Shown here piece by piece: positions 1 through 64,000 of a DNA stretch of 64,000 nt. Numbering within the stretch: position 1 is the stretch's first letter; each line of letters starts with the position of its first letter. Origin of the DNA: Vibrio gallaecicus (lineage in GTDB: Bacteria > Pseudomonadota > Gammaproteobacteria > Enterobacterales > Vibrionaceae); contig NZ_AP025490.1 in the NCBI RefSeq assembly GCF_024347495.1, positions 248,001 through 312,000 on the forward strand, read 5' to 3'. Made by a program: the position numbers and the translations under genes. The notes beneath the pieces are model-generated. The model made no database searches, was not told the DNA's origin, and saw nothing but the letters and a program-made list of their open reading frames with translations.

Positions 1-1097
1 TAATAATGCTTCTTAGTTATTACTTGGAAGTGATTGGAGAAGTTGAGATGTCAATATTATACTTCGTAGCAACAAGTTATGTATTACAAACAATAGTATT
101 GGTTAAATATCAATTCTCAGAAAAGCCAATATGTTATTTTCTTGTGTCAGTTACAAAATCGCTTTCATTTTTGCTAAGTTCTGCATTTTTTTTATATACA
201 CTTAATATGCAGGAAGGTGCGTTTCTTCGATCCAGTTTGGTGTCGGCATTTTTGTTATTTTCAATATCATTATGGATAACTAAGCCAAACCTTACAACGT
301 TAAGAGATACCTCCTTTGTTAGAGATATGCTGCGGTATTCCTTGCCATTTGTACCAACTCTTTTAGCCTCTTGGATTATAACATGGTCGTCAAGGTTTTT
401 TATGGTTGGGAGTATAGAGGCAAATGAAATAGGTGTTTTTTCGGCTGCACAAAAAGTTGCAATGGCGTTTTTTATTTTCACTCAGGCTATTACGTTAGTA
501 GCAACCCCAATATTATTTAGGAAGCTAAAAGACGGCTATAAGGACGATGCAATAAATACTATGTTGGTGAATGTGAAGTTTTTAATTGTAGTATCTTTAT
601 CACTAACATTCTTTTTGCCAGATATTCTTAATTTATTCATGGGTGAAGAGTATAGTGATATTCAAAAATATATAACATTGTTAATGTTTGTTAATTTCAT
701 TTCAGCAGTATTAGGGGTGTCTAGCAGTATAGTGTTCAACTTTTATAAGCAAACAGCACTACAAATGAAGATATTCATATTTATATCTATAATAAGTGTA
801 TCGTTGAACGCAGTGTTGATTTCTAAATATCAGATGGTTGGATTGATAATATCGATGATTATTCCTACTGTATTGCTATTTTTTATGCATTTTTATTTTC
901 TTGATAAAAAAATAAAATTCACAGGATTTTCACTCAAGGTAATAAAGTTATGTGTGTTTTATACATTGGTGTTATTGATTGACTTCTATTTGGGGGTTAT
1001 TGACTTAAATATGACGGTGATGGTTGCGTGTGAATTGTTTGTTTTGTTTTTGGCCTTATTTATGGCTGTGAGAAGTTGGCGAGAAAGTGTATGTTAA
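1..1097 (+). CDS. Wzx-like oligosaccharide flippase, 5' truncated by window edge
   Basis: Inner-membrane polysaccharide-biosynthesis flippase of the MATE/MOP superfamily, which moves undecaprenyl-linked repeat units to the periplasmic face. The reading frame is still open at the left edge (the codon before the first ATG, at 6-8, is not a stop), so the true N-terminus lies outside; about 365 codons are visible where the family usually has 400-480. The protein is almost wholly hydrophobic helices. A segment around residues 105-170 (SLPFVPTLLASWI, then FSAAQKVAMAFF) is typical of Wzx/RfbX proteins. It overlaps the next gene by 7 nt, so translation is probably coupled. The gene is very AT-rich, like the rest of the left end. 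The specific substrate cannot be read from the sequence. Confidence 0.8.
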   Translation, partial: IMLLSYYLEVIGEVEMSILYFVATSYVLQTIVLVKYQFSEKPICYFLVSVTKSLSFLLSSAFFLYTLNMQEGAFLRSSLVSAFLLFSISLWITKPNLTTLRDTSFVRDMLRYSLPFVPTLLASWIITWSSRFFMVGSIEANEIGVFSAAQKVAMAFFIFTQAITLVATPILFRKLKDGYKDDAINTMLVNVKFLIVVSLSLTFFLPDILNLFMGEEYSDIQKYITLLMFVNFISAVLGVSSSIVFNFYKQTALQMKIFIFISIISVSLNAVLISKYQMVGLIISMIIPTVLLFFMHFYFLDKKIKFTGFSLKVIKLCVFYTLVLLIDFYLGVIDLNMTVMVACELFVLFLALFMAVRSWRESVC

Positions 1098-2290
1098 ATA
1101 AGGTTTTTTTATTGTGTTGCTTTTTTCCATTTGTATCACCGTATCCTATAGAGAGTGATATCCAACCTCTTGCTGGGATTTTTGCATCACTGATAGTTGT
1201 AAAGGAAGTACTTTTTAAAAATAAAATTAATGCGATACTTCTTGTCGTCATTCTCACACCTATATTTTTGTTAGTATATAACAATCCATTTTCATCTGAT
1301 ATTACCATTGATTTGGGGAAACTTGTATCTCTAACCTTTGGTGCTTTTATAATCGTAGGCTTTTACTATTCTAAAGAATCGTTAACATCAGCTTTTTTCT
1401 TTAATGTAGTTACTTTCTATTTTGTATTTACCTTACTTCTTCTTTTGTTTACTGGACCGATGATTGAAATACAAAATCTAGTTATTAGAAATACTAATGC
1501 ATCGGACTTTACATATCGAGGTGTAACAACCTTAGTTACGGAGCCAGGACTGTTTGGAGGATTGTTAGTTTTCTTTCTGATTGTATGTGATTTTTTATAT
1601 GATAAGGGAGCAATGAATAATAAAACAAAGAGTATATCATATTTAATGATAATGTTTATGTTGTTAATGACAAAGTCGGGTACTGGCTATTTATATTTTA
1701 TACTTTTTATTGGGTTTAAGTATTTTTCTGGAAGTTATAAGTTAATATATAAAATATTGACATTATCCTTCATAGCTTTCGCTATTTGTTCCTTGATTTT
1801 TTTAGGGGATAAAATTGAACCAGGCTCGCTTGGTCGCGGAGTGGACATATTATTAAGAATTAGTAATCCAGCAACACTAATTGAGGGAGATTCTTCAATC
1901 TTAACTAGAGTTGTTGACTTCTATTTAGGGTTGGTATCCATTTTCCATTACCCATTTGGTGTGGGTAATAGCGCTACTTTGTTTGAATCTAAAAATTTGA
2001 TGATAGAAACACCATTTGTTAAAGATTTTTATTCTTCAAGTGGAAAAGACTTTGGAGTAAACTCATCCTTTACCGTGCTAACCATCTCATATGGGGTTAT
2101 CTTTTGGATTTATATGACATTTCTACTGTTTTATTTTTCTAGGAGTAGTCTAAATGCTAAGTTTTTTTCTTTTTTATACTTGTCTGTTTCCTATTCAGCC
2201 GCATTTCCTGCTATTTGGATCCTGATTACTTTACACACTAATATTGATACGATTAAAAGAAATGAACCTATTAAAAAGGATGGCTTGTAA
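1091..2290 (+). CDS. Wzy-like O-antigen/capsule polymerase
   Basis: Predicted polytopic inner-membrane protein of about 399 residues with roughly ten hydrophobic segments and a large hydrophilic loop around residues 245-325, the layout expected of Wzy polymerases that join repeat units in the periplasm. Sequence conservation in Wzy is very low, so the call rests on topology, length and position directly after the flippase. I chose the ATG at 1091 (MLNKVFLLCC), which overlaps the flippase stop; a TTG at 1076 in the same frame would add five residues. The stop shares its last base with the next ATG (TAATG at 2288-2292), pointing to translational coupling. Alternative: another O-antigen ligase-superfamily membrane protein. 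Confidence 0.65.
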   Translation: MLNKVFLLCCFFPFVSPYPIESDIQPLAGIFASLIVVKEVLFKNKINAILLVVILTPIFLLVYNNPFSSDITIDLGKLVSLTFGAFIIVGFYYSKESLTSAFFFNVVTFYFVFTLLLLLFTGPMIEIQNLVIRNTNASDFTYRGVTTLVTEPGLFGGLLVFFLIVCDFLYDKGAMNNKTKSISYLMIMFMLLMTKSGTGYLYFILFIGFKYFSGSYKLIYKILTLSFIAFAICSLIFLGDKIEPGSLGRGVDILLRISNPATLIEGDSSILTRVVDFYLGLVSIFHYPFGVGNSATLFESKNLMIETPFVKDFYSSSGKDFGVNSSFTVLTISYGVIFWIYMTFLLFYFSRSSLNAKFFSFLYLSVSYSAAFPAIWILITLHTNIDTIKRNEPIKKDGL

Positions 2291-4032
2291 TGATATATGT
2301 TGCATTTAGTAAAGATGAAGTTATTAATTTTCAACTTTTAGCAAAGAAAGATGATGTAATTTTATCTTATACCGATTCATTGCCTGTAACCTATGGTGAT
2401 AATGTTTACGATGTGACTGATTTCTACTCTGAAATTAATTCTAAAGCTCTATCGAATGAGGTTAGATTTTTTTTTGAAAAGTTTAGCGATGGCAATCCTA
2501 ATTATATCCAAGGGTACGGCAATAATTTTCTAGAATGCTCTATACTAATTTTCTTTCAATACTTCTATGCTATTAAGTTTTTTTCAAAATTGCATAATGA
2601 TGTTTTCTTTAAAAATAAAATATTAGGAAAGGGCAATGTTAATTACTATTTGTCTGAACATGAGTCTCAAAGTGTATTTCTATACGATAGGTCTTCTGCA
2701 CTACAGTACTCTCTAGAAAAAGAAATTAGCAATTTAGGTCTGAATTGCAAGTACAAAAAAATAAAAATTAATTTACAAAAAATTAAAAATTTAATTAGAG
2801 ATATGTCAGTTTTCTCTATTAGGCTTATAAAAGCATGTAGAGTGTCAATACAATCTAAATCTAATATGGATACATTGAATGGTGACTTGTATATAATACT
2901 AAGGACTTATGCTCAATTTGAAAATGTAAAGAATATATTAAAGTCTTCATCGACTAATGTTACAGTAATTTGTGCCAGCTCATTTCTACGACATGACCTC
3001 TTGGACGACATATGTACTTGGACAAGTGAATATCCATTAATCAATGTTGTATCTTTGCCTGAGTCTAATTTGCGAAATGTATTAATAACTTATGCTTCAT
3101 CATTGTTTAAAATGTTAACCTCACGTCATCATGATTTTAGCTTTGATTCTGTTAAACTTGATGTCAGTCAAGCATACAGAGAAGTAATAAACATGTCTTC
3201 CGAGATTTCTTTGTATGGAAATAGGTTGGAAAACTTGTTATCAAGTGCAGCAGCTGAATCTACTTTGTTGACATGTGAGCAAAAGTCTCCTCACGCTTAC
3301 GTTGAAATATCGTCAGCAAAAAAGTTTGGATTTAAAACAATCCAGCTAATGGCATGTGATCAAAGTGCTCTTGATATACCGTATCCTATTGTAGCTGATA
3401 TTTTCGTGACAGATACCCTCAAAAGAAAGGAGTTATTTACTTCTAATTGGTCAACAAATATTGAAAGATTAAGATACCTAGGTCCAATCCGAGAGTTATC
3501 TAGCAAATATCAAGATTTAAACAAATCAACTGAAAGTTATGATTATAATGTTTGCTATTTTGCCCACGTCAATGATGTACAGCAAAACAGGGATGTTATA
3601 TCCATATTAGAAAATATCACCTTGAATATTCCTGAATTCAACTTTTGTGTAAAATTACACCCCAGGGACGATGGAAGTTGGATTGACGAAAAAATAATAC
3701 ATGCCGAAAAGGTGTTCACATCGTCAATGATTTCGAATGAAGACTTATTCGATAAATTTGATATCGGTGTCTCTAATCCCAGTGCTATTGTCATGGAGTT
3801 GCTCTCATACAGAAAGCCATTTGTTTTTATTGATGTAATGAAATCTTATAAAAATGTGGACTTTGTAAGTTGTGACGATGAATATGCTGGTTATGTTAAG
3901 GATTTATCTAATCTTAAAAGTGTATTGTATAATTCAGAGCATCTTAATAATGAAGTTGTAAAGTTAAGTGAGAGGGTTTTTGGATACTCTCCAAAGGTAG
4001 TTAGTGACATTTCCCTATTATCTGAATTATGA
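2290..4032 (+). CDS. putative GT-B-like polysaccharide transferase, function unassigned
   Basis: A 580-residue soluble-looking protein with no signal peptide or clear membrane segment. I do not recognise it as a named family. The C-terminal third has features of the CDP-glycerol-phosphotransferase / capsule-synthase / sialyltransferase type GT-B superfamily: a KLHPRDD motif near residue 455 and a conserved-looking segment SNPSAIVMELL near residue 495 followed by KPFVFID, which resembles the nucleotide-sugar binding end of such enzymes. The N-terminal half is AT-rich and Lys/Asn/Ser-rich with nothing recognisable. Lying between a Wzy-like gene and an amidotransferase in one coupled run, it most likely adds a sugar or polyol phosphate to the repeat unit, but that is inference from context. 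Confidence 0.5.
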   Translation: MIYVAFSKDEVINFQLLAKKDDVILSYTDSLPVTYGDNVYDVTDFYSEINSKALSNEVRFFFEKFSDGNPNYIQGYGNNFLECSILIFFQYFYAIKFFSKLHNDVFFKNKILGKGNVNYYLSEHESQSVFLYDRSSALQYSLEKEISNLGLNCKYKKIKINLQKIKNLIRDMSVFSIRLIKACRVSIQSKSNMDTLNGDLYIILRTYAQFENVKNILKSSSTNVTVICASSFLRHDLLDDICTWTSEYPLINVVSLPESNLRNVLITYASSLFKMLTSRHHDFSFDSVKLDVSQAYREVINMSSEISLYGNRLENLLSSAAAESTLLTCEQKSPHAYVEISSAKKFGFKTIQLMACDQSALDIPYPIVADIFVTDTLKRKELFTSNWSTNIERLRYLGPIRELSSKYQDLNKSTESYDYNVCYFAHVNDVQQNRDVISILENITLNIPEFNFCVKLHPRDDGSWIDEKIIHAEKVFTSSMISNEDLFDKFDIGVSNPSAIVMELLSYRKPFVFIDVMKSYKNVDFVSCDDEYAGYVKDLSNLKSVLYNSEHLNNEVVKLSERVFGYSPKVVSDISLLSEL

Positions 4033-4068
4033 TGTGTTTATAAATTTTCGTAGAATATAGAATTAATT

Positions 4069-5916
4069 ATGTGTGGAATAAGTTTTTACTATAGTAATGT
4101 TAAGGCATTTACAAAAGAAATAAGAAAAAGTTTGTTATTGACTCAGCATCGTGGCCCAGATGATACTGGACTATATGAAACAAAACTCGATGATGTATTT
4201 GTTGGACTTGGTCATAATAGATTAAGCATTATTGATTTATCTGAATTTGGTAGTCAACCAATGCATGATACATCGGGCTTGTCGATAGTTTTTAATGGCG
4301 AGATTTATAATCATAGGAAATTGAGAGAATCACTTGAATTTAACGGATGCAAATTTTCTGGTTCTTCTGATACTGAAGTTATTTTAAATTTGTATAAGCA
4401 GCATGGAATAGAAGCATTCTCAATGCTTGAAGGCATGTTTAGTGTTATTATTTTTAACAAAGAAACATCATCGATACATATTGCTCGGGATTCAATTGGG
4501 ATCAAACCGATTTATTATTCAGAAAATGAGGATGGTTTTTTTGTTAGCTCTGAAATAAAAGGCTTAAAACCATATATAGATAATGCTTTTGATATTGATT
4601 GTAATGATATTTATTCCTTCTTTAATACAGGCTTTATTTATGAGCCAAATACAGGTTTTAAAAATATAAAGAAGATTAAGCCTGGCTCTATACTCACAAT
4701 AAATTTATTAACTAATGAGAAAGAGGAGTCTAAGCTTAAACCATTATCTAATTATAATTCAAATTATAGCTTTGAAGAAAAACTTTACAGAGCAGTGAAT
4801 AATCAAGTTGTTGCTGATGTTCCTTTAGGTATGTTTTTTAGTGGTGGTGCAGACTCCAGCATCCTAGCAGGAGTATCGAATGATGTAGATTTGTTTTTTG
4901 CAGAATATTCATCCGATCCATCTTCAGATATAGATAGAGTATATTCAAGAAAAATTGCAGAACATCTAAAAAAGACAATGATTGTACACAAATTTTGTGA
5001 TTCGGATGCAGACGTTGATCAATTGATAAATCAAGTTAAATTTGTTGCTGAACAGACTGAAGAGCCTATTTCTGACTATACATTCTGGTCTACTTTTCAG
5101 TTGTCGCTTGCTGCAAAAAATAGTGGCTATAAAGTGATGTTAAGTGGAATGGGAGGGGACGAAGCCTTCGCAGGTTATCCCAGATATCATGTCTTAAGAT
5201 ATCATACTATGTTAAACATGTTATCTCCGATTCTAAGAGTACTGCTGAAGTTTAAAGTTTTTCCGAAAAGTTTGGATAAGAAGTTCGCAAGGTTAGTTTC
5301 TTATGTATCTGAAGAAAGTTGGGGTGTCGCTTATTCCAGATTACTTGGCTACTTTAGTAGAGAAGAGCTTAAGGCAATATTTGGTAGCCATGAAGAGAAA
5401 TACTTTGATTATTATTCGAAGGAAATGAACTCTATGGTTAGTAAGTTTGAAGGAAATAAATCCAATAAAGTTAAACTTGCCCAATATATGGATAGATTTG
5501 GATTTCTTTCTCATAATTTAACTGTATCTGATAAAGCAAGTATGCTTGCAAGTATAGAGCTTCGAGTACCTTTATTAGATGAATCTTTGGTGGCTCATGG
5601 TTTAAATGAATCTTCGAAAAATCTAATTAATTCTCAAGGTTCAAAGTTACCGTTGAAAACACTTCTTAGTAAATATATTCCCAAAGATATGATCGATCGA
5701 CCAAAAACTGGATTTAATCCTCCTATTGACACTTTAATCAAAAATATAGGAAAGGAAAGAATTAGGCAGGAACTGTCTTATCTTGATAACGTAATAAACT
5801 TAAATTTTGTCAATAGTCTCATCGATGAGCATTTTAACGGGGAAAATAATAACTCCTACAAGATTTGGCAAGTTTTATACTTCAGATTTTGGCATGAAAA
5901 TGTAATAAAAGGGTAG
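4069..5916 (+). CDS. AsnB-type glutamine-dependent amidotransferase
   Basis: A 615-residue class II glutamine amidotransferase of the asparagine synthetase B family. Cys2 after the initiator Met (MCGISFYY) is the N-terminal nucleophile, QHRGPDD and FNGEIYNH mark the glutaminase domain (residues 1-~190), and FFSGGADSS near residue 260 is the ATP-pyrophosphatase loop of the synthetase domain. AsnB homologues inside polysaccharide loci (for example WbpS of Pseudomonas aeruginosa O6) amidate sugar carboxyl groups rather than aspartate, and the neighbours here favour that role. The gap from the previous gene is only 36 bp, with a weak ribosome-binding site. It shares the strong AT bias of the left-end genes. 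A housekeeping asparagine synthetase is the alternative but unlikely at this location. Confidence 0.85.
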   Translation: MCGISFYYSNVKAFTKEIRKSLLLTQHRGPDDTGLYETKLDDVFVGLGHNRLSIIDLSEFGSQPMHDTSGLSIVFNGEIYNHRKLRESLEFNGCKFSGSSDTEVILNLYKQHGIEAFSMLEGMFSVIIFNKETSSIHIARDSIGIKPIYYSENEDGFFVSSEIKGLKPYIDNAFDIDCNDIYSFFNTGFIYEPNTGFKNIKKIKPGSILTINLLTNEKEESKLKPLSNYNSNYSFEEKLYRAVNNQVVADVPLGMFFSGGADSSILAGVSNDVDLFFAEYSSDPSSDIDRVYSRKIAEHLKKTMIVHKFCDSDADVDQLINQVKFVAEQTEEPISDYTFWSTFQLSLAAKNSGYKVMLSGMGGDEAFAGYPRYHVLRYHTMLNMLSPILRVLLKFKVFPKSLDKKFARLVSYVSEESWGVAYSRLLGYFSREELKAIFGSHEEKYFDYYSKEMNSMVSKFEGNKSNKVKLAQYMDRFGFLSHNLTVSDKASMLASIELRVPLLDESLVAHGLNESSKNLINSQGSKLPLKTLLSKYIPKDMIDRPKTGFNPPIDTLIKNIGKERIRQELSYLDNVINLNFVNSLIDEHFNGENNNSYKIWQVLYFRFWHENVIKG

Positions 5917-5924
5917 CTTGCTAA

Positions 5925-7565
5925 GTGTTAAATAAAATTATTTTTTTTTGGAATACAGTTAAACATCTTAAGTTTGGCCAGATTTGGTATCGGTTATATT
6001 ATAAGTTATATAAACCAGAGGTTAAAAGTTATTATTCTCATGAAATATCACGGGATTTGTGGGTTTTTGAATCACCTCAACCTAATCAGCAAAGCGTTTT
6101 TTCTGATTTTAGTGTGAACTTTCTCTCGGTGGGCTCTAGCTTATCTTCAAAAAACATCTGGAATGATGAAAATAAATCCAAGTTGTGGCTGTATAACTTA
6201 CATTATTTTGATGATCTTAGTTCTTATAATTGTGAAGAAAGGGAAAAGATACATAGCTCAATTATTCTTAGGTGGATTAATGAGAATCCACCATGTGCAG
6301 GTAATGGTTGGGAACCTTACCCATTATCTTTGAGGCTTGTAAACTGGGTAAAATGGTTAAGTAAGAAAAAACATATAGATGGTGTTATATTAAATAGTAT
6401 TTGGCAGCAAGCCGATGCATTAACCCAACAGCTAGAGTATCATATTTTAGGAAATCATTTATTTGCCAACGGCAAGGCTCTTACCTTTGTAGGCAGCTTT
6501 TTGTTATCTGGTGATTCTAGGAGCTATCTTAATATGGGTCTTAATATCTTAGATAAAGAAATTGATGAGCAATTTTTATTCGATGGTGCTCATTTCGAGC
6601 TTTCGCCGATGTATCATCAAATTCTTCTTTGGGATCTACTCGATCTAATTAATTTAGCAAAAACTAGTGATGCTCTAGAGCTAAAGTTACGCCTTCCTAA
6701 GTGGACTCTAGTTGCTAAAAAGGCATTGACTTGGCTTGTCTCTATGATTCATCCAGATGGTGATATCTCCTTTTTTAATGATGGATCATTCGGTATTGGT
6801 GCCGACCCAAAGTTGATTTTTCAATATGGAGAAGAACTGGGCTTAAAGGTTGATGCTAGTTCTGAGCTTTTGGTTACTAATAAAGAGAGCGGTTATAGTA
6901 GAGTGAAAACTAATGAATATACACTCTTCTTTGATCACGCAAAGATAGGACCTGACTATCTTCCCGGCCATGCGCATGCTGATTCCTTGAGTTTCGAGTT
7001 GTCGATTGGCAAGCAGCGAGTTTTTGTTAACTCAGGTACTTCGTTATATGGCACCAGCGCTGAACGTGTTAGACAGCGACAAACTGCGGCTCATAATACG
7101 GTTTCAGTTGCCGGGATGGATTCATCACAGGTTTGGTCGGGGTTCAGAGTTGCAAAGCGTGCTTATGCACGACTAGATAAAGTCAGCACTGAAGGGCAGC
7201 AAGTGCAGCTTGTAGCAAGTCATAACGGCTATATGCAGCAAAGTCCAAGAGTTACGCATACTAGAGCCTTAGATTGTGCGCCCGATAATATGGTTATCAA
7301 TGATGCGTTGTCAAAAGAGGTTCCTGCTTGTTTTCACCTACATCTTCATCCAGATATGGATGTCATTAAACTTTCAGATAGTGAACTTAAAATAATGCAT
7401 GATAACGAATTACTTTGTGTTTTTGTTAGCACTGAGCCCATAGTGATTAAAGATTGCTCTTGGCACCCTGAATTTGGTAAAACTATTGCAAATAAGAAAA
7501 TAGAAATAGTGTTTACTAGTGGCCACCTAAGAACAGAAATCAAAAAAATTAAGAGGGACTCGTGA
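5925..7565 (+). CDS. heparinase II/III family protein
   Basis: A 546-residue protein starting at GTG 5925, eight bases after the asnB-like stop. The N-terminal ~300 residues look like the alpha/alpha toroid of polysaccharide lyases (for example SIWQQADALTQQLEYH and ELSPMYHQILLWD), and the C-terminal beta-sandwich starts around residue 340 with GHAHADSLSFEL, the signature region of the heparinase II/III-like fold. No signal peptide is evident, unlike catabolic lyases. Members of this family are common in O-antigen and exopolysaccharide clusters, where they are thought to trim or release misassembled polymer; the exact substrate is unknown. Base composition changes sharply inside the gene, AT-rich up to about 6950 and much more GC-rich from there to about 7360, suggesting mosaic ancestry. 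Confidence 0.82.
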   Translation: MLNKIIFFWNTVKHLKFGQIWYRLYYKLYKPEVKSYYSHEISRDLWVFESPQPNQQSVFSDFSVNFLSVGSSLSSKNIWNDENKSKLWLYNLHYFDDLSSYNCEEREKIHSSIILRWINENPPCAGNGWEPYPLSLRLVNWVKWLSKKKHIDGVILNSIWQQADALTQQLEYHILGNHLFANGKALTFVGSFLLSGDSRSYLNMGLNILDKEIDEQFLFDGAHFELSPMYHQILLWDLLDLINLAKTSDALELKLRLPKWTLVAKKALTWLVSMIHPDGDISFFNDGSFGIGADPKLIFQYGEELGLKVDASSELLVTNKESGYSRVKTNEYTLFFDHAKIGPDYLPGHAHADSLSFELSIGKQRVFVNSGTSLYGTSAERVRQRQTAAHNTVSVAGMDSSQVWSGFRVAKRAYARLDKVSTEGQQVQLVASHNGYMQQSPRVTHTRALDCAPDNMVINDALSKEVPACFHLHLHPDMDVIKLSDSELKIMHDNELLCVFVSTEPIVIKDCSWHPEFGKTIANKKIEIVFTSGHLRTEIKKIKRDS

Positions 7566-8731
7566 GAATACTGGTTTTATCATTTTACTTTAAACCAGAC
7601 CTGTGTGCTGGTTCGTTCCGAACGACCGCTTTGGTTGAGCAATTAAAGCAGCAAAAAGGTGTTGAGATTGATGTTGTTACAACAATGCCCAATCGATATG
7701 CCAGTTTTAATGAAGGTGCAGAAAGGGAAGAAGTTTACGATAACATAAGGATACGGCGTATTGATCTTCCGTTACATGAAGGTGGGATGCTAGACCAGAT
7801 TAAATCTTTCAAATCTTTTTATCAACAGGCACAAAAACTGGTGAAAAGAGAGGATTATGATGTAGTTTTTGCTACGAGTTCTAGATTGTTTACTGCGTTT
7901 CTGGGAGCTCGAGTTGCGAAAAGCAAGAAGGTTCCACTGTATTTAGATATACGAGATATATTTGTTGATACCATCAAAGATGTGTTGCCTCCTAAGACTG
8001 TCTTGGTTCTAAAGCCAATACTTTCGGCAATTGAGAAATACACTTTTTCTTCGGCAAAACATATTAACCTCGTATCAAAAGGCTTTGCCGGGTATTTTAA
8101 AAATCGCTACTCAAAGATTAATTATTCTTGGTTTACAAATGGTATTGACAGTGAGTTTTTGAATTTACCTCCAGCCAACAATGAAGCCGCATCTCAAGAG
8201 AATTTAAAGCGTCTTGTTTACGCTGGTAATATTGGTGAAGGGCAAGGGTTACATACTATTATCCCTGAATTTGCGCGTTCAGTAAATAAAGGCATTCAAA
8301 TTCGTGTTATTGGAGATGGCGGTCGAAAACAGCAATTGATAGACAGTATATCTGAGCTAACAAACTTAGAACTGTTACCACCAGTAAACAGGCAAGAGTT
8401 AATCGAAGAGTACTTAGGTGCTGATATTCTCTTTTTACATTTGAATGATTACCCCGCATTTGAGAAAGTGCTTCCTTCCAAGATATTTGAATATGCAGCA
8501 ACTGGTAAGCCAATCTTAGCTGGGGTTTCTGGATATGCGGCCGAGTTTATAGTGTCGGAAGTTCCTAATGCAGAAGTTTTTTATCCTGGAGATCATAAAG
8601 GGGCAATTGCAGCATTGAATAAATTAGAGCTTATGCACACAGATAGGAGCGCTTTCATTGGAAAATACACCAGAGCGAACATAATGAAGGTGATGAGTAA
8701 CTCAATTGTTGCGTTAGGGCGTAAATCATGA
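7562..8731 (+). CDS. GT4-family glycosyltransferase (WbuB-like)
   Basis: A 389-residue cytoplasmic GT-B glycosyltransferase that starts with GTG at 7562 and overlaps the preceding stop by 4 nt. The N-terminal donor-independent domain begins with a Rossmann-like strand (RILVLSFYFKPD). The C-terminal GT4 domain carries LVYAGNIGEGQG, IRVIGDGG and FEKVLPSKIFEYAATGKP, the acidic-X7-acidic type region that contacts the nucleotide sugar. The overall pattern matches the WbuB family, whose E. coli members transfer N-acetyl-L-fucosamine. In clusters built like this one, the WbuB-type enzyme often adds the second sugar to the QuiNAc- or FucNAc-primed lipid. The exact donor is not determinable from the sequence. 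Confidence 0.82.
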   Translation: MRILVLSFYFKPDLCAGSFRTTALVEQLKQQKGVEIDVVTTMPNRYASFNEGAEREEVYDNIRIRRIDLPLHEGGMLDQIKSFKSFYQQAQKLVKREDYDVVFATSSRLFTAFLGARVAKSKKVPLYLDIRDIFVDTIKDVLPPKTVLVLKPILSAIEKYTFSSAKHINLVSKGFAGYFKNRYSKINYSWFTNGIDSEFLNLPPANNEAASQENLKRLVYAGNIGEGQGLHTIIPEFARSVNKGIQIRVIGDGGRKQQLIDSISELTNLELLPPVNRQELIEEYLGADILFLHLNDYPAFEKVLPSKIFEYAATGKPILAGVSGYAAEFIVSEVPNAEVFYPGDHKGAIAALNKLELMHTDRSAFIGKYTRANIMKVMSNSIVALGRKS

Positions 8732-9690
8732 ATAGGACTTTAATTACTGGTTATTCAGGGTTTGTAGGTGGTCACTTACTAAATGCACTAGGCTCATTGG
8801 AAAATGTTAATTTACTTGGACGTACTACACCTCCAAAATGTCGTAGGTATTTAAAAGCAAGTATTGAGCCTAACTCTAATTATTCATCGGTATTACAGGA
8901 TGTTGATGTCGTTGTGCACATCGCTGCACGAGTACATGTTATGAGTGATACGACAGAAAACCCGCTAGAAGAGTTTAGATTAGTGAACACCGCGGGAACG
9001 CTTAATCTTGCGAGGCAAGCGGTAGAATCAGGTGTAAAGCGCTTTGTATTTGTGAGTTCAATAAAAGTAAATGGAGAAAGCACAACAGATAAGCCAGCTT
9101 TTAATGCAACGGATAAGCCAAACCCAGAAGACCCATATGGGATCTCTAAGGCAGAAGCAGAAAAGCAATTATTAGCATTGGGTGATGAAACCGGAATGGA
9201 AGTGGTGATAATACGCCCACCTCTAGTTTATGGTAAAGGTGTAAAAGGGAATTTTGCCTCTTTAATGGGATTAGTTGATAAGGGTGTTCCATTACCATTT
9301 GGTTTAATCAATGAGAACAAGCGGAGCTTAGTATCTGTTTACAACTTAGTCGATCTTATTAAGGTATGTATTGACCACCCAAAAGCAGTCGGTCAGGTTT
9401 TTTTGGTTTCTGATGGTCATGATGTATCTACAACTCAGATGGTTTATCAGATGGCTAATGCCCTAGGTAAGTCTAATTGGCAGCTTCCTATTCCAATTTG
9501 GTGTTATAGCTTAGCTGGTAAGCTATTTAATAAGGCATTGATAGTTGATAGGCTAACTGGTTCTTTACAAGTTGATATTACACACACAAAGAATACTTTG
9601 GATTGGACTCCGCCACAAACATTAAACGTAGGTTTTAAGGAAACTGCGAACTCTTTTCAAAAATCTCAGAAAAATGGTAGTGATATATGA
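8728..9690 (+). CDS. SDR-family NDP-sugar reductase/epimerase (WbpV/WreQ-like)
   Basis: A 320-residue extended SDR with the N-terminal cofactor motif TGYSGFVGGHL and the catalytic YGISK (Tyr-X3-Lys). In length and sequence character it resembles the WbpV/WreQ group rather than GalE. Those enzymes act after a WbpM-type 4,6-dehydratase and reduce the 4-keto group of UDP-4-keto-6-deoxy-GlcNAc to give UDP-D-QuiNAc; a WbpM homologue lies 0.9 kb downstream, which fits. ATG at 8728 overlaps the previous stop (ATGA), and the 3' end overlaps the next gene in the same way, so the run from 7562 to 10238 is translationally coupled. A C4-epimerase making another UDP-HexNAc is the main alternative. Confidence 0.78.
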   Translation: MNRTLITGYSGFVGGHLLNALGSLENVNLLGRTTPPKCRRYLKASIEPNSNYSSVLQDVDVVVHIAARVHVMSDTTENPLEEFRLVNTAGTLNLARQAVESGVKRFVFVSSIKVNGESTTDKPAFNATDKPNPEDPYGISKAEAEKQLLALGDETGMEVVIIRPPLVYGKGVKGNFASLMGLVDKGVPLPFGLINENKRSLVSVYNLVDLIKVCIDHPKAVGQVFLVSDGHDVSTTQMVYQMANALGKSNWQLPIPIWCYSLAGKLFNKALIVDRLTGSLQVDITHTKNTLDWTPPQTLNVGFKETANSFQKSQKNGSDI

Positions 9691-10238
9691 TCCGCTTAAT
9701 TGATTTCTTCGCAGCTTTTTTGGGTCTGTTGTTTTTATGGCCTATTTTAATGATTGTAATAATCGTCGGCTTTTTTGACACAGGGGCTCCAATCTTTGTT
9801 CAAGAACGTGTAGGTCGCAATAAGAAACCATTTAAACTTATTAAGTTCCGAACAATGGGTATTGAAACAAAGTCAGTAGCTAGTCACTTAGCTAGTAACG
9901 CTTCAATTACTAAGCTAGGTAACTTTCTGCGTAAGACTAAAATTGATGAATTGCCGCAATTAATTAATGTAGTTAAAGGTGAAATGAGCTTAGTTGGTCC
10001 ACGCCCTAACTTATTTAATCAAGAAGAGTTGATTAAAGAGCGTGATGCTCTTGGTGTGTATGATGTCTTACCTGGGGTGACAGGGTTAGCTCAAGTTCAA
10101 AACATTGATATGTCTACGCCGGAGCTATTGGCTAAAGTCGATAAGCAGATGATAGATTCGTTGAGTCTAAAAGATTACTTTAAGTATATTTTAATGACGG
10201 CTACAGGCAGCGGTTCGGGCGATGCTGTGAAAAAGTAG
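9687..10238 (+). CDS. initiating phosphoglycosyltransferase (PglC/WreU-like)
   Basis: A 183-residue monotopic phosphoglycosyltransferase of the bacterial sugar transferase family. It has one N-terminal hydrophobic hairpin ([20 protein letters not shown]), then [20 protein letters not shown], the conserved [16 protein letters not shown] containing the catalytic Asp-Glu pair, and LVGPRP. The short form lacks the long WbaP-type N-terminal membrane domain. These enzymes move a sugar-1-phosphate from a UDP-sugar to undecaprenyl phosphate, the first membrane step of repeat-unit assembly. With a QuiNAc-type reductase upstream and a 4,6-dehydratase downstream, UDP-QuiNAc or a related 6-deoxy-HexNAc is the likely donor, as for Rhizobium WreU. 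It is the last gene of the coupled run and is followed by a hairpin. Confidence 0.88.
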
Positions 10239-10268
10239 CTCTAATAGTAATAGTGGACACTATTAGAG
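10239..10268 (+). terminator. hairpin after the phosphoglycosyltransferase gene
   Basis: Perfect 10-bp inverted repeat (CTCTAATAGT at 10239-10248 and ACTATTAGAG at 10259-10268) with a 10-nt loop, starting right after the stop codon. It lacks a strong T-tract (only ATTTT after the stem), so it may be a weak terminator, an mRNA stabiliser or an attenuator between the sugar-assembly run and the dehydratase gene. Confidence 0.45.
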
Positions 10269-10550
10269 AGGATTTTGGGATTTGTCGTTGTTACATTTAA
10301 TTTCCATTGGTTTGAGTGTTTTAGGCGTGAGATGATTAATTGTCAAAAATCTTCTTTTTGAAATAAACTATCAATATTACTGGTGGATTCAATCTTGGGA
10401 GAGTTAGTGTGTTTATTCATCATAAATTGAAGATAGAGTAAGCCGCATCTATGATTTATTTACTTTGCTCGAGAATGAACGTCACTTTACTATATTCCCA
10501 TTTATGTTCTTCATGTAACTCACAATATACCAATAAATAAGAATAACTTT
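10269..10550. other. gene-free interval before the dehydratase gene
   Basis: About 280 bp without a credible gene, between the coupled polysaccharide run and the WbpM-like gene. It is AT-rich with stop codons in all frames. It probably holds a promoter for the dehydratase gene, but no near-consensus -35/-10 pair stands out. In related clusters these two genes are often much closer, so the gap may be a remnant of a deletion or exchange. Confidence 0.4.
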
Positions 10551-12479
10551 ATGCAACGTCTAAATTTTATCTGGCAACTCTCTCGCTTACATAAGCGGGT
10601 TATCAGTGTGGCTATCGACACTTTACTTATCCTGTTTGCTCTGCATATTGCTTTGTGGACAAGGGTGGGGGATGTGAAGTTTTTAAGTGATAATGACAAT
10701 TTATTGTTAATTGGCTTAACCGTCATATCAACTGTACTTATCTTTACTAAGATAGGGCTCTACCGCGCAGTTCTAAGATACTTAACATTTCAAGCTCTGT
10801 TTGTAGTGACGGCTGGTGCAATATTATCGTCGGTGGCTTTAGCGCTATTTGCCTATTACTTACAAGAGCCGATCCCTCGTACAGTACCTATCATTTATGG
10901 TGCTTACTTAGCACTGTTGTGTGGTGGGTCTCGTCTCGTGGTTCGTAACCTTGTGGCGACAACGTCAAAAGATACTCGTAAGGAAGTGTTGATATATGGT
11001 GCGGGTTCTGGTGGTCGACAACTAGCAGTTGCACTCCGTGCTTCTGAAAATTACCGTATTAGAGCGTTTATTGATAAAGATGAAACACTAACAAATACAA
11101 TAATTTTAGGCTTGCCTGTTATTGATTTGAGTAAAGTAGGGAGTTTGATTGAAAAACATGACGTTTCAAAAATCTTACTCGCTATACCAGGCGCATCTCG
11201 AGCACGCCGTAAACAAGTGTTGGATTTATTAGCACCATTACCTGTTGAGATCCAAACTGTCCCCGATATGGTAGATATAGTGTCAGGCAAATCTAAGATT
11301 GATGAGCTTACTGATGTACCCATTGAAGATTTATTAGGTCGTGATGCGGTTGCACCCCAGCAAGTGTTGATGGAGGCCAATATTAAAAATAAAGTGGTCA
11401 TGGTGACAGGGGCTGGCGGTTCGATTGGTTCAGAGTTGTGTCGTCAAATCCTAAAACAACAACCTAAAGCGTTGGTGTTATTTGAGGTGTCTGAATTTGG
11501 TTTATACCAAATTGATCGTGAACTTTGTTTAATGAAAGAAGATAATGGTTACGATGTTGAAATTGTGCCACTACTAGGTTCAGTGCAGCGTTCGCATCGT
11601 TTGCTGACGTCAATGAAGTCCTTTGGTGTCCAAACGGTTTATCACGCTGCGGCTTATAAACATGTCCCTCTTGTTGAGTACAATGTTGTTGAAGGCGTAC
11701 GTAACAATGTGTATGGCACTTACTACACGGCGAAAGCAGCTATTGAAGCTGGGGTTGAGTCTTTTGTTCTTATTTCGACTGATAAAGCCGTGCGCCCGAC
11801 GAACGTGATGGGTACAACCAAGCGTATGGCGGAATTAGGTTTACAGGCATTAGCGGAGCAAGAGAACCAAAAAAGTAACGGTACCCGTTTTTGTATGGTT
11901 CGATTTGGTAATGTACTTGGCTCTTCTGGCTCTGTGATCCCGTTATTTAAGAAGCAGATTAAAGCTGGCGGTCCGCTTACAGTAACCCACCCTGATATTA
12001 CGCGTTTCTTCATGACAATTCCTGAAGCAGCACAATTGGTTATTCAAGCTGGTGCGATGGGAAAAGGTGGTGATGTATTCGTGCTTGATATGGGTGAATC
12101 TGTAAAAATTACTGACCTTGCAGAGAACCTGATTAAGCTTTCAGGACTTTCCGTTAAGAATGATGAAAATCCTCATGGAGACATTGATATTCAATTTTCA
12201 GGCTTACGCCCTGGAGAGAAGCTCTATGAAGAGTTACTGATTGGCGATAATGTAGAGCGAACAGCCCATGAACGAATCATGACAGCGCAAGAAGTGTTCT
12301 TACCGATTAGCGAGTATGACGCGCTTCTGGAATCATTGGACTTTGCTTGCCACAATTTAGAACATGAAACGATTCGTCAGCTTTTGCTCGATGCCCCGAC
12401 AGGTTTTAAGCCAACTGATGGAATTGGGGATCTGGTTTGGAATGCCGAGCAAATAGAAAAACAAACCATTGAAAACTGA
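10551..12479 (+). CDS. UDP-HexNAc 4,6-dehydratase, WbpM/PglF-like
   Basis: A 642-residue membrane-bound nucleotide-sugar dehydratase. The N-terminus has four hydrophobic helices (to about residue 120). It is followed by a first Rossmann-like region (VLIYGAGSGGRQLA near 147) and the catalytic SDR domain with VTGAGGSIGSELC near 284. The usual Tyr of YxxxK is replaced by Met (the region reads STDKAVRPTNVMGTTKRMAE), as is characteristic of the large WbpM/FlaA1/PglF class. It converts UDP-GlcNAc to UDP-4-keto-6-deoxy-GlcNAc (or the 5-epimer), the precursor of QuiNAc, bacillosamine and FucNAc. The 5' non-coding gap suggests its own promoter, and a clear terminator follows. Composition is close to the chromosomal average, unlike the AT-rich genes upstream, consistent with a conserved flank of the variable locus. 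Confidence 0.92.
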   Translation: MQRLNFIWQLSRLHKRVISVAIDTLLILFALHIALWTRVGDVKFLSDNDNLLLIGLTVISTVLIFTKIGLYRAVLRYLTFQALFVVTAGAILSSVALALFAYYLQEPIPRTVPIIYGAYLALLCGGSRLVVRNLVATTSKDTRKEVLIYGAGSGGRQLAVALRASENYRIRAFIDKDETLTNTIILGLPVIDLSKVGSLIEKHDVSKILLAIPGASRARRKQVLDLLAPLPVEIQTVPDMVDIVSGKSKIDELTDVPIEDLLGRDAVAPQQVLMEANIKNKVVMVTGAGGSIGSELCRQILKQQPKALVLFEVSEFGLYQIDRELCLMKEDNGYDVEIVPLLGSVQRSHRLLTSMKSFGVQTVYHAAAYKHVPLVEYNVVEGVRNNVYGTYYTAKAAIEAGVESFVLISTDKAVRPTNVMGTTKRMAELGLQALAEQENQKSNGTRFCMVRFGNVLGSSGSVIPLFKKQIKAGGPLTVTHPDITRFFMTIPEAAQLVIQAGAMGKGGDVFVLDMGESVKITDLAENLIKLSGLSVKNDENPHGDIDIQFSGLRPGEKLYEELLIGDNVERTAHERIMTAQEVFLPISEYDALLESLDFACHNLEHETIRQLLLDAPTGFKPTDGIGDLVWNAEQIEKQTIEN

Positions 12480-12490
12480 TTGATATTGGA

Positions 12491-12525
12491 AAGAGCCTAG
12501 TAATTTAATTGCTAGGCTCTTTTTT
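12491..12525 (+). terminator. rho-independent terminator after the dehydratase gene
   Basis: Stem AAGAGCCTAG (12491-12500) pairs with CTAGGCTCTT (12512-12521), 11-nt AT loop, followed by T5. It closes the polysaccharide transcription unit. Confidence 0.85.
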
Positions 12526-12740
12526 ATGGGTTTGGATAAGGTTGGCTCAGTAGGAAATCTCTCGAAATAAAAGAAGAATGCATGTGACAATTTTTGTAAT
12601 CAAGCGACCCTATTTTAGGGTGTAAGCTTGCTTAACCTATTGTTGATAAATAAAGTTATCCCGATACAAGTGTAAATAATTAATTTCACAACTATATTCT
12701 AAGTATTCGTAGTTATTTACTAAGAATATGGGGAAGTAGA

Positions 12741-13751
12741 ATGAAAATTTTAGTAACCGGCGGTACCGGTTATATTGGCAGCCATACTTGCATTCAAATG
12801 ATTGAAGCGGGTATCACGCCCATCATTTTAGATAATCTCTACAACAGTAAGTTAATGGTGTTAGAGCGCGTGAATCAAGTGGCTGGCATTACGCCTGTTT
12901 TTTACCAAGGTGACATTCGAGATCCTGCGATTTTACAAACCATTTTTTCTGAGCATGACATTGACGGAGTGATCCACTTTGCGGGTCTCAAAGCCGTGGG
13001 CGAATCGGTTGAAAAGCCATTGATGTATTACGATAACAACGTGTCGGGCACTTTAAACCTTGTCAATGAGATGGATAAAGCGGGCGTAAAGAGCATCATC
13101 TTTAGTTCGTCAGCGACGGTTTATGGCGATCCGGCTTCCGTGCCTATTCGTGAAAATTTCCCAACATCAGCAACCAATCCATATGGTCGCAGTAAGTTGA
13201 TGGTTGAAGAATGTTTAACGGACTTCTATAAAGCGAACCCAGAGTGGAGCGTTACGCTGCTTCGCTATTTCAACCCTGTGGGCGCGCATGAATCGGGCTT
13301 ACTTGGTGAAGATCCGCAAGGCATTCCAAATAACCTTCTGCCGTTTGTGGCGCAGGTTGCAGTCGGTCGCCGTGAAAAGCTTGGCGTTTTTGGAGATGAC
13401 TACCCAACGCCGGATGGTACGGGCGTGCGTGATTATATCCATGTGGTCGATTTGGCTGATGGCCATTTAGCTGCGTTAAATAAAGTGGGCAGCCAGCAGG
13501 GTTTGCATATTTTTAACCTAGGTACAGGTCAGGGTAATAGCGTTCTTGAAATGGTTGCCGCGTTTGAGCAAGCTTCAAATCGCGCTGTGCCTTATCAAGT
13601 GATGCCGCGCCGCGCCGGAGATGTAGCAGAATGCTGGGCAGACCCAAGCTACGCGGAAGAAGTGCTGGGTTGGAAAGCAACGCGTTCATTGCAAACCATG
13701 GTGGAAGATACATGGCGCTGGCAATCGAACAACCCTGAAGGGTATAAGTAG
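12741..13751 (+). CDS. galE: UDP-glucose 4-epimerase
   Basis: A 336-residue extended SDR that interconverts UDP-glucose and UDP-galactose. It has GGTGYIGSH at residues 7-15 (NAD binding), the catalytic SSSATVYG and NPYGRSK (Tyr-X3-Lys), and family motifs RYFNPVGAH and GTGVRDYIHVVDLADGH; the length matches canonical GalE (338). A good ribosome-binding site (GGGGA) precedes the ATG. It is separated from the dehydratase by a terminator and an AT-rich 215-bp leader, so it is its own unit. Galactose operon genes (galT, galK) are absent, so its role here is more likely to supply UDP-Gal or UDP-GalNAc to surface polysaccharide. Confidence 0.95.
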   Translation: MKILVTGGTGYIGSHTCIQMIEAGITPIILDNLYNSKLMVLERVNQVAGITPVFYQGDIRDPAILQTIFSEHDIDGVIHFAGLKAVGESVEKPLMYYDNNVSGTLNLVNEMDKAGVKSIIFSSSATVYGDPASVPIRENFPTSATNPYGRSKLMVEECLTDFYKANPEWSVTLLRYFNPVGAHESGLLGEDPQGIPNNLLPFVAQVAVGRREKLGVFGDDYPTPDGTGVRDYIHVVDLADGHLAALNKVGSQQGLHIFNLGTGQGNSVLEMVAAFEQASNRAVPYQVMPRRAGDVAECWADPSYAEEVLGWKATRSLQTMVEDTWRWQSNNPEGYK

Positions 13752-13776
13752 TCGATTACTTATCGCATTGTCTGTT

Positions 13777-13815
13777 TAAAGGGCTAGGTATTCATTACCT
13801 AGCTCTTTTGTTTTT
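13777..13815 (+). terminator. terminator after galE
   Basis: Stem GCTAGGTA (13783-13790) with TACCTAGC (13796-13803), extended by AAAG/CTTTT pairing and followed by a T-rich tract. Confidence 0.78.
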
Positions 13816-14044
13816 CCTGACTAGAAAATTAAAATTTAGTTATAAAGGGACGAGTGGTAATGAGCGTTGTAATATTCTGAATCAATTTTACGGTGTGATA
13901 AAACGGTACTTAATGCCTTTTCTTTCACTTAAACCTTGTATAATTCCCCTGATTTTAGTTTGAAGCTTCTCTTTCACTATCCGCCGCGGTTTTAGATAGA
14001 TAAAACACGACCGAACCTCTCACCTTTTTAAGTAATGACTCTTT

Positions 14045-14464
14045 ATGCCAATTAATGATATTTCGATAGCTGCTAATAAAGGTTCTCGTAAGTTTGGGCT
14101 TTTTCATCTACGCCTTTTCTCTATTATTTGTCAGTTAGCTTTACTTTGCGTGCTTGCTGGTATTTTTTATTTATCTCTTACGCCTAATTATTCTGCGACG
14201 ATCATGAGCTTTGATGGCGCGGATAAAGTTAAACATGCCTTTGCGTATTTTGTTTTAGGGCTGACGGCTTTTGCTGCGCTTCCAAGGAGTTATTTTGTCA
14301 TAACGTTAGTGGGCTTTTGGGCAATGAGCGGTGGTATTGAGCTATTACAAGGGGCTCAAGCCACGCGTCACGCCTCTTTTTATGATTGGCTAGCGAACTT
14401 AACGGGTTTAACTATGGCGTACTTAGTCGCGTTTATGTATCAAAAAAGTCGGGCTACTGCTTAA
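14045..14464 (+). CDS. VanZ-like membrane protein
   Basis: A 139-residue small integral membrane protein with four predicted helices: about 27-46, 68-84, 85-103 and 115-131. VanZ-family marks are the FDGADKVKHAFAYFVLG segment after the first helix and FYDWLANLTGLTMAY near the C-terminus (the conserved D..AN..G). Family members are widespread, and apart from teicoplanin resistance in enterococci their role is unknown. The ribosome-binding site before the chosen ATG is weak. The gene stands alone between galE and gpmI; Vibrio genomes often carry a VanZ-like gene beside surface polysaccharide loci, but a functional link is inference. Confidence 0.8.
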   Translation: MPINDISIAANKGSRKFGLFHLRLFSIICQLALLCVLAGIFYLSLTPNYSATIMSFDGADKVKHAFAYFVLGLTAFAALPRSYFVITLVGFWAMSGGIELLQGAQATRHASFYDWLANLTGLTMAYLVAFMYQKSRATA

Positions 14465-14622
14465 AGAATGCTTGTATGGTTAGCTTTATTCGAATGGCTA
14501 ATCATATAAAATAACGGCTAAGAATCGTCTTATCATGAAGGAATAAATAGCCTCTCGCTGTTCATCAAATGATGCTTTTTTTCATATCTTGTCATCCTAC
14601 CTGCCACCTTTCTTGATCTTCC

Positions 14623-14649
14623 ACTACAGTTTTGACTGTAAACTGTAGT
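14623..14649. repeat. inverted repeat in gpmI upstream region
   Basis: Perfect 10-bp arms ACTACAGTTT (14623-14632) and AAACTGTAGT (14640-14649) with a 7-nt spacer. The right arm overlaps the HexR-like site, so the two elements may compete or cooperate. Confidence 0.55.
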
Positions 14650-14658
14650 AAAATTACG
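14644..14658. promoter_or_regulatory. HexR-type operator upstream of gpmI
   Basis: TGTAGTAAAATTACG matches the gamma-proteobacterial HexR consensus TGTARTwwwATTACA at 14 of 15 positions. HexR is the KDPG-responsive regulator of central sugar metabolism in Vibrionales and Shewanella, and glycolytic genes are among its known targets. The site sits 50 bp before the gpmI ATG. Confidence 0.68.
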
Positions 14659-14707
14659 CTAATTTGTTTTTATACCGATTTATTTTGAATTGAACGAGGT
14701 CAGTCCT

Positions 14708-16240
14708 ATGTCAGCTAAGAAGCCAATGGCTCTAGTGATCCTTGACGGTTACGGTTACCGTGAAGACAACCAAGACAACGCAATTGCGAACGCAAATACG
14801 CCAGTTTTAGATGGTCTTATTGCAAGCCAACCAAACACTTTAATCTCAGCTTCTGGCTTAGATGTAGGTCTACCTGATGGTCAAATGGGTAACTCTGAAG
14901 TAGGTCATACTAACATCGGCGCAGGTCGTGTTGTGTATCAAGATCTTACTCGTATCACTAAGTCGATTGCTGACGGCGAATTCGCTCAAACCGAAGCGCT
15001 AGTTAATGCTGTCGATAAAGCGGTTAAAGCGGACAAAGCGGTTCACATCATGGGGCTTATGTCTCCAGGTGGCGTTCACTCTCATGAAGATCATATCTAC
15101 GCTGCTGTTGAAATGGCTGCGGAACGTGGCGCAGAAAAAATCTACCTGCATGCTTTCTTAGATGGTCGTGATACGCCGCCGCGCAGCGCTGAAAACACGC
15201 TAGCACGCTTCCAAGCGCTATTTGCAAAGCTTGGTAAAGGCCGTGTTGCTTCTCTAATTGGTCGTTACTACGCAATGGATCGTGATAACAACTGGGATCG
15301 TGTTCAAGAGTCTTACGACCTTCTTACACAAGCGAAAGCAGAGTTCACGTTTGAGACTGCTGTTGCAGGTCTTGAAGCGGCTTACGCTCGTGACGAAAAT
15401 GATGAATTCGTGAAAGCGACTGAAATCAAAGCGGAAGGCGAAGAGTCTGCCGCTATCGTTGATGGCGATGCGGTTATCTTCATGAACTACCGTGCTGACC
15501 GTGCTCGTGAAATTACACGTGCATTCGTTCCTGATTTCGACGGCTTTGCTCGTAACGTATTCCCAGCGATCGATTTCGTGATGCTGACTCAATACGCAGC
15601 AGACATTCCACTTCTTTGCGCATTCCCACCGGCTTCTCTAGAGAACACATACGGTGAATGGCTATCTAAAGAAGGTAAAACTCAGCTACGTATTTCAGAA
15701 ACTGAAAAATACGCGCACGTTACTTTCTTCTTCAACGGCGGTAAAGAAGACGAGTTTGAAGGCGAAGAGCGTCAGCTTGTTGCTTCTCCAAAAGTAGCAA
15801 CGTACGACTTGCAGCCAGAAATGAGCGCGCCAGAGCTAACTGAAAAGCTTGTTGCTGCAATTAAAGGCGGTAAATACGACGCTATCGTGTGTAACTACCC
15901 GAACTGTGACATGGTTGGTCACACTGGTGTTTACGATGCTGCAGTTAAAGCAAGTGAAGCTCTAGATGAGTGTATTGGTAAAGTAGTGGCTGCGATTAAA
16001 GAAGTTGACGGTCAATTACTTATCACTGCAGACCACGGTAATGCAGAAATGATGGTTAACCCAGAAACAGGTGGCATCCACACTGCTCACACTAACCTTC
16101 CAGTTCCGCTTATCTACGTAGGTAACAAAGACCTTGAGTTTAAAGAAGGCGGTAAGCTTTCTGATTTAGCACCAACTATGCTATCTCTATCTGGTATTGA
16201 TATCCCGGCAGAAATGTCTGGTGATGTACTAGTAAAATAA
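14708..16240 (+). CDS. gpmI: 2,3-bisphosphoglycerate-independent phosphoglycerate mutase
   Basis: Manganese-dependent glycolytic and gluconeogenic enzyme interconverting 3- and 2-phosphoglycerate (also called gpmM). With the ATG at 14708 ([16 protein letters not shown]) it is 510 residues, the family's standard length, and a ribosome-binding site (ACGAGGT) lies just upstream; a TTG at 14690 in frame has no such support. Motifs: LDGYG with the first metal ligand, [16 protein letters not shown] containing the catalytic Ser, [14 protein letters not shown] for substrate binding and TADHGNAE near the C-terminus with metal ligands. Codon use is strongly biased, as for highly expressed genes. It is a monocistronic unit with a hairpin terminator shared with convergent ogt. 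Confidence 0.97.
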
Positions 16241-16292
16241 TGAACGCATAATCGTTCATTATGCTGTCGCTTTGATGGCTTAATATTATGTA

Positions 16293-16325
16293 AAGCCCCG
16301 TATCTTCGTATGCGGGGCTTTTTTA
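16293..16325. terminator. bidirectional terminator between gpmI and ogt
   Basis: GC-rich stem AAGCCCCG (16293-16300) / CGGGGCTT (16313-16320) with a CTTCG-containing loop and a T6 tract on the plus strand. A second small inverted repeat (AATGAACG/CGTTCATT, 16239-16260) lies at the gpmI stop. Confidence 0.85.
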
Positions 16326-16799
16326 TTTCTCCGAGTTTTGCTTCTCGAAGTCTAATAACCACTCTTTGCGACTCATGCCTCCGGTATAACCTGTTAAAGT
16401 GCCATTTGCACCAATCACACGATGGCATGGAATTACGATGCTAAAAGGGTTCTTTCCATTTGCCCCGCCAACCGCTCTTACCGCTTTGGGATTTTCCATG
16501 CGTTTTGCTTGCTCGCCATAACTAATGGTTTCCCCGTAAGGTATGGTTTGTAATGCAAGCCACGCCGCTTCTTGAAATGGTGTGCCTTTAGAAGAGAGAG
16601 GCAAGTCAAAGGCTGTACGAGAACCTGAGAAGTACTCATCAAGCTGCTTGGTAACTTGCTCACATAGTTTGTCTGGGTTTTCAGTAATGGGTTCTTCATG
16701 GTTTATATGGTCAATTTCGATGATGGCATCGCCATTACTGATAATCACCATGGTGCCAATAGGTGCCTGATAAACGGCAGTAAAAGTATTCGTGTTCAT
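16323..16799 (-). CDS. ogt: methylated-DNA--protein-cysteine S-methyltransferase
   Basis: A 158-residue suicide DNA-repair protein that transfers the alkyl group from O6-alkylguanine (and O4-alkylthymine) to its own cysteine. The active-site motif IPCHRV is present (FSIVIPCHRVIGANG), preceded by the helix-turn-helix region (GTPFQEAAWLALQTIPYGET) and the asparagine-hinge/arginine-finger segment NPKAVRAVGGANGKNP. The length fits Ogt-type proteins rather than the longer Ada, and there is no AraC-type domain. It is monocistronic on the minus strand, facing gpmI and sharing its terminator. No Ada box is visible upstream. Confidence 0.93.
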   Translation of the reverse strand: MNTNTFTAVYQAPIGTMVIISNGDAIIEIDHINHEEPITENPDKLCEQVTKQLDEYFSGSRTAFDLPLSSKGTPFQEAAWLALQTIPYGETISYGEQAKRMENPKAVRAVGGANGKNPFSIVIPCHRVIGANGTLTGYTGGMSRKEWLLDFEKQNSEK

Positions 16800-16881
16800 T
16801 GGTTACCTTGGATATTTTAAATGTGAGAGTGGGCAAGTGCTCTCGTTTCACTTTTTTGAATAGCGTATTCTCGGCGTAAGG

Positions 16882-18219
16882 TTACTCAGCTAAGGCTGCT
16901 TTTCGCTCTCTAACTGCAAATAAATAACCAGAAACCCCTCCGGTAATATTGCCTAACGCGATACCAATGAAGAGTCCTTCAATGCTGTATAGGTAACTGC
17001 CCAACCAAGCAAAAGGTAAGGTGAAAATGAACAGCCGCATGAAGCTCCACTGGAAAGCTTTTAAAGGCTGATGCATGGCGTTCAGCCCACTGACTAACAT
17101 CATCACAATGCCTTGGAACCCATAACTAAAAGGTACAACCAACAGGTAATGCCACAATAGATCTCGAACGGTTTCTTCTTGAGAAAATAGGGCTGCAAGT
17201 GGAATGCTAAGTGGTACCATCATCAAAAAGATCAATGCTTGGAAAAGTAGTGAAAACCGCATACTGATAAATAAGCCTTGAAAGCTACGTTTAGGGTTAT
17301 TCGCTCCAAAGTTTTGCGCCATAAAAGGCGTGAGCACAGAGGTTAAAGACATGAGAACCAAAATCAGAATGGACTCAATACGCTGCGCAGCACCATAAGC
17401 GGCGACCGCTTCCGTACCGTGTTTGGCGAGCATCATCATAATTATCGCGCCAGCTAATGGGTTCATCGCATTAGATAATGCTGCAGGTGTGCCTATTTTT
17501 AAGATAGTACGCCAGTCGTTGATGATTTCATCAAAGCGTGGCAAAGCCAGTAATTTTTCACGCTTGATAAGTACATACAGAGATCCGCAAAGCGCTCCGA
17601 ACCAACTGAATCCACTGGCAATGGCAGCGCCTTGAATGCCAAGTTCGGGAAACGGACCGTAACCAAAGATAAGTAATGGATCGAGAATGCCATTGATGAA
17701 CCCTGCCAACATCATGATCTTAGCGGGTGTTTTAGTATCCCCTGTGGCTCGGATAGCACTGTTTCCCGCCATTGGGATCACCAATAACGGGATAGTGATA
17801 TACCACACTTGCATGTATTGCTTAATGAGTGGAATAAGGTCGGGCTCGGCACCTAGTAACGAAAACAGCGGCTCAATGCTATAAAGCCCAAGAGTCGATG
17901 CGAGAATGACTAAGGTGACGGCCAATAACAAACCATGAGTGGTAAAACGAGCAGCATTTGCGGAATTGCCTTGCCCTAAAAGGCGCCCGATACAGGCAGA
18001 GATGCCGACGCCAATGCCCATCGTAATGCAGTTTACCGCGAAGGTGACGGGGAAGGTAAAGCTGATCGCCGCCAGGGCTTGTGTGCCGAGCAGCGAAATA
18101 AAGAAAGTATCGATAAGATTAAACATCAAGATGGCGATCATGCCGAATACCATCGGAACGGTCATCGTTCTTAATGTTTCAGGTATGGGAGCGGTGAGTA
18201 AGCCATGCTTATCTTGCAT
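16882..18219 (-). CDS. MATE-family efflux transporter
   Basis: A 445-residue inner-membrane protein with about twelve helices in two MatE repeats. The N-terminal repeat shows TVPMVFGMIAILMFNLIDTFFI, and the second repeat begins around residue 235 (IGTPAALSNAMNPLAGAIIMM). Members are Na+- or H+-coupled multidrug or cation exporters; this one resembles the broad NorM/DinF-like multidrug group, but a substrate cannot be assigned. It is transcribed away from groES. Its ribosome-binding site is modest (TTAGGTCACC before the ATG). It lies 82 bp upstream of the ogt start on the same strand, so the two may be co-transcribed. Confidence 0.88.
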   Translation of the reverse strand: MQDKHGLLTAPIPETLRTMTVPMVFGMIAILMFNLIDTFFISLLGTQALAAISFTFPVTFAVNCITMGIGVGISACIGRLLGQGNSANAARFTTHGLLLAVTLVILASTLGLYSIEPLFSLLGAEPDLIPLIKQYMQVWYITIPLLVIPMAGNSAIRATGDTKTPAKIMMLAGFINGILDPLLIFGYGPFPELGIQGAAIASGFSWFGALCGSLYVLIKREKLLALPRFDEIINDWRTILKIGTPAALSNAMNPLAGAIIMMMLAKHGTEAVAAYGAAQRIESILILVLMSLTSVLTPFMAQNFGANNPKRSFQGLFISMRFSLLFQALIFLMMVPLSIPLAALFSQEETVRDLLWHYLLVVPFSYGFQGIVMMLVSGLNAMHQPLKAFQWSFMRLFIFTLPFAWLGSYLYSIEGLFIGIALGNITGGVSGYLFAVRERKAALAE

Positions 18220-18373
18220 ACTGGTGACCTAACTGCATACTTTGTGAGCCCAACATATCGAAACCATCTAGAACAAAAACGTAGGATACAGGAAGCACTC
18301 TTCAGCTCCTAGAAGCAGAGTGTGAGAGTGAACACGCCTTTTCGTTAAATTAATCACACTTTTTCCGTTGCTC

Positions 18374-18405
18374 CCCCTTGGGATCTAGCGGTTTCTCCCC
18401 AACAT
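18374..18405 (+). promoter_or_regulatory. sigma-32 heat-shock promoter of groESL
   Basis: CCCCTTGGG (about 18374-18382) and CCCCAACAT (18397-18405), 14 bp apart, closely match the RpoH consensus CCCTTGAA...CCCCATnT. No CIRCE repeat is present, as expected for a gamma-proteobacterium. Confidence 0.8.
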
Positions 18406-18473
18406 ACTTTACTAATCACATGCCAATATCGGCACTTATCAAATTAAATGGAAATTATCAGGAGAGACGACCA

Positions 18474-18764
18474 ATGAATATCCGTCCATTACACGACCGA
18501 GTTATCGTTGAACGCCAAGAAGTTGAATCTAAATCTGCTGGTGGCATTGTCCTAACTGGCTCTGCTGCTGAGAAGTCGACACGTGGTACGATCCTAGCGG
18601 TAGGTAAAGGTCGTATTCTTGAAAACGGTAGCGTACAAGCGCTAGATGTTAAGGTTGGCGATACTGTTATTTTTGCAGAAGGCTACGGCACTAAAACTGA
18701 AAAAATCGACGGTAAAGAAGTTCTTATCATGTCTGAAAACGACATCATGGCGATCGTAGAGTAA
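18474..18764 (+). CDS. groS: co-chaperonin GroES
   Basis: A 96-residue co-chaperonin forming the heptameric lid of the GroEL cage. I chose the ATG at 18474 ([16 protein letters not shown]), which has a strong GGAGAGA ribosome-binding site; in-frame codons upstream do not resemble the family. The mobile loop ([15 protein letters not shown], residues 22-36) and the dome segment ([13 protein letters not shown]) are intact. It is the first gene of the groESL operon, behind the sigma-32 promoter, with groL 53 bp downstream. Confidence 0.98.
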
Positions 18765-18796
18765 TCCGCGCCACATACATTGAACTGACTGAATAA

Positions 18797-20464
<1,668 letters not shown>

Positions 20465-20540
20465 TCCTCCCATAGGCTAACCATTTATACTGGCTACTTA
20501 AATCAAAGCTGACAGTATAGATAAGCTTATATGAATAGAA

Positions 20541-20568
20541 ACCGAAGCAGCGATGCTTCGGTTTTTTT
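20541..20568 (+). terminator. terminator of groESL
   Basis: ACCGAAGC (20541-20548) pairs with GCTTCGGT (20555-20562), 6-nt loop, then T7. Confidence 0.9.
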
Positions 20569-20752
20569 ATCTTTATTAATCTAATATTCGTATTTTGTTC
20601 TATAAAAAATTGCGCATGCTTGAAACGGTGTTTATATTCAAAAGGCAGTTATGACATTGGTCTAACATGGATGGCTGTTATATAAAGCAAAATAACTATC
20701 TGATTGATAATTAAAATATCATCGAATTCAATTAAGTCAGTGGAGACTCCCA

Positions 20753-21310
20753 ATGAAAAAATTACTTTCAGTTCTAGCGATATCTGCCGCAGTAGCAGCA
20801 CCGGTAGCAATGGCATCTACGCCAGTTATGTTTTCGTCAGTGAATGATTTTAATGCACCGGCAGAAAGTAAAGTGTCAGGAGTGCGTGTCGCTGCACTTC
20901 ATGGTCAAGTTGATGAAGTGAAAGGGTTAGATCTCGCAATTGTGGGCATGTCTGAAACGCAAAAAACCACAGGTGTAAACCTAGGCTTCTTTGGTGCGTC
21001 GAAAGTAAACCAAGAAATGACAGGTGCATCACTGGGCTTTTTTAACTGGAATACAGGTAAAGCAACGGGTCTTAACCTTGGTGCAGTAAACATTACTAAT
21101 GATGTACAAGGTGCCAACGTGAGTTTCGTTAACTATTCTGAAGGTGACACTATGGTGGATGTTGGCGCTGCGAATATTTCAGAAGTATCGACGGTTCAGG
21201 TGGGTGTATTTAATAAGACGACCAAAATTGAAGGTGTGCAAGTGGGGTTGATTAACTGTGCCGATAATGGCTTTTTCCCTTGTTTCCCTATTATAAACTT
21301 TGCGAAGTAG
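20753..21310 (+). CDS. secreted protein with LA_2272-like surface repeats
   Basis: A 185-residue exported protein of unknown function. A classical signal peptide (MKKLLSVLAISAAVAAPVAMA) covers residues 1-21. The mature part is a run of imperfect ~18-22-residue repeats of the type TGxxLGxxN: GVNLGFFGASK, GASLGFFNWNTG, GLNLGAVNIT, GANVSFVNYSEG, MVDVGAANIS, VQVGVFNKT and GVQVGLINC. Such regular hydrophobic-Gly spacing suggests a beta-solenoid or small beta-sheet surface protein, as in the LA_2272-type surface repeat family; some databases mislabel relatives as PHA synthase. Two Cys near the C-terminus (NCADNGFFPCF) could form a disulfide. It has its own leader and a terminator, and sits alone after groESL. 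Confidence 0.6.
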   Translation: MKKLLSVLAISAAVAAPVAMASTPVMFSSVNDFNAPAESKVSGVRVAALHGQVDEVKGLDLAIVGMSETQKTTGVNLGFFGASKVNQEMTGASLGFFNWNTGKATGLNLGAVNITNDVQGANVSFVNYSEGDTMVDVGAANISEVSTVQVGVFNKTTKIEGVQVGLINCADNGFFPCFPIINFAK

Positions 21311-21394
21311 TTGATAAGTAAGACAGACTTTTTATACCAAGCTTAGTTATACAAATTTCTGCTATAGAAACTGTAGTTATAATATTTCGATTAC

Positions 21395-21426
21395 AAACAG
21401 CTCAGAGATGTTTCTGGGCTGTTTTT
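21395..21426 (+). terminator. terminator after the repeat-protein gene
   Basis: AACAGCTCAGA pairs with TCTGGGCTGTT (one G-U pair), followed by T5. It lies between convergent genes and may serve both. Confidence 0.8.
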
Positions 21427-21457
21427 CTATGTGCTTTATATGATTGAAGAATAAAGG

Positions 21458-21946
21458 CTACTTTCTACTTTTCCCTTTTCTCATCCATTTTTGATGGACG
21501 CCTCTACGCAGGCTCTGAAAGCTATTTTCAACTTTATCAACACCGAGCAAGATAGAAAGCATCAACAGAGTGATCAAAATAGATTGCTGTAAATGATTCA
21601 GTGCGATCATCATGCCTAAAGCCGCTAATACCCAAATAATGGCAGCAGAAGTGACACCATGAATTTTGCCATTTAGCGTCATCATCACACCTGCCCCCAA
21701 GAAGCCGACACCTGTAATGATCTGACCAAGTACTCGAGCTTGATCTAAGGAGTTCGGGGACAAACTAATAGCCATCGTTAGGAAGAAATACGTGCCCATG
21801 ATAATTAGGATGGACGTTCTTATTCCTACTGGTTTTCCTCGTGTCTGTCTTTCAATCCCAATTAGTGCACCACATAGCATGCAAGTGGCTAAAGCCGCCC
21901 AGCTAAAAGGGGTGAGATCCAATAATTGTTCAATCGATAGCGACAT
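21458..21946 (-). CDS. MgtC/SapB-family membrane protein
   Basis: A 162-residue inner-membrane protein with four to five helices. Family marks are CGALIGIERQTRGKPVGIRTSILIIMG (the conserved G.ERQ..GK..G.RT) and GVGFLGAGVMM. I chose the ATG at 21946 (MSLSIEQLLDL) because GGAGG lies 5-6 nt upstream; an in-frame TTG four codons earlier overlaps that ribosome-binding site. MgtC proteins inhibit F-ATP synthase and support growth in low magnesium and inside macrophages, but most environmental SapB/YhiD members, including this one without the MgtC C-terminal domain, have no proven function. It stands alone, facing the repeat-protein gene. Confidence 0.88.
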   Translation of the reverse strand: MSLSIEQLLDLTPFSWAALATCMLCGALIGIERQTRGKPVGIRTSILIIMGTYFFLTMAISLSPNSLDQARVLGQIITGVGFLGAGVMMTLNGKIHGVTSAAIIWVLAALGMMIALNHLQQSILITLLMLSILLGVDKVENSFQSLRRGVHQKWMRKGKSRK

Positions 21947-22282
21947 AGTCTCCTCCAAAGGTCAGCCATTAACTTGTAGCAATAAGAAAATGGGGGAGTA
22001 TGCAGATATTAGACCCGCCTATCGAACAAAAAATTTTAATCCAGACGATTAAATGACAGTTTTCTCTTTGAGGTAATTACCGTACTTTAAGCCGTTTTTT
22101 CGGTTTTTAAGTTGTATTTACTAGTGGTTTTAGCTTGTTTCATGACTTATGAAGAACTGAAATCATATGCCTCTTTTCTTGTTGATAAAGTTCGCAGAGT
22201 TAATGTATTTGTTTGATATATTTGTGGAATAATGGGCTAATCTTATTTAAAAGCTTAATAGAAAGCCTGAGGCTGATCATTG
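21947..22282. other. gene-free interval between divergent mgtC-like and mshQ-like genes
   Basis: About 335 bp, AT-rich, without a credible gene. It must hold the promoters of both divergent genes. I find no convincing riboswitch, inverted repeat or regulator site in it. Confidence 0.4.
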
Positions 22283-25200
22283 ATGGATTTAGTTACCCGA
22301 TTATTAACTATATTATTGCTGCTAGTAAGCTTTTCAAGTTGGTCACTCGAGCTTGAATACGGTCGTTATAACGTAAATGCTTATTCACATGCCGATTGTA
22401 TTGATACCGTTTGTCGAATCGATTTTGAAGAAACCTATGCTTCAACTCCAGCAGTCTTTTTTATGGATACAGTCGGCTTTCAAAATGAAAAAGATGCTCC
22501 CTCAGCAATTAGGATCTTAACCGTCACTGATACCTACGTTGAGTTTGAACAACAGTACCCGCCAAATTCAAGAGCTCCAGCGGATATGGAGCAAGTACCA
22601 ATGATGGTCATTGATTATTTAGTTATCGAACATGGTGTGCATGATTTCGATGGCGTCAAAGTCCTCGTAGGTTCTGTTAATACTGCTCGCTATAGAACTA
22701 AAATTAATAACTCTGACCCTACTAATAATAGGGATAGTAGGGTCAGAGCATTTTATGCAACTGAATCTTCGAATGAGATACTTTCTTTTTCAAGTACTCC
22801 TGCGATCTTGCACCAAGTCCAAACGGTGAATAACCCAGATGATTTATGGCTTACCTCTGTTGTTCCTAGAGTAACGAGGAACAATTTTGATATTGCGTTA
22901 GAGCGATTAGAGATAGATGGTAGAAAGTCTTTAGCGAATCGAGATTATCCCCAACAACCAGAAGAAATTGCTTACCTTGCCGCCGTAGGGCAAGGAGAAA
23001 AAGATGGCATAAAATTTCAAATCAGAAACCAGCAAACGTCTAGTTCACTAAGTTCAAGTAACCCAGTTACTCAAGGCTGTGAAACTTTTGCAACTTATGA
23101 TGAGCTTGATGTTGTCCCCGTTATTATAGGAAAGATGAATTCAAGACAAGGTAATAATGGTGCCTTTGTTCGACGATGTCGGCTTGAAACTGCGCGGGCG
23201 AGCTTTATGGTTGATGAAGATCAGGACCTTGACTCTGAGCGAGGCCATGTGGCAGAACGAATTGGTTTTATTTTGTTTGAAGTTCCGTTTGAAGTGAATC
23301 AATGTACTCAGTTTACTGGGGCAGCTCAAACTTGGAGCTCTGATGGTGAAATTGACTTGGGCACTAGTGTCATTATTGAGGGTTCTGTTCCTGATGGTCG
23401 CGTGGGATTTGATAATTTGACTCAACCTGATTGGGGAAGCGGAAACCCTAAGTTCTGTGATGGTTATCGATGTGCCACTGACTCGTCATTAAAAGTCCCC
23501 CAATACAATTTTGCTTCTTACACTCCGGGTAATGGTGTATTGAACCCTGCCGATGGGGATGTACTTGTTCCTGGTCAGTACAAAAAAATTAGCATCAAAG
23601 GTGGTAGAACGGTCACGTTGAGCAGCGGTGATTATTTTATGGAGGACTTTCTAGTAACCGGAGGAGCAACCGTTCTTGTAAGAGGTGACGTCAGAATCCA
23701 TTCTCATAAAATAGAGTTGTCAGGAGATTCCTCGATTAACTACAGCACTGCAGGGGGAGCTGTAACAACGACTCCTAATCAATTGCATTTGATATCTCAC
23801 GGTATAGACACAAACGTCGACTATTTAAATTTGAACAATAATAACTCGGTTAAGAATGGGGTTTATGTCTCAGGTTCGGCAAAAGCGGCGGCATTTATAA
23901 TTTCAGAATCACTTATTGATATCAATGGAGGGCAGAGTATTGTTTATGGCGCTGCAGCTTCATTATATTTAAAAATGTATAACACTGGACAGCTACTCGG
24001 TGACATTTCCAGTTGTAATGAAGTGTCAGTACAAGAAATGCTTATTAGCCCTACTTCAGCTTCAGAAATTATTGATAGTGCCGTTGCCGTAACTTTTTCC
24101 ATCGTGGATAGCGAAGGAGCGGTAGATAGTTCAGTCTATGGCAACCTTAACCTTACTCACTCTGGTGGTTCAGATGTTTGCTGGAAATCTTCGGAGGCTG
24201 GTGCTTGTATTTCAGATACCTCATCTGTCCCAATTTCAGCGGGTATTGTTACTTATTATTTATATTCAAGCGTTGAAGTTGATGTAAACATTACTGCTAC
24301 TTGGGTTGAAAAGGACACGGTGACTGACAGTGCTGGAGTTTATTCTTTTGTAAATAACGGCTATGTCTTTGAACCAAGCCCTTTAAGAATGATAGCAGGG
24401 CAAGATACGACCGCCACGATTAAAGCCGTAGACAGTAGTGGGAATGTCATTACTGACTATGACGGAGCGAAAGTTTTATCGATAAGTGAAACTTCAAAGA
24501 TAACCCCCTCCACAGGAACGTATGACGCAACACTATTAACTCAAAATGTAACGTTTATAGCTGGAGAAGCGCAAGTAACCGTTAATTATGTCGATGCGGG
24601 GCAAGTAAGCCTTTCGATACAAGAGGCTAGCGATGGGTTTAAGGGAGACATGCTTGTCTATTCAAGACCTCATACCTTTGCAATCTGTAATATCACCTCT
24701 ACAGGGTTGAATGCTGGTTATAACGGTACTACGACTTTAGGTAATGGTTTCGCCAAAGCGGGTGAGTCATTTAGCGTTACGATTAAACCGGTTAGGTGGT
24801 TGGGTACCGCTATTTCTGGCGATAGCTCCGGAGATGGAGATAATGATGTTGTTGCAGATGCACTATGTTCTAAGAGTACGACTCCGAACTATTACACTGA
24901 TGGAGCCTTGTTTGCTGGGGTTAACATATCTCATGCATTGCATACTCCATTAGGAGGTCAACCCGGTAATTTAACGGGTGAAGCAACTTATAGCTTTGCT
25001 AATACAGGGCAGGCAAAAGATGGTCTCATCATTAATGGTTTGAGCTGGAGCGAGGTGGGTAGTTTATGGCTTCAAGCCGATTATTCTGACTATATGCTAG
25101 GTGCGGTAGAGCAAGGCGTTGCAGCTATTGGGCGTTTTTACCCAGATCACTTCTCACTAAAATCTGGTGTGGTAAATGAAGGTCAATCTGACTTCACTTA

Positions 25201-26152
25201 TATGCTTCAAGGATATAGCGCGGCATTTGAAGTTGAGGCACAAAATGCTGCAGGAACGGTGACTCAAAACTATGAGTCCTTTGCTTATGATATTTTCAAT
25301 GCGAGCAACAACAACCGCATGACAATACAGCTTAAAGCTATCGATGCGAGTCAAACGTCACCTGCAGAAAATGATCTTACTAGCCGCATTGATATGGACT
25401 CGATAGCGACTGGTTGGGAATCTGATTGGTCTAGTGGCACGTTAGGTATTAGCGCTTCTACTTTGATATTCAATAAAATAGAAACATCATCTTCGCCGTT
25501 AAAAACGACACCTGATGGACCGTATCGAGTACAAATGGGATTGGAAGTAAACTCAGGAAGTATAGATTGTGCCACGATAGGCTGCACCTATTTTGATAGC
25601 ACCGACGCCTATCGAAATGATGGCTCAGGCGATAAAGATATTAGAACTTTGCCAGAAGAGTTGGATATGCGATACGGCCGAATGCGTATATCGAATGTTG
25701 GTGGAAACACAGCTTCCGAATTGCCGGTTCCGCTAACGGTTGAATATTGGGATAGTAATCGCTTTGAAACGAATACACTAGACGATGATAGCGCGTTTAA
25801 TGGCGCTAATTATTGTAGGACAATTATTTGGTCTGAAGGCGGAGCATCGTTAGCAAGCTTCACTTCTGGGGTGAATAATGTAACTAATGGTCTTAGCAGT
25901 GATTTAATGGCTCAACAAAACCAAGTTAGTGATGCAGCACGGGAACAAGTTAAATTATGGCTGCGTATTGGTCAGGCACCTAGTACATTTGAAAATGGAC
26001 AAACTTGTGTAGGTTCAGATGCTGGTGGGTTGGAGTACTTACATTACAATTGGGATGGACGTGGGGATGAAAACCCAACTGCAGTTGTAACATTTGGTAT
26101 ATACAGAGGTAATGATAGGATCATTTTCCGTGGTGAACCTGGAATGTACTAA
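22283..26152 (+). CDS. MshQ-like secreted pilus-associated protein (DUF6701)
   Basis: A very large (1289-residue) exported protein with an N-terminal signal peptide (TRLLTILLLLVSFSSWS). The N-terminal ~150 residues are rich in beta-strand patterns and two Cys (ADCIDTVCRIDF); the middle (about 380-600) has parallel-beta-helix-like stretches (GRTVTLSSGDYFMEDF); and the C-terminal ~500 residues match the DUF6701 region of MSHA biogenesis protein MshQ (GRFYPDHFSL, then LPVPLTVEYWDSNRFETN). MshQ is normally the last gene of the MSHA type IV pilus operon and may be a tip or adhesin-like component. Here no other msh gene is nearby, so this is an orphan paralogue. The ATG at 22283 is preferred over an adjacent TTG. 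A 14-bp perfect inverted repeat lies inside the coding sequence. Confidence 0.78.
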   Translation: MDLVTRLLTILLLLVSFSSWSLELEYGRYNVNAYSHADCIDTVCRIDFEETYASTPAVFFMDTVGFQNEKDAPSAIRILTVTDTYVEFEQQYPPNSRAPADMEQVPMMVIDYLVIEHGVHDFDGVKVLVGSVNTARYRTKINNSDPTNNRDSRVRAFYATESSNEILSFSSTPAILHQVQTVNNPDDLWLTSVVPRVTRNNFDIALERLEIDGRKSLANRDYPQQPEEIAYLAAVGQGEKDGIKFQIRNQQTSSSLSSSNPVTQGCETFATYDELDVVPVIIGKMNSRQGNNGAFVRRCRLETARASFMVDEDQDLDSERGHVAERIGFILFEVPFEVNQCTQFTGAAQTWSSDGEIDLGTSVIIEGSVPDGRVGFDNLTQPDWGSGNPKFCDGYRCATDSSLKVPQYNFASYTPGNGVLNPADGDVLVPGQYKKISIKGGRTVTLSSGDYFMEDFLVTGGATVLVRGDVRIHSHKIELSGDSSINYSTAGGAVTTTPNQLHLISHGIDTNVDYLNLNNNNSVKNGVYVSGSAKAAAFIISESLIDINGGQSIVYGAAASLYLKMYNTGQLLGDISSCNEVSVQEMLISPTSASEIIDSAVAVTFSIVDSEGAVDSSVYGNLNLTHSGGSDVCWKSSEAGACISDTSSVPISAGIVTYYLYSSVEVDVNITATWVEKDTVTDSAGVYSFVNNGYVFEPSPLRMIAGQDTTATIKAVDSSGNVITDYDGAKVLSISETSKITPSTGTYDATLLTQNVTFIAGEAQVTVNYVDAGQVSLSIQEASDGFKGDMLVYSRPHTFAICNITSTGLNAGYNGTTTLGNGFAKAGESFSVTIKPVRWLGTAISGDSSGDGDNDVVADALCSKSTTPNYYTDGALFAGVNISHALHTPLGGQPGNLTGEATYSFANTGQAKDGLIINGLSWSEVGSLWLQADYSDYMLGAVEQGVAAIGRFYPDHFSLKSGVVNEGQSDFTYMLQGYSAAFEVEAQNAAGTVTQNYESFAYDIFNASNNNRMTIQLKAIDASQTSPAENDLTSRIDMDSIATGWESDWSSGTLGISASTLIFNKIETSSSPLKTTPDGPYRVQMGLEVNSGSIDCATIGCTYFDSTDAYRNDGSGDKDIRTLPEELDMRYGRMRISNVGGNTASELPVPLTVEYWDSNRFETNTLDDDSAFNGANYCRTIIWSEGGASLASFTSGVNNVTNGLSSDLMAQQNQVSDAAREQVKLWLRIGQAPSTFENGQTCVGSDAGGLEYLHYNWDGRGDENPTAVVTFGIYRGNDRIIFRGEPGMY
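22711..22748. repeat. 14-bp perfect inverted repeat inside the mshQ-like gene
   Basis: Arms CTCTGACCCTACTA (22711-22724) and TAGTAGGGTCAGAG (22735-22748) with a 10-nt spacer. The stem is long enough to form a stable mRNA hairpin about 430 nt into the gene. Confidence 0.8.
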
Positions 26153-26195
26153 AAGCTTTTCCCCATGTAATGAATAAGTATTAATTCTTATTTTC

Positions 26196-26219
26196 GCTGT
26201 GCCTTTTTAGTGGCACAGC
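26196..26219. terminator. hairpin between convergent mshQ-like gene and epmB
   Basis: GCTGTGCC (26196-26203) pairs with GGCACAGC (26212-26219). There is no T-tract on either side, so it may be a weak bidirectional terminator. Confidence 0.5.
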
Positions 26220-26234
26220 AAGTTCCCAAATGAC

Positions 26235-27257
26235 TCACTCTAAGTGCAGATCGAGTGGCGTCTTACTGGTTCTGCCTCCAATCTCTCTGGTTAGCTTAGG
26301 CACTAAGTAGCCAGAGACATTTTCAATCAACCCCGAGAACAAATGCTTGGCTTCCGTGTCTGGAATATAGAAGTGCGCCGCACCTTGAACTTTATCTAAC
26401 ACATGCATGTAATAAGGGAGCACTCCAGCAGAAAAGAGGCTTTCGCTAAGATCTGTCAGTGCCTCAACCGAATTGTTTATCCCTTTAAGCATGACCCCTT
26501 GGTTTAGAAGAATCGCACCACTTTGTTTCAGTTTGGATAGTGCCGCTTTTAATTTATGGTCGATTTCATTTGCATGATTAATATGGGTAACAAACACAAC
26601 TTGAAGGCGAGTGCTTTCCAATGTTTCACAAAGCTCTGCCGTTATTCTTGCTGGTATTACAACGGGTAACCGGCTATGGATACGCAATGTATTGATATGA
26701 GGAACCGATTCTATAGCGCTGACTAACCAAGCCAGTTCGCTGTCTTTTGCCATAAGAGGGTCGCCACCAGATAAGATGACCTCATTGATTTCTGGGTGCT
26801 CTGCAAAGTATTGAATACTGTCTTTCCAAATCGATTTAGAGCCTTTGTTGTCTTGATAGGGGAAGTGCCTGCGAAAGCAATATCGGCAGTTAATCGCGCA
26901 TCCGCCTTTTACTATCATCAGAGCTCTATTTTTATATTTGTGCAGAAGTCCAGGCAGCGCATTATTTTGTTCTTCGAGTGGATCCGCTGAATACCCATCG
27001 TGCACTTCAAATTCTTCACTTAATGGTAGAACTTGGCGCAACAATGGATCGTGAGGGTTGCCTTTCTCCATCCTCTCAACAAAACTTAGCGGAACTCGTA
27101 AAGCAAATAAGTTACGAGCGGCAAAACCTTGCTCCCATGGTGTTGGGTCAATTTCCAATGCTTTAAGCAGTTTTGTCGGGTCTGAGATCGCATTCGATAG
27201 TTGTTTGAGCCAGTTTTGCTCAACAGATTCGACTTTTCGGGTTATGATATGCGGCAT
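26235..27257 (-). CDS. epmB: EF-P beta-lysylation radical-SAM enzyme (lysine 2,3-aminomutase type)
   Basis: A 340-residue radical SAM protein of the KamA family (YjeK). The [4Fe-4S]/SAM motif CAINCRYC gives Cys120, Cys124 and Cys127, and the C-terminal PLP-lysine region (PYYMHVLDKVQGAAHF) is present. It converts (S)-alpha-lysine to (R)-beta-lysine, which EpmA ligates to EF-P. Its length is that of EpmB (~342), shorter than catabolic lysine 2,3-aminomutases (~410-470). It is divergent from efp with only 33 bp between start codons, so the two promoters must overlap each other or the coding sequences. It is an essential partner of efp (27291) and epmA (33512). Confidence 0.95.
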   Translation of the reverse strand: MPHIITRKVESVEQNWLKQLSNAISDPTKLLKALEIDPTPWEQGFAARNLFALRVPLSFVERMEKGNPHDPLLRQVLPLSEEFEVHDGYSADPLEEQNNALPGLLHKYKNRALMIVKGGCAINCRYCFRRHFPYQDNKGSKSIWKDSIQYFAEHPEINEVILSGGDPLMAKDSELAWLVSAIESVPHINTLRIHSRLPVVIPARITAELCETLESTRLQVVFVTHINHANEIDHKLKAALSKLKQSGAILLNQGVMLKGINNSVEALTDLSESLFSAGVLPYYMHVLDKVQGAAHFYIPDTEAKHLFSGLIENVSGYLVPKLTREIGGRTSKTPLDLHLE

Positions 27258-27290
27258 TGAAATTAACTCAAAGATGTGGAAGAGAAAATC

Positions 27291-27857
27291 ATGGCGTCAG
27301 TAAGCACCAATGAATTCAAGGGCGGTTTAAAATTCATGTTAGATAACGAGCCTTGCTCAATTATCGACAACGAATACGTTAAGCCAGGTAAAGGCCAAGC
27401 GTTTAACCGTGTAAAACTTCGTAAACTGCTGTCAGGCAAAGTGTTAGAGAAAACATTCAAGTCAGGTGAAAGCTTTGAACTTGCTGATGTTGTCGATATC
27501 GAATTAGGCTACCTATACAGCGATGGCGAATTCTACCACTTCATGAACAACGAAACATTTGAGCAAATCGCAGCTGACGTAAAAGCAGTGGGTGATTCAG
27601 CTAAATGGCTTGTTGAGAATGATGTTTGTACTCTAACGTTGTGGAATGATAACCCTATCACAGTAACTCCGCCAAACTTTGTTGAGATCGCAGTAACTGA
27701 GACAGACCCTGGTCTTAAGGGTGACACTCAAGGTACTGGTGGTAAACCAGCAACTCTAGCAACTGGTGCGGTTGTTCGCGTACCTCTATTCATCGCTATC
27801 GGTGAAGTTGTGAAAGTTGACACTCGTACTGGCGAATACGTTGGTCGTGTTAAGTAA
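27291..27857 (+). CDS. efp: translation elongation factor P
   Basis: A 188-residue three-domain EF-P that relieves ribosome stalling at polyproline. I start at ATG 27291 ([12 protein letters not shown]); counting from it, the tip loop PGKGQA places Lys34 exactly where beta-lysylation occurs in the E. coli type. Domain I ends around residue 65, and domains II/III follow with the signature [23 protein letters not shown] strong terminator closes the unit. Codon bias is high. Modification enzymes EpmB (adjacent) and EpmA (6 kb downstream) are both in the window; EpmC is not. Confidence 0.98.
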
Positions 27858-27947
27858 TCAATTTGATTACAACATGTAGCAATTAAAGCTTTTGTAGAAA
27901 CTGTTTCTTCAAGGTTATGGTTTATAAAGGTTTTGTTGTAAAGAAAG

Positions 27948-27975
27948 AAAGGTCACTTTGGTGGCCTTTTTTTGT
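27948..27975 (+). terminator. terminator of efp
   Basis: AAAGGTCAC (27948-27956) pairs with GTGGCCTTT (27961-27969), tetraloop, then T6. Confidence 0.88.
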
Positions 27976-28068
27976 TTTTGTCTCTTTTCTCAGTTTTGAT
28001 TTTCAATATATCTATTTATGTGATATTCGGCTAAATCTTATAAATTCCATGAATCTTTCGAATATTCC

Positions 28069-28093
28069 GTAATGTAATTATTTGTTACATTAC
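28069..28093. promoter_or_regulatory. 25-bp palindrome upstream of the SPFH gene
   Basis: Perfect 9-bp arms GTAATGTAA (28069-28077) and TTACATTAC (28085-28093) with a 7-bp centre. It sits 65 bp before the SPFH start codon and has the form of an operator for a dimeric repressor. The regulator is not identifiable. Confidence 0.5.
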
Positions 28094-28157
28094 CTGTGTT
28101 GGCGGTGCATTTTACCTATTCGATTTAACGACATCGTTCAACATAAAGGAAAAAATA

Positions 28158-29561
28158 ATGGAAAATAGAAGCTTAGGACAAAGCCTTAAAGTAGATGAAA
28201 GACGTCAATTGCTACACCGTGGTTTAAAATTTGCAGTATTTGGAGTGCCGCTTTTGGCTCTCGGGCTTACCATTAACAGTTCAGTGTTAATGACAGATGC
28301 TGGTTATAGCTATGTTCACCAAAACAATATGACGGGTGAACTGGATGTATTCACGGAACCTGGTATTCACTTTCGCATGCCATTTTTATCAAAGATCACT
28401 CAGTATGATCAGGTGATCACGGTATCTTTTGGCAATAATATGGGAGAGGACTTTTACCAGAGGCTAGACCCAGTACAAGTTCGTTTTGCGGATACGTATA
28501 TTGGACAAATCCCAGTCACATTCAGGTTTAAACTCAGTAATGACCCTGAAGCAGTGAAAAAAATGCACCGTGAGTTCCGTAATAACAGTAACTTGATCGA
28601 TGCTTTATTAGTGAAGAATGCGCGTAATGTGACAGTTATTACCGCAACTCAATACACTGGCGAAGAATTTTTCCAAGGTGGTTTGAACCAGTTCAAATCT
28701 AAATTGGGCGACCAATTACGTGAAGGTATTTATTCGACAGAGCGTCGTCAGGTTGAAATTGAACAAATTGATTTAGCTCCCGTCGGAATACAGCAATCGA
28801 ATGGCAATAAGCTAGAGAAAACCAAGCAGTTAGTGTGGAAAACGGTACCTATTACGGATAAGTCAGGTCATACGATTAGGCAAGAAAATCCGCTTCAGCA
28901 ATATGGTATCCAAGTGACACAAGTAACGATTGGAGATCCTCAGCCAGAAAAGCAACTTGATCAGTTACTTGCGGATAAGAAACGCTTAGTTGCAGATCGA
29001 ATTCGAGCGATTCAAGAGCAGGAAACGTCTAAAGCTCAAGCTGAAACTGAACAGTTACGTAAAGAAATTCAACGAACTCGTGAAGTGCAAGATGCTCAAC
29101 GCCAAAAAGAGTTAGCCATTATATCTCAACAAAAAGATGTTGCGGTTGCTCGTCATATTGCGGAGCGTGAGATTGTTGAAGTCGAGAAAACAAAACATTT
29201 GGCTGAAGTTGAGAAAGAGAAAGAATTAGCGATGGCTGAAGCTAATTTGGCGATTCAAAAAGCGAATGCTCTATCGGCGGAATTTGAAGCTAAAGCGATC
29301 ATTGCGAAAGGTCGCGCTGAAGCGACGATCTTGAAAGAAAAATATGCTGCACTGGGGGCGAACCGAGAGGTTTACCTTGCAGAGCTAAATCGTGATGTGG
29401 CAAATGTTTTGTACAATAATTTGCAAAACTTCAAAGTTGAAATGCCACAGAATTACGTAGGCGGAAGCAGTGATGGAGCTTTGAAAAGTAACCTTGATGT
29501 GATTACGGCTTTTGGCGCATTAGGTGTGATGGATCAAACTCAGAAAATTACGAAGCAATAA
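28158..29561 (+). CDS. SPFH/Band-7 domain membrane protein
   Basis: A 467-residue stomatin/prohibitin/flotillin-type protein. One membrane segment lies near the N-terminus (about residues 24-43, FAVFGVPLLALGLTINSSVL). The SPFH domain follows to about residue 270 (FTEPGIHFRMPFLSKITQYD). A long Glu/Lys/Gln/Ala-rich coiled coil runs to about 420, ending in a soluble tail. These proteins form large membrane-bound oligomeric scaffolds. It is a different subfamily from HflK/HflC, which are also in this window. Upstream are a ribosome-binding site (AAGGAAA) and the palindrome at 28069; downstream is a strong terminator. No NfeD-type partner gene is next to it, so a specific function cannot be given. 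Confidence 0.82.
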   Translation: MENRSLGQSLKVDERRQLLHRGLKFAVFGVPLLALGLTINSSVLMTDAGYSYVHQNNMTGELDVFTEPGIHFRMPFLSKITQYDQVITVSFGNNMGEDFYQRLDPVQVRFADTYIGQIPVTFRFKLSNDPEAVKKMHREFRNNSNLIDALLVKNARNVTVITATQYTGEEFFQGGLNQFKSKLGDQLREGIYSTERRQVEIEQIDLAPVGIQQSNGNKLEKTKQLVWKTVPITDKSGHTIRQENPLQQYGIQVTQVTIGDPQPEKQLDQLLADKKRLVADRIRAIQEQETSKAQAETEQLRKEIQRTREVQDAQRQKELAIISQQKDVAVARHIAEREIVEVEKTKHLAEVEKEKELAMAEANLAIQKANALSAEFEAKAIIAKGRAEATILKEKYAALGANREVYLAELNRDVANVLYNNLQNFKVEMPQNYVGGSSDGALKSNLDVITAFGALGVMDQTQKITKQ

Positions 29562-29583
29562 CTTAATATTTGCTCATAAATAG

Positions 29584-29615
29584 AAAGGCTGACGATAGTT
29601 CGTCAGCCTTTTTTA
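29584..29615. terminator. bidirectional terminator between SPFH gene and frdD
   Basis: AAAGGCTGACG pairs with CGTCAGCCTTT around the loop ATAGTT, with T-tracts usable in both directions. Confidence 0.88.
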
Positions 29616-29637
29616 TTAGAGCTTGTACTGAGTGTTA

Positions 29638-30030
29638 TTAAATCATGAAGATGAAAATAACAGACAGCGCGCTAATTAAGCCTGCAAAGAAGTAGCAGCC
29701 TACTTTCCCTGCGACACCTGCATGGATCTTTAAGTCGTGCATACCATGGTGTAAGCGGTGCATTGCATGCCACATAGGCAGTGCTAGCGTCCCGATAATG
29801 AATAGTGCACCAATAATGCTGGTGGCAAATTCAGACACACGCTCATAGCTCATTGCATCAGCATCAATGATTCCCATTGGAACCAAAATACCCAAGACTA
29901 AAATAGTGATAGGCGTGATCATGGCAAACCATGTACCACCTGCACCGAATAGACCCCACCAGATTGGTTCGTCTGAACGTTGAGGGTGCTTATTCACCGT
30001 ATTACGGTCAACTTTGTAAGTACTGTTCAT
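29638..30030 (-). CDS. frdD: fumarate reductase membrane subunit D
   Basis: A 130-residue membrane anchor that, with FrdC, holds the FrdAB head on the inner membrane and contributes to the menaquinol site. Three helices are evident (about 32-53, 67-90 and 108-129), and [14 protein letters not shown] is the conserved His-rich segment of FrdD. I chose the ATG at 30030 (MNSTYKVD) because AGGAGA lies just upstream; codons further upstream in frame overlap frdC. It is about 11 residues longer than E. coli FrdD at the N-terminus. Last gene of frdABCD. Confidence 0.93.
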
Positions 30031-30041
30031 CAAATCGTCTC

Positions 30042-30425
30042 CTACACCACAACCAGAACAACAAGAGAGATAAACGCGACTGCTGCCCATTGGGTCAGTA
30101 CGATGATTCGCTTATCAACCAGCTTGCCTTTCAATCGAATCGGCATTACTTGCGGCATCATGCTAAAAAAGGTTTGAGCATGAAGTAGGCTACCAGCAAG
30201 GGCTATAATGTTAATGCCCACAACTAATGGGTTTGCCATGAAAGAGAGCCATCCTTGCCAAGCTTCTGGCCCTTTCACTAAACACCCCAAACCAAAGGTC
30301 AGGAAGATAGTGAATAAGATCAAAGGCAAGACAGTCGCTTCTCGTAGCATGTAGAAGCGGTAGAACGGGTGATTACTCCACCACGTTCTTTTCATCTCAC
30401 GAACATAAGGTTTACGATTGCTCAT
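30042..30425 (-). CDS. frdC: fumarate reductase membrane subunit C
   Basis: A 127-residue membrane anchor subunit with three hydrophobic helices. It begins with the conserved amphipathic [16 protein letters not shown], then [15 protein letters not shown], which includes the conserved Arg/Glu near the quinol site. It ends 11 nt before the frdD ATG, and its own start follows frdB by one base pair, so it is tightly coupled in the operon. Its length matches E. coli FrdC (131). Confidence 0.94.
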
Positions 30426-30426
30426 C

Positions 30427-31191
30427 TTACGCTTCCTCCGCCGATTTAACTGGTTTACCGTCTGGCTTAAACATTGAGATTACGAAGTCCATAGAAGAAG
30501 CGACTTTACCTTGGTTTACTGCGGCTGCTGGGTCTACCTTTTTAGGGCAAACGTCAGAGCAGTAACCAACAAACGTACAGCCCCAAGCGCCATTCTCACC
30601 GTTGATCAATTCCATACGCTCAGCTTGACCGTTATCACGGCTGTCTAAGTTGTATCTATGAGCAAGAGTAAGAGCCGCAGGACCTATAAATTCAGGGTTT
30701 AGACCGAATTGAGGACATGCTGCGTAGCAAAGACCACAGTTGATGCAACCTGCGAACTGCTTGTATTTTGCCATTTGCTCTGGCGTTTGGATGTTCGTGC
30801 CGTCTTCTGGTGTACGATCATTACCAATGATGTAGGGTTTGATAGCTTCTAAGCGCTCAATGAATGGCGTCATATCGACAATCAAATCTTTCTCAATTGG
30901 GAAGTTCGATAGAGGCTCAATTTTTAAACCATCAGGGTAGTCACGTAAGAAACTCTTACAGGCTAGTTTTGGCACGCCGTTGACCATGATGCCGCATGAG
31001 CCACAGATAGCCATTCGGCAAGACCAGCGGTAAGACAGATCTTTATCTAGGTTATCCTTGATGTAGCCAATCGCATCTAAGACTGACATCGTTTCATCAA
31101 ATGGAATCTCAAAGCCTTGAAGGTGAGGCTCTGCGTCTTTTTCTGGATCGTAACGCAGAATGTCTACTTTTTGGATACGGTTCGCTGACAT
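30427..31191 (-). CDS. frdB: fumarate reductase iron-sulfur subunit
   Basis: A 254-residue electron-transfer subunit with three clusters. The [2Fe-2S] ligands are in [15 protein letters not shown], the [4Fe-4S] ligands in [13 protein letters not shown] and the [3Fe-4S] ligands in [17 protein letters not shown]. It passes electrons from menaquinol at FrdCD to the FAD of FrdA during anaerobic fumarate respiration. Its ATG overlaps the frdA stop by one base. The C-terminal end ([13 protein letters not shown]) is slightly longer than in E. coli (244). Confidence 0.96.
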
Positions 31192-33059
31192 TATGCTTTC
31201 TCCTCTTCGCTTATCTCATCTTTCTTTGCACTTTCGCTAGCAGACTTTTCAGATTCTGCGGCTTTCTCGGCTGCAGCAGCTTTCTCTGCGGCTTCACCGT
31301 ACAAACGAGCTTTAGGTTGAGATTTAGTAATCTTCACGCCGCTGTAATCGATAGTCGGTGCAGAATCTTCTTTGTAGAAAGAAAGAGAGTGTTTAAGGAA
31401 GTTCACATCATCACGTTCAGTGCAGTTATCGTCTAAACGTTGGTGTGCGCCGCGAGACTCTTTGCGAAGAATCGCTGAATGCACCATTGCTTCTGCAACT
31501 TCTAGCCCGTAGCCCACTTCGATAGCGTAAAGTAGGTCAGTGTTAAACACTTTACCTTTGTCTTTGATGCTGATTTTTTTGTAGCGTGCTTTCAGTTCAG
31601 TGATCTTGTCGATGGTTGCTTGCATCAAGTCTTCTTGACGGTAGATGCCACAACCCGCTTCCATGGTATGACCCATTTCAGTTCGAATGTCAGACCAATT
31701 TTCATCGCCTTCTTGATTCATCAAACCAGCGATGCGCTCTTCAACGGCTTTGATTTGTTGTGCAATAGCGTCTTCATTCCAGCCTTTGAACTCGGCGGCA
31801 CGTTTCACGGCTTCTTCACCCGCAACACGGCCAAATACAACGAACTCAGCTAATGAATTAGAGCCTAGGCGGTTTGCACCGTGCAGACCTACAGAAGCAC
31901 ATTCACCAACGGCAAACAGACCTTTAATGCGAGTTTCACAAGTACCGTTAGTTTCAATGCCACCCATGGTGTAATGAACCGTTGGACGAATTGGAATTGG
32001 CTCTTTTGCTGGATCGACGTTTACGTAAGCTTTTGCTAGTTCACAAATGAAAGGCAGACGCTCTTGTAGGTATTCCTCACCAAGGTGGCGAAGATCTAGG
32101 TGGACGACATCACCAAGCGGATGCTTAATGGTGTTGCCTTTTTGTTGTTCATGCCAGAACGCTTGCGACACTTTGTCACGAGGTCCTAGTTCCATGTATT
32201 TGTTCTTTGGTTCGCCGACAGGAGTTTCAGGACCCATACCGTAATCTTGCAAGTAACGGTAGCCGTTCTTGTTGACGATAATACCGCCTTCACCACGGCA
32301 ACCTTCTGTCATCAAAATACCTGTACCAGGAAGACCTGTTGGGTGGTATTGAACGAACTCCATGTCACGCAGAGGTACACCATGACGATAAGCCATTGCC
32401 ATACCGTCGCCAGTTACAATACCGCCGTTAGTGTTGCAATGATAAACACGACCTGCGCCACCAGTTGCAAGAACAACTGATTTTGCTTTGATAGTAACAA
32501 GCTCACCTTCAGACATATGAATAGCGATAAGACCTTGGATTTCACCGTCTTCGCCGTTCTCATCTTTTTCAACAATGAGGTCTACCACAAAGTACTCGTC
32601 AAATCGTTTGATTTGGTCGTACTTCATCGAAGTCTGGAACAGAGTATGAAGCATATGGAAGCCGGTTTTATCCGCCGCAAACCACGTTCTTTCTACTTTC
32701 ATGCCGCCGAATCGGCGTACGTTAACTTCCCCGTTTTCTTTACGACTCCATGGGCAACCCCATTGCTCCATTTGGATCATTTCGCGAGTCGAGTTTTCAA
32801 CAAAGTATTCAACAACATCCTGTTCACATAGCCAATCACCACCGCCAACTGTATCGTTGAAGTGGTTATCTAAGCTATCTTCGTCCTTGATTACTGCTGC
32901 TGAACCGCCCTCGGCTGCAACAGTGTGCGAGCGCATTGGGTAAACTTTAGAAATAAGGGCTACTTCTAAATCAGGGTTAGCTTCAGCCGCTGCAATAGCA
33001 GTACGAAGACCGGCGCCGCCTGCGCCGATGACTGCGATATCTGTGGTGATTACCTTCAC
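31191..33059 (-). CDS. frdA: fumarate reductase flavoprotein subunit
   Basis: A 622-residue catalytic subunit reducing fumarate to succinate. It has the dinucleotide-binding [17 protein letters not shown] near the N-terminus, the covalent-FAD His in SHTVAAEGG, the active-site segment [15 protein letters not shown] and [10 protein letters not shown] near the C-terminus. It is about 20 residues longer than E. coli FrdA because of a low-complexity tail rich in Ala, Glu, Lys and Ser after residue ~580 ([17 protein letters not shown]). First gene of frdABCD, with CRP- and FNR-like sites in the 450-bp upstream region, consistent with anaerobic and catabolite control. Confidence 0.96.
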
Positions 33060-33261
33060 AGTTATCCTCCAGTGTGTGATGCGGAATTTTCCGCTTGTTA
33101 TTATAAAAAGCCAATTTAGGGAGAATGAAACAGCATTAGCCGTATATCACCCCTAAGCCTTAAGTGGTAGGTTCAGTGTAAGAGAGGAGTGGATTGGAAA
33201 AGTTGATGCATTTGGGTTTTTAGGTCGGTAATGCATATGGAGGCATAGAAATTATAGGTTA

Positions 33262-33277
33262 TGTGACTGCAATCACG
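33262..33277. promoter_or_regulatory. CRP-like site upstream of frdABCD
   Basis: TGTGA (33262-33266), 6 bp, TCACG (33273-33277): nine of ten key positions of the CRP consensus TGTGA-N6-TCACA. It lies about 205 bp from the frdA start. Confidence 0.62.
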
Positions 33278-33288
33278 GCAATGAATTG

Positions 33289-33302
33289 TTGAAAACGATT
33301 AA
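33289..33302. promoter_or_regulatory. FNR-like half-matched site upstream of frdABCD
   Basis: TTGAAAACGATTAA matches TTGAT-N4-ATCAA at 8 of 10 positions. It lies 12 bp from the CRP-like site. FNR control of frd is established in enterics; the weaker match keeps confidence low. Confidence 0.4.
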
Positions 33303-33511
33303 CCCGCAGGCGTGGTGTTAACGGCTTGTTGAGTATGATTTTTGTTATCAATGTTGATGTGAAAACTGTATTGATGATTGTATTGTAGAACGTAATTTTC
33401 TGGCTTCATTAAAACAACATTTTGCTTTCATTTGTAGAAAGATAGAAGCTTACAAAAGAGATGAAAGGTGGTAATTTCATCGCCTAGAATTCAGTGATAT
33501 GGAACTTAATA

Positions 33512-34483
33512 ATGCACTCTACATGGCAACCAGCAGCAACCATTAAGCAGTTAAAGCAACGTGCTGATATCCTTAGTCAAATTCGCCAGTTCTTTACAGA
33601 AAGAAACGTGATGGAAGTGGATACACCAGCGATGAGTCACGCCACTGTGACGGACGTGCATTTACATACTTTCAAAACTGAATTCGTAGGACCGGGTTAT
33701 GCGCATGGTCAGCCGCTGTTCTTTATGACTAGCCCTGAGTTTCATATGAAACGACTGCTAGCGGCAAGCAGTGGCTGTATCTATCAGATTTGTAAGTCTT
33801 TCCGTAACGAAGAAAACGGTCGTTATCACAACCCTGAATTCACTATGTTGGAGTGGTATCGCGTTGGTTTCAATCATCATGATTTGATGGATGAAATGGA
33901 TTCACTCTTACAGCAAGTCTTGAAGTGCGGAAGTGCACAGCGAATGACGTATCAGCAAGCTTTTGTGGATTTGCTGGGTGTGTGCCCATTAGAAGCGTCT
34001 ATGGATGAATTGAAGCAAGTCGCAGCGCCACTAGGGCTTCGTGATATAGCCGATCCTGAACAAGATAGAGATACTTTGTTACAGCTACTTTTCAGTATGG
34101 GGGTCGAACCTAAGATTGGTCAGGTTGTTCCTACGTTTATCTTTGATTTCCCAGCTTCACAAGCGGCTCTTGCTAAAATAAACGCTCATGACTCGCGTGT
34201 TGCTGATCGTTTTGAGGTCTATTTTAAAGGCATCGAATTAGCTAATGGTTTCCATGAATTGGACAACCCACAAGAACAGCTTAAGCGTTTTGAAGAAGAT
34301 AATGTGAAACGGTTAGAAATGGGGTTAGCTGCTCAGCCAATCGATCATCATTTGATAGAGGCGCTAAAAGCAGGTTTGCCTGAATGTGCAGGGGTAGCTT
34401 TAGGTATTGATCGCTTAATCATGCTGGCGTTAGGGTATGATCATATTGATGATGTCACAGCGTTCCCTTTCCCTAGGTCATAA
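33512..34483 (+). CDS. epmA: EF-P--(R)-beta-lysine ligase
   Basis: A 323-residue class II lysyl-tRNA synthetase paralogue (PoxA/GenX/YjeA) without the anticodon-binding domain. It activates (R)-beta-lysine with ATP and attaches it to Lys34 of EF-P. Class II motifs are present: motif 2 around [21 protein letters not shown] and motif 3 at [16 protein letters not shown] start at ATG 33512 ([11 protein letters not shown]), giving the family length of about 325; a GTG six codons upstream is possible but unsupported. It is divergent from frdA, as in E. coli. Confidence 0.96.
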
Positions 34484-34488
34484 TGATT

Positions 34489-34515
34489 TAGCTCATTAGC
34501 TCATTAGCTCATTAG
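34489..34515. repeat. 8-bp tandem repeat after epmA
   Basis: TAGCTCAT repeated three times plus a partial fourth copy, immediately after the epmA stop region. A simple slippage-type repeat with no evident role. Confidence 0.85.
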
Positions 34516-34546
34516 TTCTATGGTGGCTTTTGAGTAACGAGTCTCA

Positions 34547-34577
34547 CTAAAAGCAGACAATGGCAGTCTGCTTTTAG
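34547..34577. terminator. bidirectional terminator-like hairpin between epmA and the DMT gene
   Basis: Perfect 12-bp arms CTAAAAGCAGAC (34547-34558) and GTCTGCTTTTAG (34566-34577) with a 7-nt loop. The A/T part of the stem can act as the T-tract in either direction. Confidence 0.7.
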
Positions 34578-34634
34578 AGTATTCATTATTACTTCTTAAT
34601 CTCTTTAACTTCTTGGCTCTAATTTTATTCTCAC

Positions 34635-35522
34635 TTATTGAACCAGAATGCCGGTTCCTACTACTGCGACTATTGCGCCTAACCACGCATAGATATTCGG
34701 TCTTTGTTTGGTGTAGTACCAGAGAATAGGCAGTAGCATAATAGGAGTAGTAGAAGAGAGTAACGCAACCATACCCACGTTACCTTCTTGCAGAGCATAC
34801 AAAATCAAAGTCATACCCACCGCCATTGCTAAGAATCCGTTGATGGCAGTAATACCAAACATTTGCCTATTCATTGGTTTAATAGGAAGTGAGAGCTTCG
34901 CCCCTGTTAAACGAAAAAGGGAATGTGCAATAAACGCAGTGATCATCCTAATAGCAGAAGCTGCAACAGGGTCAATATTGGTTTGCATAACAGGTTTAGC
35001 AATGATTCCCCCAAGCGCTTGGCAAAGTGCCGCTAGGATTCCTAGGCCAACGCCGATCCAAATTTTCCCTTTAATATCTTCTAGCTGATTTTGAGTTTGC
35101 CCTTTACGACCAAAGAATATCGCGGTTAATACACCACTGAATACTAAAGCTGAGCCGATTAGCTCCATGCCTGTCATGCTTTCACTAAAAAGGAAGTAGC
35201 CTAATATGGCAGAGAATACGGCATGACAAGAAAATAGCAGACCAGCTTGTCTTGGTCCCATTCGATTCAAGCAAGCAAATAGAGCGGTGTCACCAATGAA
35301 TATGCCAATCAAACCAGACAGCATCATGGGAGTCACAAGGGCGCTATCAACAGTAGACCAGCCACCAGTTACCCAGGCCATTGTTGATAGTATGACGGCG
35401 GTACAACCCATCCGCCATCGGCTATAGGCAAACGAACCTAGATGCTGAGCGGGCTTTACCGATAATAGGCTTGCGATAGCCCAAAGAAATGCAGCAGCAA
35501 GTGCTAGCCATTCAAATCCCAT
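34635..35522 (-). CDS. EamA/DMT-family transporter
   Basis: A 295-residue inner-membrane permease with ten predicted helices in two EamA repeats (roughly residues 5-135 and 150-290). Examples are ALAAAFLWAIASLLS at the start and ALAGGIIAKPVM-type small-residue helices in the second half (QALGGIIAKPVM). The drug/metabolite transporter superfamily moves metabolites, amino acids or nucleotide sugars; no substrate can be inferred. It stands alone, convergent with epmA, and is preceded by the inverted and tandem repeats at 35566-35715. Confidence 0.87.
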   Translation of the reverse strand: MGFEWLALAAAFLWAIASLLSVKPAQHLGSFAYSRWRMGCTAVILSTMAWVTGGWSTVDSALVTPMMLSGLIGIFIGDTALFACLNRMGPRQAGLLFSCHAVFSAILGYFLFSESMTGMELIGSALVFSGVLTAIFFGRKGQTQNQLEDIKGKIWIGVGLGILAALCQALGGIIAKPVMQTNIDPVAASAIRMITAFIAHSLFRLTGAKLSLPIKPMNRQMFGITAINGFLAMAVGMTLILYALQEGNVGMVALLSSTTPIMLLPILWYYTKQRPNIYAWLGAIVAVVGTGILVQ

Positions 35523-35565
35523 TTGAAAGAGCGTCCATGAGGGGAAAGTAGTGATCCAATATGCA

Positions 35566-35613
35566 CTAAACCACCTTCAGAGCAAAGTGAGATTTGATCT
35601 GAAGGTGGTTTAG
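35566..35613. terminator. 16-bp inverted repeat downstream of the DASS gene
   Basis: Perfect 16-bp arms (35566-35581 and 35598-35613, core ACCACCTTCAGA / TCTGAAGGTGGT) with a 16-nt loop. It is likely the end of the minus-strand transporter transcript, although it has no long T-tract. Confidence 0.6.
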
Positions 35614-35647
35614 TTAATTACTGCGCTAGTTAAGCTTACTTCTTTCT

Positions 35648-35715
35648 GTTAACCAAAGAGTTCAGTTAACAAAAAAACTTAGTCAACCAACGAATTTAGT
35701 TAATCAAAGAACGCA
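35648..35715. repeat. 17-bp degenerate tandem repeat, four copies
   Basis: Four abutting 17-bp units start at 35648, 35665, 35682 and 35699, each of the form GTTAACCAAAGAGTTCA with a few changes. Weaker units may extend left to about 35613. It lies between the DASS and DMT genes. Confidence 0.75.
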
Positions 35716-35747
35716 GTAGCCTTTGCTTAAGCCACAGTGTTTAAATT

Positions 35748-37163
35748 CTAAGTCAATATGAACAGCGCAAGGTAGACAATTCCGAGTCCGACAAGCCCTA
35801 GGATTATCCCCATTTTTGCCATGTCTTTACTTTCAATAAGACCCGTTGAATAGGCTAAGGAGTTAGGCGGTGTTGATACTGGAAGGATCATACCAAGTGA
35901 AGCTGAGAAGGCGACAACAACCAGTAACCCTTGTAGCCCACCAATCGCAACTAAGCTTTCCATTGAAGCTCCAATTGCAGCTGCAATCGGCATTAATAAG
36001 TTTGCTGTTGCTGTATTCGACATAAAGTTCGCCATTAACCAACATACAATAGACAGCGTAAGAACAACGGAAGTTGGAGATAAGGATTCATAGTCAATAG
36101 CGTGCGCGAGTGCGACCGCAAGCCCGGTTTTATCTAAACCGATACCAATCGCAATACCACCTGCGACTAACCAAAGCACATCCCAGTTAATCATTTTTAG
36201 CTCTTCCTTGCCCATGATACCCGTTAGGGTAAAGACAGCTAATGGGATGATGGAAACCACGTAGGTATTCATGCCATGCAGTTTTGTGGTCATCCATAAA
36301 ATAATAGTCAGGGCAAAGGTGGCGTACACAACAATAGCACGCCAACTTTTCTTGAATTTTCCGTCTAACTTCAAAATCATATTTTGCTGCTGAGAAGGAA
36401 AAAACTTTTGAAGCAGGAACCAAGCAATTGTGAGTTGGATTATTACAAAGGGTAGCCCCATCATCATCCAAGATAGGAAATCAATACTGTTTTCACCAGT
36501 AAGATACTGTAAAGCAATTGCGTTAGGTGGTGTGCCGATTGGTGTTGCAATACCCCCGGTATTAGCGGCGATTGGAATACATAGGACCAATGCTTTGATA
36601 CCAATATCGCCTTTGGGTGCAGAGGCGACAATTGGTCCTAATAATGCCAGCATCATAACTGTGGTTGCAGTATTGGACATAAACATTGAAAACACAGCTG
36701 TGATTAGCATTAAACCAAGCATTATAAAGCGAGGTTGAGTACCAAATGGTTTGAGTAATACTCGCGCTAGATTGTTATCTAATTCGTATTTTGAGGCGGC
36801 AATTGCTAAGGCGAAGCCACCCATAAAAAGAATGATGATTGGCGAAGAAAAAGCACCAAAGATGTCGGTATATTTGATTAACTCACCAAGGTCATGTCCT
36901 GCTGGTGGGTTTCGAAATAGGTGCAAACCTTTATCTGAGATCATGACTAATTCAAGGGCGATGATCAAAATGGAAGTGGCAAAAACTGGTACGGGCTCAA
37001 GCACCCACAACAATGCCGCGAGCAAAAATATAGCCAACAAACGATGCTGAATTAAGGTTAAATTCTCAATTGGTATGGAGTCGATTGGCATAAACAGCAC
37101 ACCAAGGGGGATAGAGAAGCAAATCAATAGCTTAATTAAAACGCCAATATCGAGCTTAAGCAT
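35748..37163 (-). CDS. DASS-family sodium:dicarboxylate/sulfate symporter
   Basis: A 471-residue inner-membrane carrier of the divalent anion:Na+ symporter (SLC13) family, with about eleven helices. The paired SNT motifs that bind Na+ and carboxylate are visible: FMSNTATTVMML in the first half and FMSNTATANLLMPIAAAIG in the second, followed by TPPNSLAYSTG. The first half also has GIATPIGTPPNAIA. Vibrio relatives such as VcINDY carry succinate and other C4-dicarboxylates, which would fit the nearby fumarate reductase, but sulfate or citrate cannot be excluded. Monocistronic, minus strand. Confidence 0.9.
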   Translation of the reverse strand: MLKLDIGVLIKLLICFSIPLGVLFMPIDSIPIENLTLIQHRLLAIFLLAALLWVLEPVPVFATSILIIALELVMISDKGLHLFRNPPAGHDLGELIKYTDIFGAFSSPIIILFMGGFALAIAASKYELDNNLARVLLKPFGTQPRFIMLGLMLITAVFSMFMSNTATTVMMLALLGPIVASAPKGDIGIKALVLCIPIAANTGGIATPIGTPPNAIALQYLTGENSIDFLSWMMMGLPFVIIQLTIAWFLLQKFFPSQQQNMILKLDGKFKKSWRAIVVYATFALTIILWMTTKLHGMNTYVVSIIPLAVFTLTGIMGKEELKMINWDVLWLVAGGIAIGIGLDKTGLAVALAHAIDYESLSPTSVVLTLSIVCWLMANFMSNTATANLLMPIAAAIGASMESLVAIGGLQGLLVVVAFSASLGMILPVSTPPNSLAYSTGLIESKDMAKMGIILGLVGLGIVYLALFILT

Positions 37164-37488
37164 GACACCGAGACCTTATGAAAAAATAACTTCAATTAGA
37201 GTAAGTTATCTCTGACTTCGGTACTTGGATAAGCGTTATAAAAAATGAAACTCGTTTAATAATTCGTCAGGTGTTTTGTTTTTAGTCAATCTTTTAAGTT
37301 GGAAGGCGTGTTGGCTTAAGTCGAAATCGAAGTTTGAGTTGCAATAAGGGGAGCTGAAATTGATATTCCGACTAACTTTTGAATTTTGGGTATAAAAAAG
37401 GCGAGTTATGAAAAACTCGCCTTTCGTGTATCTTTAAAATAACGATTAAGCCCAGATAGCTTTAGAGCGCTATGAAAGCATGCTGTTT
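37164..37488. other. interval between DASS gene and psd
   Basis: About 325 bp without a gene. It holds the psd terminator at its right end and presumably the promoter of the DASS gene at its left end; nothing else is recognisable. Confidence 0.4.
37396..37424 (-). terminator. terminator of the rsgA-psd unit
   Basis: Stem AAAGGCGAGTT (37398-37408) / AACTCGCCTTT (37414-37424); on the minus strand the stem is followed by T6, giving a strong intrinsic terminator. Confidence 0.85.
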
Positions 37489-38418
37489 TTACTCAGCTGA
37501 CTGAATGTCTTTGCTTTCTTCTTTTGATTCTTCTGCAGCTTCAGCCTGTTTTTCTTGACTAACAATGTTGTGCGCAAAAGGCGTACCTAGTACTGTTTTT
37601 TCGCCATTGACCATAGTCTCATCAAACTTGATTGAGTCTTTAGCAAATAGGTTAATAACAGTTGAACCAAGTTTAAAGCGGCCCATCTCTTCACCCTTCT
37701 TCAGGATGATCGCATTGTTACCTTCTGCTGGGTAATCCCATTTGTAAACACTGTTCCCACGAGGTGGAGTAATCGTGCCTGCCCATACTTGCTCAATGCT
37801 ACCAACAATCGTTGCACCAACCAGTACTTGAGCCATAGGTCCAAACTCAGTATCGAAAATACACACAACACGTTCGTTACGAGCAAAAAGGTTTGGTACA
37901 TTTTCTGCTGTTAATGGGTTAACAGAGAATAGGTCACCAGGGACATAAATCATCTGGCGAAGTGTACCGTCACATGGCATATGAACGCGGTGGTAATCAC
38001 TTGGAGATAGGTAAAGTGTTGCGAACTCACCATCAGCAAACTCTTCAGCTAGTGCCGCGTCGCCACCTAGAAGTTCACGAGCAGAATAGTCATGACCTTT
38101 TGCTTGAATCAGCTGACCATCAGTAATTGGACCAAATTGGCTTACACGAGCATCTGCAGGATGAACAATAACTGAATCACCTTCAGCGATAGGACGCGTG
38201 CCTTCTTTGAGTTCACGTACAAAGAATTCATTGAATGTTTTAAAGTGTTTAGGATCGCTGTGCAGCGCTTCATCCATGTTTACTTTGTATTGTTTAATGA
38301 ACCAGTTAATGATTGCTGTGGTTAAACCGCCCGCTTTTGCAGAAGCTAGTTTACCGACTAGACGAGTCAGTCCGTGTTGTGGAATCCAGTATTGCAATCC
38401 AACTTTAATCTTATCCAT
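37489..38418 (-). CDS. psd: phosphatidylserine decarboxylase proenzyme
   Basis: A 309-residue inner-membrane enzyme making phosphatidylethanolamine from phosphatidylserine. The LGST self-cleavage motif puts the pyruvoyl-forming serine at residue 252, and [11 protein letters not shown] and [14 protein letters not shown] carry the catalytic Asp/His. The C-terminal tail after ~290 is Glu/Lys-rich ([15 protein letters not shown]) and probably disordered. It lies 141 bp downstream of rsgA on the same strand, as in E. coli, but the mechanosensitive-channel gene that follows psd there is absent here; a terminator comes instead. Confidence 0.96.
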
Positions 38419-38559
38419 TGTATTAATTTTCCGATGCTGTTTGTTTTTGATGCTAATCGTTTTTAATGCAAACGAATTAATGACGATTTAGGGCGCGAGA
38501 TGTTACTTAAAATCGCGCAACTTGTCAGTAAATGTACATGTTTGTTCACAAGAATGCGG

Positions 38560-39615
38560 TTATAGATCCGCTTTCTTACTTCGTGAGTACTGACGGTTAT
38601 CTTTGTTGTCAGCCATTGTTTCAATAATGCGATGGTAGCTAGCAAAACGTAAACGGCTAATTTTTCCGTCTTCAACGGCTTCACGCAGAAGACATCCCGG
38701 GTCGTCATTGTGTTTACAGTCGCGAAATTTACAACCACCTAGGTATGGTTTGAATTCAATGAAAGCGTCAGTGATTTCGTCAGGTTCTAGGTGCCATAGA
38801 CCGAATTCACGTACCCCAGGGGAATCGATCAGATCGCCACCAGAAGGGAAGTGATATAAACGTGCTGCCGTGGTGGTGTGTTGCCCCAGCCCTGAGTTTT
38901 CAGAAACAGCGCCTTCTTCTATGTCTAATGTTGGCATAAGTGCATTCACTAGGCTGGATTTGCCCACGCCGGATTGACCAACGAAAATGTTGATGCGATC
39001 TTTTAATTCAGCTTCCAGCTCTTTGATACCGTAGCCAGACTCTTTACTCACGAACATCACTTTATAGCCGATTTTTTCGTACACTTTCAGCGTTTCGCGG
39101 TATTCGCTAATTTGTTGTTCTGTCAGTAAGTCGACTTTATTGAGCACAACTAATGGCGCAATATTCACCGTTTCAGAGGCTATCAAGTAGCGGTCGATGA
39201 TATTAAGTGATAGCTCTGGTAGCACAGCTGAAACGATAACCATTTGGTCAACGTTTGCCGCAACAGGTTTTAAGCCGTCGTAGTAATCAGGGCGAGTTAG
39301 CATTGACGTTCGAGGTTCAACCGCTTCGACAACACCAGAAATACCAGCCATCGATTCAAGCCCAGCACGCCAGATTACCTTGTCTCCAGAGACTAATGTT
39401 TCAATGCTACGACGTAAATTACATCGATGCACTTCATTCGTTTCTAGATCTTCGATATCAGCATGTTGACCAAATCGAGTGATAACAAGACCATGTTTAG
39501 TGCCGCCAAGCATATTCTCATCCCATTGGATAGAATCTTCTTTTTTAAGACGTTTGTTCTGGTTACTGCGTACGCGTCGTACTTGACCTTTGGTTAACTT
39601 TTTCTTTTTAGCCAC
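38560..39615 (-). CDS. rsgA: ribosome small subunit maturation GTPase RsgA
   Basis: A 351-residue circularly permuted GTPase for late 30S assembly. An OB-fold N-terminal domain is preceded by a basic tail. The G motifs run in permuted order: NKVD at 159-162 (G4), GQSGVGKSS at 213-221 (G1) and DSPG at 264-267 (G3). A C-terminal zinc-binding segment follows with Cys295, Cys300, His302 and Cys308. Divergent from orn, with a 14-bp palindrome (GTGCTAATTAGCAC, 39664-39677) between them. Likely the first gene of rsgA-psd. Confidence 0.96.
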
Positions 39616-39767
39616 AATTTTCCACTTAACACATCTAAATTGATGATAGGGGACTCAAACAAGGTGCTAATTAGCACGACTGCATTTCAGTTGCTCTAAA
39701 CCTAGTTTGAGTATACATATTTGGGTATAGTACCTCTTTTATACGTAAACAAATAGGCAACTCCCTT

Positions 39768-40313
39768 ATGTCCTTTAGTGATCAGAACCTAATTTGGGTT
39801 GATCTTGAGATGACAGGTCTTGATCCTGAAACTCATAAAATTATTGAAATTGCTTCTATCGTTACAGATAGCGAGTTGAATATTCTCGCCGAAGGACCGG
39901 TACTTGCTATCCATCAGTCTGATGAAGAGTTGGATAAAATGGATGAATGGTGTACTACTACTCACACTGGAAGTGGCTTAGTTGCACGTATAAAAGAAAG
40001 CTCTGTTACTGAGCAAGATGCCATTGACCAAACTATTGAGTTTTTGGAAAAGTGGGTACCAAAGGGCAAATCTCCAATTTGTGGAAATAGCATAGGACAA
40101 GATCGCCGTTTCTTGTATAAACACATGCCAGAATTAGAGCAGTATTTCCATTATCGCTACATTGACGTGAGTACTTTGAAAGAACTTACTCGTCGTTGGA
40201 AACCTGAAGTTCTTGATGGTTTTTCTAAAACAGGAAGCCATCTTGCACTAGATGACATTCGTGAATCTATCGCTGAATTACAGTATTACCGTAAAACAAT
40301 CATAAGTATTTAG
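39768..40313 (+). CDS. orn: oligoribonuclease
   Basis: A 181-residue DEDDh 3'-5' exonuclease that degrades 2-5-nt RNAs, including the pGpG made from cyclic-di-GMP. The metal ligands are visible: [10 protein letters not shown] (Asp and Glu of ExoI), SIGQDRRFL (ExoII Asp) and [11 protein letters not shown] (ExoIII His/Asp). The length equals E. coli Orn. A terminator follows immediately, then the tRNA promoter, so it is not co-transcribed with the array. Confidence 0.97.
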
Positions 40314-40346
40314 TCTGTGTATGGCGAAACCATTTGAGCGAATGGC

Positions 40347-40374
40347 AAAGAGCATATTGACAGTGCTCTTTTTT
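40347..40374 (+). terminator. terminator of orn
   Basis: AAGAGCA (40348-40354) pairs with TGCTCTT (40364-40370), 9-nt loop, then T6. Confidence 0.8.
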
Positions 40375-40426
40375 GTGTGCTTTTTCAGCAAGTAATGAAA
40401 ATTTTTCATATTTTTGCATTAAGGAC

Positions 40427-40454
40427 TTGCATCACAAAAAAATGCTCTTATAAT
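40427..40454 (+). promoter_or_regulatory. promoter of the tRNA array
   Basis: TTGCAT (40427-40432), 16-bp spacer, perfect TATAAT (40449-40454), then a GC-rich discriminator TCGCAGCCC, as in stringently controlled stable-RNA promoters. The first tRNA starts 34 bp downstream of the -10 box. Confidence 0.8.
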
Positions 40455-40488
40455 TCGCAGCCCTGAACGGCGAAAGACGTTCATGATT

Positions 40489-40564
40489 GCGATACTAGCT
40501 CAGTTGGTAGAGCGCAACCTTGCCAAGGTTGAGGTCATCGGTTCGAACCCGATGTATCGCTCCA
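40489..40564 (+). tRNA. tRNA-Gly(GCC), copy 1
   Basis: 76-nt cloverleaf with acceptor GCGATAC/GTATCGC, anticodon arm CAACC-TTGCCAA-GGTTG giving GCC, T-loop GTTCGAACC and encoded CCA. First gene of the array; its downstream spacer differs from the following copies. Confidence 0.96.
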
Positions 40565-40615
40565 ATTTCTTTTCGAAGAAATAGTATTTTCATTGTACTT
40601 AACAATGCATCCGGA

Positions 40616-40692
<77 letters not shown>

Positions 40693-40751
40693 CATTACAG
40701 TTAAACGTTGGTTTGATGCTTCTTAGCAAACAAGATAAACGGTTAGCTTAT

Positions 40752-40827
40752 GCGATACTAGCTCAGTTGGTAGAGCGCAACCTTGCCAAGGTTGAGGTCA
40801 TCGGTTCGAACCCGATGTATCGCTCCA
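40752..40827 (+). tRNA. tRNA-Gly(GCC), copy 2
   Basis: Same 76-nt sequence as copy 1, anticodon GCC, CCA encoded. With its flanks it is near-identical to copy 6, 1210 bp downstream. Confidence 0.96.
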
Positions 40828-40930
40828 AATTCTATTCTTAGAAGCTGTCTCTTTGAGAAAGTGCTCAGAATGAAAATGGTTTAGTCTCATTGTCTTAAAC
40901 GGTAATGATGCGAAAAGAGAAACATCCGGA

Positions 40931-41007
<77 letters not shown>

Positions 41008-41067
41008 CATTACAGTTAAACGTTGATTTGATGCTTATTTAGCAGACAAGATGAACGGTTAGCTTAT

Positions 41068-41143
41068 GCGATACTAGCTCAGTTGGTAGAGCGCAACCTT
41101 GCCAAGGTTGAGGTCATCGGTTCGAACCCGATGTATCGCTCCA
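41068..41143 (+). tRNA. tRNA-Gly(GCC), copy 3
   Basis: Same 76-nt sequence, anticodon GCC, CCA encoded. The unit repeats copy 2 at an offset of 316 bp. Confidence 0.96.
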
Positions 41144-41246
41144 AATTCTATTCTTAGAAGCTGTCTCTTTGAGAAAGTGCTCAGAATGAAAATGGTTTAG
41201 TCTCATTGTCTTAAACGGTAATGATGCGAAAAGAGAAACATCCGGA

Positions 41247-41323
<77 letters not shown>

Positions 41324-41383
41324 CATTACAGTTAAACGTTGATTTGATGCTTATTTAGCAGACAAGATGAACGGTTAGCTTAT

Positions 41384-41459
41384 GCGATACTAGCTCAGTT
41401 GGTAGAGCGCAACCTTGCCAAGGTTGAGGTCATCGGTTCGAACCCGATGTATCGCTCCA
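41384..41459 (+). tRNA. tRNA-Gly(GCC), copy 4
   Basis: Same 76-nt sequence, anticodon GCC, CCA encoded. Followed by the short 51-nt spacer type. Confidence 0.96.
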
Positions 41460-41510
41460 AATTCTCTCTTTTTAGAGAACAGTTTCATTGTCTTAAACAA
41501 TGCATCCGGA

Positions 41511-41587
<77 letters not shown>

Positions 41588-41645
41588 CATTACAGTTAAA
41601 CGTTAATTTGATGCTTCTTAGCAGAAAGATGAACGGTTAGCTTAT

Positions 41646-41721
41646 GCGATACTAGCTCAGTTGGTAGAGCGCAACCTTGCCAAGGTTGAGGTCATCGGTT
41701 CGAACCCGATGTATCGCTCCA
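41646..41721 (+). tRNA. tRNA-Gly(GCC), copy 5
   Basis: Same 76-nt sequence, anticodon GCC, CCA encoded. Followed by a slightly diverged long spacer. Confidence 0.96.
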
Positions 41722-41825
41722 AATTCTATTCTTAGAAGCTGTCTCTTTGAGAAAGTGTTCAGAATGAAAATGGTTTAGTCTCATTGTCTTAAACGATAAT
41801 GATGCGAAAAAGAGAAACATCCGGA

Positions 41826-41902
<77 letters not shown>

Positions 41903-41961
41903 CATTACAGTTAAACGTTGGTTTGATGCTTCTTAGCAAACAAGATAAACGGTTAGCTTAT

Positions 41962-42037
41962 GCGATACTAGCTCAGTTGGTAGAGCGCAACCTTGCCAAG
42001 GTTGAGGTCATCGGTTCGAACCCGATGTATCGCTCCA
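41962..42037 (+). tRNA. tRNA-Gly(GCC), copy 6
   Basis: Same 76-nt sequence, anticodon GCC, CCA encoded; counterpart of copy 2 in the 1210-bp duplication. Confidence 0.96.
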
Positions 42038-42140
42038 AATTCTATTCTTAGAAGCTGTCTCTTTGAGAAAGTGCTCAGAATGAAAATGGTTTAGTCTCAT
42101 TGTCTTAAACGGTAATGATGCGAAAAGAGAAACATCCGGA

Positions 42141-42217
<77 letters not shown>

Positions 42218-42277
42218 CATTACAGTTAAACGTTGATTTGATGCTTATTTAGCAGACAAGATGAACGGTTAGCTTAT

Positions 42278-42353
42278 GCGATACTAGCTCAGTTGGTAGA
42301 GCGCAACCTTGCCAAGGTTGAGGTCATCGGTTCGAACCCGATGTATCGCTCCA
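42278..42353 (+). tRNA. tRNA-Gly(GCC), copy 7
   Basis: Same 76-nt sequence, anticodon GCC, CCA encoded; counterpart of copy 3. Followed by the short spacer type. Confidence 0.96.
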
Positions 42354-42404
42354 AATTCTCTCTTTTTAGAGAACAGTTTCATTGTCTTAAACAATGTATC
42401 CGGA

Positions 42405-42481
<77 letters not shown>

Positions 42482-42539
42482 CATTACAGCTAAACGTTGA
42501 TTTGATGCTTCTTAGTAGGCAAATTTAACGGTTAACTAA

Positions 42540-42615
42540 GCGATACTAGCTCAGCTGGTAGAGCGCAACCTTGCCAAGGTTGAGGTCATCGGTTCGAACC
42601 CGATGTATCGCTCCA
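42540..42615 (+). tRNA. tRNA-Gly(GCC), copy 8 (variant D-loop)
   Basis: 76-nt Gly tRNA with anticodon GCC and encoded CCA. It differs from the other copies by CAGCTGG in place of CAGTTGG in the D-loop, the only internal change I see among the nine. Confidence 0.95.
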
Positions 42616-42676
42616 ATTTCTTTCTTAGGATTGATGTTGGGAATATAGAGTCATTAACTTAAATAATGCATCCGGA

Positions 42677-42753
<77 letters not shown>

Positions 42754-42830
42754 CATTACAGTTGAACGTTTAATACTGTCTTGCAGTAAGAACTTAGCTT
42801 CTTAACTGAAAAGAAGAACGGTTAGCTCAT

Positions 42831-42906
42831 GCGATACTAGCTCAGTTGGTAGAGCGCAACCTTGCCAAGGTTGAGGTCATCGGTTCGAACCCGATGTATC
42901 GCTCCA
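42831..42906 (+). tRNA. tRNA-Gly(GCC), copy 9
   Basis: Same 76-nt sequence as copy 1, anticodon GCC, CCA encoded. Last gene of the array; no obvious intrinsic terminator follows. Confidence 0.96.
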
Positions 42907-43119
42907 ATTTATCTCTAAGCCCTGAGTTTTGAGATAGACCTATACCATTAGGTCACGCTCTTTCTTTAATGCTGCGAAGCATAATCCCCCAAAATAAACA
43001 ATTAATCCTCCTTTTCGGTGGATATTTTTGCGTCTCAAATATGAATTAGCAAATGGAATGCTAGTAACTATCAGATCTATATAATTGAATCTGAGGTTTA
43101 TTCGCACCTGTAAACAGAC

Positions 43120-43147
43120 TTATCCACAAAATCCCAATTGTGGATAA
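43120..43147. promoter_or_regulatory. pair of inverted perfect DnaA boxes
   Basis: TTATCCACA at 43120-43128 and its reverse complement TGTGGATAA at 43139-43147 sit inside a 12-bp-armed palindrome (ACTTATCCACAA ... TTGTGGATAAGT). Both match the strongest DnaA box consensus at 9 of 9 positions. Confidence 0.82.
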
Positions 43148-43393
43148 GTTAGTTGATAAACTTGTTTCAGAGCTAATTATTATTGTCTATATAAAAGATC
43201 TTTTTTTGATTCTTGTTTGTTGAAAAAGTAACAATCAAACATAACTGTTTGTTTTTGCTTGAATATTGTGTCAAGTGGCTATTTTTACATTAGAATTTAA
43301 AGATCGTTAAGCTCTTGTTTTTTGATCTTAGTCATTTATTAGGAATGTGTTTAACTTTCACGATATGCTTGAATCCCACCAACTTATTAAACC

Positions 43394-43402
43394 TTTTCCA
43401 CA
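43394..43402 (+). promoter_or_regulatory. third DnaA box
   Basis: TTTTCCACA fits the relaxed consensus TTWTNCACA, about 250 bp right of the inverted pair. Confidence 0.55.
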
Positions 43403-43534
43403 TTATTGAATTTGAGAACAATATCAAATATTGCAGTATAAATTTGTGCAGGAAAGAGATGTCATTGCGTATGAAGCCATTATCAATTCTGGCTGAGTAG
43501 TGATTAACAATGGCGATGTATAAAGACAGGTAGG

Positions 43535-44659
43535 CTATGCGTCTCTTGGTAGCCCCTTTTCAACAATACGAATCAATCGTTGTTTTTTGCTTGCTACCTT
43601 ACTTGTACCTGTAGGTAACTGTTGAGACTGTTGCTCTAATGCCCATAAAATATGAACATCTAATAATTCACTTTTTCCTAAGTTACTTTCTAAGGTATCG
43701 ACGATTCGTTGTTGGTAAGGAGCGTTCCCCATTGCGATGAACAAGTTGCGAAGCCATTGTTGGTGCCCAATACGTCGAATTGCTGAGCCTTCCATCTTTT
43801 TCAGGAATGTTGTTTCGTCCCAGCTTGCGAGTTGAACAAGGTCTGAGTCTTGAAAATCGTCTCTACGGTGGAAGTCTTTTTGGATGCTAACTTCAGCGTG
43901 TCGATTCCAAGGGCAAACTAGTTGACAGTCATCGCAGCCATAAATCCTATTTCCCATTGGTTTTCTGAATTCCTCAGGGATAATTCCATCGAATTCAATC
44001 GTAAGGTATGAGATGCACTTTCTAGCATCAACAATTCCTTCTTCGATAATTGCTCCCGTAGGGCATGAAGTGATACAAGCTGTGCACTTCCCACATTCAT
44101 CAACGCTTGGTGTGTCTACCGGCAATGGGATATTAACGAGTAGCTCTCCGAGGAAAAACCAAGAACCTGACTCTTTATCTAGAATTAAGGAGTGTTTACC
44201 TGTCCAACCTAGTCCTGCCTTTTGCGCTAGTGGGCGCTCTAATATCGGAGCAGAATCAACAAAAGGACGGTAGTCTAAACCTTCCACTTCTTGCTCGATT
44301 TTTTGCCCTAGTTTTTTAAGCTGGTTACGAACGAGTTTATGGTAATCGCGACCAAGGGCATAACGGCTGATGTAAGCTTGGGTAGTATCATTTAGATTAG
44401 AAGCAAACTGAGCTTCAGGAGGAAGGTAATCCATTCGAGCACTGATTACTCGAACGGTGCCCGGATGAAGTTCATCAGGACGTGCTCGCATCATTCCATG
44501 GCGTGCCATCCAATCCATTCCACCATGGTAGCCTTTGTCTAACCAATCTTGCAGCGCTGCTTCGTGTTCGCTTAAGTCAATGTCACAGATCCCTACTTTT
44601 TGGAATCCGAGCTCTTTGGCCCAAACTTTAATTTGTTCAGCAAGTTGGTCAAGGTTCAT
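43535..44659 (-). CDS. queG: epoxyqueuosine reductase
   Basis: A 374-residue cobalamin-dependent iron-sulfur enzyme for the last step of queuosine synthesis in tRNA (epoxyqueuosine to queuosine). Two [4Fe-4S] motifs are visible: CGKCTACITSCP, and a second set in CDDCQLVCPWN. The N-terminal DUF1730-type domain (GYHGGMDWMARH) and RYALGRDYHKLVRNQLKKL are conserved. Minus strand, divergent from tsaE. In E. coli nnr lies between queG and tsaE on the tsaE side; it is absent here. Confidence 0.95.
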   Translation of the reverse strand: MNLDQLAEQIKVWAKELGFQKVGICDIDLSEHEAALQDWLDKGYHGGMDWMARHGMMRARPDELHPGTVRVISARMDYLPPEAQFASNLNDTTQAYISRYALGRDYHKLVRNQLKKLGQKIEQEVEGLDYRPFVDSAPILERPLAQKAGLGWTGKHSLILDKESGSWFFLGELLVNIPLPVDTPSVDECGKCTACITSCPTGAIIEEGIVDARKCISYLTIEFDGIIPEEFRKPMGNRIYGCDDCQLVCPWNRHAEVSIQKDFHRRDDFQDSDLVQLASWDETTFLKKMEGSAIRRIGHQQWLRNLFIAMGNAPYQQRIVDTLESNLGKSELLDVHILWALEQQSQQLPTGTSKVASKKQRLIRIVEKGLPRDA

Positions 44660-44867
44660 GTTGTCAGCTCTGTTTTTATGAGGTCAAACAAAAAATGGGG
44701 GCGGATCTTAACGGATCTTGAAGAAATTAACCAGAACTCGCGTACTTTCTTGCTTATTTTTCATATAACTTACATTTGAGATCTTGTCTCTCAAAAGCAA
44801 CACGGTTTACTATTCTTGTTCATTTGATTTTTATATAGTCAACGATCGATATTTAGAGAACTTATTC

Positions 44868-45332
44868 ATGAGCACGAAACAATTTATTTTGAAAGATGAG
44901 CAAGCAACGATTCAATTAGGCACCAGTCTTTCAAATCTATGCTCACAGCAAACGACTATTTACTTGCATGGTGATCTTGGCGCAGGGAAAACGACATTTA
45001 GTCGTGGTTTTGTAAGAGCGCTTGGTCATCAAGGGAATGTAAAAAGCCCGACTTACACTTTAGTTGAACCATATCAGTTGGCTGATTGGCAGGTTTATCA
45101 TTTCGACTTGTACCGACTTGCCGATCCTGAAGAGTTAGAATTTATGGGTATTCGTGATTACTTTACTCCCGATGCTATTTGCTTAGTGGAATGGCCTGAA
45201 AAGGGAGTTGGTATGTTACCTGAAGCTGATATGGATATTGATATTCGCTACCAAGATGATCACCGTATTGTTTCTTTAACCGCTAATAATGAATATGGGC
45301 AGCGTTTGCTTGATCAGTTGGAGTTAAATTGA
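44868..45332 (+). CDS. tsaE: tRNA threonylcarbamoyladenosine biosynthesis ATPase TsaE
   Basis: A 154-residue P-loop protein that, with TsaB and TsaD, makes t6A37 in ANN-decoding tRNAs. Walker A is [14 protein letters not shown] near residue 42, followed by [12 protein letters not shown] and YHFDLYRL. I start at ATG 44868 ([12 protein letters not shown]), giving the family length of 153; a longer in-frame extension to 44784 lacks family similarity. Its stop overlaps the amiB start by 4 nt. Confidence 0.95.
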
Positions 45333-47050
45333 TTTTTAGGCATCTTCTTTCTGCAGTGATCACGGTTATCACTGCATTTACATTTTTTATATCCCTTCCT
45401 ACTTTTGCTAACGCACTTGAAGGGTTGAGGGTATGGCCTTCACCGGACGAAACTCGAGTCGTGATTGATCTGAAGTCGGAAGTAGACTTCAGTTATTTCA
45501 CTTTGAGTAGTCCAAGCCGTTTAGTCGTTGATCTCAAAAACACGACGCTGGCGAGTAAGCTACCTATTACGGTAAAAGACAGCCCAGTATTAAGTAAAGT
45601 ACGCAAAAGTTCTCCTCCAGAAAAAAGTACTTACCGATTAGTCTTTGAGTTAAAGAAAGCCTCTAAAGCTGAGTTATTTAAGCTGAAACCAACTCCTGGT
45701 GGTCAGTATGGGCATCGTTTAGTTATTGATTTCCCACATGGGGCTAAAAGCTCCTCGACTAAGCCTACAGCTTCAAATACTAAACCTGCAGTAAGTAAGA
45801 GCATTACTCAAGTTCCTCGTAAGCAAGATATTTTGATTGTTATCGACCCTGGACATGGTGGTGAAGACCCTGGCTCGATCGGCCCTTCTCGTAAGTATGA
45901 AAAAAATGCAACATTGAGTATTTCTAAAAAATTAGCTGCGAACTTAAATGCCGTTCCTGGTATTAAAACTCGTTTAACGCGAAACTCGGATTACTTTGTT
46001 AATTTAAACCGACGGGTTGCTATTGCTCGTGAAAATGAAGCACATCTGCTTATTTCTATCCACGCTGATGCTTTTACTACTCCACAACCTCGTGGTGGAT
46101 CTGTATTTGTACTTAATACGCGACGAGCGAATACGGAAATTTCACGCTGGATTGAAAATAAAGAAAAGCAGTCTGAATTATTAGGTGGCAGTGGTGCGGC
46201 ATTTACAGGGAACATTGCAGATAAAAATGTAAACCAAACATTGCTGGATTTGCAGTTTAGTCATTCGCAGAAAGAAGGCTATAAACTGGCGAAAGAGATT
46301 TTGTCGGAGATGGGCAAAGTCGCTAAATTACATAATTCAAAGCCGATCAATACAAGTTTAGCCGTATTGAGATCACCTCAAATCCCATCAGTATTGGTTG
46401 AAACGGGGTTTATATCTAACCCAACAGAAGAAAAGTTGCTTTTCCAGCGTTCGCATCAAGACAAACTTGCTCGTTCTATTGCACAAGCTGTTGTGAAGTA
46501 TTTAAAGGCGAATCCACCTGAAGGCACTATCCTCTCAGGCTCCTCTTCAAAGCAAACTTCCCATAAAGTCAGTCGTGGAGAATCTCTATCGGTTATTGCT
46601 AAAAAATACGGAACTTCAACACAAGCCATAATGAAATCAAATGGCTTGAAATCAAGTAGCCTAGCGATTGGTCAGATACTTAAAATCCCTGGAACCGCAG
46701 ATTCTTTAGTTGTGCCTAAAATAACAAACACAGTCGAGACTAAAACGGTTACTCATGTTGTTAAGTCTGGCGAATACTTAGGAAAGATTGCGAGTAAATA
46801 TAAAGTATCAGTAGCATCGATTAAGCGTGAAAACCGCCTGAAATCAGAAACACTTAAAGTTGGACAAAAGCTGAAAGTGACCGTGAGTTTGAAAGATATT
46901 CCTTTGCGTAGGCATAAAGTCGCGCGAGGGGAGTTCTTAGGCAAAATCGCATCCAAATATGGGGTGAGTGTGAATAGCATTCGACAAGCCAACAAGTTAC
47001 GTTCGGATGAACTCGCTATTGGGCAAGTACTGATAATTCCGCATAAGTAA
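45329..47050 (+). CDS. amiB: N-acetylmuramoyl-L-alanine amidase with three LysM repeats
   Basis: A 573-residue periplasmic cell-separation amidase. It starts at TTG 45329, with GGAG 5 nt upstream, overlapping tsaE. Order: signal peptide (to about 30), AMIN domain (about 33-130), Amidase_3 zinc domain (about 167-390; [15 protein letters not shown] with the first Zn ligand, [17 protein letters not shown]), then three LysM repeats (about 405-450, 466-510 and 522-570), each with a GExLxxIAxKY core. E. coli AmiB is about 445 residues with one LysM. It cuts septal peptidoglycan when activated by EnvC-type factors. Within the tsaE-amiB-mutL-miaA run. Confidence 0.94.
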
Positions 47051-47079
47051 TTGCTGGAATCAGAATAAAAGATGAAGTT

Positions 47080-49263
47080 ATGACGATAAAGATATTGCCT
47101 GCCCGTTTGGCAAACCAAATTGCAGCGGGTGAGGTGGTAGAGAGACCAGCTTCAGTAGTAAAGGAGCTGGTTGAAAATAGCTTGGATTCAGGGGCGACAC
47201 GAATCGATATTGATATCGAGAAAGGTGGCTCGAAAATGATCCGTGTCCGAGATAATGGCAAAGGGATCGTGAAAGATGAACTCGCGCTAGCTTTGAGTCG
47301 ACATGCTACATCTAAAATTCATACTCTGGATGATCTAGAAGCCATTGTTAGTCTTGGCTTTCGTGGTGAAGCACTTGCCAGTATTAGCTCGGTCGCACGC
47401 CTGACTATCACTTCAAGACCGGCTACTCAAGATCAAGCATGGTCTGCATACAGCGAAGGTCGTGATATGCAGGTGAAATTACAACCTGCCGCGCACCCAA
47501 TTGGAACATCTGTTGAAGTACTCGATCTTTTCTTCAATACGCCAGCAAGACGTAAGTTTTTAAGAACTGAGAAAACAGAGTTCACTCATATTGATGAACT
47601 TCTTAAGCGTATTGCTCTGAGTCGTTTTGATGTGACTATCAATTTGCGTCATAACGGCAAGATGATTCGTCAATATCGAGCGGCAAAAACAGAAGTGCAA
47701 GCTGAAAAGCGTATCTCAGCTGTGTGTGGAAATTCATTCGTTCGTCATATGCTTAGAATTGAGCTTGATCATCAAGGGCTTAAATTACATGGTTGGATAA
47801 CAACTCCAGATGGAGCAAGGCAGCAAAGTGACTTGCAGTACTGCTATGTGAATGGACGAATGATGCGAGATAAGCTGATCAATCATGCCATTCGCCAAAG
47901 CTATGAAAGCAGCTTACGGCCAGAACAATTTGCTACGTATGTACTCTTTATTGAAATCGACCCTCATCAAGTTGATGTTAATGTACACCCTGCAAAGCAC
48001 GAAGTTCGTTTTCATCAAGCTCGTCTTGTACATGATTTTATTTATCAAGCTTTAAGCGATGGTCTTGCTCAAACTAAACAAATAGATGCAGTACCTATGA
48101 GGGAGTCTGCCTTTCATCAAGAATCACCAACGCAGGTTCATGAAGAAACGACCGGTTTAAATCATGTCGATTCTTTCGTTCCTGAGCGAGTGTTGCAGGC
48201 TATCGAGCAAACACCATCTTATCCTAGAAAAGTAGAACCTTCTCCTCAGGCTGAAAATAAGGTTCAAGATCAACCAAGTCATTACTTCCAAACCGCTTCA
48301 ATTCCAAATCAAAGGGAAGGGGTAGTGGACCGCCAAGATTGGATTGAATCAAAACCAGCGCCAAGAAAAGAGAAAGAGTCACAACAACACTATGGTGAAC
48401 CTGCACCTTCGAAGCGAGAAGTGAATGCGTATAAAGAGCTTTTAAATACGCCTCATGTGGATCATTCATCAGATATTCTCGATAAGCCTAATGATTCAAA
48501 AAAAGAGAAAAGCCAGGCTTCAATTGATTTACCAACTAGGTTTGATAGTTCGGATAGCCTTAATCGTCCCGAACCTTATATGAGCTCAGAGCTAAATATT
48601 TCTCATAAAGTAGGGAATAGTTCGAAACCTGTATCAAGTGCGATACAACCAATAACAGAGTTAGGAAAAGCCGTTTCAGTTGTAGAAAAGCAATATCTTG
48701 TCATGGGCGGGAAACATGGTTGTGTTCTACTTTCATTAGCTAAAGCTGAACTATTGAGAATTATAGGGCAACTTGATACTCAACAAGCCCCACTAAAGAG
48801 TCAGCCATTACTTGTTCCTTTATCTTTAAAAGTTGAACCTGAGCTTATGCAAGCTTCGCATATTTTTGGTCCGAAGCTATTGCAGTTAGGTATAGAGCTT
48901 AAAGCGAGAAATAAAGAAGCGATTATGGTGATGGGCGTGCCATCTCCGTTAAGGCAGCAAAACTTACAGACTTTGATCCCAGATCTGTTATCGTACGCGG
49001 CTTCAATAAATGCAGTTGACAGCAATAGTGTAGTCGATAGCACTAATGTCACTGATAGAGAGGCTGATAAGGTGATGCCTTTATTGGTTCATTGGATCGC
49101 ATTTCAAACGACTCAAGTAAAAAGCGACTACACTTTATCAGAAGCGATTCAACTAGTTGGGGAACTTGAACAACTGTGGCATGGTCTACTTCCGTTAGAT
49201 GACCCAGAGTTTGTGAAGCCTATAGATTTTTCAGCGACTATTGCTGCATTTTCACCTCACTAG
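47080..49263 (+). CDS. mutL: DNA mismatch repair protein MutL
   Basis: A 727-residue GHKL ATPase that couples MutS mismatch recognition to MutH and UvrD. N-terminal motifs are [19 protein letters not shown] and [13 protein letters not shown]; the transducer domain ends near residue 335 ([14 protein letters not shown]). The C-terminal dimer domain (about 540-727) lacks the DQHAxxERxxYE endonuclease motif, as in MutH-containing bacteria. The linker (about 340-530) is long, polar and Ser/Gln/Pro-rich, so the protein exceeds E. coli MutL (615). Translation starts 30 bp after amiB. Confidence 0.96.
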
Positions 49264-49349
49264 TACCGCCTTTATTTTATTCGCATTATATTTTCGTCTT
49301 AGGCGAGCGTATTAGATAAACCGATTTTTAATAGTAGAAATAAATAATC

Positions 49350-50285
49350 ATGACTCAAAAATTACCTTTAGCGCTATTTTTAATGGGCCCTACTGCATCA
49401 GGAAAGACTGACTTGGCTATCCGTTTACGCCAAAAGTTTCCAGTGGAAATCATTAGTGTAGATTCAGCGCTGATCTATAAAGGTATGGATATCGGTACGG
49501 CAAAGCCTGATGAAAGCGAACTTGCACAAGCGCCTCATCGGTTAATCGATATTCTAGATCCAAAAGAAGCCTACTCTGCGGCAGACTTTCGACGTGATGC
49601 TTTAAAGGAAATGAATGAAATAGTAGCTGCAGGGAAAATTCCGTTGCTAGTTGGCGGAACTATGCTGTACTACAAGGCTCTATTAGAAGGGCTATCACCA
49701 CTTCCAGCCGCTGATAAAGATATTCGTCAACAAATAGAAGCTGAAGCGGCTGAGAAAGGCTGGGTTGCGCTGCACGAAGAATTAAAAAACATAGATCCAG
49801 TTGCGGGTGATCGAATTCACCCCAACGATCCGCAAAGATTATCAAGAGCATTGGAAGTTTACCGAATTTCAGGTAAAACTCTAACTGAGCTTACTCAAAC
49901 AAAAGGTGAAAGCCTTCCTTTTCGTGTTAAGCAATTTGCGATAGCACCAAAGGAAAGATCTGAATTACACCGTCGTATCGAACTTCGTTTTGAAAAGATG
50001 GTTGAAGCAGGGTTTGAAGATGAAATGAAAGCGTTATACGCTAGAGAAGATCTTCACCCGGATCTCCCTTCTGTTCGATGCGTAGGTTATCGACAAATGT
50101 GGGATTATTTAGACGGGAACTGTGGTTTAGACGAAGCGATTTTTCGTGGTGTCTGCGCAACTCGTCAATTGGCCAAGCGACAAATAACCTGGCTACGTAG
50201 CTGGGACAATTTAACTTGGTTAGATAGTGAAAACATTGAACAAGCGTTAGAAACTCTATCAGATGCAATAGCGCATGATGAGTAA
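49350..50285 (+). CDS. miaA: tRNA dimethylallyltransferase
   Basis: A 311-residue enzyme adding an isopentenyl group to A37 of tRNAs reading UNN codons. It has the P-loop [12 protein letters not shown], the [16 protein letters not shown] substrate motif and the conserved [11 protein letters not shown] near the C-terminus. The gene lies 86 bp after mutL. In enterics the hfq promoters lie in or after miaA; here a perfect TATAAT (50293-50298) sits just past the stop. Confidence 0.96.
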
Positions 50286-50334
50286 TGCTGTGTATAATGT
50301 GATCGCTTTTTCGTGAATAAACTCTGGAAAGGAT

Positions 50335-50387
50335 CCGTTATTGAGACTTTTAAACTTGCAGTCTTTCAATAACAACGGAGTTTTTTA
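50335..50387 (+). terminator. long hairpin between miaA and hfq
   Basis: CCGTTATTGAGACT pairs with AGTCTTTCAATAACAACGG with small bulges, followed by T6 (50381-50386). It looks like an intrinsic terminator or attenuator ahead of hfq. Confidence 0.65.
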
Positions 50388-50442
50388 TTCATTTAGCTCA
50401 GAAGCAAAGGCCGCACCTTTGAGTGCACCACTAGCTAAATAA

Positions 50443-50736
<294 letters not shown>

Positions 50737-50780
50737 TAGTATTAGTAATACAGCAATTGCTGTAATAAGGAGTTGGTTGC

Positions 50781-52088
50781 TTGTTTGACCGTTATGAATC
50801 CGGTGAGCGAGCGGTGCTTGTTCATATCAACTTCACGCAAGAAGGTGAGTGGGAAGATCTTAGCGAGTGTGAAATGCTGGTTTCTTCTGCAGGGGTTGAA
50901 ACACTACAGGTAATTACTGGTAGTCGACAATCCCCGCTCCCTAAATACTATGTTGGTGAGGGTAAGGCCCAAGAAATTGCTCAAGCTGTCCAACTTACTG
51001 GCGCTGAAATTGTAATTTTTAACCATTCCCTCTCTCCTGCCCAAGAACGTAACCTTGAAGCTTTGTGTGAATGTCGAGTGATTGACCGTACTGGCTTGAT
51101 CTTAGATATATTCGCTCAAAGAGCCCGAACCCATGAAGGTAAATTGCAAGTTGAGCTTGCTCAGCTTCGCCATATATCGACTCGATTGATTCGTGGTTGG
51201 ACTCACCTAGAAAGACAAAAAGGTGGGATAGGCTTACGTGGTCCAGGAGAAACTCAACTAGAAACAGACCGCCGTTTGTTGCGTGATCGTATTAAAGCGA
51301 TATTACGTCGTTTAGCTAAAGTGGCTAAGCAGCGTGAACAAGGTCGTCGTGCTCGAAATAGAGCCGAGATACCGACAATCTCTCTTGTGGGCTACACCAA
51401 TGCCGGTAAATCGACGTTGTTTAATCGAATTACTTCAGCTGGTGTTTATGCTGCAGACCAATTATTTGCAACACTTGATCCTACTCTACGTAAGATCGAA
51501 TTAGCCGATGTGGGCCCAGCTATCCTTGCAGACACTGTTGGGTTTATTCGACATTTGCCTCATGACTTGGTTGCAGCATTCAAGGCAACATTGCAAGAAA
51601 CGCAAGAAGCTGACATTTTGTTACATGTTGTTGATGCCAGTGATGACCGTTTTCGTGAGAATATCCAGGCTGTTCATGATGTGCTAGAAGAAATTGATGC
51701 GCATGAAGTGCCGACATTAGTCGTCATGAATAAAATCGATCGCATGGACAATCAAAAACCACGCATTGAAAGAGATGACGAAGGCGTGCCTCGCACGGTT
51801 TGGGTCTCCGCAATGGATGGTTTGGGTACGGATTTACTATTTGAAGCGTTAACTGAGCGGTTAGCGAGTCAAATTGTTCAATACCAATTACGAATTCCAC
51901 CTCAGTACCAAGGTAAAATTCGTAGTAAGTTCTTTCAGCTGAATTGTATTCAACGAGAAGAATATGACCAAGATGGTAACTTGTTGATTGATATTCGAAT
52001 GCAACAAGTAGATTGGTCTAAACTCGAAAAAAGAGAAGGGGCACTCTTAGGTGACTTTATCGTTACTGAAGAGACTGCTAGAGTATAA
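50781..52088 (+). CDS. hflX: ribosome-rescue GTPase HflX
   Basis: A 435-residue Obg-type GTPase that splits stalled ribosomes after heat stress. An N-terminal nucleotide-binding domain (to about 180) ends in a basic coiled-coil region (RLLRDRIKAILRRLAKVAK). The G domain has GYTNAGKSTLFN (G1), DTVGFIRHLP (G3) and NKID (G4). The start is TTG at 50781 (MFDRYESGERAV), 9 nt after AAGGAG; the MFDRY start is conserved in the family. Confidence 0.96.
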   Translation: MFDRYESGERAVLVHINFTQEGEWEDLSECEMLVSSAGVETLQVITGSRQSPLPKYYVGEGKAQEIAQAVQLTGAEIVIFNHSLSPAQERNLEALCECRVIDRTGLILDIFAQRARTHEGKLQVELAQLRHISTRLIRGWTHLERQKGGIGLRGPGETQLETDRRLLRDRIKAILRRLAKVAKQREQGRRARNRAEIPTISLVGYTNAGKSTLFNRITSAGVYAADQLFATLDPTLRKIELADVGPAILADTVGFIRHLPHDLVAAFKATLQETQEADILLHVVDASDDRFRENIQAVHDVLEEIDAHEVPTLVVMNKIDRMDNQKPRIERDDEGVPRTVWVSAMDGLGTDLLFEALTERLASQIVQYQLRIPPQYQGKIRSKFFQLNCIQREEYDQDGNLLIDIRMQQVDWSKLEKREGALLGDFIVTEETARV

Positions 52089-52115
52089 CGTCATATCAAA
52101 TGATGGAGCTTTCTA

Positions 52116-53300
52116 ATGGCGTGGAATGAGCCTGGAAATAACAACGGCAATAACGGCCGCGATAATGACCCTTGGGGTAAGAAAGATAATCGCGGTGGCC
52201 GAGATCAAGGACCGCCAGATTTAGACGAAGTATTTAATAAACTGAGTCAAAAGCTGGGTGGCAAGTTTGGTAAAAAAGGTGGTAATGGTCCATCAATTGG
52301 CGGTGGTGGTGCAATTGGCTTTGGTGTCATTGCAGTAATCGCTGTCGCAGTTTGGTTCTTCGCTGGTTTCTATACCGTTGGCGAAGCAGAAAGAGCTGTT
52401 GTTTTACGTTTAGGTCAATTTGATCGAATCGAAGAACCTGGTCTTAACTGGCACCCGCGTTTCATTGATGAAGTGAAAGCAGAGCAACTTGTAAACGTTC
52501 AAGCTATTCGTTCACTGCGTGCTTCGGGTACGATGCTGACGAAAGATGAAAACGTAGTCACAGTTGAAATGGGTGTTCAATACCGAGTTTCTGATCCATA
52601 CAAATACCTATACCGAGTAACGAATGCTGACGATAGTTTGCGTCAAGCTACAGACTCTGCATTGCGTGCGGTAATTGGTGATTCTTTGATGGACAGTATC
52701 CTAACAAGTGGTCGTCAACAGATTCGTCAAAGCACTCAAGAAACGCTTAACCGCATTATTGATGGCTATGATATGGGTATTCTTATTGTTGATGTTAACT
52801 TCCAGTCAGCACGTCCACCTGAGCAAGTAAAAGATGCATTTGATGATGCGATTGCTGCTCGAGAGGATGAAGAGCGTTTTGAGCGTGAAGCTGAAGCTTA
52901 CCGTAATGATATTCTTCCTAAAGCTACGGGTCGTGCTGAGCGTTTGAAGAAAGAAGCCGTAGGTTACTCTGAGCGCACAATTAATGGTGCACTAGGTCAA
53001 GTGGCTCAATTCGAGAAACTATTACCTGAATATCAAGCTGCACCTGAAGTAACACGAAACCGTATGTACTTAGATACGATGGAAAAAGTGTACTCAAGCA
53101 CATCTAAAGTTCTGATTGATTCTGAATCGAGCGGTAATTTGCTATACCTACCAATCGATAAATTGGGTCAAGGCGGTTCGAAAGCAGTGAAAAGTCAAAA
53201 AGCACCATCGACTTATGACCAGATTGAACTTGAAACTCAAGCCGATCCTCAGTCTAGCTCTCAAACTCGTTCAGACAGCTCACGTCAAGGGAGATACTAA
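52116..53300 (+). CDS. hflK: FtsH protease regulator HflK
   Basis: A 394-residue SPFH inner-membrane protein that forms a cage with HflC around FtsH and limits its access to substrates. The N-terminal ~60 residues are Gly/Asn-rich and cytoplasmic, one membrane segment spans about 66-86 (GFGVIAVIAVAVWFFAGF), and the periplasmic SPFH domain and coiled coil follow. The C-terminal tail is polar. It lies two bases upstream of hflC. Confidence 0.96.
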   Translation: MAWNEPGNNNGNNGRDNDPWGKKDNRGGRDQGPPDLDEVFNKLSQKLGGKFGKKGGNGPSIGGGGAIGFGVIAVIAVAVWFFAGFYTVGEAERAVVLRLGQFDRIEEPGLNWHPRFIDEVKAEQLVNVQAIRSLRASGTMLTKDENVVTVEMGVQYRVSDPYKYLYRVTNADDSLRQATDSALRAVIGDSLMDSILTSGRQQIRQSTQETLNRIIDGYDMGILIVDVNFQSARPPEQVKDAFDDAIAAREDEERFEREAEAYRNDILPKATGRAERLKKEAVGYSERTINGALGQVAQFEKLLPEYQAAPEVTRNRMYLDTMEKVYSSTSKVLIDSESSGNLLYLPIDKLGQGGSKAVKSQKAPSTYDQIELETQADPQSSSQTRSDSSRQGRY

Positions 53301-53302
53301 TA

Positions 53303-54277
53303 ATGCGTAAGTTAATGATCCCTGTATTGGTTGTAGCATTGGCTCTAATGCTGATGTCTGTATTTGTGATACCAGAAGGCGAGCGCGGCATCGTGATTCG
53401 TTTTGGTCGAGTACTGAAAGATAACAATGATATCTCTCGTATTCATGAACCTGGTTTACACTTCAAGCTACCTCTATTTGACCGTGTAAAAACTCTTGAT
53501 GCGCGTATCCAAACAATGGATGGTCGTTCAGACCGTTTCGTAACATCTGAGAAAAAAGATGTAATCATCGATACTTACGTGAAGTGGCGTATTGAAGATT
53601 TCGGACAATATTACTTAGCAACTGGTGGTGGTAATGCTCTAACAGCTGAAGCACTACTTGAACGTAAAGTAACAGATGTTCTTCGTTCTGAAATTGGTTC
53701 TCGAGAAATTAAGCAGATTGTTTCTGGTCCTCGAAACAAAGATGTTTTGCCTGAAGCTGATGACACTGAAGTTGTAACGACTGAAGCTGCAAAAGAAGCG
53801 TTAGAAATTGATGGTGAGCGTGATCAAATCATGTCAGAAGTACTGGTTGGTACACGTGACTCTGCAATGAAAGATCTAGGTGTTGAGATCGTTGATTTCC
53901 GCATGAAGAAAATCAACCTTCCAGATAACATCAGTGACTCTATCTATAAACGTATGCGTGCAGAGCGTGAATCTGTTGCGCGTAAACACCGTTCTCAAGG
54001 TCGTGAAAAGGCTGAAGTTATCCGAGCTCAAGCTGAGCTAGAGGTAGCTACTGTTCTTGCTGAAGCTGATCGTACAGCTCGAGTAACACGTGGTGATGCT
54101 GATGCAGAAGCTGCAAAAATTTACTCTGATGTGTACAGCAAAGATCCTGAGTTCTACGGTTTCTTACGTTCACTTCAAGCATATGAAGCTTCATTTAGTG
54201 ACAAGAGCGATATCCTAGTTCTTGATCCTAAAACGGACTTCTTCCAATACATGAATACGTCAAAAGGCGCTCAATAG
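53303..54277 (+). CDS. hflC: FtsH protease regulator HflC
   Basis: A 324-residue partner of HflK with an N-terminal membrane anchor (LMIPVLVVALALMLMSVFVI) followed by the SPFH domain (GLHFKLPLFDRVKTLD) and a coiled coil (AEVIRAQAELEVATVLAEAD). It sits two bases after hflK, with a terminator after it; last gene of the unit. Confidence 0.96.
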   Translation: MRKLMIPVLVVALALMLMSVFVIPEGERGIVIRFGRVLKDNNDISRIHEPGLHFKLPLFDRVKTLDARIQTMDGRSDRFVTSEKKDVIIDTYVKWRIEDFGQYYLATGGGNALTAEALLERKVTDVLRSEIGSREIKQIVSGPRNKDVLPEADDTEVVTTEAAKEALEIDGERDQIMSEVLVGTRDSAMKDLGVEIVDFRMKKINLPDNISDSIYKRMRAERESVARKHRSQGREKAEVIRAQAELEVATVLAEADRTARVTRGDADAEAAKIYSDVYSKDPEFYGFLRSLQAYEASFSDKSDILVLDPKTDFFQYMNTSKGAQ

Positions 54278-54332
54278 TTATTGAGACCGATGACTTTATC
54301 TAAGCTAATTAGATTAGAAGTGTATTGATAAT

Positions 54333-54358
54333 AAAAAGGCTCCTTAGGGAGCCTTTTT
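54333..54358 (+). terminator. terminator of hflKC
   Basis: AAAAAGGCTCC (54333-54343) pairs with GGAGCCTTTTT (54348-54358), TTAG tetraloop. Confidence 0.9.
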
Positions 54359-54421
54359 GCTTTTCAAATGTTATGAATTTTATAATTTACTTAGGAGCTT
54401 AGGTCTATTCGAAATTCAACG

Positions 54422-54607
54422 TTATGCAGTCATCACCGCAATCACTATTCCAGCAACGACTAAACACCCACCAATTCGTCTAAGTTGATTATCAGGCTGT
54501 TGGCTCAATTGAGCGACCATATTTCGCCAGCCATTCGGTGCAATTAAAGGTCCTAGACCTTCTACAATTAGAACCAGTCCTATCGCAAGCCAGATTGAAT
54601 TTGACAT
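54422..54607 (-). CDS. DUF2065 (YjeT-like) small membrane protein
   Basis: A 61-residue protein with two helices (about 5-22 and 42-59) separated by a short basic loop (NGWRNMVAQLSQQPDNQLRR). It matches the YjeT/DUF2065 family, found between hflC and purA in many gamma-proteobacteria; function unknown. In E. coli the gene lies on the same strand as hflC and purA; here it is inverted, divergent from purA. Confidence 0.82.
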   Translation of the reverse strand: MSNSIWLAIGLVLIVEGLGPLIAPNGWRNMVAQLSQQPDNQLRRIGGCLVVAGIVIAVMTA

Positions 54608-54758
54608 CGTTTGTCCCTAGTGAGTGAAAATGTTCAATATATCAATGGTTTTTGTGATCATATCAGTATACCTGCCGCATTTTCTATGGGTAATAATCTG
54701 AGTTATGAACAAAAAATGACTGCAAATAGAGCGATTCGGTGCTAGAATCCATTTTTAA

Positions 54759-56096
<1,338 letters not shown>

Positions 56097-56114
56097 TGCC
56101 TTTGAGTGATTACC

Positions 56115-56187
56115 AAGCACTTTAATTTAGTGCTTTGATAATAAAATAGTTTTCTAAAAGCCGACTTTATTAAGTCGGTTTTTTTAT
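56115..56187 (+). terminator. two hairpins after purA, the second an intrinsic terminator
   Basis: First hairpin AAGCAC/GTGCTT (56115-56135); second CCGACTT (56161-56167) / AAGTCGG (56172-56178) followed by T7. Confidence 0.82.
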
Positions 56188-56272
56188 ATCTATGATTTAT
56201 AGTTTTTATTATTGCTGATGATCTTTTGTACGCTATCTGGCAAAATATTGCCCATCATCGGCAAGTTTTGTC

Positions 56273-56299
56273 TAAAGCAAATATGTCAGTTGCCGATAC
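56273..56299 (+). promoter_or_regulatory. sigma-28 (FliA) promoter of motX
   Basis: TAAA (56273-56276), exactly 15 bp, then GCCGATAC (56292-56299): a near-perfect match to TAAA-N15-GCCGATAA. It sits 90 bp before the motX ATG, in line with motX being a late flagellar gene in vibrios. Confidence 0.82.
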
Positions 56300-56388
56300 A
56301 GTTATCATGGTAAGTGAAGTGCTATAAGTCTTTGCTGCATTAAAAGCAGTGAGTCTTGCGTTTCAAAGACAGATAAAAGAGTGCAGGT

Positions 56389-57024
56389 ATGAAGCTACGA
56401 ATTGTAGCAGCTTCATTAGTATTCGCGTTGAGCTCAACTTTCAGCTATGCAGATTTAGCTGATGTTGGAGAGCCAGTACCGATATACACTGAAGCTGAGT
56501 TGATTAATTTAATAGAACGCAATCAACATTTAGAGCGTGTAAAGGCGGATAAATGTCAGTTGGTTGAAGATATTGTTGCCCGTGCAACGCGTATTAGTTT
56601 GCCGTCTTATGAATTCTTATACGGTGACATGCTTGCGTGGGGAGTATGTGTTGAACAAGATGTAGAGCTTGGTCTCTATTATATGGAAAATTCAGCACAC
56701 CAAGGTTTACCTGTGGCTCTAGAGCAACTCGGGCGCTATTACTCGAGAGGTACTTTAGTTCAGCAAGATAAAGAGCGAGCCATCCCTTACTTGCGCGAAG
56801 CTGCGGCTATGGGGAACCTTAAAGCCCGTATTCATTTAGCGGAATTGTTACTCCGTGATTACGGAAGCCCTCTCGATTATGAAGATGCTTATCGCTGGCT
56901 ATATAACTCTGTGACTGCTGATCAAAGGCAGCATAAAAGAATTTCAGTTTTGCGAAATGGTTTAGAGCAAAGAATGCCTGATAACATCATTGCTCGAGCT
57001 AAACGCCGTGATGTCTTTTGGTAA
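56389..57024 (+). CDS. motX: sodium-driven flagellar motor protein MotX
   Basis: A 211-residue periplasmic T-ring protein of the polar flagellum, needed to place PomAB stators. A signal peptide spans about residues 1-21 (IVAASLVFALSSTFSYA). The mature protein has Sel1-like helical repeats (GLYYMENSAHQGLPVALEQL, ERAIPYLREAAAMGNLKARI). Cys56 and Cys87 could form the disulfide known to matter in MotX. Its place between purA and rnr is the Vibrio arrangement; E. coli has nsrR at that position. Confidence 0.95.
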   Translation: MKLRIVAASLVFALSSTFSYADLADVGEPVPIYTEAELINLIERNQHLERVKADKCQLVEDIVARATRISLPSYEFLYGDMLAWGVCVEQDVELGLYYMENSAHQGLPVALEQLGRYYSRGTLVQQDKERAIPYLREAAAMGNLKARIHLAELLLRDYGSPLDYEDAYRWLYNSVTADQRQHKRISVLRNGLEQRMPDNIIARAKRRDVFW

Positions 57025-57087
57025 AAGGCTGACATAAAGATGAACCTGCACTTTATCTTTATGACGTTTTAGACTGAAATCTGACTT

Positions 57088-57117
57088 AAACACCTCGCTT
57101 GTCGAGGTGTTTCTGTT
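57088..57117 (+). terminator. terminator of motX
   Basis: AAACACCTCG (57088-57097) pairs with CGAGGTGTTT (57103-57112), 5-nt loop, followed by a short T-rich tract. Confidence 0.82.
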
Positions 57118-57312
57118 TATATAAGGGAGCGAAAACTGTCTGTTGGGAAGTGTACTTATAACCTTCCAATTTTTATTTTTTAAATAGTGACGATAATTTT
57201 AAGTGGGATAAATTTGCCCTATTTAGAGTGATTTCCAAAGCATATCTGTAGGTTACCCCTAGCATCAGATATACTAGGGATATATACCTTCCTTGCTTAA
57301 GCAGGTCCGCCT

Positions 57313-59814
57313 ATGTCAAAAAACACACCAATGTCAGAAAACACGACAGCGACAACCACTGTTGATCCTTTTGCCGACCGAGAGTCGAAAAATTACGAAA
57401 ATCCAGTACCAAGCCGAGAGTTTATTATTTCGTTTCTAACAGAAGCGAATATTCCAATGAACCGTAACGATCTATTCGAAGCTCTGGGCCTTGCTGGAGA
57501 GGAACAATATGAAGGGCTGCGTCGTCGTTTACGTGCAATGGAACGTGATGGACAGCTTATCTTTACTCGTCGTCAGTGCTATGCATTACCAGAGAAGATG
57601 GAACTTATTAAAGGCTATGTGATTGGTCATAAAGACGGTCATGGTTGGGTTCGTCCTGATGGAAGCGTTGGTAAAGACAATGATATCGTGTTGCCGCATC
57701 ATCAGATGAAAACCATCATGCACGGTGATTACGTATTGGCTCAGCCTACTGACAACAGTAAGCGTGGCCGTCGTGAAGGTCGTTTGGTTCGTGTTCTTGA
57801 AGAGCGTAAAACCCCACTTGTTGGTCGTTTCTTCTTAGAGTACGGTCATTCTTACGTGGTTGCTGATGATTCACGTATTAGTCATGATATTCAAATCCCT
57901 ACTGAGCATAAAGGCGGTGCTCGAATGGGTAATGTGGTTGTGATTGAAATTACGGATCGTGGTGGTCGTTCTCGTAACATGATGGGTAAAGTGACCGAAG
58001 TTCTTGGTGAAAACATGGCACCGGGTATGGAAACGCAGATCGCGATCCGTACTCACCAAATCCCACAAGAGTGGCCTGAAGCGGTAGATAAGCAAATCGA
58101 AAATCTTGGTGAGCATGTTCCTGAAGAAGCAAAAGAAGGACGTGTTGATCTACGCAAACTGCCATTGGTTACGATTGATGGTGAAGATGCGCGTGACTTT
58201 GATGACGCGGTTTACTGTGAAGCGAAGAAAGGCGGTGGCTGGCGTCTATGGGTAGCGATCGCTGACGTAAGTTACTACGTTCGCCCAGATACGGCGCTAG
58301 ACAAAGAAGCAATTAACCGTGGTAACTCGGTATACTTCCCGTCACAAGTTGTACCAATGCTACCAGAAGTACTTTCAAATGGTTTGTGTTCATTGAACCC
58401 TCAGGTAGACCGTTTATGTATGGTGTGTGAGATGACTATCTCAGACAAAGGTAAACTGTCGGGCTACAAGCACTACGAAGCGGTAATGAATTCTCATGCT
58501 CGTCTCACTTACAACAAAGTAGGCGCGATCTTAGATGGCAATGAAGAATTACGTGAGCGTTACGAACCAGAAGTACCACATCTTGAAGAGCTTCATAAGA
58601 TGTACAAGGTGCTTAAGAAAACGCGTGACGAACGTGGTGCGATTGAATTTGAAACGGTAGAAACTAAGTTTATCTTCAATGCGGATCGTAAGATTGACCG
58701 TATTGAACCAGTAATTCGTAACGATGCACACAAGATCATCGAAGAATGTATGATTCTTGCGAATATCGCATCGGCATCTTACGTAGAAAAAGCCAAAGAG
58801 CCTGCGCTGTACCGTGTTCACGATACTCCGGGTGAAGAGCGCTTAATGGGCTTTAAGAGCTTCTTAAGTGAATTAGGTTTAACGCTGGAAGGTGGCTTGT
58901 CGCCATCTCCGGTAGATTATGCACAGCTGATGCAACAGATTAACGAACGTGAAGATCGTGAATTAATCCAAACTATGCTGCTGCGCTCAATGAAGCAAGC
59001 GGTATACAACGCGGATAACGCGGGTCACTTTGGTCTGGCTCTTAAACGCTATGCTCACTTTACCTCGCCAATTCGTCGTTACCCAGATTTGCTATTGCAC
59101 CGTGCGATTAAGTACCTTATTGCTAAAGAAGAAGGTCGTAACAGCGAACGTTGGACGCCAACTGGTGGTTACCACTACACTTTCGATGATATGGATTTCT
59201 ACGGCGAGCAGTGTTCAATGACTGAGCGTCGTGCTGATGATGCTACACGTGAAGTGAACGACTGGCTGAAATGTGAATACATGCAAGACCATGTCGGTGA
59301 AGTGATGGATGGCGTGATTGCCAACGTGACTGGCTTCGGTTTCTTTGTGCGTCTAACTGAACTGCACATCGATGGTCTAGTACATATTTCCGCACTAGCG
59401 AATGACTACTATCAGTTTGATGCTGTTGGTCAGCGTCTGGTTGGTGAAAGCTCAGGTAATATCTACCGCTTAGGTGATTCAGTTAAAGTGAAGGTGTCTG
59501 CGGTTAATTTAGAAACTCGCCAAATTGACTTTGATTTAGAAGACACTGTTCGTCAGCCACGTGGTAAAGGAAAAACTGCCAAAAAGCGTGCAGCAGAAGC
59601 AATGAAAAAGGCAAAAAGCAAGAAGCGTTCAGCGGTGAAGAGCAATAAGCCGGGCGTATCAGCGAAGCCTTTGGTTGAACCAACGAAGCGACCTGATGGC
59701 AGCAGCGAAAGCTCTGCTAAAAAGAAAAAACCAGCGAATAAAACTGGTGCTGCTAAGGCTCGTGCAAAGAAAAAACGTGCGGCAAGCCGTAAGCCAAAGG
59801 CTGATAAGTCTTAA
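57313..59814 (+). CDS. rnr: ribonuclease R
   Basis: An 833-residue 3'-5' exoribonuclease able to degrade structured RNA. Order: N-terminal helix-turn-helix-like region (about 40-100), cold-shock domains (about 100-260), RNB catalytic domain (about 270-600; [12 protein letters not shown] with the metal-binding Asp cluster), S1 domain (about 650-735), then a ~95-residue Lys/Ala/Ser-rich basic tail ([18 protein letters not shown]). A second in-frame ATG at 57331 (MSENTT) is an alternative start. It is followed by rlmB in the usual order. Confidence 0.96.
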
Positions 59815-59977
59815 GGCTTGGTGCTGATAAAGTTCAGCATCTAACTAATTAAATGCGAAATCACTTTAATGCGAGAGTATCAGGCGAAAGACGCATGCTC
59901 TCGAAATAAACAACACAGAGATGGATACATCGGTATTGATGATATTCATCTCTGAGCAATAAGAGTAACTTGAGACA

Positions 59978-60715
59978 ATGAGTAACGAATTTATTTACGG
60001 TATTCACGCGGTGAAAGCCGTACTAGAGAAAGATCCAGCACGCTTTATTGAAGCTTATGTCCTTAAAGGACGCCAGGATGAGCGCTTACTTCCTCTATTG
60101 AACCAATTACAACAGTTTGGTGTTTCCATTCAGCAAATGGGTCGCAAAGTCTTAGATGACAAAGCTAGTGGTGCTAATCACCAAGGCTTGATTGCTAAAG
60201 TTAAGCCAGCTAAACAGCTTAATGAAACGCACCTAGATGATATCCTTGCGCAGCACGAACAGCCTCTACTATTGGTTCTAGACGGCGTGACAGACCCTCA
60301 TAACCTAGGCGCTTGCTTACGTAATGCAGATGCCGCAGGTGTGGCCGCTGTTATCGTTCCTAAAGACCGTTCTTCGCCGTTAACGGCAACAGTAAGTAAG
60401 GTAGCGTGTGGTGCTGCTGAAACTGTTCCCTTAGTGCGTGTAACCAATCTCGCTCGTACTATGCGAGCTCTGCAAGAGCAAGGCGTATGGTTTGTGGGCA
60501 CGGCTGGTGAAGCGACACATGATATTTACCAAGCTAAACTTTCTGGTCCATTAGCGATTGTAATGGGCGCTGAAGGTGATGGTATGCGTAGACTGACTCG
60601 TGAAACGTGTGATGACTTAATTAAGATCCCAATGGCGGGTAGCGTTTCAAGTTTGAACGTTTCTGTTGCATCAGGTATCTGCTTATTTGAAGCGGTTCGC
60701 CAACGCCTAGCCTAG
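59978..60715 (+). CDS. rlmB: 23S rRNA (guanosine-2'-O-)-methyltransferase
   Basis: A 245-residue SPOUT/TrmH-family enzyme that 2'-O-methylates Gm2251 of 23S rRNA. N-terminal L30e-like substrate-binding domain (about 1-75), then the knotted SPOUT domain with [28 protein letters not shown] and [20 protein letters not shown]. Length as in E. coli (243). Follows rnr by 163 bp and ends at a terminator. Confidence 0.96.
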
Positions 60716-60740
60716 CGTTTTTATTGAGTTCTTATTCGTG

Positions 60741-60770
60741 AATCCCTATTACTTGTAGTAGGGATTTTTA
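60741..60770 (+). terminator. terminator of rlmB
   Basis: AATCCCTA (60741-60748) pairs with TAGGGATT (60759-60766), followed by T-rich sequence. Confidence 0.8.
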
Positions 60771-60851
60771 TTGCGATAAGAGAACGAAAACGATACGCAC
60801 TAAACTGTTTTATTTTTCGCCAAATATTGCTTGCTAATAACGAGCTCTTTC

Positions 60852-60857
60852 TATAAT
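60852..60857 (+). promoter_or_regulatory. -10 box of the rpsF operon
   Basis: Perfect TATAAT at 60852-60857, about 100 bp before rpsF; candidate -35 hexamers TTGCTT (60827) or TTGCTA (60831) have non-optimal spacing (19 or 15 bp). Confidence 0.55.
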
Positions 60858-60874
60858 ATTTGCCGTCCTTAAAA

Positions 60875-60919
60875 CTCGGTCATTTTTCTTTAGTTCCTTG
60901 CTTCCCTTGGACGACCGAG
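60875..60919 (+). promoter_or_regulatory. rpsF leader stem-loop, candidate S6:S18 autoregulatory element
   Basis: CTCGGTC (60875-60881) pairs with GACCGAG (60913-60919) around a ~31-nt loop region in the 5' untranslated region of rpsF. Many bacteria have an S6:S18-binding leader here with unpaired CCG-type bases; the match is by location and stem only. Confidence 0.45.
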
Positions 60920-60957
60920 CCTTTCGTGGAAGCTAATAATCCGTAAGGAGCAACCAA

Positions 60958-61371
60958 ATGCGTCATTATGAAATCGTATTCATGGTTCACCCTGATCAAA
61001 GCGAGCAAGTAGCTGGCATGATCGAGCGTTACACTGGTTCAATCACTGAAGCTGGTGGTACTATCCACCGTCTAGAAGACTGGGGCCGCCGTCAAATGGC
61101 TTACCCAATCAACAAACTTCACAAAGCTCACTACGTTCTTATGAACGTTGAAGCTGGTCAAGAAGTGATGGACGAGCTAGAAACTGCTTTCCGTTTTAAC
61201 GATGCAGTTCTACGTAACATGATCATGCGCACTAAAGGCGCTGTGACTGAGCAATCTATCATGCTTAAGCAAAAAGAAGAGCGTGCAGAGCGTGCTCCTC
61301 GTCGTGATGACCGTGAAGAACGTGCACCACGTCGTGAAGAAGAAGCTAAGCCAGAAGCTGCTGCTGAGTAA
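60958..61371 (+). CDS. rpsF: 30S ribosomal protein S6
   Basis: A 137-residue platform protein that binds 16S rRNA with S18. The N-terminus [18 protein letters not shown] and RNMIMRTK near residue 82 are typical. The C-terminal tail is a charged low-complexity stretch with a duplicated ERAPRR unit, a few residues longer than E. coli. First gene of the operon, with a GTAAGGAG ribosome-binding site. Confidence 0.97.
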
Positions 61372-61499
61372 TTATTTTTTGACCGTTTAGGTCATTAAAT
61401 TTTATTCGACTCGTTTAGGTATTTTCACTATAAGCATTGGCTTAACTTAATTATAAGTTTGTGTGAATACCGCATTATTAAATTTAGATCAGGAGATAG

Positions 61500-61730
<231 letters not shown>

Positions 61731-61768
61731 TCGGTAATAGTTAACAATAGTTTAAGAGGACTAAGATA

Positions 61769-62221
61769 ATGCAAGTTATTCTACTTGATAAAATCGGTAA
61801 CCTAGGTGGCCTTGGCGACCAAGTAAACGTTAAATCTGGTTACGCTCGTAACTTCCTTATCCCACAGGGTAAAGTAGTTATGGCAACTAAAGAAAACGTT
61901 GCTATGTTCGAAACTCGTCGTGCTGAACTAGAAGCTAAAGTTGCTGAGCAACTAGCTGCTGCAGAAGCTCGCGCAGAGACAGTTAACACTCTAGAAGGCG
62001 TTACAATCGCTTCTAAAGCTGGTGACGAAGGCAAACTATTCGGTTCTATCGGTACTCGTGACATCGCAGACGCTATTACAGCAGCTGGTGTTGCAGTAGT
62101 TAAGAGCGAAGTACGCCTACCTGAAGGCGCTTTACGTAACATCGGTGATTTCGAAGTAAGCATCCAACTTCACTCTGAAGTTTTTGCTACTGCGAAAATC
62201 TCTATCGTTGCTACTGCGTAA
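61769..62221 (+). CDS. rplI: 50S ribosomal protein L9
   Basis: A 150-residue protein with the signature [20 protein letters not shown] at the N-terminal rRNA-binding domain, a long connecting helix rich in Ala/Glu/Lys and a C-terminal domain. Length as in E. coli (149). Last gene of the S6-S18-L9 operon. Confidence 0.97.
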
Positions 62222-62260
62222 TTTCAGTACGAGACGAATTCTTTCGTTTTGAAAGTTTTA

Positions 62261-62287
62261 AACACCAGCTTCGGCTGGTGTTTTTTT
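62261..62287 (+). terminator. terminator of the rpsF operon
   Basis: AACACCAGC (62261-62269), UUCG tetraloop, GCTGGTGTT (62274-62282), then T5. Confidence 0.92.
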
Positions 62288-62371
62288 ATGTCTAAAATAT
62301 GAGGTATTCAAAGGTGTGGCTGTTAACATTAACAATGTGGAGCGGTAGAGCCTACTAACTAGCAGGCTCGG

Positions 62372-63163
62372 TTAGAATTGAAATAATAAGTTTATGGATA
62401 ATACAGAGTCTTCTTTATTCAACCCTTCAGGAACTTTATCGTGATACTGACGAGAGTGCGCAATTTTCAGCGCGATATTATCGGTAATGTCATTGATGAC
62501 TTCTAAATCTGTATCCAATCGAATATTGCTTCTGCCTGAGACCAATGTCATGTCCGCTTTAAACTGTAAGTTGTCTAAAACTTGCCATGATGTATTGATA
62601 TTCCCTCGGAAAATCCCTTCTTCGACAATATCGGGAAAGATAATATCGTCATCATCGATCTCATCTAAATTAGGTTCTTGGTATCGAAAACCAGGGCCCA
62701 TCTCGACTTCTAAAACAAAGACTTCAGTGTTGGAAAATTGATAACCTAAACCACTAGAAACGGTATAGTCCTTAAAATACGCACTGTACCTTGAATCTAT
62801 ACCTTTAAAGCTTCCATAAAAATAGGTTTTCGGGCTTAGCTTATAATCGCTTTGCGCTGAGTAGGTCGATTGCCTTTTATCTTCTTCACCATCTTTATAT
62901 AAATTGTAGTATTTCCATTCACCGTTAGTCCTATGACGACCGGCCGTATACTCACCCTTAAGGCGTGCATTCAACGAGTGAGTATCCGAATTTCCGGTAT
63001 GAGATTGGTAACCAAACTCGACTTCAGTTGCCCAGGGACTAGGTAGTTCAGTGTCTGCGGGTGCAATATCCATATTATTAGTTGCAGTAGTGGCGGTGAC
63101 ACCATCTGCAAAAACCAGCGGAGCACTCAAAAGCCCAATGCTGAGCGCTAATACTTTGGACAC
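62372..63163 (-). CDS. DUF481-family outer-membrane beta-barrel protein
   Basis: A 263-residue exported protein starting at GTG 63163, with GAGG just upstream. A signal peptide covers about residues 1-19 (MSKVLALSIGLLSAPLVFA). The mature part alternates hydrophobic and polar residues (FGYQSHTGNSDTHSLNARL, YFYGSFKGID, SGLGYQF) and ends in aromatic Phe (INLLFQF), typical of an outer-membrane barrel. It matches the YdiY/salt-induced DUF481 family. Function unknown. Divergent from dnaB. Confidence 0.85.
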   Translation of the reverse strand: MSKVLALSIGLLSAPLVFADGVTATTATNNMDIAPADTELPSPWATEVEFGYQSHTGNSDTHSLNARLKGEYTAGRHRTNGEWKYYNLYKDGEEDKRQSTYSAQSDYKLSPKTYFYGSFKGIDSRYSAYFKDYTVSSGLGYQFSNTEVFVLEVEMGPGFRYQEPNLDEIDDDDIIFPDIVEEGIFRGNINTSWQVLDNLQFKADMTLVSGRSNIRLDTDLEVINDITDNIALKIAHSRQYHDKVPEGLNKEDSVLSINLLFQF

Positions 63164-63297
63164 GCAGACCTCATTATAAGTGATATGAATATAAGGATCG
63201 TAATCGTACCTTTGCTTATTTGAGTCAGCAATAAGTAAATTCTTAATTAAGAGTAAAACAAACGCTGTCGGGTGGATTACAAATTATCGTTCTTGCG

Positions 63298-63303
63298 TAT
63301 AAT
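63298..63303 (+). promoter_or_regulatory. -10 box of dnaB
   Basis: Perfect TATAAT about 35 bp before the dnaB start codon; no good -35 at optimal spacing. Confidence 0.5.
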
Positions 63304-63337
63304 GAGCGGTCATTAATAGTTATTGAGTGTAGTCATA

Positions 63338-64000
63338 GTGGATACCAGAAATCAGAAATCAGCCAACGATCAGGTGGACGCAATCAAAGTTCCTCCGCAT
63401 TCATTAGAAGCTGAACAATCTGTGATTGGCGGTTTGTTGCTGGACAACGAACGCTGGGATACGGTTTCAGAAAAAGTGGTGAGTAAAGATTTTTACAGTC
63501 GACCTCATCGCTTAATTTTTGAAGCGGTAAAAGCAATTCTTGAAGAAAGTAACCCACTTGATCTGATTACACTTTCCGAATTTTTAGAAGTTCGCGAGCA
63601 ACTTGAAGAAGTCGGCGGTTTCGCTTATTTGGCTGATTTAGCTAAGAACACCCCAAGTGCAGCTAATATTAATGCTTATGCTGAAATAGTTGCGCAGAGA
63701 GCGCTTGTCCGTAGCTTAATTGGTGTCGCTAATGAAATTGCAGATTCAGGGTATGACCCTCAAGGTCGCAGCTCTGAAGATTTATTGGATCTAGCCGAAA
63801 GTAAAGTATTTGCTATTGCTGAAGGGCGTGCGAGTGAAAATGAAGGCCCTCAGAATGTAGACAGCATTCTAGAAAAAACGTTGGAACGAATCGAGATCCT
63901 ATACAAATCACCACAAGATGGCGTAACAGGTGTCGATACTGGTTTCAATGACCTCAACAAGAAGACAGCGGGTCTGCAAGGTTCTGACTTAATTATTGTC
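63338..64000 (+). CDS. dnaB: replicative DNA helicase DnaB, 3' truncated by window edge
   Basis: The first 221 codons of the hexameric 5'-3' helicase. It starts at GTG 63338 (MDTRNQKSAND). The N-terminal dimerisation domain is clear (PPHSLEAEQSVIGGLLLDN, LADLAKNTPSAANINAYAEIV), and the linker runs into the RecA-like domain (GVTGVDTGFNDLNKKTAGLQ) just before the Walker A motif, which lies outside the window. The reading frame is open to the last base. Confidence 0.95.
   Translation, partial: MDTRNQKSANDQVDAIKVPPHSLEAEQSVIGGLLLDNERWDTVSEKVVSKDFYSRPHRLIFEAVKAILEESNPLDLITLSEFLEVREQLEEVGGFAYLADLAKNTPSAANINAYAEIVAQRALVRSLIGVANEIADSGYDPQGRSSEDLLDLAESKVFAIAEGRASENEGPQNVDSILEKTLERIEILYKSPQDGVTGVDTGFNDLNKKTAGLQGSDLIIV

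Follow-up and report, generated by a model that had tools for sequence, protein, structure and literature searches.

In E. coli, the replication starter DnaA is switched off at a DNA site called datA. Does the gap between a tRNA array and queG in Vibrio gallaecicus contain a counterpart of this site? This had been proposed in an earlier note on the window, by which we mean the whole stretch of 64,000 nucleotides that was analysed and in whose coordinates all positions are given. Judged from sequence comparison, the region 42907–43534 is probably the Vibrionaceae ortholog of datA, with a proposed role in the hydrolysis of DnaA-bound ATP. The two parts of this reading differ in strength, since the position and the parts of the site are very likely orthologous to those of datA, and the activity is likely to be the same as that of E. 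coli datA.

The interval comprises 628 bp between the end of the tRNA array (42906) and the stop of queG (43535), and its AT content was 68.2% compared with 58.8% across the window, which confirmed the size, the position and the AT-richness given in the earlier note. The gap was also shown to be preceded by a tRNA array as described there, but this array was not made up of Gly-tRNA genes only: Gly(GCC) and Met(CAT) genes alternate in it (Table 1), and the Met genes are of a kind that we take to be initiator-like, since their anticodon stem has three G-C pairs. The array contains nine Gly and eight Met genes, compared to three Gly genes in E. coli. The order psd-rsgA-orn-tRNA-Gly-site-queG-tsaE was the same as in E. 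coli MG1655, which has nnr in addition, and the site lies downstream of orn and the tRNA-Gly genes and before queG, the position of datA.

The distance from the origin was similar too. In the contig of 3,292,782 bases, taken as circular, dnaA (16–1413) and mnmG (3,283,339–3,285,186) place the site about 9% from the origin region, and E. coli datA lies approximately 467 of 4,642 kb from the origin (about 10%). Among 54 contigs of more than 2.4 Mb, drawn from the Vibrio loci of the comparison together with the window, the distance from the site to the nearer contig end had a median of 9.3%, with 43 of the 54 at 6–13%; these distances assume a contig start at the origin, and at least five contigs (0.39–0.46) probably start elsewhere.

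Table 1. Coordinates of the features at and around the candidate datA locus of V. gallaecicus.
Feature	Position	Strand	Remarks
orn	39768..40313	+	upstream neighbour as in E. coli
tRNA array, 17 genes (9 Gly-GCC, 8 Met-CAT)	40489..42906	+	ARAGORN; directly upstream of site, co-directional
Weak DnaA box CTGTAAACA, 3 mismatches to TTATNCACA	43108..43116	+	position of E. coli TTGTAAACA (box 7)
DnaA box 2, TTATCCACA	43120..43128	+	position of E. coli datA box 2; perfect in 104/111
Box B, inverted DnaA box TTATCCACA	43139..43147	-	10-bp gap to box 2; perfect in 101/111
Box C, weak inverted DnaA box TTATCAACT	43151..43159	-	3-bp spacer to box B; second double box
Conserved GATC within AAAGATCTTT	43197..43200		
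IHF-type site AAACAAACAGTTA, one mismatch to WATCAANNNNTTR	43242..43254	-	orientation as E. coli datA IHF site
Conserved GATC, first of pair 22 bp apart	43302..43305		
Conserved block TTTTTTGATCTTAGTCATTT, with second GATC of pair	43318..43337		
Box D, one-mismatch DnaA box TTAAACACA	43346..43354	-	22 bp past second GATC
Box 3, DnaA box TTTTCCACA	43394..43402	+	position of E. coli datA box 3; 274 bp from box 2
Conserved TTGAGA..TCAA element	43412..43427		
queG	43535..44659	-	downstream neighbour as in E. coli

Conservation was studied in 113 loci, which consisted of 80 from further Vibrio genomes, 31 from Vibrionaceae (Vibrio, Photobacterium, Aliivibrio, and Enterovibrio), one more of the family, and the window. 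All 113 (111 unique) were included in a motif table, and 108 (106 unique) in an alignment without L012, L013, L014 and L016, lost at the tblastn step, and L184, which was fetched later. The five DnaA boxes of the earlier note were found where it had placed them, at 43120 (+), 43139 (-), 43394 (+), 43098 (+), and 43346 (-). Its expectation that the boxes are conserved while the surrounding bases drift was borne out across the 111 unique Vibrionaceae loci for all boxes save that at 43098. Thus, of its two one-mismatch boxes, the one at 43346 was shown to be nearly invariant, and the one at 43098 (TTATTCGCA, + strand) was dropped because of a conservation of just 0.1–0.7 bits.

Mean information per column was 1.54 bits for boxes 7 and 2, 1.64 for boxes B and C, 1.42 for box D, 1.66 for box 3, 1.20 for the IHF site, 1.10, 0.96, and 1.32 for the first, second, and third GATC blocks, and 0.91 for the element at 43410–43427, compared with means of 0.12–0.35 for the sequence between and around the sites. 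Conserved sites in drifted surroundings indicate that this footprint marks sites and not a gene. A 61-aa frame at 43315–43500 was rejected as a small protein, as it crosses unconserved sequence (0.14 bits over 43440–43500).

On the left side of the locus, box 2 is preceded by a weak box at a distance of 3 bp, the spacer being GAC in the window and in 76 of 111 loci, and GAG in 28. This corresponds to the essential double box 7-2 of datA (weak box, 3 bp, TTATCCACA), with a weak box that is degenerate in the window: it ended in ACA in 110/111 loci and showed at least three mismatches to TTATNCACA in 44/111, window included, compared to two in E. coli. Over the stretch TGTAAACAGACTTATCCACA, 19 of 20 bases of the double box agreed with TGTAAACAGAGTTATCCACA of E. 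coli datA. The sequence ACAGAGTTATCCACA (ACAGAG-TTATCCACA) was also found at R4 of oriC in E. coli and, in the genome under study, at the polA-like site, so that the 19/20 match is partly a general feature of double boxes; identity alone is no proof of homology, and position, order and the other elements carry most of the weight. The double boxes at oriC R4 and polA have the weak box, the 3-bp spacer and TTATCCACA in common with the Vibrio site, but the gene context is different. The double box near 110.9 kb in the same genome (L164 1920–1952; G000:C1) is located, as in E. coli, upstream of a polA-like gene, whose identity we presume from its first residues. In E. coli ChIP-seq, DnaA was reported to favour double boxes with 2–3 bp spacing, and the datA double box cTTGTAAACAgagTTATCCACAg to be a site of high coverage (PMC11317965).

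A second double box, consisting of boxes B and C, faces the first one. The gap between box 2 and box B was 10 bp in 92/111 loci and 9 bp in the other 19, and box C showed one or two mismatches to TTATNCACA in 100/111. Among 38 loci of E. coli type (see below) none had an inverted box with at most one mismatch at the distance of box B, and two had an inverted box starting 48 bp from box 2.

In the window, the inverted repeat formed by the facing boxes folds into a long stem (-21.4 kcal/mol, z -5.0), as might be expected of an RNA feature, such as a hairpin, an attenuator or a processed 3′ end of the tRNA transcript. Pairing within the 9-bp boxes was kept in 107–111 of the 111 loci, but both arms remain DnaA boxes, the conservation of which alone also accounts for the pairing. 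On the + strand, the bases flanking the inverted pair (43119 and 43148 in the window) were CC in 66 loci, GG in 20, GC in 8, CG in 6, and other in 11. This next pair outward thus co-varies against pairing, with CC or GG in 86/111 loci and pairable bases in 15/111, and the window with its long stem belongs to the six loci that, with CG, are exceptions. On an approximate tree, built from about 450 bp of the region after masking of the two bases, the 86 loci with CC or GG changed between these states about 12 times. Such coupled, non-pairing change argues against a long RNA stem as the selected feature, and a longer stem looks avoided. Selection against a longer palindrome, or a need for the two double boxes to be unlike each other, is suggested instead. 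Besides, no Rfam family other than the upstream tRNA scored above threshold, and no terminator-like site was detected in 42800–43560; the tRNA array reads straight into the candidate datA. An RNA feature is considered extremely unlikely.

The facing boxes could also be those of a DARS-type site, which reactivates ADP-DnaA. Box 2 facing B and C resembles DARS boxes I, II, and III, with a double box of 3-bp spacing coming after an opposed box, as in the core of E. coli DARS1 and DARS2. However, the opposed gap was 9–10 bp in 111/111 Vibrionaceae loci compared to 5 bp in E. coli DARS1, the genomic place is not that of DARS1 or DARS2, the position and order of the 42907–43534 site are those of datA, and the same genome has a separate DARS2-type core with 5/3-bp spacing at mutH-rppH. 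A DARS function of the queG-side site is thus regarded as very unlikely. Upstream of the mutH-rppH core (L165 1814–1839; G000:C1; genes named by eye) lies a perfect match to the IHF consensus, TAACTTGTTGATT, and the core is in line with the conservation of DARS2 reported in V. cholerae (PMC8682772, PMC6090056).

Could such a group of boxes arise by chance? Relaxed boxes (TTWTNCACA) were not enriched in the window, with 10 observed and 8.4 expected, and the 100 listed of the 183 places with TTATNCACA in the genome included at least six clusters in which two or three such places fell within about 620 bp, the interval being one of them. Other dense clusters were located at the polA-like site, at the mutH-rppH site and, in one case, inside a reading frame. 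In the earlier note equally dense boxes in random intergenic regions of the genome were said to count against a datA. On this point the picture was mixed: clusters as dense do exist elsewhere in the genome, but the facing pair at 9–10 bp spacing is unique; the density of the boxes is ordinary, and their arrangement is unusual. TTATCCACA-N5..15-TGTGGATAA was found at two places in the 5.13-Mb genome, whereas the reversed control gave none. The second of these inverted pairs of perfect DnaA boxes (L166 1393–1415; G000:C1:1963892–1963914) has a 5-bp gap, is DARS-like and sits between genes that by eye were named ABC-permease-like and FocA-like.

With a gap of 9–10 bp, the pair of TTATCCACA and TGTGGATAA had one and only one occurrence per genome in 104 of 116 Vibrio genomes, and a control match was found in 1/116. 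The queG-side flanks, available for 80 of 116 other queG-bearing genomes, contained the exact inverted pair in 72 cases and the pair with one changed base in 8. Since 71 of the 72 genomes with an exact flank pair were included in the genome scan, the single copy of these 71 is the one beside queG. The 12 genomes lacking the exact pair comprised eight with one changed base, G026 (about 1.0 Mb), which gave no queG hit, and G025, G043, and G079.

Between the left cluster and box 3, the earlier note had seen no perfect IHF consensus and regarded this as the main weakness of the datA reading. One mismatch does remain in the window, but the predicted IHF-type site that is present there between the positions of boxes 2 and 3 had been overlooked. 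At this column the IHF consensus was matched with no more than one mismatch in 79 of 106 loci, whereas the best column in 200 shuffles reached 28 and none of the 200 column shuffles matched the observed count. On the + strand its columns read C/T in 106/106 loci, A in 105, A in 99, four variable positions, T/A/C, T in 106, G in 105, and A/T. The same scan recovered the E. coli datA IHF site as a perfect match in the same orientation. The best relaxed match was located 118–125 bp from box 2 in 106/111 loci, and missed the usual place in the other five; where the relaxed match was full, the distance was 120–125 bp in 81 of 82 loci (122 bp in the window). In 29/111 loci the best match was one mismatch off even the relaxed consensus, and in 3/111 it was three off the strict one. 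A second IHF site at 43308 was rejected as too variable, with at most one mismatch in only 31/106 loci.

Box 3 lies beyond the IHF-type site and points in the same direction as box 2, like the essential box 3 of datA. It was a perfect TTTTCCACA in 102 of 111 loci and had at most one mismatch in all of them, and its distance from box 2 was 261–281 bp in 111/111. The part between the IHF-type site and box 3 includes box D, which is of the TTAANCACA type: T, G, and T were found in 106/106 loci, G in 105 and TAA in 106/106, and these invariant columns show that the non-consensus base is retained. The arrangement GATC-22 bp-GATC-22 bp-TGTG of box D (43302–43354 in the window) was present in 96 of the 111 Vibrionaceae loci. 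The GATC pair together with box D is possibly an input for Dam/SeqA.

Vibrionaceae are known for their second chromosome, and conserved GATC motifs in a layout that was restricted to this family among the loci examined would also fit a site for RctB, the initiator of chromosome 2, either crtS-like or an iteron. This reading is most improbable, as the interval 42907–43534 contains neither TGATCA nor TTACGG, and within 300 bp from box 2 the orthologs showed TGATCA in 20/111 and TTACGG/CCGTAA in 1/111. The candidate datA is like crtS in that crtS lies on chromosome 1 and its duplication is believed to influence a replication initiator, but crtS is found at another place and binds RctB, whereas the candidate has no known RctB motif. 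V. cholerae ChIP-seq puts crtS at VC0764–VC0765, and the available passages of that paper describe no named site beside queG (PMC11711613).

As a yardstick for the datA reading, 38 loci of E. coli type were selected for carrying the core (34 from Enterobacterales, MG1655, and three others). Boxes 7, 2, and 3 of E. coli were taken to be TTGTAAACA, TTATCCACA, and TTATTCACA, because these are all co-directional and span 183 bp from first to last, as in the published minimal datA (PMC5742627). In the yardstick loci box 3 (at most one mismatch) was located 159–165 bp from box 2 in 38/38, and an IHF match (at most one mismatch) 64–67 bp from box 2 in 32/38. The claim of the earlier note that the Vibrio locus is the syntenic equivalent of datA was upheld, as the Vibrionaceae loci under comparison all in all retain the gene order, the double box, the IHF-type site and a box 3 of the same direction. 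E. coli datA and the Vibrio site thus share the neighbourhood, the weak box 3 bp before TTATCCACA, the orientation of the IHF-type site, the direction of box 3, and a distance of about 9–10% from the origin.

The layout itself differs from that of E. coli, where box 2 is about 65 bp from the IHF site and about 161 bp from box 3, compared to 122 and 274 bp in the window. As each arm around the IHF site is about 57 bp longer, the locus was filed as a variant and not under the E. coli layout. The Vibrio site furthermore has the second, inverted double box 9–10 bp from box 2, a box 3 that is TTTTCCACA and not TTATNCACA, and the additional module GATC-22-GATC-22-box D. The facing second double box, the longer arms and the GATC module were shown to be a conserved Vibrionaceae layout. 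The datA reading of the earlier note is thus supported and largely right, but the note had not recognised that spacing, second double box and GATC module set the layout apart from that of E. coli. Spacing is reported to be important for the function of E. coli datA (PMC4585315, PMC10380432), for which reason function in Vibrio is something that we infer, although the Vibrio spacing itself is constant.

If the locus acts as datA does in the DDAH system of E. coli, ATP-DnaA would bind the double box at 43108–43128 and IHF would bend the DNA at 43242–43254, so that DnaA on the left cluster may contact DnaA on the box 3 side (43346–43402) and hydrolysis of the DnaA-bound ATP would be stimulated. 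Hydrolysis would follow the early duplication of the site and thereby prevent oriC1 from firing again. In Vibrionaceae the left cluster of this putative device would be two double boxes facing each other, and with arms that are each about 57 bp longer the loop would be built on a different scale. Relevant proteins are encoded in the genome: ihfA/ihfB (IhfA, IhfB) and SeqA are present, and the single DnaA match is 83.5% identical to that of E. coli, with 91 of 94 positions identical in domain IV, so that the DNA-binding domain is nearly the same, and residues R227, R281, R285, L290, and R334 kept.

The same facing double boxes should give a strong DnaA site, and the locus might only titrate DnaA or act as a roadblock, with strong binding that limits read-through of the tRNA transcript to queG and no ATP hydrolysis. 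The finding that the array runs into the site with no terminator-like site in 42800–43560 would suit such a role, as does the report that E. coli box 2 dampens read-through of the tRNA transcript (PMC10950094). The oriented IHF-type site, box 3 at its fixed distance, and the conserved box D and GATC blocks would then be left unexplained, and titration or a roadblock alone is unlikely. DnaA-box clusters in Bacillus and Streptomyces can be set beside the Vibrio candidate by description, as they too lie outside oriC; we know of no neighbourhood that they have in common with it. They are reported to be DnaA sites that restrain initiation from outside oriC (PMC5742627).

For the datA reading a bolder version may be considered, which we find rather doubtful: that Vibrionaceae carry a re-engineered datA, with the facing double boxes as left anchor, a loop in which either arm beside IHF has gained about 57 bp, and the 22-bp-phased pair of Dam sites with a weak box, in which passage of the fork (hemimethylation, SeqA) gates the timing of DnaA inactivation. 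If true, the DNA itself would carry the timing cue that is still being sought in E. coli, and this in organisms with two chromosomes to coordinate. In our reading of the literature, which was no survey, the block to re-initiation on Vibrio chromosome 1 has been less studied than the control of chromosome 2 via passage of crtS. A datA with exact coordinates would make DnaA inactivation in Vibrio directly testable, and the added double box, the longer arms and the GATC module, as variation supplied by nature, would allow the working of datA to be studied by comparison. With its Gly- and Met-tRNA genes, the array that runs into the site extends an idea from E. coli that links tRNA transcription and replication control. 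No description of a datA in a Vibrio was found among the matches listed for the open-licence literature, in which the term is hard to search since it matches "data", and an earlier mention is possible. In the passages available from the chromosome 2 literature, datA comes up solely for comparison with RctB sites (PMC3937223, PMC6090056).

Sites of this kind were not found beside queG in every family. Among 49 non-Vibrionaceae queG loci an E. coli-type site was present in 34, and no core was found within at most 1.2 kb beyond queG on one strand in the other 15, from Shewanella, Pseudoalteromonas, Psychromonas, Rheinheimera, Bowmanella, and Aliiglaciecola. In 20 further loci from across the order, the one locus of the same family had the Vibrio layout, whereas of the 19 from other families 16 had no core in about 1.4 kb searched on both strands and three had an E. 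coli-type core. Two loci (L176 and L185) had no core even though a Gly tRNA adjoins queG, which shows that this neighbourhood does not always bring the site with it. Two loci from two other families (f5 and f11), L183, with no tRNA within the stretch fetched, and L174, contained E. coli-type cores with box 3 at 161 and 165 bp from box 2, respectively.
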